Shown here piece after piece: positions 1 to 31,461 of a DNA stretch of 31,461 nucleotides (position 1 is its first letter; the number at the start of each line of letters is the position of its first letter). A model generated the notes under the pieces. The model did no database searches. It was given only the letters and a program-made list of their open reading frames with translations, and was not told where the DNA came from. A program made the position numbers and the translations under genes. This stretch comes from a virus. The DNA lies in the IMG/VR virus record IMGVR_UViG_3300040856_000824, positions 1-31,461 of that record; one strand, 5' to 3'.

Positions 1-75
1 GAACAACAACAGGCCGGGGAGCCTGCAAATACAAAACCGCGTGACGCGGAAATAAAGGGCAGCTGCTGGGGCTGA
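1..75 (+). CDS. 3' end of an unidentified gene (partial)
   Basis: Reading from the first base, 24 codons are open and end at a TGA at 73-75; the residues are Gln-, Ala- and Glu-rich and end in CWG. Nothing identifies a family. The only support is an open frame with coding-like composition that ends shortly before the next gene, so chance is a real alternative. The gap from 76 to 110 shows no clear promoter or Shine-Dalgarno. Confidence 0.3.
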   Translation, partial: EQQQAGEPANTKPRDAEIKGSCWG

Positions 76-110
76 TCCATCCCCCGGCCATTCACACCCC
101 TAAAACACAA

Positions 111-452
111 ATGCCAATCGATTGCCCAAACTGCGGTGAGCCCGTCATTCGCACCACATGCACCAGGCGCAAAGTTGATATCCGCATTCGTTACCGTCGA
201 TGCCCATCCTGCAATCATCCGTTCAGGACTGAGCAGGTGATCACACCTGAAATTCCCATCAACAGGAAGCGTCTCTACGGTGCGCCAAAAAGCGCAAAGC
301 TTCAGCCCTTTGAAGTCGCTGACATCAAAAAGTTTTTGCGAAATAATGTCTTCACTCCATATGAACTCGCGATTCAATACGACGTTTCAGTCGATGCAAT
401 CCGCCAAATTCGCTCAGGCAGAACTTGGGCTACCATTGAGCCTGCGCTATAA
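111..452 (+). CDS. Zinc-ribbon plus helix-turn-helix protein, putative phage regulator
   Basis: 113 residues. The N-terminus carries CPNC at 5-8 and CPSC at 31-34, separated by an Arg-rich stretch, which looks like the four-cysteine zinc ribbon of NrdR-type regulators. The C-terminal third (about 80-106: FTPYELAIQYDVSVDAIRQI, then a basic RSGRTW) looks like a helix-turn-helix ending in a basic helix. It has no NrdR ATP-cone domain, so I do not call it NrdR. It lies just before the terminase genes, and its stop codon is part of a strong -10 box, so the downstream genes can be transcribed separately. A DNA-binding role, perhaps in late transcription or packaging-site recognition, is inference. 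Confidence 0.65.
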   Translation: MPIDCPNCGEPVIRTTCTRRKVDIRIRYRRCPSCNHPFRTEQVITPEIPINRKRLYGAPKSAKLQPFEVADIKKFLRNNVFTPYELAIQYDVSVDAIRQIRSGRTWATIEPAL

Positions 453-453
453 T
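425..453 (+). promoter_or_regulatory. Putative sigma-70 promoter for the terminase/late operon
   Basis: A perfect TATAAT at 448-453 is preceded, after exactly 17 bases, by TTGGGC at 425-430, which matches three of six bases of the -35 consensus. The last codon and stop of the upstream gene (450-452) form part of the -10. Transcription would start near 460, leaving an AT-rich leader of about 15 bases with no Shine-Dalgarno before the small terminase ATG at 475. The call rests on sequence match and position only. Confidence 0.55.
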
Positions 454-474
454 ATTCCGCAATAGTTATTTAAA

Positions 475-954
475 ATGGCAAACTTAAGACGGCGGCATTA
501 CAAGCTAAACTCAAAAGTAATCGAAGCTGTTCGTCATCTTGCAGAATATGGCGCAGCATTAGAACATATCGCCGCAGCAGTTGGTGTTAGTTATGAGGCC
601 ATTACGCTATGGCTTCGTAATGCAAAAGGCACCGATCCTACAGAAGAGGAAATACAACTTTTGCAAGCCCTTAATGAAGGTCGTGCAGCCGGTGCTCATA
701 AATTCATAAATATCATCACCAGTTGCGCTCAAGATGGTGATAGTAAATCGGCGCAATGGATGCTTACCCATAGCCCGTCATATCGCAAGCATTACAGCGA
801 CAACGCAGCCGTCACACGCGCAAGAAATGAAGGCATTGAAGCTGCAGTATCAGCCATCGCTGAGGCAAACCTCACGCCAGAACAAGAGCGGACCGTATTG
901 CTACGCATCCAAGCCAAAACCGGCCAAGAATTAGTGCCGAATGAAGAGGGATAA
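475..954 (+). CDS. terS: Terminase small subunit
   Basis: 159 residues. An N-terminal helix-turn-helix (about residues 22-50, with HIAAAVGVSYEAITLWLRNA) is followed by a helical segment that reads like phage terminase small subunits (QALNEGRAAGAHKFINIITS, then a stretch with SAQWMLTHSPSYRKHY). The protein would bind the viral packaging site and hand DNA to the large subunit. The next gene begins 14 bases before its stop, which supports translational coupling and the terminase identity. The start has no Shine-Dalgarno but is the first ATG after the promoter. I cannot tell cos from pac packaging. Confidence 0.8.
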   Translation: MANLRRRHYKLNSKVIEAVRHLAEYGAALEHIAAAVGVSYEAITLWLRNAKGTDPTEEEIQLLQALNEGRAAGAHKFINIITSCAQDGDSKSAQWMLTHSPSYRKHYSDNAAVTRARNEGIEAAVSAIAEANLTPEQERTVLLRIQAKTGQELVPNEEG

Positions 955-2347
955 CCCGGTACTGGCCAGGCTGGCAGAACTGCAGGTTGAAGCCGTTGGC
1001 ACCCGTTCAGCATTGGCTGATGTTGATGACCTGCTGCAACGCATCGCGGCAACACTTAACCCCGGCCAGCTCAACGCCTTTGAGGTTGAGCGCTTAAGCG
1101 CTATCGCTACATCACAAGGCGGATCACCTAACAGCATTCCTGAAATCGGCATCAGCGCTGGCTATGGCAGCGGCAAGACCTATTGCGCCCATGCGGTTGC
1201 CGTGAAGATGGCTGCCTTGAACCAAGGCTTTGTTGGTTGCGTGATGGAACCAACCAGCGATATGGTCCGCCGCATCTGGGCACCAAAGTTCGAGGACTTC
1301 CTAGACAGTTTCGGCATCCCTTACACCCCAAGGGTGGCGCCGTACGTTAGTCACACGCTGCACTTCCCCGGCGGTGATTCAACAATCCTCGGGCTCTCGT
1401 TTGAGAATTATCAGCGGATCGTTGGTGACGATTGGGCCTTCGCAATCATCGATGAGGTTGATACCGCGAAGGCATCAATCGCTCAGCGCGCCTATGACAA
1501 GATTCTGGGTCGTATCAGGGTCGGGAACTTCAACCAGCTCCACTGTTATTCGACGCCAGAAGGCTTTGGTTTTCATTACCAAACGTTTGGCACTGATGCA
1601 GCCCGGGAGGGCAAGCGCAGAGCGCTGCTCAGGATGAAGACCGCCGACAATGCCCATAATCTCAGGCCGGGCTTTGTTGATGACCTGCTGAGCCGCTACA
1701 CGCAAGAGCAATGCCGTGCCTACCTCGAAGGGATCTATCAGAACCTGGCGACCGGCACCGTTTACGACAGGTTTGACCGTGCCAAACACGTTTCAGACGT
1801 CAACGATGACCCTTTAGGTGAAGAGCCGCTGAGGATTGGCATTGATTTCAATGTGGGCAATATGAATGCAGTAATCGCGATCCGGTCAGCCAATGCGCTG
1901 CATTTCATCGATGAGATCAGCGGCGCCCATGACACTGACGCCTTGGCACAGGAGCTCTGCGCTCGTTATCCAGGCCGAACGCTCTACGGATACCCGGACG
2001 CATCAGGTGGCAACCGCTCCACAAATGCGACTAAAACCGATCTGGAGATATTGGCCAGCTATGGCATCAGCAATCAATCACCTAAAGCAAATCCGAGGGT
2101 GGCTGATCGGGTTTCTGCTGTTCAAGGTGCTTTGGAGAACGGGAAAGGTGAGATCAGAATCCAGATCAACCCCCGATGCAAAAAGCTGATCGAATGCCTC
2201 GAGCTGCAGGCATATAACGAACGGCAGGAGCCCGACAAAGAATCTGGGCATGACCACATGAATGACGCCGCCGGGTACTTGGTCTGGCGTGAGCTGAACC
2301 CATTGCATCGCAGGGCTGGCCGTGGCACCGGCATTAGACTGTATTAA
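941..2347 (+). CDS. terL: Terminase large subunit, ATPase-nuclease
   Basis: 468 residues, a normal length. The ATPase domain shows Walker A GYGSGKT at 74-80, Walker B AFAIIDE at 166-172 and a coupling-type STP at 204-206. The C-terminal RNase H-like nuclease shows the expected metal-binding aspartates in IDFNVG (Asp302), YPDASGG (Asp353) and HDHMNDA (Asp438, Asp442). The enzyme drives ATP-dependent DNA translocation into the prohead at the portal vertex and cuts concatemers. It overlaps the small subunit gene by 14 bases in another frame. All key residues look intact. Confidence 0.95.
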   Translation: MKRDNPVLARLAELQVEAVGTRSALADVDDLLQRIAATLNPGQLNAFEVERLSAIATSQGGSPNSIPEIGISAGYGSGKTYCAHAVAVKMAALNQGFVGCVMEPTSDMVRRIWAPKFEDFLDSFGIPYTPRVAPYVSHTLHFPGGDSTILGLSFENYQRIVGDDWAFAIIDEVDTAKASIAQRAYDKILGRIRVGNFNQLHCYSTPEGFGFHYQTFGTDAAREGKRRALLRMKTADNAHNLRPGFVDDLLSRYTQEQCRAYLEGIYQNLATGTVYDRFDRAKHVSDVNDDPLGEEPLRIGIDFNVGNMNAVIAIRSANALHFIDEISGAHDTDALAQELCARYPGRTLYGYPDASGGNRSTNATKTDLEILASYGISNQSPKANPRVADRVSAVQGALENGKGEIRIQINPRCKKLIECLELQAYNERQEPDKESGHDHMNDAAGYLVWRELNPLHRRAGRGTGIRLY

Positions 2348-2361
2348 CGAAACATTGAACA

Positions 2362-4107
2362 ATGGCCAAGCGCGGCGGTAGGTCTGGCAGGAAGTACGTC
2401 CGTGACAATCGTGGGCGGTTTGCTACGACTGGCGCCACTGCTCGGGGAGGCAGGCTGAAAACTGCAAGCGGCAAGAAGAGAGCGGCTCAAACGGTAAAAG
2501 CAAAGACCGGCGGCAAGCCTTCAGGGGCCTTAAAAGCCAAGCCGAGATCTGAGGGGCAAAAATATGCAGGGCGAGTGCAAGCCGGTAAAGACCTGAAGCG
2601 GTCGCAATCAGTAGCCAGTCAGAAAAAATTCCTTGCCAAAACGCAAAAGAGGCTAGATGCGGCACCGTTAGCGCAAAGCAAAGCAGCGGCGAAGCCGACA
2701 GCACGATCTAAGCCGACAGCCGCACGAACCAGCAAGGCGCCAGCCAATAAGGCAAAAGCTGCTTACAAGCGTGCCAGCGGCGACGCTCGAATGAGGAATG
2801 CAGACCTGAGAGGCGCAGACGCTAAGGAACGGCGGATGGCAAATAGCGCATCAGCCAAAGTCAAAAACATGCAGCGCCGGCGGTCCACTTCAGCGCCGAA
2901 GGCAGGTGCGGAAGCCCCACGTAGCAAGCAAAAAGCAAGGGAGTTTGCACGCATCCAGAGGGCTTACGGCAACGAAAGGAGAGCCTATGCAGCCAAGGGT
3001 GACGGGTTTGGTAGCGCCAAACAATCACGCACCGCATCTGTTGCAAAGCGGGCTCGTGATATTTACAGCGGAAAGATCAGCGCTTCGTATAAGACAACTT
3101 CACGGCTAACACGAACGCAAAACCCTGATGTCTTAAAGGCTCGAATCAAGAGAGGCGAGAAGCTCACGGCAGCACGCGCCAAAAAAAAAAGCGTAACGGC
3201 CAATAGCGCACGGGCCACCGGCAAGCCAGCCGCAGCGAAGCGCAAGTCGAAAAAAGTCTCAGCTGACAAGGTTTCAAGAATCGCGGATCGATTAAACAAA
3301 GTTTCCACAACAACTGGAGCGCGGCAAGGCGTTAAGGCGCTGAACCGCGCTCAGGTGGCCGTAAGGGCCAAAAGATTCCTCAGCCGTAAAGCTGGCGGTG
3401 TGTCTGCCCTTAACTCATCAGGCGCAAGCCGGGCGGACAAGATCAAATCAGTTCAGTCATCGATCAACACTCGAATCAAATACAGCACGCAGAAGCCAAA
3501 CCGAAACAAGCCAGGCCGGTTTAATGATTTAGGGCAGTCGAGCCTTCGTGCGAAAAACAAAGCGGCTGAGAAGCTTGCTACTGGTGGTTCACTTAATCGC
3601 GCGTCAAATATACGTGCTCAGGTTAAAAATACAGCCGAGCAAAATATGCCAGCGTCAACCGCAAAAATCAAGCTGAGCGGACCGTCAAGGAAAGCCCCGG
3701 ACAACGCGAGAACAAGGGCAAATCGACTTAAGACAACTCAAGCAAAAGTTAAATATTTCAGGGTGGAGCCTGACAGTTCAGCGTTCAAATCAGCGGTAAA
3801 ACAACGCGATGCAGCCTTGAGAGCACGCCCTGCCGGCACCGCAGGCAAGGTGACGTTTAGGTCAAAAGCAAGAGCCTCTAGCCGTTTCCAGCAGCGAGCG
3901 AATGACGTAACAGGCCGCGTTCGCATGAATATGAAGTACGACAGAACTAAATCCTTAAGGGCCACTGGTGGCGGAGGGGGCAAAGGGGCAAGGGTCCGTG
4001 ATACTGGGGCTAGCCAGACATCACTCTTTGGCAAGCCTGCACCGTTACGTCGCGCTTCAAAAGTCAGCGTGATAAAACGCCGCACAGGCAAACGCCGCTT
4101 TGGCTGA
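2362..4107 (+). CDS. Large, extremely basic low-complexity protein of unknown function
   Basis: 581 residues between terminase and portal. About three in ten of the first hundred residues are Lys or Arg, with Ala, Ser, Thr and Gly making up most of the rest and few acidic residues; I find no Cys, His or Trp in the whole chain. The N-terminus has YVRDNRGRFA, a short motif I associate with basic phage structural proteins. There is no hydrophobic segment and no enzyme motif. The composition resembles histone H1-like or core DNA-condensing proteins, so a virion-internal nucleic-acid-binding role is plausible but inferred. A run of ten A at 3181-3190 encodes part of a lysine cluster. A terminator follows about 70 bases downstream. 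Confidence 0.8.
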   Translation: MAKRGGRSGRKYVRDNRGRFATTGATARGGRLKTASGKKRAAQTVKAKTGGKPSGALKAKPRSEGQKYAGRVQAGKDLKRSQSVASQKKFLAKTQKRLDAAPLAQSKAAAKPTARSKPTAARTSKAPANKAKAAYKRASGDARMRNADLRGADAKERRMANSASAKVKNMQRRRSTSAPKAGAEAPRSKQKAREFARIQRAYGNERRAYAAKGDGFGSAKQSRTASVAKRARDIYSGKISASYKTTSRLTRTQNPDVLKARIKRGEKLTAARAKKKSVTANSARATGKPAAAKRKSKKVSADKVSRIADRLNKVSTTTGARQGVKALNRAQVAVRAKRFLSRKAGGVSALNSSGASRADKIKSVQSSINTRIKYSTQKPNRNKPGRFNDLGQSSLRAKNKAAEKLATGGSLNRASNIRAQVKNTAEQNMPASTAKIKLSGPSRKAPDNARTRANRLKTTQAKVKYFRVEPDSSAFKSAVKQRDAALRARPAGTAGKVTFRSKARASSRFQQRANDVTGRVRMNMKYDRTKSLRATGGGGGKGARVRDTGASQTSLFGKPAPLRRASKVSVIKRRTGKRRFG

Positions 4108-4174
4108 CCTGCTACGCTCAGCACGTTGCCTGAGTTAAGGGGTTCTCAGGTTCCATTGGTCAAGGTGGGTTCAT

Positions 4175-4206
4175 AGCCTCAGCGAGTCGAGCCGCTGGGG
4201 CTTTTT
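4175..4206 (+). terminator. Rho-independent terminator
   Basis: The stem arms are AGCCTCAGCG (4175-4184) and CGCTGGGGCT (4193-4202), ten pairs with one G-T wobble, an 8-base loop, then a T run to 4206. It would end transcripts from the terminase/basic-protein unit. A second inverted repeat without a T run, CCTGAG at 4129-4134 and CTCAGG at 4145-4150, lies just upstream. The opposite strand has no T run, so termination is probably one-directional. Confidence 0.8.
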
Positions 4207-4375
4207 AATGCCTATACGCATCCGCTGCTTTCTTTGCGTTCGCATTCTGCAGCTGCTTACGGTGCGACTCCACTAGGTGCCAAGATGACACGTTGCAACA
4301 GCTAGTGATCCCTTCCTCTGTCAGGCACACTCTCACGCAATCGTCCGCAGTGGGGCTTACGTCCAGATCGTTCAT
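4205..4375 (-). CDS. Small minus-strand protein of unknown function
   Basis: 56 residues from an ATG at 4375 to a TAA at 4205-4207. The chain looks like a real protein: acidic start (MNDLDVSPTADD), four cysteines including a CC pair, then a basic amphipathic helix with HLVESHRKQLQNANAKKAADAY. I recognise no family. Its frame stays open upstream of the ATG, but that part lies opposite the next plus-strand gene and is probably a shadow. It ends inside the T run of the plus-strand terminator, so it is convergent with the terminase unit and divergent from the gene at 4427. An AAGAGG lies about 14 bases before the ATG, too far to be a convincing ribosome site. Confidence 0.55.
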   Translation of the reverse strand: MNDLDVSPTADDCVRVCLTEEGITSCCNVSSWHLVESHRKQLQNANAKKAADAYRH

Positions 4376-4426
4376 GCCTGTTTTGATGCCTCTTGCTAGG
4401 TTAAAGCCGAATCCACCCCCAGCATC

Positions 4427-4594
4427 ATGGAAGAATTTCTCAGCGCTCTCGACGACCTCATCGCAGAAACTGAAGGGCTCAGCGTGATCGAGCTTGTCGG
4501 CGCGTTGGAACTAGCCAAAAACGACATCATCTCAGGGCTTGCCGTAGCTGAAATGCTGGCCGAGGACGGCGAAGGCGAAGAGGCAACAGCATGA
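4427..4594 (+). CDS. Small acidic protein of unknown function
   Basis: 55 residues, starting MEEFLSALDDLIAETEG and ending EDGEGEEATA; strongly acidic and predicted all-helical. No family recognised. The coding call rests on composition, a clean ATG and an ATGA stop-start overlap with the next small gene at 4591. It is divergent from the minus-strand gene starting at 4375; the 51 bases between them should hold any promoter, but I see no good -10/-35 pair. Confidence 0.6.
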   Translation: MEEFLSALDDLIAETEGLSVIELVGALELAKNDIISGLAVAEMLAEDGEGEEATA

Positions 4595-4719
4595 CACGGC
4601 CCGTCGTAACCGCTGTTGGCCGTTTGCTGCAGCCGAAACACGGCGAACCGCGAAAGCATCAGCTGATTCAAGTTGATGCAAATGGCCGTGCCAAAATTAT
4701 CAAAGATCAGCCGGCCTAA
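4591..4719 (+). CDS. Small basic protein of unknown function
   Basis: 42 residues (MTRPVVTAVGRLLQPKHGEP and onward, ending KIIKDQPA). Its ATG overlaps the TGA of the preceding gene in an ATGA, the usual phage coupling arrangement, which is the best evidence that both are translated. It ends 26 bases before the portal start. No motif or family recognised. Confidence 0.55.
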   Translation: MTRPVVTAVGRLLQPKHGEPRKHQLIQVDANGRAKIIKDQPA

Positions 4720-4745
4720 ACTGTTAGCAAAAGGCGGCTACAGCA

Positions 4746-6107
4746 TTGGGCTATCAATCAACGGCACGAAATAGAACTAAAACGTCAAAGGTCGTAAATG
4801 TCTATGACCCGAATCAGGCATGGATCGATCAAGAACCACACTGGGAGCTGATCGAATGCCTGCTGACGGGCACCTATGGCATCAGGAAGGAGGGCCGTAA
4901 ATATCTCCCGCAGGAGCCGCGAGAGACAGACGACGCCTACCAAAACAGGCTGCTCCGCAGCACGCTGCAGCCCTATTACGTCAGGCTGGAGCGGCTACTG
5001 GCCGGGATGCTTACGCGCAAGCCCGTCAAGCTGATTGCCATCTCAGATGGCATTCGTGAGGACCTGTTCGACGTTGACCGGCAGGGTAATGACCTGAACA
5101 CTTGGGTCTATGAAACAGCCCGTAAGGCGATCCGCTATGGCCATGCTGGCGTTTTAGTTGATGCACCATCAGACGGTAACGGCAGGCCGTACTGGTGCGC
5201 CTACACCCCAAGGGACATCTTGGGCTGGCGCACTGAAATGCAAGACGGCAAGCCTCGACTCGTTCAGCTCAGATTGAAAGAGCAGGTGACAGAACCTGAT
5301 GGAGAATACGGCGAAAAAATAGTTAGTCAGGTGAGAGTATTGACGCCAGGGTATTACGAGCTATTTAGGCAAGATGAGAAGAAAGACTACACATTATTTG
5401 AAGAAGGCAAAACAAGCCTTAGCGAAATACCGTTTTCAGTTGTATACAGCAGCCGCGTCAATTACTTGCAATCAAAGCCACCGATGGAAGACATTGGTGA
5501 ACTAAACATCAAGGCGTATCAAGTTCAATCAGATTTAGATAATATTCTTCACGTCGCCAGCGTTCCGATGTTGGCGATTTTTGGGTTCCCGCAATCAGCA
5601 GAAGAGATCAGCGCGGGGCCAAACGAAGCGCTTGCATTGCCTGAAGGCGCATCCGCGCAATACATCGAGCCAAGCGGGGCCAGCTTCAATGCATTGTTTC
5701 AGCGGCTGGATCAGATCGAAAAGCAGATCAATGAGCTAGGTCTGGCCAGTGTGCTGGGCCAGAAGCTCTCAGCCGAGACAGCCGAGTCAAAAAGGATCGA
5801 CCGCAGCCAAGGCGACTCAACGATGATGGTGATTGCCCAAAACATGCAGGACATGATTGACAATTGCTTGCGGTTTCATGCTGCCTATCTAAACGACGCA
5901 TCACCCGGCAGCGCATTGATCAACCGTGATTTCATGGGCTCCCGGATGGACCCTGGCGAGATTAAAGCGCTGCTTGAGCTCTACCTGGCCGGCACCATCA
6001 CGCAATCAACCCTGTTGGCCCAGCTTGAGGCGGGGGAAGTGCTTGGTGATGACTTTGATCTCGAGGAGGAGCTTGAGGCAACGGCTGCCGGTGGCCTGCA
6101 GGAATGA
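4746..6107 (+). CDS. Portal protein (DUF4055-like)
   Basis: 453 residues. The N-terminal half resembles DUF4055-type portal proteins: VVNVYDPNQAWIDQEPHWEL, then a helical region with YYVRLERLLAGMLTRKPV, and RKAIRYGHAGVLVDAP further in. The protein would form the dodecameric ring that connects terminase, prohead and tail. The start is a TTG at 4746, preceded at about 8 bases by AAGGCGG (4731-4737); no ATG lies near it in frame. It overlaps the head morphogenesis gene by four bases (ATGA). Position between terminase and head genes fits. Confidence 0.85.
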   Translation: MGYQSTARNRTKTSKVVNVYDPNQAWIDQEPHWELIECLLTGTYGIRKEGRKYLPQEPRETDDAYQNRLLRSTLQPYYVRLERLLAGMLTRKPVKLIAISDGIREDLFDVDRQGNDLNTWVYETARKAIRYGHAGVLVDAPSDGNGRPYWCAYTPRDILGWRTEMQDGKPRLVQLRLKEQVTEPDGEYGEKIVSQVRVLTPGYYELFRQDEKKDYTLFEEGKTSLSEIPFSVVYSSRVNYLQSKPPMEDIGELNIKAYQVQSDLDNILHVASVPMLAIFGFPQSAEEISAGPNEALALPEGASAQYIEPSGASFNALFQRLDQIEKQINELGLASVLGQKLSAETAESKRIDRSQGDSTMMVIAQNMQDMIDNCLRFHAAYLNDASPGSALINRDFMGSRMDPGEIKALLELYLAGTITQSTLLAQLEAGEVLGDDFDLEEELEATAAGGLQE

Positions 6108-8161
6108 GCACCCCGTCTGAGTTCTATCGGCATGCTGTTGACCTGAACAGGTTCAGCAATGCTGAAGCAAAACAGATCGCGATTGCTTACAACCGTCTGA
6201 TTTTGCAGGCTGTCGCCGACCTGCAGGTCTTGGTCGAGGATGAGCGAGCCTTTGACCGTCAAACCAGACTCAGGGAGATCATCAGGCAGCTACGGGCAAG
6301 CCTCGATAACTGGGCCGGCGAAAGCTCCGCATTGCTGGCCGGGGAGCTGCAGGGCCTAGCCACATTTGAAGAGCAATTCATCCGGGCGCAGCTGCTCGAG
6401 ATGGTCCCAGAACGGATGATCGACCAGGTCAGAGCGCTGCAGATCGATCCAGCCTTTGCCCGTGCTGTTGTGATGACAGACCCAATTGAGATCGGCATGA
6501 ACGTTCTGTCTGATGACCTGCTGGCAGCAGTAGGCCCATCACCGGCAACCTTCAGGCTGACGGCAACGCAGGGCGCTCAAATCACCTTGCCCAATGGCTC
6601 AACCGTATCAAAAGCATTCAGGGGAATCGCTGAATCTCAAGCTGAGCTGTTCACCAAAACGGTTCAGTCTGGATTCTTGGCAGGTGATTCAGGACCCCAA
6701 ATGGCGAGGCGCCTAAAGGGCCGTTTGAAGTTTGCTGATTTTGGGCCGCTATCGGTTCGGCAACTAGCGCAGGCAGGGGGCCAGCTCACAGCAGTGGCCA
6801 ATCATCAGGTGAACACGCTGGTGCGGACGAGCGTCAATCAGGTGGCCAATTCGATCAGCCAGGCCACCTACAAGGCCAACGCTGAGATCACAGAGAAATA
6901 TAAATACGTTGCGACGCTGGATTCACGAACCTCCGCACGCTGCAGGGCATTGGATCAACAAGTGTTTGAGTACGGCAAGGGGCCATTACCCCCGCAACAT
7001 TTCAACTGCTTACCTGGGGACGCTCACGTAACGACCAGTGGCAGCATCGCGGCGGTTTACCGTCGGAGCTATCAAGGCTTTCTCTATGTCATCAAGACCA
7101 CCAATGGTCAAGTTCTCAGAGTCACCCCAAACCATCCTGTACTGACAAGTGCTGGATGGAAGCCTGCCAATCTCGTACATGTTGGCGACAAGGTTTTTGC
7201 GAGCAATGTCATTCCACCTGAAATTATTGTGAATGACCAGAAACACCATGTCGTAACCACTGCTGAGGATGTATTCCGTGCGTTTAGTGAATCTGCGACG
7301 GTGTTCGCCGTAAAAGTGCCAACCTCCGCCCCAGACTTCCACGGCGACACGTCTAGCCCCCAGAGTGCAGAGCAAATCGCAGTTGTACTTGCCGACGGGG
7401 AACTGCTTCTCGCAGTCAATCCCAGACTTCTCAAGACATTGCTGAACTTTAGATTCAAGCGGTCCGACTTTGCGGCAACGGGCAGCAGCCATGCGGCACA
7501 AAGTTTCGTCACTGTTGGGCAGTCCGCGCTTTGCAATGTTGGCAGCGGAGGCAAGGGCTTTGCGTTCAGCTGCACTGGCGCGAGACATGCGGGCGAACTG
7601 CTGTTCACTCCTGTTTCTCAGCTTGCGACCGGATTCCAAGATGATCCGCTCAATGGGACGTGGCGAGATGCCGAATCGATTCGCGATGCCGTGAACGCCG
7701 ACACCATCATCGAACAGGGATACAATCAGGTCGAGGTCTGCTGGATTGGCCGGGAACCATTTAGCGGGCATGTCTACAACTTTGAGACAGAGAGCGGCAC
7801 TTACTGTGCTGACTCCATTTTAACTCATAACTGCAGATCGACGACCGTGCCAGAGATCGATTATGCAGCGCTTGGGATGCCTGAGCCACCACCTAGCGCT
7901 ATACGCAGGCCGGGCATCATCTCAGGGCCGATGAGCAAAGCAGCAAAGACGCGGACGGTTCCAGCGAATCAGTCTTATGGGGAATGGTTACAGGAACAAG
8001 GCGACAACGTGAAGCGCGATGTTTTAGGGCCGAGCAGGATCCCTTATTGGAACAAGCTGGTGAAGAAATACGGACCAGAGGATGCGATTCGTAAGTTTGT
8101 AGCAAATGACGGTTCAGAGCTGACATTGAAGCAGCTCAAGGCACGGTACGGGCAACCCTAG
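6104..8161 (+). CDS. Head morphogenesis protein (Mu gpF/SPP1 gp7-like) interrupted by an intein
   Basis: 685 residues as translated. Residues 1-301 and 577-685 form a Mu gpF/SPP1 gp7-like minor head protein that acts with the portal in prohead assembly. The join rebuilds the family's signature: PPQHFN before the intein, then CRSTTVP after it. Residues 302-576 are an intein starting at Cys302 and ending His575-Asn576, with Cys577 as the +1 nucleophile. The spliced product would be 410 residues. The gene overlaps the portal by ATGA. A nuclease-like gene runs antisense through the intein. The intein itself shows no LAGLIDADG or HNH motif on the plus strand. Confidence 0.9.
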   Translation: MSTPSEFYRHAVDLNRFSNAEAKQIAIAYNRLILQAVADLQVLVEDERAFDRQTRLREIIRQLRASLDNWAGESSALLAGELQGLATFEEQFIRAQLLEMVPERMIDQVRALQIDPAFARAVVMTDPIEIGMNVLSDDLLAAVGPSPATFRLTATQGAQITLPNGSTVSKAFRGIAESQAELFTKTVQSGFLAGDSGPQMARRLKGRLKFADFGPLSVRQLAQAGGQLTAVANHQVNTLVRTSVNQVANSISQATYKANAEITEKYKYVATLDSRTSARCRALDQQVFEYGKGPLPPQHFNCLPGDAHVTTSGSIAAVYRRSYQGFLYVIKTTNGQVLRVTPNHPVLTSAGWKPANLVHVGDKVFASNVIPPEIIVNDQKHHVVTTAEDVFRAFSESATVFAVKVPTSAPDFHGDTSSPQSAEQIAVVLADGELLLAVNPRLLKTLLNFRFKRSDFAATGSSHAAQSFVTVGQSALCNVGSGGKGFAFSCTGARHAGELLFTPVSQLATGFQDDPLNGTWRDAESIRDAVNADTIIEQGYNQVEVCWIGREPFSGHVYNFETESGTYCADSILTHNCRSTTVPEIDYAALGMPEPPPSAIRRPGIISGPMSKAAKTRTVPANQSYGEWLQEQGDNVKRDVLGPSRIPYWNKLVKKYGPEDAIRKFVANDGSELTLKQLKARYGQP
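7007..7831 (+). other. Intein coding segment (275 codons)
   Basis: Block A begins CLPGDAHV at intein residue 1. Block B is RVTPNHPVLTSAGW, with the Thr40-x-x-His43 that activates the N-terminal splice junction. Block F/G is GHVYNFETESG followed by SILTHN and the +1 Cys. All residues needed for Cys-type splicing are present. The middle of the intein matches no known endonuclease on this strand; it is largely the complement of the minus-strand nuclease gene at 7010-7771. The intein is inserted at the conserved Cys of the gpF-like domain, a typical site because it is constrained. Boundaries come from the splice residues and are exact if splicing follows the standard mechanism. Confidence 0.93.
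7010..7771 (-). CDS. Putative homing endonuclease (Vsr-like/EDxHD-type), antisense within the intein
   Basis: 253 residues, wholly inside the intein on the other strand. The N-terminus has a helix-turn-helix (about 14-45, HGIANRFGISPRPIERII). The nuclease core has Glu106 (PLESKV), Asp132 (KYNCDLL), Glu145 and Trp151-His152 in VEVWGGGWH, then basic residues and His181, the order seen in Vsr-like/EDxHD homing nucleases. The TAA stop is the complement of intein codon 2. Its residues 213-216 (MVWG) lie opposite intein TPNH, and its active-site segment 145-152 lies opposite intein residues 104-111. I see no Shine-Dalgarno; a lone TAAAAT sits about 46 bases upstream (complement of 7817-7822). Expected role: cut intein-free alleles so that the intein spreads. 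Confidence 0.8.
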   Translation of the reverse strand: MPAKWFPANPADLDLIVSLFDDGVGVHGIANRFGISPRPIERIILESGRKLRNRSEQQFARMSRASAAERKALASAANIAKRGLPNSDETLCRMAAARCRKVGPLESKVQQCLEKSGIDCEKQFPVGKYNCDLLCTLGARRVAVEVWGGGWHFYGEHRRRFTKRTEYILSSGYDMVFLVIHNNFRWNDIARKNLVANMYEIGRLPSSTCQYRMVWGDSENLTIGGLDDIEKALIAPTVNRRDAATGRYVSVPR

Positions 8162-8186
8162 AATCAAAGCAACGGGAGCCATTCAA

Positions 8187-8276
8187 ATGAAGTATTCAGC
8201 AGGCATGAAGAAGGGCATGAAGAAAGGCATGAAGAAAGGAACCAAAAAAGGCATGAAGAAAGGAATGAAGAAGTGA
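8187..8276 (+). CDS. MKKG-repeat micropeptide
   Basis: 29 residues: MKYSAG followed by repeats of MKKG (one as TKKG), ending MKK. GGGAG lies about 10 bases before the ATG, and the stop overlaps the next gene's GTG start in GTGA, which supports translation. It is almost entirely Lys, Gly and Met, so it is disordered and strongly basic, and might bind DNA or an acidic capsid partner; that is inference. It lies in a run of three small basic genes before the scaffold and capsid genes. The repetitive DNA should make its length variable between relatives. Confidence 0.65.
   Translation: MKYSAGMKKGMKKGMKKGTKKGMKKGMKK
8205..8273 (+). repeat. Imperfect 12-base tandem repeat (unit ATGAAGAAAGGC)
   Basis: Nearly six copies in a row. 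Copies start at 8205, 8217, 8229, 8241 (ACCAAAAAAGGC, the most diverged), 8253 and 8265 (truncated at the stop codon). The repeat is in frame and encodes MKKG units, so copy-number changes would keep the reading frame. Confidence 0.9.
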
Positions 8277-8497
8277 AAAAAGGGCAGCGAGTCAGCTGGG
8301 TTTATCAAGGGAAACGGACGTTTGGCACTGTTACCGCAATGGGCGGGGCCAGAGCTGTCATCAAGGGGCCAAGGGGCGGCAACATCGTCAGGGTCGGCAC
8401 TGCTGACGATCCAGTGATCAAACTCAAATCAGAATCGACAGGCAACCCAGTCTTAAAGCGTCGATCACAGCTGAAGTCAGCACCAAAAAAGAAGTGA
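8273..8497 (+). CDS. Small basic protein, HVA1/DUF2945-like (Tudor-type) domain
   Basis: 74 residues starting at GTG 8273, which overlaps the preceding TGA. It has KKGQRVSWVYQGKRTFGTV near the start, then DDPVIKLKSESTGNPVLKR, and a Lys-rich tail. This order (G-x-x-V-x-W, G-x-V, DP, then K-S-x-x-T-G) resembles the small beta-barrel HVA1/DUF2945 family, whose biochemical role is poorly known. It shares a coupled micro-operon with the MKKG peptide and the gene at 8494. Domain assignment is from memory of the pattern and is moderate. Confidence 0.6.
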   Translation: MKKGQRVSWVYQGKRTFGTVTAMGGARAVIKGPRGGNIVRVGTADDPVIKLKSESTGNPVLKRRSQLKSAPKKK

Positions 8498-8772
8498 GCA
8501 TCAAGCGCGGCGGCCATACGTTTGACGGCTATGACAAGCCGATTCGAACGCCAAGCCATCCCAGCGGCAAAAGCCACGCTGTAGTGGTGAAGGCGGACGG
8601 CAAACCAAAGCTGATTCGGTTTGGGATGCAAGGTGCAAAGCCAAAGCCGCCACGTAAAGGTGAGTCAGCTGCTGATAAAGCAAAACGCGCATCATTCAAA
8701 GCGCGACATGCGAAAAACATCGCCAAAGGCAAAACTTCTGCAGCCTATTGGGCGAATAAAGTAAAGTGGTGA
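8494..8772 (+). CDS. Small basic phage protein of a conserved but uncharacterised type
   Basis: 92 residues from a GTG at 8494 overlapping the previous stop (GTGA). The centre has KPKLIRFGMQG, and the C-terminus is FKARHAKNIAKGKTSAAYWA followed by NKVKW. I recall this C-terminal pattern from small proteins of many marine and freshwater phages, but no function is known to me. It is rich in Lys, Ala and Gly. It sits directly before the scaffold gene, so a head-related role is possible, only by position. Confidence 0.7.
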   Translation: MSIKRGGHTFDGYDKPIRTPSHPSGKSHAVVVKADGKPKLIRFGMQGAKPKPPRKGESAADKAKRASFKARHAKNIAKGKTSAAYWANKVKW

Positions 8773-8797
8773 GGCAAATAAGCCTTACGGGTTTCAC

Positions 8798-9460
8798 ATG
8801 ACCGACGAGATTACGTCTCAAGAGCAAGAACAACCAACAGCTGATGTTGAGGCGCTAAAGAAAAGCGTTGAAGCATTAGAGCGCAAGAATTATGAGCTGA
8901 TTGGCAAGCTGAACAAAGCAAAAGCTGCTGATGTTGACGTTCAGGCCCTGATTGATTTCAAGGCAAAGGCTGAGCAAGACCAACTGGAAAGCAAAGGCCA
9001 ATACGCCGAGGCCAAAGCTGCACTTGAGCAGCAGTTCAGGGAATCAGCTACCGAGAAAGACAAGCGGATCGCTGAGCTGACCGATCGAGTGCAAGAACTT
9101 GAGTTGATGGCACCAGCCGTCAGCGCATTGTCTGATGTGGTGCATGACCCTCAACTGGTGCTTAACACCCAGTTGAAACGCGACCAAATTCAGCGTGAGC
9201 CTGATGGCACTGTCGTGGTCGTTGATGGCTATGAGCGCACCCCCGTAGGGGAATGGGCAAAGGCCAAAACACCAGCATGGATGCAAAAGGCACCAAAGCC
9301 GCAGGGCAGTGGAGCTCCATCGTCGAGGGCGAGCGGTGAGATCACACCGGGCACAAAGAACCCGTTCAGCCGTGAAAGCTTCGACTTAACGGAGCAAGGA
9401 AGACTATTCAAAACTGATCGTGATTTGTACGAGAGGTTGAAGAATGCTGCAAACCGCTAA
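8798..9460 (+). CDS. Scaffold-like capsid assembly protein
   Basis: 220 residues, acidic, with a long heptad-rich coiled coil from about 10 to 105 (VEALKKSVEALERKNYELIG, later KDKRIAELTDRVQELEL). The C-terminal half is more polar and ends in a helix, KTDRDLYERLKNAANR. A helical coiled-coil protein directly before the major capsid gene is the normal place and shape for an internal scaffold that guides capsid assembly and is then removed. I see no protease domain in it or nearby. The ATG at 8798 has no clear Shine-Dalgarno. Confidence 0.75.
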   Translation: MTDEITSQEQEQPTADVEALKKSVEALERKNYELIGKLNKAKAADVDVQALIDFKAKAEQDQLESKGQYAEAKAALEQQFRESATEKDKRIAELTDRVQELELMAPAVSALSDVVHDPQLVLNTQLKRDQIQREPDGTVVVVDGYERTPVGEWAKAKTPAWMQKAPKPQGSGAPSSRASGEITPGTKNPFSRESFDLTEQGRLFKTDRDLYERLKNAANR

Positions 9461-9526
9461 TATGTAGTGAAGGTGAAGCTACGCAGAGCCGCAAGGGTTA
9501 CGCCCGAAAAATAAACAACCATTTTT

Positions 9527-9532
9527 AGGAGG
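9527..9532 (+). promoter_or_regulatory. Strong Shine-Dalgarno of the major capsid gene
   Basis: A full AGGAGG six bases before the ATG at 9539. Most genes in the window have weak or no Shine-Dalgarno, so this fits the high expression needed for the major capsid protein and fixes the start. Confidence 0.85.
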
Positions 9533-9538
9533 TTAGTC

Positions 9539-10567
9539 ATGGCGGTTCTGCGCTCTGACATCATCATTCCAGAGGTTTTTACCCCGTATTTGATCGAAGA
9601 ATCAACGCGGCGTGATGCCTTTTTGCAAAGCGGTGTTGTTGCACCATTGGCCGCACTTAATGCGGCACAAGAGGGCGGCGATTTCGTTAATGTCCCGTTT
9701 TATAACGCGAATCTTCCAGGCGATTTTGAAGTTCTGTCTGACAGCTCTTCATTGACGCCTAGCAAGATCTCAGCGCAGAAGCAGGTTGGCGTTGTATTGC
9801 ATCGCGGACGTGCGTGGGAATCGCGTGATCTTGCTGCCCTTGCCGCTGGGTCTGACCCTATGGCTGCCATTGGCCAAAAGGTTGCCAATTATGTCAACCA
9901 TCAGCGCCAGAAAGACATGCTTGCGTGTCTTAACGGTGTGTTTGGTCCGGTCAATAACAACAGCTCAGCATCTGCATTTTTTGATCTGACGATTGACGGC
10001 GAATCTGGTGACACTCCAACATCACTCAGCCCCCGTCAGGTTTCGCAGGCTCGCGCACTTCTGGGCGATCAAGGCGAAAAGCTGACTACGATCTGTATGC
10101 ACTCAAAAGTTTATTACGAACTTGTTGAGCGTCGTGCTGTCGATTACGTCAAGGCAACAGATGTGGCCGGTGGTGATGCAACTGCATCCGGTGGTTCAAT
10201 TGCAGCGGCTTATGGTGACGTGACTGTTCCCACCTACCTGGGAATGCGCGTAATCGTCTCTGACGATGTGAACACCGTTGGATCTGGCGCATCTACTGAA
10301 TATGCGACCTATATGTTTAGCCAAGGAAGCGTTGCAACTGGCGAGCAGGCTGGGATCACAACGGAGACCGATCGCGACATCTTGCAAAAGTCTGACGCGA
10401 TGTCAATCGACCTCCACTACATCTACCACCCAGTGGGCGCAAAGTGGAATGTCACTGATTCCAACCCAAATCGCACCCAGCTAGCAACTGCTGCTAACTG
10501 GTCGAAAGTGTACGAAACCAAGAATATTGGAATCGTTCGCGCCACCGTCGTTTCTGCAATGGATTGA
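9539..10567 (+). CDS. Major capsid protein
   Basis: 342 residues. It starts MAVLRSDIIIPEVFTPYLIE, resembling phage coat proteins; the middle has SPRQVSQARALLGDQGEKLT and TTICMHSKVYYELV, a pattern I associate with HK97-fold coat proteins of this sort. The C-terminal part has SDAMSIDLHYIYHPVGAKW. It would build the icosahedral shell. No N-terminal delta domain is visible; that role probably falls to the separate scaffold gene at 8798. It is the only gene with a perfect AGGAGG. The exact Pfam family is uncertain. Confidence 0.88.
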   Translation: MAVLRSDIIIPEVFTPYLIEESTRRDAFLQSGVVAPLAALNAAQEGGDFVNVPFYNANLPGDFEVLSDSSSLTPSKISAQKQVGVVLHRGRAWESRDLAALAAGSDPMAAIGQKVANYVNHQRQKDMLACLNGVFGPVNNNSSASAFFDLTIDGESGDTPTSLSPRQVSQARALLGDQGEKLTTICMHSKVYYELVERRAVDYVKATDVAGGDATASGGSIAAAYGDVTVPTYLGMRVIVSDDVNTVGSGASTEYATYMFSQGSVATGEQAGITTETDRDILQKSDAMSIDLHYIYHPVGAKWNVTDSNPNRTQLATAANWSKVYETKNIGIVRATVVSAMD

Positions 10568-10573
10568 TCAATC

Positions 10574-10936
10574 ATGGCAAGCTTTTTTGAAACATCCGCC
10601 GGGTTAGCCATTGGCTACGTTTCCGGCGGGGCTGTGACCCAGCTCACCAGCAAAGCGACAGGCGTGACCGTGAACGCTCCATCAGGGGCAATCACGACTC
10701 ATAACGCATCACTTGCCGGTAACGCTGAGGTGACTTTTACCGTCACCAATAGCTCTGTCACTGCTAGTGACGTGGTTTTGGTTAGCGTCCAGTCTGGCGC
10801 AAGCACAGGGCTCTACCTGGCGTTTGTGTCCGCCACTGCTGCGGGAAGTTTCGATGTCACACTCTCAAACCTCGGGTCAACCGCTGGTGAGGTTGTGGTC
10901 ATCAACTTTGCAGTGATGAAAGCCGCAGCCGCATAA
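10574..10936 (+). CDS. Capsid decoration or cement-like protein
   Basis: 120 residues, all-beta and rich in Thr, Val, Ser and Ala, with almost no charged residues. Key pattern: YVSGGAVTQLTSKATGVTVN, then NASLAGNAEVTFTVTNS. Proteins of this type commonly follow the capsid gene in tailed phages and prophages; I infer a head decoration or related structural role. It begins six bases after the capsid stop with no clear Shine-Dalgarno, so it is probably coupled to capsid translation. Confidence 0.6.
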   Translation: MASFFETSAGLAIGYVSGGAVTQLTSKATGVTVNAPSGAITTHNASLAGNAEVTFTVTNSSVTASDVVLVSVQSGASTGLYLAFVSATAAGSFDVTLSNLGSTAGEVVVINFAVMKAAAA

Positions 10937-10938
10937 TC

Positions 10939-11112
10939 ATGGGGCTCTACGCTTTTAGAAGGGCGAAGGAGCAGGAAGCAGCAGCAGCCACCGCCAAGGC
11001 TGCCGCTGCTCCGGCACCGGAGGAGACCAGCAAAAAGGAATCGACTGATGGCAGTAGTAATCGTCGCAACAGCAGGAGCCGCAAACGCAAACTCTTACCT
11101 GACGCTGACTGA
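10939..11112 (+). CDS. Small Ala-rich, basic-tailed protein
   Basis: 57 residues. It starts MGLYAFRRAKEQEAAAATAK, continues through an Ala/Pro/Glu linker, and ends in an Arg-rich NRRNSRSRKRKLLPDAD. The ATG lies two bases after the previous stop. Its last 65 bases are also the start of the next gene in another frame. I recall similar short proteins with a LYAFRR start in this position in other phages, function unknown to me. The basic tail may be partly dictated by the overlapping gene. Confidence 0.6.
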   Translation: MGLYAFRRAKEQEAAAATAKAAAAPAPEETSKKESTDGSSNRRNSRSRKRKLLPDAD

Positions 11113-11611
11113 CGCTGATGCGTTGGTTGAGGCAATGGTGTTGAGCTCTGATGCCTCAAAATGGAGCACAGGAAACACTGATTCACGGAATCGAGCGCTC
11201 ACAGCGGCAACGCAGCGTCTTGACCGTGAGCGGTTCCTAGGAGCTCGCGCAACCGATACGCAGTCGTTGCAGTGGCCGCGAACAGGGGTGAGGAAGCCTG
11301 ACACATATTCGAGCCGATATTCAACCGGGTTCCCGTTCACGATCACAGCGGATTACTACACAGACACCGAGATTCCAGATCAGATCAAGAGGGCTCAAAT
11401 TGAGCTCGCGGTCTACCTGCATAACAACAAAGACGGCATCAGCTTGAGCGGGCTTGAGGATTACAAAAGCGTCTCGATCGGCAGCATCAGCATCACGCCA
11501 AACCTGACATCAGGCGCCGTTGGTGCTGATAGGGTGCCGCCACTGTATGAAAGGTTGCTGACGGGCCTTAGAATCAGCGGACCAGGCAACATCGCAATCA
11601 GAAGGAGTTAA
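11048..11611 (+). CDS. Head-tail connector, DnaT-like/gp6-type fold
   Basis: 187 residues. The N-terminus AGAANANSYLTLTDADALVE and the central SRNRALTAATQRLDRERFLG with LQWPRTGV match the family often annotated as phage DnaT-like ssDNA-binding protein, which I understand to act as a head-completion adaptor beneath the portal. Despite the database name, a replication role is unlikely here given the neighbours. It begins inside the previous gene (65-base overlap), and the N-terminal conserved residues support that start. Confidence 0.75.
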   Translation: MAVVIVATAGAANANSYLTLTDADALVEAMVLSSDASKWSTGNTDSRNRALTAATQRLDRERFLGARATDTQSLQWPRTGVRKPDTYSSRYSTGFPFTITADYYTDTEIPDQIKRAQIELAVYLHNNKDGISLSGLEDYKSVSIGSISITPNLTSGAVGADRVPPLYERLLTGLRISGPGNIAIRRS

Positions 11612-11614
11612 GAC

Positions 11615-11860
11615 ATGCCTTACAGCTATAACGCCGACGACATCACTGCTATCAGGCAGGCTGATGGCAGTTACGCGAGCAGCGTTGTCCAAGGGCTGCA
11701 GATCCCAAAGCATGATTATGTTTCATTCAGTCCAGCTGCAGCGCCAAGCACTGGAACCCAAGACGTGGTCTTTAAGGTGGGCGGCGCGTCAGGCACCACG
11801 GTGGCGACCTTGACATTGACTTATTCAAGTGGAAACCTTTCCAGCGTCGCTAAAGTTTAG
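11615..11860 (+). CDS. Small structural-like protein of unknown function
   Basis: 81 residues, mostly beta-type (VVFKVGGASGTTVATLTLTY near the C-terminus), with a helical N-terminus YNADDITAIRQADGSY. It sits three bases after the connector gene and two bases before the fibre gene, so it belongs to one transcription unit. I do not recognise a named family; a minor virion protein is a reasonable guess. Confidence 0.6.
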   Translation: MPYSYNADDITAIRQADGSYASSVVQGLQIPKHDYVSFSPAAAPSTGTQDVVFKVGGASGTTVATLTLTYSSGNLSSVAKV

Positions 11861-11862
11861 TC

Positions 11863-13386
11863 ATGGCCTATAAGTTCAACCCGTTCACAGGTAACCTCGA
11901 CGATGTAGGGGCTGGCGCCGCTGCTTTTGAAGTTTTGGGGACTGTGGCGACTGTCGGCGACTTGCCTGGCGGTGCCACTCAAGGCGATGTTTATCTGGTC
12001 GAAGCTGACGCTAATTTTTACGTCTGGGACGGGTCTGCATGGTCATCGCTCGGCACTTTAGCTGGCCCCCAAGGCCCTACCGGGGCTACCGGGGCTGTTG
12101 GTCCTGCGGGTGCCGATGGAGCCGATGGCGTCGGAGTTGACGCGGGTGGCACTACGGGCCAAGTTCTCGCGAAAGCAAGCAACACCGATTACGACACCGA
12201 ATGGGTTGACCAAACAGGAGGTGGTGGTACCCCTGGAGGCTCCGACACCCAGGTTCAATTCAATGACGGAGGGGCATTTGGTGGTGACAGCGGTCTAACG
12301 TATGACGACACTGCAGGCGCCTTAACCGTTGGCGGAAAAACCGCTACGACAGATTCTCCAGTCCTCAACCTGAGTCAGACTTGGAATAATGCAGCCACAA
12401 CATTCACTGGACTAAAGCTAAATGTAACTGATACTGCAAGTGCAGCTGGTAGCAACCTGCTGGATCTGCAGGTGGGTGGGACGAGTCTGTTCAAGGTAAA
12501 CAACAATGGATCGATAAATATTTATACCGTTGGCACTAATACACCAACAGGCTTCGGTATTGGCAGCGTTGCCTCAAGCTTGTTAGCAACTTACTTTGCG
12601 AATCGTTGGAATGCAGCGATAGGCTCAGACAGGCTAGTGCTTGAATCTACATCTTGGCTAGGGTTTAGTTCACTACCTGGAACAAATAGCAATTTCCCTG
12701 CAGGGGGCAATGTAGACACTCGCCTTTACCGCGACTCCGCAGGCACCCTCGCTCAACGCAACGGCACCAACGCCCAAACCTTCCGCCTTTACAACACTTA
12801 CACCGACGCTAGCAATTATGAGCGCACCTCAATAACCCGCGATTCCAGCGGTCTTGTTATTGATGCACAAAAAGGTGGCACTGGCGTAGATCCAACAAAC
12901 CTGCTGGATGTGCAGGTTGGTGGGGTTAGCGCAGTTCAGGTTAGAGATAACGAAATCAAATATAGTGGTTCTCGTGTTGCCCTTTATACGGGTACAGGTG
13001 GCGGAGGCAGTGTTGATATTTCTGGCGTAGGTTCTCTTGATACAGTGCCTTTGCGTGTTGAGTATAACCTCATAACAATTGCCAATCGAGCAAAGGTTGG
13101 CTTCACGACTGGTACTAACATTAACACTGGAGTTGATGTTGCCCTGTCCCGCGACTCCGCTGGCGTCGTAAAGATCACCGACGGCTCCACTGGCACTGGC
13201 TATCTAAAACTTATCCCTACAACTGTTGGTGCATTAACTGCAGCCGCAACTGTTGGTGCAGGCGCTAAAGCCTTTGTTACCGACTCAGCCAACACGCTTA
13301 GTTCTCATCACGGCCAAACTGTTGCTGGTGGTGGTAGTAATTTCGTGCCGGTCTTTAGCGACGGCACTAACTGGATCGTCGGCTGA
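11863..13386 (+). CDS. Collagen-like fibre protein
   Basis: 507 residues. The N-terminal about 66 residues contain GDVYLVEADANFYVWDGSAW, a small domain often preceding fibre shafts. Residues 68-91 are Gly-X-Y collagen-like triplets (GPQGPTGATGAVGPAGADGA). The rest is Gly/Thr/Asn-rich beta-type fibre sequence with two related units, NLLDLQVGGTSLFKV and NLLDVQVGGVSAVQV. It probably forms a trimeric fibre. It is set among head-tail joining genes and not with the tail fibres at 24886-27336, so it may decorate the head or neck; that is inference from position. The last base of its stop is the first base of the next gene's ATG. Confidence 0.75.
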   Translation: MAYKFNPFTGNLDDVGAGAAAFEVLGTVATVGDLPGGATQGDVYLVEADANFYVWDGSAWSSLGTLAGPQGPTGATGAVGPAGADGADGVGVDAGGTTGQVLAKASNTDYDTEWVDQTGGGGTPGGSDTQVQFNDGGAFGGDSGLTYDDTAGALTVGGKTATTDSPVLNLSQTWNNAATTFTGLKLNVTDTASAAGSNLLDLQVGGTSLFKVNNNGSINIYTVGTNTPTGFGIGSVASSLLATYFANRWNAAIGSDRLVLESTSWLGFSSLPGTNSNFPAGGNVDTRLYRDSAGTLAQRNGTNAQTFRLYNTYTDASNYERTSITRDSSGLVIDAQKGGTGVDPTNLLDVQVGGVSAVQVRDNEIKYSGSRVALYTGTGGGGSVDISGVGSLDTVPLRVEYNLITIANRAKVGFTTGTNINTGVDVALSRDSAGVVKITDGSTGTGYLKLIPTTVGALTAAATVGAGAKAFVTDSANTLSSHHGQTVAGGGSNFVPVFSDGTNWIVG

Positions 13387-14024
13387 TGGCATACTCTTCA
13401 AATTCCTCTTCCGATCTAACCATGGACACTCTTTCTCTTACTCTGACCAACACCCGCGTTATTGACGGGTTGATCTTTGCCGCCAATTCTGCTGGCATGA
13501 CCCCTGAAGCCTACGCTGAATGGCTTCTAACCAAAGACGGCCACCGCTTTGCTAATGCCAATTCTTATGGTGTCGTCACAAGTGCTGGATTCTTTGCACG
13601 CTTCACTCCAACTGAATATGCAAATGTTCTTGCTGCTTCTGTCGATACGGTAGAATTGCCAGAGAAGATTGGCGGCCTAGCAACTGAAGAACAATACGCT
13701 GCATACCAAGCGGCAGTTCTTGAGTATTCAATGCTCGAAGACCCTACCGCTGAAGAAACTGCAACGTATGAAGCAGCGCTTGGAGCGTATCAACTAGCTA
13801 CCACTGCTGAAAATCAAACCGAGGTTGATGCCGCTGAAGCGCAGAACGCAGCCGCTAATGCAGTCAAAGCATTACTTGATGAACTAACAGCAGCAGAGAC
13901 AGTAGAACTTGATGATCAACGTGTGACAGACGGTCTTGCGCTACTGGTCAGCATGGAACTCTTAGGGCCTGAACGACCTGCTGAGATTACGGCTTACGAG
14001 CGCCCGTTCCCTGCGGTCACTTAG
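13386..14024 (+). CDS. Acidic helical structural-region protein, unknown function
   Basis: 212 residues. The N-terminal part has RVIDGLIFAANSAGMTPEAY and a run around HRFANANSYGVVTSAGFFAR; the middle is a long Ala/Glu/Thr-rich helix, and the C-terminus has ELDDQRVTDGLALLVSMELL. I know no named family. Two starts are possible: 13386, overlapping the fibre stop (TGATG), or the ATG at 13422, where MDTLSLTLTN begins. It may assist or complete the fibre just upstream. It ends directly against the next gene (TAGATG). Confidence 0.65.
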   Translation: MAYSSNSSSDLTMDTLSLTLTNTRVIDGLIFAANSAGMTPEAYAEWLLTKDGHRFANANSYGVVTSAGFFARFTPTEYANVLAASVDTVELPEKIGGLATEEQYAAYQAAVLEYSMLEDPTAEETATYEAALGAYQLATTAENQTEVDAAEAQNAAANAVKALLDELTAAETVELDDQRVTDGLALLVSMELLGPERPAEITAYERPFPAVT

Positions 14025-14381
14025 ATGACTCTGGCCACGTCACTGCGAAAAGCAGCGCAAAACGCGATGAAGAGCCTGGGCGGTGAAGTCACGGTTCAAA
14101 CCGTATCCGGCGGCGCCTACGACACGGCAACCGGTCAGATCAGCGAAAGCATCAGCAGCAATGAAATCAAAGGCGTGCTGCAGGGCGTTTCAGCTAGAGA
14201 GGTAAATGAGCTGATCCAATCTGGTGACAAGCGCTTGATCATTGCAGCTGCTGACGCGGCAGCTGTGCCGACGACGCAAGACCGCGTTTTGATTTCTGGC
14301 GTTTCGCATGAAGTGATTAGGATCGACACCATCGAGCAAGACAATGAGCCGATCACCTACGAGCTAATTTTGAGGGCATAG
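14025..14381 (+). CDS. Head-tail joining (stopper/neck) protein
   Basis: 118 residues. A helical start is followed by a beta-rich body with VTVQTVSGGAYDTATGQISE, EIKGVLQGVSAREVNELIQS and VLISGVSHEVIRIDTIEQDN, a pattern seen in small phage head closure (stopper) proteins. It sits between the connector and HK97 gp10-like genes, where a stopper is expected. It begins on the base after the previous stop and ends two bases before the next ATG. Confidence 0.65.
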   Translation: MTLATSLRKAAQNAMKSLGGEVTVQTVSGGAYDTATGQISESISSNEIKGVLQGVSAREVNELIQSGDKRLIIAAADAAAVPTTQDRVLISGVSHEVIRIDTIEQDNEPITYELILRA

Positions 14382-14383
14382 CA

Positions 14384-14845
14384 ATGGCACGGCAGATTGA
14401 TCTAGGCGACATCTCGAAGCTTGCAGAAGATGAGCTTGAGGAGCTGGTCGTTTTTGCGGCGAAGGTTTGGACAAAAGAGGTTGTAGAAAAAACGCCGGTA
14501 AGCAACTACACCCAAGCCGAAATCGATTCGATGCCTGAGTTTTTCAAAGTAGACGGAAAAACTGTTCCTTTGGGCAGAGCTTTGAGAGAACGCACTACCG
14601 GGGGGATCTTGCGAGGCAATTGGCGCCAGGTAAAAATCAGTAAAACACGGATCGAGATTCAAAACAACAAGGTTTACGCAGAGCCCGTGGTCTACGGAAA
14701 AAACCTTCCACCATCTTGGCGAGGCGTTTACCGTACAAGGCAGAACCCCCCGACGATCCCTGGCTACCCAGACATTTTGGCCAAGGAGATCGCTGCATTT
14801 CAAATCCCGGCCAGAATTGAACTTATAAGACGAAGGAATCGCTGA
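14384..14845 (+). CDS. HK97 gp10-like tail completion protein
   Basis: 153 residues. Key features are WTKEVVEKTPVSNYTQ, then TTGGILRGNWRQVKISKTRI and a C-terminal basic helix. The TPV...GxLRxxW pattern is the core of HK97 gp10-type proteins (lambda gpZ-like), which help join tail to head. Its stop overlaps the next ATG (TGATG). Length is typical for the family. Confidence 0.75.
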   Translation: MARQIDLGDISKLAEDELEELVVFAAKVWTKEVVEKTPVSNYTQAEIDSMPEFFKVDGKTVPLGRALRERTTGGILRGNWRQVKISKTRIEIQNNKVYAEPVVYGKNLPPSWRGVYRTRQNPPTIPGYPDILAKEIAAFQIPARIELIRRRNR

Positions 14846-15270
14846 TGGCTGCTGTTGATCTCAATACCGTTCGATCGATCATTGAGGGCCGGCTTGCGAC
14901 TGAGCTGGCGCTTTCCCCGGCGATCCCTGTGGTGTTTCACAACATGCCGAACAAGCCTACGGCTCGATCATCCTGGGTTCAATGCCTTGTTCAATTTGGC
15001 GGCAACCAATATCTAAGCCAAGGGCTGACAGCAAGGGGCAGCACAAAAGTAATCGGTGTTTTGCTGTGCAACATCTTCACGCCAAAAGGCGTTGGCCCTG
15101 GCGCTAATTACGTGATTGGGAAACGCATCCGAGATCTCTACAATAGAGCCATAGTTTCTGGCGTCTTCTTTGACGCTGCTGACGGGCCTGCAGTTGTGGA
15201 TTCTCCTCAACCAGAACCGTTTTTCCAAACAAGGGTCTCAGTGGCCTTTGAATTTATCGAGGATCTTTGA
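14845..15270 (+). CDS. Tail terminator protein (DUF4128/gpU-like)
   Basis: 141 residues. It starts with a helix (LNTVRSIIEGRLATELALSP), then IPVVFHNMPNKP, a hallmark of DUF4128-type proteins, and ends with a beta strand, RVSVAFEFIEDL. The family is compared with lambda gpU, which caps the tail tube and sets its length end. It lies immediately before the tail tube gene, as expected. Confidence 0.75.
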   Translation: MAAVDLNTVRSIIEGRLATELALSPAIPVVFHNMPNKPTARSSWVQCLVQFGGNQYLSQGLTARGSTKVIGVLLCNIFTPKGVGPGANYVIGKRIRDLYNRAIVSGVFFDAADGPAVVDSPQPEPFFQTRVSVAFEFIEDL

Positions 15271-15273
15271 CCA

Positions 15274-15696
15274 ATGGCAACAATCAGAGGTGAGCAGGGC
15301 GCCGTTCAATTCGACGCAGCCGGCAGCTCCAATGCAACTGTGGTAGGTACTCGGAGCTGGTCGCTCACTATCACGAAAGAGACCCTCGACACGACCAAGC
15401 ACGGCGACACCGCCCGGAGCTATATCGGCAGCCTGATTTCAGGATCTGGAACTGTTGAGCTGGTCTACGACCCAGACGCAACAGGCCAAGCGGCATTCAT
15501 TGAAGATGTCCTGACTGCGGCTGACGCATCAGACGCGACGTTTGAGCTGTTTACGACGGGTACGACTCCGGGCTCTGATTCCATAAGCTTTGCCGGCATC
15601 ATTACAGACGCTGAGATTGGATCAGCTATCGGTGATCTAGTGACCGTCAGTTGCAACTTCGTGACGAGCGGCGATATTACTGGCAACCTTGAATAA
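15274..15696 (+). CDS. Major tail tube protein
   Basis: 140 residues. RGEQGAVQFD and RSWSLTITKETLDTTKHGDT lead into SYIGSLISGSGTVELVYDP, matching phage tail tube proteins, which stack as hexamers to form the tube through which DNA passes. It precedes the chaperone and tape measure genes as in lambda-type tails. Its stop codon is inside an inverted repeat at 15692-15724. Confidence 0.85.
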   Translation: MATIRGEQGAVQFDAAGSSNATVVGTRSWSLTITKETLDTTKHGDTARSYIGSLISGSGTVELVYDPDATGQAAFIEDVLTAADASDATFELFTTGTTPGSDSISFAGIITDAEIGSAIGDLVTVSCNFVTSGDITGNLE

Positions 15697-15724
15697 GCTA
15701 AGCTTCTATTAAAGAAAGCTTATT
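15692..15724. repeat. Inverted repeat between tail tube and chaperone genes
   Basis: AATAAGCT at 15692-15699 is matched by its exact complement AGCTTATT at 15717-15724, with an AAGCTT pair inside offering an alternative fold. There is no T run, so it is not a standard terminator. It covers the tail tube stop codon and ends two bases before the next ATG, so a folded transcript could lower translation of the chaperone or mark the 3' end of the abundant tube mRNA. Function is inferred. Confidence 0.4.
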
Positions 15725-15725
15725 C

Positions 15726-16079
15726 ATGTCAAGAAATCGCCCCGTTGATTTGCTGGTTGAGGAATTTGACCTTAACCAGCGGCGAAAGTTTGACGTAAAG
15801 AATGCAGCCGGCAAAGTTGTGATCAGTTTGTATTTCAAGCCGATCACAAGGGCCGACCGCAAGAAATCGCAGCAACTGGCCGGCACTGATGAAGCGTTGG
15901 ACCTGAGCACGCAGATGCTGTGCCAGATGGCAGAACTAGAAGACGGGAGTAAAGCTTTTGCCCCAGCTGATGCGCCAAAACTGCAGCGGCAGCTGCCTGA
16001 AAGCGTGCTGAATGATCTTGAGTTGTTCTTGTTTGGTATTGGCGAAGATGCCAGCCTTGAAGACGCAAAAAACGACTGA
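15726..16079 (+). CDS. Tail assembly chaperone, short form (lambda G-like)
   Basis: 117 residues. LVEEFDLNQRRKFDV near the start and VISLYFKPITRADRKKSQQL after it fit phage tail assembly chaperones that bind the tape measure before tube polymerisation. It ends in AKND at TGA 16077-16079. Just before the stop lies a slippery heptamer, and the -1 frame continues into a second conserved segment, as in lambda G/GT. It sits directly between the tube and tape measure genes. Confidence 0.82.
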   Translation: MSRNRPVDLLVEEFDLNQRRKFDVKNAAGKVVISLYFKPITRADRKKSQQLAGTDEALDLSTQMLCQMAELEDGSKAFAPADAPKLQRQLPESVLNDLELFLFGIGEDASLEDAKND

Positions 16080-16255
16080 AGCAGGATGGGTGGCTCTTTT
16101 TTGAGTTTCACCTGGCCTGCGAGCTAGGCATGACTGTTAGCAGACTGCGGACAGAGCTGACCGATGCGGAGATGGTGCATTTTGCAGCGTATTACGAGCT
16201 GAAGGCAGAGAAAGAGCGGGAGGCAATGGACCGCGCAAAAAGGGGAGGCCGATAG
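15726..16255 (+). CDS. Tail assembly chaperone, frameshifted long form (lambda GT-like)
   Basis: Predicted from a -1 slip at 16067-16073. The frame then continues from 16073 for 60 codons to TAG at 16253-16255, giving about 176 residues. The extension reads RLKQDGWLFFEFHLACELGM, then TVSRLRTELTDAEMVHFAAY and a basic end, RAKRGGR. The WLFFEF...ELGMTV...L...M pattern is the usual T-domain of tail chaperones. The extension has no good start codon of its own before GMTV. In lambda only a few percent of ribosomes make GT; the ratio here is unknown. Confidence 0.82.
16067..16073 (+). promoter_or_regulatory. Programmed -1 frameshift site A AAA AAC
   Basis: The heptamer is in the exact X XXY YYZ register with the chaperone frame (gcA AAA AAC) and lies one codon before the TGA stop. 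Slipping back one base gives the T-like extension. The sequence class is a well-known efficient slippery site. I did not establish a downstream pseudoknot. Confidence 0.82.
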
Positions 16256-16264
16256 AATAGGGCC

Positions 16265-18517
16265 ATGGCTGAATCGATCGTCAAGCTAATAGTTGATGCC
16301 ACGCAGGGCGTCAGATCGCTTGGGCGGTTCAAGAAAGCAACGGATCAAGCAGCTAAAAAGGCAGACCTGCTGAAAAAAGCAGTCAGATCGCAAAAAGCCG
16401 CGACAGAAGCTGCGACCACAAAGCTGGCTCAGTTTGGTGATATTGCCAAATCTGCTTTTGATAAGGCGTCGAAAGCCGCGCAGAAATACCAGTCAGCGCT
16501 CGGTGGGATCAAAGGCGCGATTGTGTCGCTTGGCGTTGCAGCGCTCACAAAGCGGATGATTGGCCAAGCCGCAAGTTTCCAGCAAACGCAGATACGGCTA
16601 AAGGCGTTGTCTACTGAATATGGCGAATTTGGCAAGATCCAACAGCTAGTAAAAGATAACGCGAAAACGTTTAATCTTTCGCAGGCCGAGGCATCAAGTC
16701 AGTTTTCTAATATTTATGCAAGGCTGAGGCCGTTAGGCAAGACCCTTGAAGAGGTCCAGACGGTCTACAAAGGCTTTAACGCTACGGCAATTGCAAGTGG
16801 TACTAGCGCGGCGGCAGCAAGTGGCGCATTCTTGCAGCTCAGTCAGGCTCTAGGTAGTGGCAGACTCCAGGGCGATGAGTTCAGAAGCGTCAGCGAGCAA
16901 ATCCCGGGCATTCTGGGGTTAGTTGCTGATGAGATGGGCGTCACTGTTGACAAGCTGAAAAAGCTTGGCAGTGAAGGCGCTATCACGTCTGACATTCTGA
17001 TCAACGCCTTGGCGAAAGGATTTGAGAAGAACAAGGACAAGATTCAGCAGATTTTGGCCGAATCTCCAGCGGCAAAATTCAAGGAGTTCAGCAATGCAAC
17101 CAGCGAACTAAGTAATGCAATTGGCACGGAGCTATTGCCGGTTGTAACTCCAGCGGTTCAGGAGCTGACCAAGCTGCTTAAGGCTGCTGGTGATTTGCCA
17201 GGGCCAATCAAGACGGCAGGCGGCGCAATTTTTGGCCTCGTGACAGCAGTTACGGTGCTTGCCCCGATAGTGGCGACATTAGCGGCAAACATGGCTTCAG
17301 TTGGCTTCGTTGTGTTTGTGGCTGGCCTTATTGCCGCTGCTAACGCAACTTATCAGGCGTTCGCGGCGCAGGCTGATTACAACCGAATACTGACAGAATC
17401 TCCAATTGATGAGGTGAGGGCAAAGATAAAAGGGCTTAGGGATGAGATGGCGAAGGCTCAATCAAAAACTGTTAGTTGGACTGAAGCTATTTTTGATTTT
17501 GTTCTTGGGGTTGATGGTGCTTCAACGGCTGTAATTGGGCTTCAGCGAAGAATCGATGAGCTAAATGAACGTGAATTTGAGCTTGCAGGCGGATTTTATG
17601 GCCCCGGATTTGCAGCACCTGATGAGCCCAACAAGCCTCCCAAGAGGACTGTTCCAACCGTCATAGCTTCAAAGCCATCCCGCGCGCCTAGTGCTGCTCA
17701 AGCTAAAGACATCACAGCAGCCATGGAAGCATTGCTCTTAAAGGAGCAAGAGCTAAGATTTTCAAACAATAAACTAGCACAAAGTCAGATACAAAAAGAG
17801 ATCGAAGTCCAGCGGATACTAGAATCTCAGTTGCAGCCACGGGAAAAAAATATTGCATTAATTAAAGCGCAAAATGATGAACTTTTTAGGACTTCAAGCA
17901 TCTTTAGCGAAAACTTTAAAAAAGCCGCTGAAGTGGACGATCAAATTAAAAAAACTGCGATCAATGCAGTAAAAGCCGCGATCTCTCAGGCAGCAGAAAT
18001 CGACGCACAAATCGAAGCGCAAGGCGAAAAGATGAAGGCGCTTTACGCTTCGATTGGTCAGACGATCTCAACGAGCATTGTTGACAGCTTGACTGCTGCT
18101 GTCGATGGCACCAAGCGGCTGTCAGACGTGGCTTCAGACACGCTGAGAAGCTTGGCAAATATCTTACTGAAGTTTGGTCTCAATACCCTCCTAGGCGGCT
18201 TGGCCGGTGACGATGGCGTTGGTGTCTTCAGCAAGCTGTTTGGCGGGGGCAGGGCCAAAGGCGGCACCGTAATGGGCGGCACTTCTTACATGGTTGGAGA
18301 GCGTGGGCCTGAGCTGTTCACTCCTGGCCGCAGTGGCAGCATCGCGCCAAATAGCAGCATGGGGGGCGGCGCCAATGTGGTGGTGAATGTTGACGCATCA
18401 GGTACCAAGGCTGAAGGCGACGGACGCCAAGCGAACCAGCTCGGTGCAGCTCTAGGCGCTGCAGTTCAGGCAGAATTGATCAAGCAGAAACGACCCGGAG
18501 GGCTCCTAGCGGCATAA
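16265..18517 (+). CDS. Tape measure protein
   Basis: 750 residues. The N-terminal part is helical and basic (residues 15-75), followed by the conserved tape-measure domain with SFQQTQIRLKALS, SGAFLQLSQALGSGRLQGDE and FRSVSEQIPGILGLVADEMG. Hydrophobic segments lie around 315-365. The C-terminus has GGTVMGGTSYMVGERGPELF and PGRSGSIAPN, the standard end of lambda H-like proteins. It sets tail length and is ejected with DNA. By the usual 1.5 angstrom per helical residue the tail would be roughly 110 nm. Confidence 0.93.
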   Translation: MAESIVKLIVDATQGVRSLGRFKKATDQAAKKADLLKKAVRSQKAATEAATTKLAQFGDIAKSAFDKASKAAQKYQSALGGIKGAIVSLGVAALTKRMIGQAASFQQTQIRLKALSTEYGEFGKIQQLVKDNAKTFNLSQAEASSQFSNIYARLRPLGKTLEEVQTVYKGFNATAIASGTSAAAASGAFLQLSQALGSGRLQGDEFRSVSEQIPGILGLVADEMGVTVDKLKKLGSEGAITSDILINALAKGFEKNKDKIQQILAESPAAKFKEFSNATSELSNAIGTELLPVVTPAVQELTKLLKAAGDLPGPIKTAGGAIFGLVTAVTVLAPIVATLAANMASVGFVVFVAGLIAAANATYQAFAAQADYNRILTESPIDEVRAKIKGLRDEMAKAQSKTVSWTEAIFDFVLGVDGASTAVIGLQRRIDELNEREFELAGGFYGPGFAAPDEPNKPPKRTVPTVIASKPSRAPSAAQAKDITAAMEALLLKEQELRFSNNKLAQSQIQKEIEVQRILESQLQPREKNIALIKAQNDELFRTSSIFSENFKKAAEVDDQIKKTAINAVKAAISQAAEIDAQIEAQGEKMKALYASIGQTISTSIVDSLTAAVDGTKRLSDVASDTLRSLANILLKFGLNTLLGGLAGDDGVGVFSKLFGGGRAKGGTVMGGTSYMVGERGPELFTPGRSGSIAPNSSMGGGANVVVNVDASGTKAEGDGRQANQLGAALGAAVQAELIKQKRPGGLLAA

Positions 18518-18856
18518 ATGGCAAACTTCCCAGCGATCACGCCAACCTATGACCTATCAAAAAACTCTGCTCCCAAGGTGCGCGTTGCTCAATTTGGCAG
18601 CGGCTACAGCCAACGAACGGTCTACGGCATCAATCAAAACCCGAAGTCATACCTGTTCACGTGGAATGTCTCGGAAGCCGATGCTGACACGATCGAGGCA
18701 TTTCTAGACGCAAGGGGAGGGCAAGAAAGTTTTACGTTCACACCTCCCGGTGAATCAGCTGCAGCTCAATTCATCTGTAAAGAATGGCGGAAGGACATTC
18801 CTTATTTGAATAGAGCAACGATTCAGGCATTATTTGAACAGGTATTTGAGGCATGA
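18518..18856 (+). CDS. Minor tail protein (lambda M-like)
   Basis: 112 residues. QFGSGYSQRTVYGINQNP, FTWNVSEADADTIEAFL and GGQESFTFTPP match the gpM family of tail-tip assembly proteins. It starts on the base after the tape measure stop and overlaps the next ATG by four bases (ATGA), as expected for the tightly packed tail-tip operon. Confidence 0.88.
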   Translation: MANFPAITPTYDLSKNSAPKVRVAQFGSGYSQRTVYGINQNPKSYLFTWNVSEADADTIEAFLDARGGQESFTFTPPGESAAAQFICKEWRKDIPYLNRATIQALFEQVFEA

Positions 18857-19554
18857 CGACACCGCAATCAATACAGGAGCAGCTGCAATCTCTTGAGCCG
18901 TCTGCCATCATTGAGTTATTCCAATTGCAGCTGACAGCGGCTGTCAATGGCATCGATACGACTTTTTTCTATCACGCCGGAACGAATGAGCTTTTGGCTG
19001 ATGTGGTCTTCAACGGCCTGACGTACCAAGCTGTGCCGGTAGAGGTTGAAGGCTTTGATGTGACGAGCAAAGGCGCAATCCCTCGACCTACCTTTAGGGT
19101 CGCAAACGCCAACAGCTCTATTTCAGCATTATTGGCGCTTTGCAACCCGTTGCAAGGAAAGGTCACAAGGATCAGAACATGCAAGAAATTCCTTGATGCT
19201 GTCAATTTCTCAGCAGGCAATGCAACGGCAGACCCTAGCGCAAAGTTTGAGGATGAAATCTGGTATATCGATCGAGTAGCAAGCGAAAACCCTGAGCTAG
19301 TTGAATTTGAGCTGACAAGCAAGCTAGACCTGACAAATCTTGGGCTACCTCGACGGCAAGTTGTTGAACATTGTCAATGGAAATATCGAGGCGTCGAATG
19401 TGGCTATGCAGAAAAAAGATACTTTGACTTAAACAACAACCCTACGGATGAGGCAAATGATCAATGCGCGAAGAAGTATGAAAGCTGTGCATTACGCTTC
19501 CCAAGCGGCTTGTTGCCGTTTGGCGGATTCCCTGCCGCCAGATTGCAAACTTGA
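18853..19554 (+). CDS. Minor tail protein with iron-sulfur site (lambda L-like)
   Basis: 233 residues. The body has ELLADVVFNGLTYQAVPVEV and ISALLALCNPLQGKVTRI as in gpL. The C-terminal domain carries four cysteines at 174, 183, 205 and 212 (HCQWKYRGVECGYA ... QCAKKYESC), which in lambda gpL bind a 4Fe-4S cluster. It builds the tail-tip core. The next gene starts inside its 3' end. Confidence 0.88.
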   Translation: MTTPQSIQEQLQSLEPSAIIELFQLQLTAAVNGIDTTFFYHAGTNELLADVVFNGLTYQAVPVEVEGFDVTSKGAIPRPTFRVANANSSISALLALCNPLQGKVTRIRTCKKFLDAVNFSAGNATADPSAKFEDEIWYIDRVASENPELVEFELTSKLDLTNLGLPRRQVVEHCQWKYRGVECGYAEKRYFDLNNNPTDEANDQCAKKYESCALRFPSGLLPFGGFPAARLQT

Positions 19555-19843
19555 GTTTGAGGCTTACGCTGCGAGCGTTGCGCCGTCGGAAGCTTGCGGT
19601 GTGGTCTGCGGCAGCAAGTTTTGGCCGTGCCGGAATATCGCTGATGACCCTGAGCGAGATTTTGTGATTGACCCGCGCAGCTTTGCCGCAGCTGCCTTAA
19701 GCGGGGCTGTGACTGCGGTCATACACTCGCATCCAATGGGAGGGCCTGCCAGCGCTGCTGATCTGTCGGCCTGCCGTGGCACTGGCCTGCCGTGGCATAT
19801 TTACTCCATGCCGGATGAGCAATGGTCAACTATCGAGCCTTGA
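19448..19843 (+). CDS. JAMM/MPN peptidase half of a lambda K-like tail assembly protein
   Basis: Up to 131 residues. JAMM metal-site residues are visible: Glu48 (SEACG), His93-Ser-His95-Pro, Ser102 and Asp105. The fold is a zinc isopeptidase-like domain used in tail-tip maturation. The first 36 residues lie inside the gpL gene and do not look conserved, so the true start may be later, for example GTG 19487 or TTG 19520. In lambda this domain is fused to an NlpC/P60 domain; here the second domain is the next gene, overlapping by 22 bases in another frame. Confidence 0.8.
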   Translation: MRQMINARRSMKAVHYASQAACCRLADSLPPDCKLEFEAYAASVAPSEACGVVCGSKFWPCRNIADDPERDFVIDPRSFAAAALSGAVTAVIHSHPMGGPASAADLSACRGTGLPWHIYSMPDEQWSTIEP

Positions 19844-20214
19844 TCGGTAGACAGTGGGACTACGGCAGAAGCGATTGCTTCTCGTTGGTCCGCGAGTGGT
19901 TCAGCCTGAAGGGCGTGGCCATCCCTGATTTTGATCGTCCTGCAGACCTAGACAGCTGCGAAAGCCTATTTCTGGCAGAAGCCGAAGCCTGTGGGTTCTT
20001 TCAGGTTGAATTTGACCGGCGCAGGCCAGGCGACGTCTTGATCATGCGTCTGGGCACTATGGCGCCAATGCACGCGGCGATATTGCTGGAGAATGAGCAG
20101 ATTCTGCATCAGCGGCAAGATTCTTTGAGTGCTGTTGAACCATTGCGTCAGTATTATGTGAGCAGAGTCGCGGCGGTCTTTAGGCATGATTCAGACCGTC
20201 AGGTTGCTGGGTGA
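19822..20214 (+). CDS. NlpC/P60 peptidase half of a lambda K-like tail assembly protein
   Basis: 130 residues. The catalytic Cys19 is in YGRSDCFSLV, His84 in APMHAAILLE, and His96 follows in ILHQ; RRPGDVLIM is the usual strand before the His. This is a cysteine peptidase/amidase domain that in tail proteins may process the tip or open peptidoglycan during entry. It overlaps the JAMM gene by 22 bases and the next gene by 29. Confidence 0.87.
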   Translation: MVNYRALIGRQWDYGRSDCFSLVREWFSLKGVAIPDFDRPADLDSCESLFLAEAEACGFFQVEFDRRRPGDVLIMRLGTMAPMHAAILLENEQILHQRQDSLSAVEPLRQYYVSRVAAVFRHDSDRQVAG

Positions 20215-21427
20215 GCTGGGCCAGCGCTATGGCGTTGAGCATCGATACACAAACCTGAGGACACCGGCAGAAGCGATAAAACTGCTTTGCATCAATCATC
20301 CTGAGTTGCAGCGAGAGCTGATTACGGCGCATGAGCATGGCATTGGATACCGAGTCATTCAAGCTGAGACCGATCTGGATTATCCAGACTTGGGCCTCCC
20401 GATTGGGCAGCATGACCTGATCGTCGCTCCTGTGATTGCAGGCAGTGGCGGTGGGACTGGAACGATTTTGGCGGGGATTGCTTTAGTTGCGTTTGCAGCA
20501 TTAGTCCCTGGATTGGGGGCCGCTGGTGCGGCAACTATTTTCGGGACAGCGTTTGGGTCAACTTCACTTGCTATTGGCGCAATCGGCGCAAGTCTGGTCC
20601 TGGGTGGTGTCTCTCAGCTCCTTTCGCCTCAGCCGACGATTGGCAACCTGGGCTCTAATCGTTTGGGCAGTGGTGACAGCCTGTCAACAGATGGCCCGCA
20701 ATCCGTCACCCGGGGCACAGATGGCCGCCAGTCGTACGCCTACACCGGAGCAGCTAACACCGTTGGGGTTGGCGCGACGATTCCGGTCGCCTATGGAGAG
20801 GTTCTGATCGGTTCTCAGCTGCTTTCAGCGAATGTAGATGTCACGGATGAGTCTGATCCATTGCGGAATGTGATCAAGACGCCAGGGCCTGAAACCATTC
20901 TTTTCGGTGGCGAAAAGATTGGATTTAGCAAAACTGAAGCGTCTGGCATTAGATGCAGAAGATGGGAATATGATCAAGTGAAATTTTCAGATGGCAATTC
21001 ATCTCAAAGATTTTTGACGCTGCAGCAAGGTAACGTAATAAAACTAGACGAAGTTGACGGGGAAGACGATGACAGGGCTGATAATTATCAAGTGTTTTTT
21101 GAACTTCAGGACGGATTATTTGACCGTGTGAGTGGAGAAGACTCAAGCTTCGTAGATGGCTTTATCACTTATGAAATTGAAGTTACGACTAAAGTTTCAG
21201 GCCCTGACCCTGTAACCGCAACTCTTAGGGGTACTGTTCAGGGTTTGCTTTTGCGTGGGCAAAGGTATAGATGGATGAATTACATTAAATACGCGCCAAT
21301 CGAGGATAACAAGGGGGTCGATACCAGAGTGAAAATAATTGATTTCAGGGCGAATGAATTTTGTGATTTAAAGGTTGCAATGAACGGATACAATCGATTC
21401 AAAGACGACAGCCAAAATAAAGCGTAA
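20186..21427 (+). CDS. Tail assembly protein (lambda I-like) with long C-terminal extension
   Basis: 413 residues, longer than lambda gpI (223). Residues 1-85 form the ubiquitin-like domain (VRLLGELGQRYG, AIKLLCINHPELQRELI). Residues 88-146 are a Gly/Ala-rich hydrophobic stretch typical of gpI. After SQLLSPQP and a linker comes VGVGATIPVAYGEVLIGSQL, the usual gpI C-terminal pattern, then an additional about 190 residues of beta-type sequence I cannot assign. The extra domain may be part of the tip with J. The last base of its stop is the first base of the J ATG (TAATG). Confidence 0.85.
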   Translation: MIQTVRLLGELGQRYGVEHRYTNLRTPAEAIKLLCINHPELQRELITAHEHGIGYRVIQAETDLDYPDLGLPIGQHDLIVAPVIAGSGGGTGTILAGIALVAFAALVPGLGAAGAATIFGTAFGSTSLAIGAIGASLVLGGVSQLLSPQPTIGNLGSNRLGSGDSLSTDGPQSVTRGTDGRQSYAYTGAANTVGVGATIPVAYGEVLIGSQLLSANVDVTDESDPLRNVIKTPGPETILFGGEKIGFSKTEASGIRCRRWEYDQVKFSDGNSSQRFLTLQQGNVIKLDEVDGEDDDRADNYQVFFELQDGLFDRVSGEDSSFVDGFITYEIEVTTKVSGPDPVTATLRGTVQGLLLRGQRYRWMNYIKYAPIEDNKGVDTRVKIIDFRANEFCDLKVAMNGYNRFKDDSQNKA

Positions 21428-24400
21428 TGGCATTAAACTCCACTTCAGTAATTCGCGTTGTTGATCTTCTTTGCGAAGGGCCTATCGCTGGCCTGGTCGG
21501 ATGCGATGAAGGGATCTTCTTAGAAGAGACTGCGATCAGGACCGGAACAGACCGGAATTTTGCGCCTGAGGATGTCTCCTACGATTTCAAGCCAGGCGGC
21601 AGAACACAAAGCCAGCTAGAGCAAGGGAAGGACGGCACTTCAACAGTTAATGACGTAAACGTTGAGATTGGTCAAAACTACAGCGAAACATTAAACGATG
21701 AAAACAAAGTCATAGCCAGGGATTATGGAGCCGGTCAGGTCACAAGGCAAATCACAGATACAGACGTTGAATCGTTTGAGCTGTTGCTCAGTATCCCTCG
21801 GATGTTTTCAACAGCCCAGGAAGGGCTAGCGAAAGGACAGCTTTTTAACGGCAGCATCCAAATTGCAATCGACGTTCAGGCTCAAGGCGAAGCGTTCAAT
21901 ACTGTTTATGACAGGACGATTACAGGCATTGCGGTAAGTGACTATCAACTTAAGTCACCACGAATCAACCTGAGCGGTCAAGGCCCGTGGAATATCCGAG
22001 TGAGAAAAGTGAACCTCGGCGAAAATCACTTTGAGGTTAAATTCCAAAACTTTACTGATATTGATCAAGACATACCAATTGCAAACGGCAGGGGCAATCA
22101 GATATTTTGGACTAGCTTGATCGAGCTTCAATCTCTTAGAACAGCATATCCATTTTGCGCGGTGGCTGGTCTTTCGATCTCTACGCAGCAGTTCAAAAGC
22201 TTGCCGACTAGGGCTTACAAGATCAGAGGCCGGATCGTTGAAGTCCCATCAAATTCATTTGTTCGTGCTGACGGAAGCCTGGGGTTTGATGGAGCATTTG
22301 ATGGCAGCCTCAAGAAAGCTTGGACAACCTGCCCCGTTTGCTGCTGGTACGACATGGCCACAAACAACAGATATGGGGCCGGTGATTTTGTAGATGCGTC
22401 AAACCTGAGCTGGGTTGATTTGTACCCATTGAGCCAGTATTCAAATCAGTTGGTTACAAACCCAGACGGCACACAAGAGCCGCGTTTTGCCTGCAACACC
22501 GTGATAGCCAGTAGGGCTGAAGCGTTCAACGTTTTGCAGGATCTAGCCAGTGTGTTCAGGGGGATGTTGTATTGGCAGGCAAACACGATTCAAGCGACAG
22601 CCGATCACGGGAATTTAGACGGCAGCAGCCTTTCAGCTGTGCATCTTTATACAAATAGCAACGTTATCAACGGGGCGTTCTCTTATTCAGGAACATCACT
22701 AAAAACCAGGAGCACATCAATTAGGGTCAGATATAACGACCCCGCAAACTTCTTTAAGTCAAATGTTGTCGTAGTTGAAGATGCGGAGCTGATAAGCAAA
22801 TACGGCTATCAGGTGAGGGAGTTGGTGGGTTTTGGCGTTACCTCAAAGTTTCAAGCGCAACGGCTGGGGCGGTGGGCGCTTTTGTCTGAGGAGATTGACG
22901 GCGAGGTCGTGACCTTTGCTACAGGGCTGCAGGGCGCGATCGTGTTTCCCGGTCAGATCTTCGCCGTAGCCGACGAAATGCGGCAAGGCGTGCGGCTTGC
23001 CGGACGAGTTAGCGCAGCAACAACGTCTGCAATCACGCTTGACCAGACCGCAGCATTGGCAGGCGGAGGGAATGACCGGCTGACATGCACATTGCCAGAT
23101 GGATCGGTTGAGACGCGGCCAATCCTCTCTGTAGCGGGTTCAGTAGTGAATGTGCAGGCTTTTAGCGCTGCGCCATTGTTGCAGTCAATATGGTCGATCA
23201 GCGCGAGCAACATCAAAGAGCAAAAATTCAGATGTCTTTCAGTTTCTGACAACGGTGATGGTCAATTTGGAATCACAGGCGTTGAAAGCAACGACAGCAT
23301 CTATTCAGCGGCTGACAGCGGCGGGAAACTGGAATTTGAGCCAATAACACTATTAAATGAAACACCAGCAAAGCCTACAAACTTAAATATTTCAGCCCGT
23401 CAAATTCAAATCAATAGCGAAACAACGAATCAAGCCGTTGTTTCATGGTCTCGCGGCTCAACTGGCCAGACTGTTGATTTTGAGCTGGAGTACAAGCTCG
23501 GCGATGGGAATTACACAGCTGTCTCAACGTCCAACGTATTTTTAGAAATCAATGGGTTGAGTGTCGGCACTCAGCTCACGGTGAGGGTGAGAGGCGTTGG
23601 CGTTGCTCCACTGCGGAAGCGCTCGCCCTATGTCACTGGGCGGTTTACGGTGCCAGTCGTTGAAATCGAGCCTGGCCAGGCTGGTGTCACTGTTTTGCCG
23701 CCAGATCCGGAGGACGTGACAATTCAAGCGTCTGGAAGTGATCAAGTTGTACTGAGGTGGGCAATACCTCAAACCGCGCTGAATACAGATAAGTTCATTG
23801 CGCTGATCAGACAGGCATCCCAGACCGATGGCACAGCCACATGGCCAAACAGCACGCTCCTAAGGAAAGTTGAAGCTAGGACGAATTACGCAAGCTTGCC
23901 GCTGATTGAAGGTGAATATCTGGTCAAGTTTGAAAGCGAATTTGGCCAGCGCAGCGCAAACGCAAAATCAGCAGTCATCAGCCTACCGGCGCCTATCCCC
24001 AGGCTTGACATTCAGACGAGAAGAGAAGATCAAGACTCGCCACCATTCAAAGGAGTGAAAGACGGTGTTTTTTATGACAGCGATCTTGACGGCTTGGTTT
24101 TAGGTGGCGCTTCAACCCTCAGTACGGTTTCAACTGTCGATGATGTTGTTGATTTTGACGAGCTGGCATCCGTTGATGACCTTTCACTAATTGTTATTTT
24201 CGGTGATCGTTTGCCAAGCGGTGAATATTACTTTGAGAACGTGCTTGATCTCGGCGGAGTTTTCAGCGTACTTTTTGAGAGAAAGCTGACCACAAGAGGA
24301 ATCTATCCTGACGCCTTGATCGATGACAGGACAGAATTTATTGATAGGTGGTCAGATGTTGACGGAGATTTGGCCGACAACACCAGCGCAGATCTGTTTT

Positions 24401-24885
24401 TCAGAACGAGCAATCAGGCCACTGTTGATCAGTTTTTCCTTTTAGAGGACGGCGATTTCTTGTTGCTAGAGGACGGCGACAAGATCGAGACAGAATCAGA
24501 TATAGATTTCGGCGCATGGACGCCAATGGAATCAGGCCGCTACACCGGCAGGCAGTTTCAATTTAGGACAAACCTGCAAACGTTTGCCAGCGATCAGACT
24601 CCGATTGTCGATGAGCTTGGTTTCACCGTTCAGCTTGAATCACGTACAGAAAGCAGCGCAACAATCGCAAGCGGGGCAGGGGCCAAGGTGGTGACGTTTG
24701 CAAAAGCGTTTTATCAGGCACCTGGCATTGGCATCACGGCATCAAACCTAGCGGCGGGGGATTATTATGAGATCACATCCCCCAGCGCCAGTCAGTTCAC
24801 GATTACGTTCAAAAACTTCAACAACGTAGCGATTGACCGTAATTTTCAGTACCAGGCAACCGGGTTCGGAACCGCAGAAACTTAA
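21427..24885 (+). CDS. Tail tip/host specificity protein (lambda J-like)
   Basis: 1152 residues. The N-terminus SVIRVVDLLCEGPIAGLVG and LGFDGAFDGSLKKAWTTCPV with later RYGAGDFVDASNLSW are the conserved gpJ core. Two fibronectin III-like domains start near 648 (PAKPTNLNISARQIQINSE) and 760 (PEDVTIQASGSDQVVLRWAI). Toward the C-terminus there is a short direct repeat, FLLEDGDFLLLEDGD, seen in some J-type proteins. It forms the central tip and probably contacts the receptor; the variable C-terminal part is the likeliest host-range determinant. Confidence 0.92.
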   Translation: MALNSTSVIRVVDLLCEGPIAGLVGCDEGIFLEETAIRTGTDRNFAPEDVSYDFKPGGRTQSQLEQGKDGTSTVNDVNVEIGQNYSETLNDENKVIARDYGAGQVTRQITDTDVESFELLLSIPRMFSTAQEGLAKGQLFNGSIQIAIDVQAQGEAFNTVYDRTITGIAVSDYQLKSPRINLSGQGPWNIRVRKVNLGENHFEVKFQNFTDIDQDIPIANGRGNQIFWTSLIELQSLRTAYPFCAVAGLSISTQQFKSLPTRAYKIRGRIVEVPSNSFVRADGSLGFDGAFDGSLKKAWTTCPVCCWYDMATNNRYGAGDFVDASNLSWVDLYPLSQYSNQLVTNPDGTQEPRFACNTVIASRAEAFNVLQDLASVFRGMLYWQANTIQATADHGNLDGSSLSAVHLYTNSNVINGAFSYSGTSLKTRSTSIRVRYNDPANFFKSNVVVVEDAELISKYGYQVRELVGFGVTSKFQAQRLGRWALLSEEIDGEVVTFATGLQGAIVFPGQIFAVADEMRQGVRLAGRVSAATTSAITLDQTAALAGGGNDRLTCTLPDGSVETRPILSVAGSVVNVQAFSAAPLLQSIWSISASNIKEQKFRCLSVSDNGDGQFGITGVESNDSIYSAADSGGKLEFEPITLLNETPAKPTNLNISARQIQINSETTNQAVVSWSRGSTGQTVDFELEYKLGDGNYTAVSTSNVFLEINGLSVGTQLTVRVRGVGVAPLRKRSPYVTGRFTVPVVEIEPGQAGVTVLPPDPEDVTIQASGSDQVVLRWAIPQTALNTDKFIALIRQASQTDGTATWPNSTLLRKVEARTNYASLPLIEGEYLVKFESEFGQRSANAKSAVISLPAPIPRLDIQTRREDQDSPPFKGVKDGVFYDSDLDGLVLGGASTLSTVSTVDDVVDFDELASVDDLSLIVIFGDRLPSGEYYFENVLDLGGVFSVLFERKLTTRGIYPDALIDDRTEFIDRWSDVDGDLADNTSADLFFRTSNQATVDQFFLLEDGDFLLLEDGDKIETESDIDFGAWTPMESGRYTGRQFQFRTNLQTFASDQTPIVDELGFTVQLESRTESSATIASGAGAKVVTFAKAFYQAPGIGITASNLAAGDYYEITSPSASQFTITFKNFNNVAIDRNFQYQATGFGTAET

Positions 24886-26169
24886 ATGGCAACTTCAGAT
24901 TACGTTTTAGCCAACGCTTCAGGCGCGGCATTTAGAGCTGATTTGAATGCAACCCTGCAGGCAATCGTCAGCAACAACAGCAGCGCAACCGAGCCCAATC
25001 CCACATTTGCTTTCATGTGGTGGGTTGACACGGCAAACAACCTGCTGAAACAGCGCAATACAGCCAACTCAGCATGGATAACGATCGGCACGCTTGACGG
25101 GGGCAGGCTGCTGAAAGACGGCAGCTCAGCGGCTCCGGCGCTGGCGTTTGCTGCAGATACTGACACCGGACTGACGAGGGGAGGCGCGAATCAGCTGAAA
25201 TTTGTCGCTGCTGGTGACGACGTGGTGACGGCAAGCTCAAGCAATGTTGTCATCAATGAAGGGGGCAATAATCTTGATGTGAGGATTGAAGGGCAAAACA
25301 ATTCAGCTCTTTTATGCACGGACGCGAGCACCGACAGGGTGGGGATTGGTGTCAGTGACCCTGGGACGCTTGTTGAGATAGTCAGCACAGCGCCTTATGT
25401 AACCATCAGAAACAGCACTCAGGAGGATAATGATGGAGGGCGAGAAAGCAAAGTCATATTTGAGGGTGAACAGTCTGGCGGCGAGATTTCTACGATGGCC
25501 GAAATTGGGGCCTTCCATCAAGGGGACAGTTCCGGCGGGGCTAGCGACGACCAAAAAGGCAGGCTTGTATTTTTTACTAACGGCGGTTCCGCAGTCAATG
25601 AAGTTTTAACGCTGGGAGGTGATGGTGATATTTTGTTTTGCGGCACAAGCGTAATCACTCCGGGTAAAAATAATACGGTCGTAGGCGCATCATTTGAAAA
25701 AACTGCAAACGGTCCAAGTCTTTATGTGAGCAACGATGCAACCGTGCCAATTTTTGTAAACCGGAATACAACAGGCACCGTTTTCGCGGTCCGCTATCAA
25801 TCCGTAGCGAAAGGAGGAATTGATGTCACGACAACTTCTGTCGTTTATAACACAAGCTCTGATTATCGGCTAAAAGAAAATATCGTTGGGATTGATGATG
25901 CCATCGATAGAGTTAAGCAATTAAAGCCTAAACGATTTAATTTCATTCAAGAGCCGTCAGTTGTTGTCGATGGCTTTATGGCCCATGAAGCTCAAGAGGT
26001 TGTCCCTGAGTCTGTAACCGGCGCTAAAGACGAAATCGACGACAACGGAGAGCCTGTCTACCAAGGCATTGATCATTCAAAGCTGGTTCCATTACTCACC
26101 GCAGCATTGCAAGACGCAATCAGCCAGATCGAAACACTAACGTCTCGCGTTGACGCTTTGGAGGCTTGA
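24886..26169 (+). CDS. Tail fibre with C-terminal S74 self-cleaving chaperone
   Basis: 427 residues. The N-terminal DYVLANASGAAFRADLNATL and PTFAFMWWVDTANNLLKQRN are a common fibre start, followed by APALAFAADTDTGLTRGG and a beta-helical shaft. The last about 104 residues are an S74 intramolecular chaperone: SDYRLKENIVGIDDAI with the Ser325/Lys330 dyad, then FMAHEAQEVVPESV and a coiled coil. The chaperone trimerises the fibre and cuts itself off before Ser325. It follows the J stop directly. Confidence 0.88.
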   Translation: MATSDYVLANASGAAFRADLNATLQAIVSNNSSATEPNPTFAFMWWVDTANNLLKQRNTANSAWITIGTLDGGRLLKDGSSAAPALAFAADTDTGLTRGGANQLKFVAAGDDVVTASSSNVVINEGGNNLDVRIEGQNNSALLCTDASTDRVGIGVSDPGTLVEIVSTAPYVTIRNSTQEDNDGGRESKVIFEGEQSGGEISTMAEIGAFHQGDSSGGASDDQKGRLVFFTNGGSAVNEVLTLGGDGDILFCGTSVITPGKNNTVVGASFEKTANGPSLYVSNDATVPIFVNRNTTGTVFAVRYQSVAKGGIDVTTTSVVYNTSSDYRLKENIVGIDDAIDRVKQLKPKRFNFIQEPSVVVDGFMAHEAQEVVPESVTGAKDEIDDNGEPVYQGIDHSKLVPLLTAALQDAISQIETLTSRVDALEA

Positions 26170-26172
26170 TCA

Positions 26173-27336
26173 ATGGCTGACCGTAAAACCACAGAATTAA
26201 CGTCACTGACAACCCCTGCAACGGGAGATCTGATCCCGGTTGTTGACATATCAGAAGCGGCAAACGTCAACAAAAACAAAACGCTTACTTTTGGCCAAGC
26301 ATTCCGCAGCCTTCCTAATGGCAGTGCAAGTGCACCTGCCTTGGGCTGGCTGAGTGATGGCGGTGTAACTGGGCTGTATAGAGTCGCCCAAAACGAAATC
26401 GGCTTGTCGATAAATTCAAGTTTTGTTGCTGCAATTACAAGCGCTGGGTTTCAACTAGGTGCAGGAACACCAGCGGCTCAGCTTCATGTTTTTGGCAGCG
26501 ACACAACTGATCAGGTGATCATTGAGAACAACGATACGGGCGGAGATACAGCCCCTGACGTTGTGCTTTATCGTAATTCAGCATCACCAGCCGCAAACGA
26601 TAATATCGGCAATATTGAATTTAGAGGCAAGGATTCAGGCGGCAATACAGCTGAATATGCAAGCGTAAGAGCAGAAATCAAGGCAACAACCGATACAGCG
26701 GAAGACGGCGTTCTTGACCTGATGACATCATCGGCAGGGACCGTCGCGAGCCGCGTGCGGATTGATGGCTTCAATGTTGGCATCCATGAATTAGAGCCTG
26801 AGTATCCGCTCCACCTAACGACGGGAATCACTTCAACGGCGTTGCAGGTTGAATGCAATGCAGTTGATGCAGCATCTGGCGCTGATGTGACTTTGTATCA
26901 CACCAGGAATGGAGCCGCAAGCGTTGCAAATGACAAAATCAGCACGTTGTTCTACAGGGCAAAAAACGATAACGCGAGCCCTGCTGACGTTGACTATGCA
27001 GCGATTGAGGGGAGCGTTTCATCCCCTGTAGATGGCTCAGAATCAGGATCTATACAACTGAAAACGCAAACAGCTGGCACGCTCACCACTCAGCTGCAGG
27101 TCAGTGGCGCGTCTATCGGGTTGTTTGGCACAGCACCTGCTGCTCAACCGGCAGCAATTGCAGACCTAACAGTTGCGGCGACTAGCGGCACGCTACCGAC
27201 ACCAGACGGATCAGTGACAATCGCAGACGCTGCAGCGCCAACAAATGCTGAGCTGCTTGAGTATTGCGGAGAGATCGAGGCAAAGCTTGAATCAGCGCTG
27301 GCAGCATTGCGAGCGCTGGGAATAATCGCCACATAA
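26173..27336 (+). CDS. Second fibre-like protein, paralogous to the preceding one
   Basis: 387 residues. It starts MADRKTTELTSLTTPATGDL and contains SASAPALGWLSDGGVTGLYR, a module shared with the fibre just upstream. The middle is beta-type with repeats of asn-asp-rich strands. The end is a helix, AELLEYCGEIEAKLESALAA, with no S74 chaperone, so folding may depend on the trimerising helix or on another chaperone. A structural tail fibre or tip accessory role is inferred. Confidence 0.7.
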   Translation: MADRKTTELTSLTTPATGDLIPVVDISEAANVNKNKTLTFGQAFRSLPNGSASAPALGWLSDGGVTGLYRVAQNEIGLSINSSFVAAITSAGFQLGAGTPAAQLHVFGSDTTDQVIIENNDTGGDTAPDVVLYRNSASPAANDNIGNIEFRGKDSGGNTAEYASVRAEIKATTDTAEDGVLDLMTSSAGTVASRVRIDGFNVGIHELEPEYPLHLTTGITSTALQVECNAVDAASGADVTLYHTRNGAASVANDKISTLFYRAKNDNASPADVDYAAIEGSVSSPVDGSESGSIQLKTQTAGTLTTQLQVSGASIGLFGTAPAAQPAAIADLTVAATSGTLPTPDGSVTIADAAAPTNAELLEYCGEIEAKLESALAALRALGIIAT

Positions 27337-27339
27337 CAG

Positions 27340-27468
27340 ATGGACCGTCGCACCTATTTGAATTGGGTCAAGATTAAAGCTGCGCTTGAAAAAGCCAAGA
27401 AGACCGATTCGTTTTTTTACCGCAGAGCTTGCGCCATTGTGGACGGCAGGCCGGACCCACTAAAATGA
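27340..27468 (+). CDS. Small basic protein of unknown function
   Basis: 42 residues (MDRRTYLNWVKIKAALEKAK and onward to GRPDPLK). Basic and helical, with several aromatic residues and one Cys. The ATG is three bases after the fibre stop. It is open and coding-like, but I know no family. It precedes the membrane/lysis cluster. Confidence 0.55.
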   Translation: MDRRTYLNWVKIKAALEKAKKTDSFFYRRACAIVDGRPDPLK

Positions 27469-27489
27469 CCTTGAAGCGGTTGCAGGGCC

Positions 27490-27735
27490 TTGATTGAAAT
27501 CGTTGCCGCAGCCGTCGGCGCAATAATCGGAATTGCAGGCGTTACCGTATCAGGGTTGAGCAACCGCAACCGCAACAATCGAGATGAGGCGATCAGGCTA
27601 ACGGTTGCAGTGGAATCGATTGGTGAGCGGTTGGATTCACTGCATCAAGACATGAAGGCCGATCGTGCTGGCATCTATAAGCTGTTGAACGAGCAGGGGA
27701 ACAGAATCACGGCTCTCGAATCCCGTGGGCATTAG
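27490..27735 (+). CDS. Small membrane-anchored coiled-coil protein, lysis-region
   Basis: 81 residues from a TTG at 27490. Residues 2-23 (IEIVAAAVGAIIGIAGVTVS) form one transmembrane segment; the rest is polar and helical with a coiled coil (LTVAVESIGERLDSLHQDMK). No in-frame ATG or GTG lies upstream. One-pass topology and position before the endolysin suggest a holin or spanin-like accessory, but no motif proves it. Confidence 0.65.
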   Translation: MIEIVAAAVGAIIGIAGVTVSGLSNRNRNNRDEAIRLTVAVESIGERLDSLHQDMKADRAGIYKLLNEQGNRITALESRGH

Positions 27736-27765
27736 GATTAGTTCACAGCCCAATTACCGAACAGC

Positions 27766-27912
27766 ATGGAAGAAATCCTGACGTCACCGATCACATGGAT
27801 CATCGTTGCGGCTGCATCTGAAGTTATCGCGTTGTCACCAGCGCTGAAATCAAATTCTGTTTTGCAGCTTATTTTTCAGGTCTTGGATGCGCTAAAGGCA
27901 AAAAAGAGCTGA
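27766..27912 (+). CDS. Small hydrophobic protein, holin candidate
   Basis: 48 residues, MEEILTSPITWIIVAAASEV then a second hydrophobic/amphipathic stretch (VLQLIFQVLDAL) and a basic end. It is the better holin candidate of the two small membrane proteins by size and hydrophobicity, but holins are too diverse to assign from sequence. Its last codons contain an A AAA AAG slippery heptamer in register, and the -1 frame opens directly into the next ORF. Confidence 0.6.
   Translation: MEEILTSPITWIIVAAASEVIALSPALKSNSVLQLIFQVLDALKAKKS
27900..27906 (+). promoter_or_regulatory. Candidate -1 frameshift site A AAA AAG
   Basis: The heptamer lies in the correct register with the 48-codon gene (gcA AAA AAG), one codon before its TGA. 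A -1 slip enters the frame beginning GAG at 27906, which stays open to 28142. A AAA AAG is an efficient slippery sequence in Escherichia coli (dnaX). The argument here is the register plus the lack of a normal start in the downstream frame. Confidence 0.45.
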
Positions 27913-28142
27913 TCCCCGCCGACGGGCGGTGGCTGCTTAGGTTCTCGACGCGATCACCGCTTGAAGGCGTAAGACGAGAGATTCAGCGCCGAAAATTCGA
28001 GGCAACGCTAAAGCCACGGATTGACGCTGAGGTTGAGCTGTGGCACAAATCCCAGCCGCCGGTAATGCCGCCACCAGCCCAAATCGACGATCTACACATC
28101 AAATCGCCCTGGCATGACGAACAGCAAACCGATCAGCCTTGA
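27906..28142 (+). CDS. ORF without a normal start codon, possibly translated by frameshift
   Basis: 78 codons, ELIPADGRWLLRFSTRSPLE and onward, ending HDEQQTDQP. It has no ATG, GTG or TTG before a late ATG at 28065, although the other two frames are closed. CTG at 27909 is the only plausible alternative near the front. If reached by -1 slippage from 27766, the fused product would be about 125 residues: a membrane segment with a soluble Arg/Trp-rich tail. It overlaps the endolysin start by 29 bases. Unknown function. Confidence 0.5.
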   Translation, partial: ELIPADGRWLLRFSTRSPLEGVRREIQRRKFEATLKPRIDAEVELWHKSQPPVMPPPAQIDDLHIKSPWHDEQQTDQP

Positions 28143-29184
28143 GCAGCTTTTCAGGTATTACAAAGCCTTGCCGCATCAGGCCGCAGCAATTCAGGAGCTA
28201 GAAGCGGATCTAAGCAAAAACGGCTATGAAATCGCGATGCGTCGCGATCGGGGATGGTTTGCAACATGGAGCCAATCAGGCAAACAGCGCAACTATCAGG
28301 CCGCGATTGCGCTGGTGAAGTCTTTTGAAGGCTTCCATCACGATGCGTACTTATGCCCCGCTGAGGTGTGGTCAATTGGGTGGGGGAATACGACAAAGGC
28401 TGATGGCTCACCTGTCGTTCCTGGTGATCGGATCAGTCAGGAGGATGGGGATGTGCTTTTGCAAAAAACGATCGATGGCATTGTCTCGGCATTGGCCGGG
28501 TCAATCCCCTACTGGCCAGCAATGACGGAGCATCGGCAATCGGCACTGATCTCATTTGCATACAACGTGGGGAGCTATTTCTACGGCCAGCAAGGATTCG
28601 AAACGATTAGCCGGTGCTTGCGCGAACGCACCTATAAGAGCGTGCCGGAGGCGTTGCTGCTCTACTGCAATCCTGGCAGTAATTTTGAGGCTGGCCTAAC
28701 CCGTAGACGGGCGGCTGAGGGCCAGCTATGGGCCGGTGAGCAAGCTGCAGCGCCAGAACCTGCAACAATCCGGCCTGAGTCACCGTTCAGCACCCGGCTG
28801 ACCCCACACATCACGCTGGGTGAATTTGCGCTGGGTCAAGAGGCCAGGCGTTTTGAGCACCAATATCAGGTTGATATGGCCGCAGAGCTGGCGGCGTTCC
28901 TAGAGCGTGTCCGCGTCAAGTTTGGGAACAAGCCGATCATCATCACGTCTGGCTACAGGCCCCCGGCGATTAATCGCGAGGTTGGCGGTGCATTCCGCAG
29001 CGAGCACCTCTTTGATGGAAAGGGCGTTGGGGCCGTCGATTTCTACGTGCAGGATGCTGACATCTGGGCGGTTCAAGCTTACTGCGAGGAGAATTGGCCG
29101 CATAGCGTTGGCCGCGCTGCATCGCGTGGCTTCGTCCATCTAGGACGCAGAGAGGGCGGTTTGTGGGTCCGCTGGGATTACTGA
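28114..29184 (+). CDS. Bifunctional endolysin: GH24-type muramidase plus M15-type peptidase
   Basis: 356 residues. The first 65 residues are an additional N-terminal segment. The muramidase domain has Glu72 in KSFEGFHHDAY and, where T4 lysozyme has Asp20 and Thr26, Cys81 and Ser87 (LCPAEVWSIGWGNT); this is an E-C-T-like variant. After a Pro/Ala linker at about 210-225, a second domain (230-356) has His298 and Asp309 (SEHLFDGKGVGAVDF) and His342 (RGFVHLGRR), the zinc site of M15 D-Ala-D-Ala type peptidases. Two cleavage activities on peptidoglycan are expected. No signal peptide, so a holin is needed. Confidence 0.85.
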   Translation: MTNSKPISLEQLFRYYKALPHQAAAIQELEADLSKNGYEIAMRRDRGWFATWSQSGKQRNYQAAIALVKSFEGFHHDAYLCPAEVWSIGWGNTTKADGSPVVPGDRISQEDGDVLLQKTIDGIVSALAGSIPYWPAMTEHRQSALISFAYNVGSYFYGQQGFETISRCLRERTYKSVPEALLLYCNPGSNFEAGLTRRRAAEGQLWAGEQAAAPEPATIRPESPFSTRLTPHITLGEFALGQEARRFEHQYQVDMAAELAAFLERVRVKFGNKPIIITSGYRPPAINREVGGAFRSEHLFDGKGVGAVDFYVQDADIWAVQAYCEENWPHSVGRAASRGFVHLGRREGGLWVRWDY

Positions 29185-29487
29185 GTGTTCATCGATGGTG
29201 CTGAGCTGGTCCCCAAAAAATCAGCTCAAGCGCGGTTCAGGCGCAGCATCCTCGAGGCGTTCGATCACAGGTGTGCCTATTGCGATGCCGAGCTAAGTGC
29301 AGGCAACACGACGTTAGATCATGTGAAACCCAAGGCGACAGGAGGCCAGACAATCCCCGGAAACCTTGTAGCCTGCTGCGCACGATGCAACGGTAAGAAG
29401 GGGGCTCAGCTGTGGCGTGAGTGGTTCAGGGCTCAGCCTTTTTGGTCAGCCGAACTTGAGGCAAGGATTGAGCGCTGGATCACTTGA
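29185..29487 (+). CDS. HNH endonuclease
   Basis: 100 residues starting at GTG 29185, directly after the endolysin stop. HRCAYCDAE, TLDHVKPKATGG (His of the HNH), NLVACCARCNGKKG give the CxxC...DH...N...CxxC pattern. Such small HNH proteins occur both free in phages, sometimes near packaging genes, and as mobile genes. The last 55 bases overlap the 3' end of the convergent minus-strand methyltransferase. Whether it is a homing or a packaging nuclease cannot be told. Confidence 0.87.
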   Translation: MFIDGAELVPKKSAQARFRRSILEAFDHRCAYCDAELSAGNTTLDHVKPKATGGQTIPGNLVACCARCNGKKGAQLWREWFRAQPFWSAELEARIERWIT

Positions 29488-31292
29488 AGGCGTTTCGAGG
29501 CAATACTGACGTACTCTTCTTCTCGTTCAATGCCGATGAAGTCAAAGCCTTCGCGCACTGCGGCTTTGCCGGTGCTGCCGCTACCCATGAAGGGATCGAG
29601 GACAACACCGTTGGGAGGGGTGACCAGACGCACGAGGTATGCCATTAGGGCAGTTGGCTTGACCGTGGGGTGCGTGTTGCCTTCTTCACGGTCTTTCTTG
29701 TTGGCCTTAGCGCAATAGAAGAACCGCGCAGCGGAACCGGAGTCGGATTGATAGCTTCTCAGGCCCGAAACAGGAGCAAGGCCCTTAAAGATGTTGCCGT
29801 CCTGAGTCTTGCTGTGCTTATCTCCGCCCCCGCTTTTCGTATGCGGAAACAGCTCAGTCACTTCATCGCTGCCGTCGTGTATCAGGTTCGCAGGCCAGCG
29901 GCCAGATGCAGGTTGAAACTTAGTGCCGCGAGTTTTGACATCGCTACCAATTGAAAAATGATCACCACCCTGCGTGACATTTAATTCTGTATAGTCACTA
30001 CCAGCTTCAACCCTGCAGCCGTCGATGTTGATTGCGCCAGTGCCGTGCTCCAGCACGTTATTAGCCACGGTGCCCTTGAACGGCTTACGAGCAACGGTGA
30101 TCGGCTCTAGGGCAGGCTTGAGCGCAGTGCCCCAGCCATCCCAGCCTTCAACCTTCTTGCCCACGTTCATCGATTTCGGAAAACCTGAGCCATACACCCA
30201 AGCGATCATGTCCCTGATCTCGAAGCCTGCATCCTCGATGTTTACTGCCATACGGTGCTGAGTACGAGTACCAGCAAAGGCCAATAGGTGACCGCCAGGC
30301 TTCAACACCCGTAGGCATTGCTCCCAGATGTCAACAGAGGGAACGTCATAATCCCACGCTTGACCCATAAACCCGCCTCGGCTACTATTGAGGCAAGAAA
30401 GGAACTCACGATGAAAGTTGACCGTCAATGCCCCGTCTGCGGCACTACCTATCAAGCGGACAGCGTGCGGCTTAAACACGGCAGGCAGACCACCTGCAGC
30501 CGCGCCTGTAGCTACGCGCTCCGTGCTGACAAGCTCAGCGATCAGGTCAACCTGACCTGCGCCACCTGCGGGCAAGACTTCACACGTGCCCGTGGCGGTG
30601 TCAAAGGCAAGTACGACAACCAGTTCTGCAGCAGCGCCTGTCACTACAGAGGACGCACTCTTGGGCTTAGCAAGCGCATCGTCCTCAAGCCCTACGAAGT
30701 CAGCGAGGCTGGTCGCGCCGCACAGCGGCTTGGTCAAGAGAAAGCACGCAAAGTCCGAATCCGCAGGGACAACTACGGGCACACTGAAGCGACTAGGGCC
30801 AAGCTGTCGCAAGCCAATGCGCTCGCAATCGCTGAAGGCCGAGTGCCTAAGAGGTCGAAAACTGAGGACATACTCGCCGAGCAGCTCACCAAGCGCGGGA
30901 TTCGCTTCATCCACCAACACCCCGTCAGGAACCCCAACGGCACCTACGCCTGCTGCTTCGACTTCTTCCTGCCTGAGTTTGGCGTTGTTCTTGAAGTCAA
31001 CGGGACCTTCTGGCACTCCGATCCTCGCTTTTACCCCGAAGGACCTCAGAGCCCAGTCCAGAAAAAGAACGCTGTCGCGTGGGAAAGGAAGCTCTGCCTT
31101 GCCAAAACGCTTGGCATAGAGATCCGCGAGGTCTGGGAGCACGACCTCAAGCATTGCGCTACTGAGGCTGCGGACGTTGCGCTTGCTGGCTTGGGATAAC
31201 CCATACGGTGGGTCGGTGACGATGCTGTCAACGCTGTCATCTCCGAGCGTGGCAAGAACGTCTAAAGAATTGCCGCAATGAAGCTGGATCAC
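29433..31292 (-). CDS. DNA methyltransferase (beta-class, N4-cytosine/N6-adenine type) carrying an in-frame insert
   Basis: 619 residues from GTG 31292. DPPY (27-30) is motif IV; after an insert at about 35-304 the family sequence resumes at GGFMGQAWDYDVPSVDIW (306 on), then LRVLKPGGHLLAFAGTRTQH, WVYGSGFPKSMNVGK, HPTVKP, and DPFMGSGSTG (566-575), the SAM-binding motif. DPPY before FMGSGSTG marks the beta class. It probably protects phage DNA from restriction. The insert is essentially the antisense translation of the nuclease gene at 30411-31199; I see no intein motifs in it. The GTG overlaps the stop of the upstream minus-strand gene. Activity with the insert is unknown. Confidence 0.85.
   Translation of the reverse strand: MIQLHCGNSLDVLATLGDDSVDSIVTDPPYGLSQASKRNVRSLSSAMLEVVLPDLADLYAKRFGKAELPFPRDSVLFLDWALRSFGVKARIGVPEGPVDFKNNAKLRQEEVEAAGVGAVGVPDGVLVDEANPALGELLGEYVLSFRPLRHSAFSDCERIGLRQLGPSRFSVPVVVPADSDFACFLLTKPLCGATSLADFVGLEDDALAKPKSASSVVTGAAAELVVVLAFDTATGTCEVLPAGGAGQVDLIAELVSTERVATGAAAGGLPAVFKPHAVRLIGSAADGALTVNFHREFLSCLNSSRGGFMGQAWDYDVPSVDIWEQCLRVLKPGGHLLAFAGTRTQHRMAVNIEDAGFEIRDMIAWVYGSGFPKSMNVGKKVEGWDGWGTALKPALEPITVARKPFKGTVANNVLEHGTGAINIDGCRVEAGSDYTELNVTQGGDHFSIGSDVKTRGTKFQPASGRWPANLIHDGSDEVTELFPHTKSGGGDKHSKTQDGNIFKGLAPVSGLRSYQSDSGSAARFFYCAKANKKDREEGNTHPTVKPTALMAYLVRLVTPPNGVVLDPFMGSGSTGKAAVREGFDFIGIEREEEYVSIASKRLQVIQRSILASSSADQKG
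30360..30388 (+). promoter_or_regulatory. Putative sigma-70 promoter for the antisense nuclease
   Basis: TTGACC at 30360-30365 (five of six bases of -35), exactly 17 bases, then TACTAT at 30383-30388 (four of six of -10). Transcription would begin near 30395, just before an AAAGGAA Shine-Dalgarno (30398-30404) and the ATG at 30411. The -35 lies in sequence that encodes conserved GGFMGQ of the methyltransferase on the other strand, so host-gene sequence may supply part of the promoter. Confidence 0.55.
30411..31199 (+). CDS. Putative homing endonuclease (Vsr-like/EDxHD-type) with zinc knuckles, antisense within the methyltransferase
   Basis: 262 residues from ATG 30411, chosen for its Shine-Dalgarno and because conserved sequence begins there; the frame is open from 30318 but that part is not protein-like. 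Two zinc knuckles: Cys7, 10, 29, 33 and Cys50, 53, 73, 77. A NUMOD3-like helix lies at 123-140 (GHTEATRAKLSQANALAI). The nuclease core has Glu152 (KTEDIL), Asp184 (CCFDFFLPEF), Glu195 and Trp201-His202 (LEVNGTFWH), and Glu243-His-Asp245. This is the layout of a DNA-binding homing nuclease. Its stop, 31197-31199, falls right after the methyltransferase DPPYGL codons on the other strand. Confidence 0.85.
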   Translation: MKVDRQCPVCGTTYQADSVRLKHGRQTTCSRACSYALRADKLSDQVNLTCATCGQDFTRARGGVKGKYDNQFCSSACHYRGRTLGLSKRIVLKPYEVSEAGRAAQRLGQEKARKVRIRRDNYGHTEATRAKLSQANALAIAEGRVPKRSKTEDILAEQLTKRGIRFIHQHPVRNPNGTYACCFDFFLPEFGVVLEVNGTFWHSDPRFYPEGPQSPVQKKNAVAWERKLCLAKTLGIEIREVWEHDLKHCATEAADVALAGLG

Positions 31293-31450
31293 TTGAGCAT
31301 CCCGTTGTAAGCATCCATTGCCTGCTGATAGTAGATTTCAGCTTGCCATTTTTGCCGGTGCTCACGGGTGATCCCCGCAAACGTTACGCGCCAAATCGTG
31401 CCAGTCGTGGTCTCAACCTGTTGCATGATCGGCGGTGTGCTTCTTACCAT
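31289..31450 (-). CDS. Small protein upstream of the methyltransferase, unknown function
   Basis: 53 residues from ATG 31450: MVRSTPPIMQQVETTTGTIW, then RVTFAGITREHRQKWQAEIY and MDAYNGMLK. Its TGA overlaps the GTG start of the methyltransferase (GTGA), so the two are probably translated together. Trp- and Gln-rich, predicted mixed alpha/beta; no family recognised. Its promoter would be outside the window. Confidence 0.6.
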   Translation of the reverse strand: MVRSTPPIMQQVETTTGTIWRVTFAGITREHRQKWQAEIYYQQAMDAYNGMLK

Positions 31451-31461
31451 GGGTGAAATAC

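Follow-up and report, generated by a model that had tools for sequence, protein, structure and literature searches.

The polyvalent proteins of phages and conjugative elements are built from several modules, and Iyer et al. 2017 (PMC5512222) predict that they are packaged and injected. The same source, where it turns to phage T4, describes Alt as an ADP-ribosyltransferase (ART) that is packaged in the head and injected. The T4 capsid targeting sequence can encapsidate almost any attached protein; it has about 10 amino acids and is detached by the head protease, as stated in sections of PMC7697877. In polymorphic toxins, the variable parts are exchanged by cassette recombination, according to a passage of PMC3482391. 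Here we compare with these systems a gene from a 31.5-kb virus record, the whole of which is referred to as the window. On balance, sequence comparison and analogy tip slightly towards the gene encoding a tagged modular cargo, a protein that would be packaged in the head, be ejected with the DNA and carry host-directed cassettes.

The gene opens with an ATG 14 nt past the stop codon of the terminase large subunit gene (941-2347, +; phrog_2, 4e-33), occupies positions 2362-4107 (+; 581 codons plus stop) and is followed by the gene of the portal protein (DUF4055; 4746-6107, +; phrog_145, 9e-118). The protein has 77 lysines, 78 arginines, 19 aspartates and 9 glutamates, a net charge of +127 and a pI of 12.0, and contains no cysteine, histidine or tryptophan; it thus is what an earlier note on this DNA had described, a 581-residue highly basic protein free of these three residues between terminase and portal. 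In 20 other hand-picked ORFs of the window the three residues make up 2.7%, and on that basis the chance of finding none in 581 residues is 1.3e-7. The net charge per residue is +0.22, compared with at most +0.08 for every ORF of more than 100 amino acids among the same 20; two short ORFs of this set get to +0.20. The claim of a downstream terminator is matched by a terminator-like hairpin of 10 pairs with a T tail at 4175-4202 (+), which has seven G-C pairs, the highest number among the 12 terminator-like sites of the window, the count of such sites not being above that of shuffled sequences (11.0 +/- 3.1). We infer that the ORF may be co-transcribed with the terminase genes.

No relative of the window protein was found in Pfam, PHROGs, the PDB sequences or 50,697 phage records, the tblastn part of this search being weakened by masking. 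The window protein matches no Pfam or PHROGs family at E<=1, its best E in the PDB sequences is 0.09, and nine further basic members found nothing better than E=0.3 in Pfam and PHROGs. Searches of the 50,697 phage records by tblastn with the protein, its relatives and its N-terminal module gave no relative but stray matches (one with E=5 and three with E>=2). As the built-in low-complexity filter weakens such negatives, blastn, which masks DNA repeats only, was added and also found no relative in these records, with at most six short matches (E>=0.1). A scan with the protein against 84,980 genomes of bacteria and archaea likewise gave no relative, and no report of a tagged cassette family was found in the open-access literature. 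Polyvalent proteins are recognised by at least two disparate domains and by their occurrence in terminase-portal phages: the ORF is flanked by both genes and its product has none of the former (0 Pfam and 0 PHROG families at that threshold), and as a single protein it falls outside the polyvalent class because no second activity was detected.

Relatives were collected by IMG/VR scans, which returned 12 loci for the window protein and, for the terminase, the best 80 loci of 523 confirmed stretches. L006, a contig of 8.7 kb, encodes the same protein and probably derives from the window phage itself. The IMG/VR relatives have a common plan: a conserved N-terminal module of about 55 amino acids (N-module), discrete cassettes joined by linkers of the KPAAAKP type and a short C-terminus. 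All 68 deduplicated members have a net charge of +0.16 to +0.25 per residue and nearly lack cysteine, histidine and tryptophan. The cassette dictionary was made by reading and by BLAST of hand-cut seeds, with seeds and linker words picked by eye; 28 of the 33 cassette seeds have at least two distinct sequences. Comparison of the cassettes with hhalign gave a probability of at least 50% in 11 of 528 pairs and in 0 of 528 column-shuffled controls, indicating that some cassettes are remotely related and most not detectably so. When pairs of at least 90% probability are merged, 24 groups are left, from which we estimate roughly two dozen cassette families.

In this dictionary, the window protein has the architecture N1-B-C-D-U-E, with all features on the plus strand. 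N1 (residues 1-55, 2362-2526; median dN/dS 0.14), the proposed sorting tag, is followed by cassette B (residues 57-106, 2530-2679; 0.31), by an A/K/P/T-rich linker that joins B to C (2680-2745) and by cassette C (residues 129-276, 2746-3189; 0.13), which is helical in a low-confidence AF2 model and contains the recurrent word RARDIY (3049-3066). An A10 run (3181-3190) forms the end of C and the start of the next linker, SVTANSARATGKPAAA (3190-3237), which is a recombination junction in relatives. Cassette D (residues 293-400, 3238-3561; 0.23, with dS saturated) includes the word RAKRFL (3364-3381). Segment U (residues 401-443, 3562-3690), with its seed taken from the window protein, was found in no other of the 68 family members compared. 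The C-terminal cassette E (residues 444-574, 3691-4083; 0.07) includes the word QTSLF (4015-4029) and precedes the short C-terminus TGKRRFG with the stop codon (4084-4107); other near relatives end on KRRRS, KRRRG or KRRFS and a few otherwise.

For the window protein, AF2 predicts, at low confidence, helices separated by disorder (mean pLDDT 53.8; pLDDT of at least 70 in 123 of 581 residues). A self-comparison, which the earlier note had suggested as a check for repeats, found no internal repeat at E<=1. The low complexity that had been ascribed to the protein therefore applies to the linkers and not to the rest, which has no internal repeat and consists of cassettes that are distinct and conserved in relatives. 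Several cassettes have a [RK]A..[FIY][YL]-like word: the form A..[FYI][YLIFVH], which was picked post hoc and counted over seeds of which some are related, is present in 14 of the 33 seeds versus 4.9 in shuffles (0 of 2000 reach 14). The plainer word A..[FY] shows no enrichment, being present in 17 of the 33 seeds versus 14.3 in shuffles (375 of 2000 shuffles reach 17).

Among the other genes of the window, that of the MuF protein (6104-8161, +) is interrupted by what looks like an intein (Pfam Intein_splicing, 4e-5, below cut-off), with the borders CLPGDAHV...THN/C set by eye. Opposite this insert, at 7010-7771 (-), lies an ORF of 253 amino acids with a weak, below-cut-off match to the MTES_1575 restriction endonuclease family (1.9e-5); it may be an endonuclease gene that lies antisense within the intein. 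A DNA methylase-like ORF (29433-31292, -) has, by eye, an insert of about 270 amino acids between DPPYG and GFMG, and on the opposite strand (30318-31199, +) is a Cys-rich ORF of 293 amino acids with weak PvuRts1I-like (2e-4) and Vsr nuclease (8e-4) matches, both below cut-off. The window phage has antisense nuclease-like ORFs in these two genes, MuF and methylase-like. A small Hva1_TUDOR-like protein is encoded near the capsid genes (8273-8497, +), and a small beta segment at the end of cassette W of the relative L020 looks, by eye, similar to it. The 92-aa basic protein at 8494-8772 (+; phrog_7595) contains ARHAKNIAKGKTSAAYW, which resembles, by eye, RARDIYSGKISASY of cassette C.

The slot between terminase and portal was surveyed in loci from these scans (terminase: best 80 of 523) that have a terminase at least 70% identical to that of the window and its 3' end visible; a census by exact start codon missed starts with other codons and its counts were set aside. 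The 47 loci represent 44 contigs, because L018, L019 and L036 repeat L013, L014 and L017. Among these matches, 27 contigs (30 of the 47 loci) have a basic ORF in the slot, eight have a scar or deletion, eight are empty and one is cut by the contig end. Proteins of this kind had been called rare in this slot, which does not hold among the protein's own relatives. Decay of the frame in close relatives, which would have spoken against the earlier reading, is for the most part not seen: 27 of the 44 contigs keep the ORF, with a broken or shortened frame in three of the 27 (L011, L023, L030), the scar, deletion and empty alleles being the exceptions. In six scar alleles the gene start is joined in frame to the gene end, with 12 codons in four and 7 codons in two; the four 12-codon alleles are identical in sequence and thus perhaps represent one phage. 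In L037 the two ends are joined out of frame, and L027 lacks the gene start. The absence of the gene from some close relatives indicates that it is dispensable in nature.

In seven of the eight contigs with an empty slot the portal is of another allele (61.9-69.5% identity to that of the window), and the eighth contig, L046, stops 125 nt past the terminase. The contigs with the different portal allele (L042-L045, L047, L048, L050) have terminases 94-95% identical to that of the window and a terminase-portal gap of 22-24 or 196 nt with no cassette gene, and by these identities the slot is a recombination border in them. The closest terminases in cultured phages are those of the Synechococcus and Prochlorococcus siphophages KBS-S-2A, S-H1, MED4-184/P-HS2 and MED4-117 (52-59% identical to that of the window). 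No such gene is present in the slot of the four that were read (KBS-S-2A, S-H1, MED4-184, MED4-117): KBS-S-2A has an ORF of 85 amino acids with no similarity to the cassette protein, S-H1 has one of 144 amino acids, also without similarity, plus two short reverse ORFs, and MED4-184 and MED4-117 have no annotated gene.

Where the ORF is present, its composition is hardly ever the same. Among the matches listed, 26 contigs with a terminase 93-100% identical to that of the window have 25 architectures of 168-831 amino acids; this set excludes duplicates, L012 and L023 and includes L033, which is cut by the contig end, and L011, L030 and L100 with shortened frames. Only one of the 190 pairs that have both terminase and portal readable has the same architecture. 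Relatives include N1-C-F, N1-C-J, N1-R, N1-O, N1-Q, N1-B-K-E and N1-C-F-K-E as well as the longer N1-J-G-I-W, N1-B-I-G-H and N2-B2-C-G-H-K-E. The order of cassettes is permuted (I-G in L032, G-I in L020 and L035), and cassette F is terminal in L007 and internal in L040. Cassettes also pass between lineages: L112 has a J of 82% identity and L107 a W of 83% identity, and the terminases of these two contigs are only 52% identical to that of the window.

Of 261 pairwise DNA breakpoints, 172 are close to a linker word (66% versus 12% expected; the words were picked by eye and the breakpoints are not independent); a second count, made against the hand-made seeds and partly circular, gives 242 of 261 versus 22% expected. 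Linkers are either of the KPAAAKP kind or of the AKKKSVTANSARATGK kind, and in the latter three lysines are as a rule encoded within an A10 run. In L100, L011 and L030 this run has 8 or 9 A or is in another phase and the frames are shortened, and L098, with 8 A, is still open. The variation of the run may reflect slippage within the population or assembly error.

The position between terminase and portal, and the MuF, scaffold and capsid genes that lie close to tagged ORFs, would fit an accessory factor of head assembly, of scaffold type, with cassettes fitted to the capsid or portal of each phage. The contigs L017 and L040 speak against this: their portals are 99.9% identical over 1359 bp (terminases 91.8%) and their architectures are N1-D-T and N1-C-F-K-E, hence fit to the portal cannot drive the cassettes. 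Deletion alleles exist, and the enzyme-like payloads described below are not expected of an assembly factor, an explanation that we regard as quite unlikely.

Selection was estimated for all modules with at least three members, from pairs with dS of 0.05-2.5 and at least five changes. Median dN/dS is 0.04-0.38 over all 18 testable modules, with no single pair above 0.62; for D and J the median lies at dS near 2, and M is represented by one pair, O by two and K, Q and g2b by three each. By these ratios, all 18 testable modules are under purifying selection, and the low medians indicate that the cassettes are kept for their sequence and not for charge alone. They leave a very small probability that the slot is simply a recombination hot spot with an incidental open frame and no protein function: breakpoints at linkers and scar alleles are what it would produce, but the median dN/dS, which exceeds 0.38 in none of the 18 modules, and the retention of the ORF in most contigs of the census are not.

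The same data bear on another explanation, a head protein of histone or protamine type, which would condense the packaged DNA or neutralise its charge and for which only bulk composition would matter. This has in its favour the charge of the 68 members, their near lack of cysteine, histidine and tryptophan and the KPAAAKP linkers, which resemble the tails of histone H1-like bacterial proteins; the latter are also basic and of variable length with K/A/P-rich linkers. However, at terminase identities of 93-97% the slot holds anything from 7 or 12 codons to 831 amino acids and in some contigs lacks the gene (among the matches listed), which argues that no fixed amount of charge is needed. Unlike in histone H1-like proteins, the cassettes are sequence-specific and conserved residue by residue, and there is no Pfam histone match, neither for the window protein, which matches no family at all, nor for nine relatives. 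With enzyme-like payloads behind the same N-module as a further point against it, we consider such a role unlikely. Condensation of DNA inside the head and neutralisation of charge during packaging, two of the roles proposed in the earlier note, are thus disfavoured, because slot length varies and the cassettes are constrained; the best fit is the third, an action inside the host following ejection, given the enzyme-like payloads that this N-module bears elsewhere.

The N-module has the pattern Y.RD..GRFA...GGRLK...GKKR, and its residues R10, Y12, R14, D15, G18, R19, F20, G24, T26, R31, L32 and R40 are invariant in 13 of 13 diverse aligned members. In the window, the motif Y.RD..GRF occurs once. 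Elsewhere, among the matches listed, Y.RD and GRF separated by one to three residues are found in at least 189 unique ORFs of at least 80 amino acids, in 99 clusters (306 loci); since these tagged loci were partly fetched by the motif itself, and motif patterns were chosen after reading, no claims on frequency are made. The motif is at most 30 codons from the upstream in-frame stop in 173 of the 185 measurable ORFs. At least 110 newly fetched stretches fall into 65 groups once those sharing a 300-mer are merged; a recognisable terminase, portal, MuF, scaffold or capsid gene is on the same stretch in 58 of the 65 and at least two motif hits are present in 26 (again among the matches listed).

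When 20 virus records were searched as a whole, the tag was present in 15, at one place each in the window and 11 other records and at more in three, and absent from five (41-44 kb); the window and the near-relative records have a single tagged gene each, of the basic cassette type. With the N-module alignment as query, the 84,980 prokaryotic genomes returned three loci, two on one contig of a cyanobacterial MAG and one mycobacterial. On the contig from Mycobacterium angelicum (L162), a basic ORF with Y.RD..GRF (7971-8432) lies about 360 nt past a capsid-like ORF (capsid by eye), suggesting that the tag may reach beyond cyanophages. Alignment and motif searches show the N-module to be common to the cassette family and to other proteins of similar head-gene clusters.

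The proteins behind this module are of several kinds. As in the window protein, C+H+W is below 0.6% in 128 of the 189 tagged ORFs, and a pattern search finds HExxH in 11 of the 189, with close copies among these 11 (both among the matches listed). All ten aligned HExxH payloads keep the H, E and H without exception, together with a further E downstream; AF2 gave a mean pLDDT of 48.1 for the metallopeptidase payload, and the best E in the PDB sequences is only 0.3 for the payload of L268. Pfam searches with 52 tagged ORFs found PARP in three (L268, L292, L294), Exotox-A_cataly and ART-PolyVal in one each (both L292) and DnaJ in one; the only ART-type match above the curated cut-off is Exotox-A_cataly in L292 (27.3 versus 25.9 bits). 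In L268 and L294, ART-like and HExxH domains are in one tagged polypeptide. The cyanobacterial MAG contig has three tagged ORFs: one metallopeptidase-like, which lies behind terminase, portal and MuF genes, one with a J-domain (DnaJ 3e-4, below cut-off) and one basic of 598 amino acids. In PHROGs, the 52 tagged ORFs match eight families with one or two members each. The best match is phrog_9210 (9e-9, function unknown), to the J-domain part of L163:7885-8913; two families match the ART part of L292, phrog_28013 ('virion structural protein') is matched by two tagged ORFs (0.005) and phrog_33396 by one. These enzyme-like payloads are all in other phages, with none detected in the window protein.

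One N-module on unrelated payloads of the head cluster, together with the T4 precedents of targeting sequence and Alt, suggests a cargo that is packaged and ejected. In such a course of events, the N-module would be a sorting tag and direct the protein into the prohead, although a tag common to head-cluster genes could also serve head assembly and not ejection. The cassette protein would then exit with the DNA through portal and tail, a route to which a protein free of Cys and Trp, for which little compact fold is predicted, would be suited. Once in the host, the basic helical cassettes might attach to host factors or to nucleic acids, with the sliding clamp of the host or some comparable partner as a possible docking site for the terminal tail of E/T type (QTSLF, QLSLL, QLSLM, QLALV). 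The pattern Q-x-[SAN]-[LM]-[FLMIV] is present in the tail of 18 of 18 aligned sequences (E 10, T 8), its enrichment being a post hoc result and the two QxSLF tails being related to each other; a looser clamp pattern is not significant in the cassette seeds (130 of 2000 shuffles reach it). The QTSLF-type tail resembles the bacterial sliding-clamp motif, and clamp binding by this tail is offered as a lead only.

The clamp-motif-like tail of E and T and the basic helical cassettes of the low-confidence model would equally suit a late intracellular protein of host takeover that is never packaged, with cassettes that bind the replication or nucleic-acid machinery of the host and the N-module as a binding or localisation motif. 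Against this stand the position among packaging and head genes, which in most phages are expressed late, when takeover is over, and the motif counts of the merged groups, with their repeated tags and neighbouring head or packaging genes. To such a protein we give a low probability, and we return to the packaged and ejected cargo.

We infer, by analogy, that the cassette protein may work like polyvalent or internal head proteins. As in polyvalent proteins, modules are found in terminase-portal phages, their combinations vary between relatives, and ART-like and zincin-type peptidase-like domains occur in tagged relatives (compare the corresponding passages of PMC5512222). Unlike these, the window protein is without a detected enzymatic domain and consists mostly of basic cassettes, behind a conserved N-module that has no Pfam or PHROGs match. 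The occurrence of one N-terminal element on different proteins resembles IPI-IPIII and Alt of T4, the N-module here being a putative capsid-targeting element. It differs, as far as descriptions can be compared, in its length of about 55 amino acids, whereas the T4 targeting sequence has about 10 and is detached by a protease, and in that many cassettes are fused in one polypeptide, whereas the T4 cargoes are separate genes. Polymorphic toxins differ in that here the variable part is internal, a series of cassettes, and the C-terminus is nearly fixed.

The internal proteins of T-even phages are variable, and cassette shuffling may, on this model, likewise give each phage a different set against varying hosts and defences. 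It is possible, if only tentatively proposed, that cyanophages run a combinatorial cargo in this way, with a shared tag that would mark one or more proteins of each genome for delivery together with the DNA, one of these proteins being assembled from about two dozen exchangeable, host-directed cassette families that are recombined at linkers and perhaps gated by A8-A10 runs, so that related phages inject different sets. If the protein is indeed such a cargo, it would reveal, in uncultured cyanophages, a class of phage cargo that has gone without annotation, in a group where such proteins are reportedly scarce, and its short tag would be a means of finding more of them. The tag may also serve to load proteins into siphophage heads, and the pool of cassettes would be a list of candidate anti-host or anti-defence modules, already separated by evolution.
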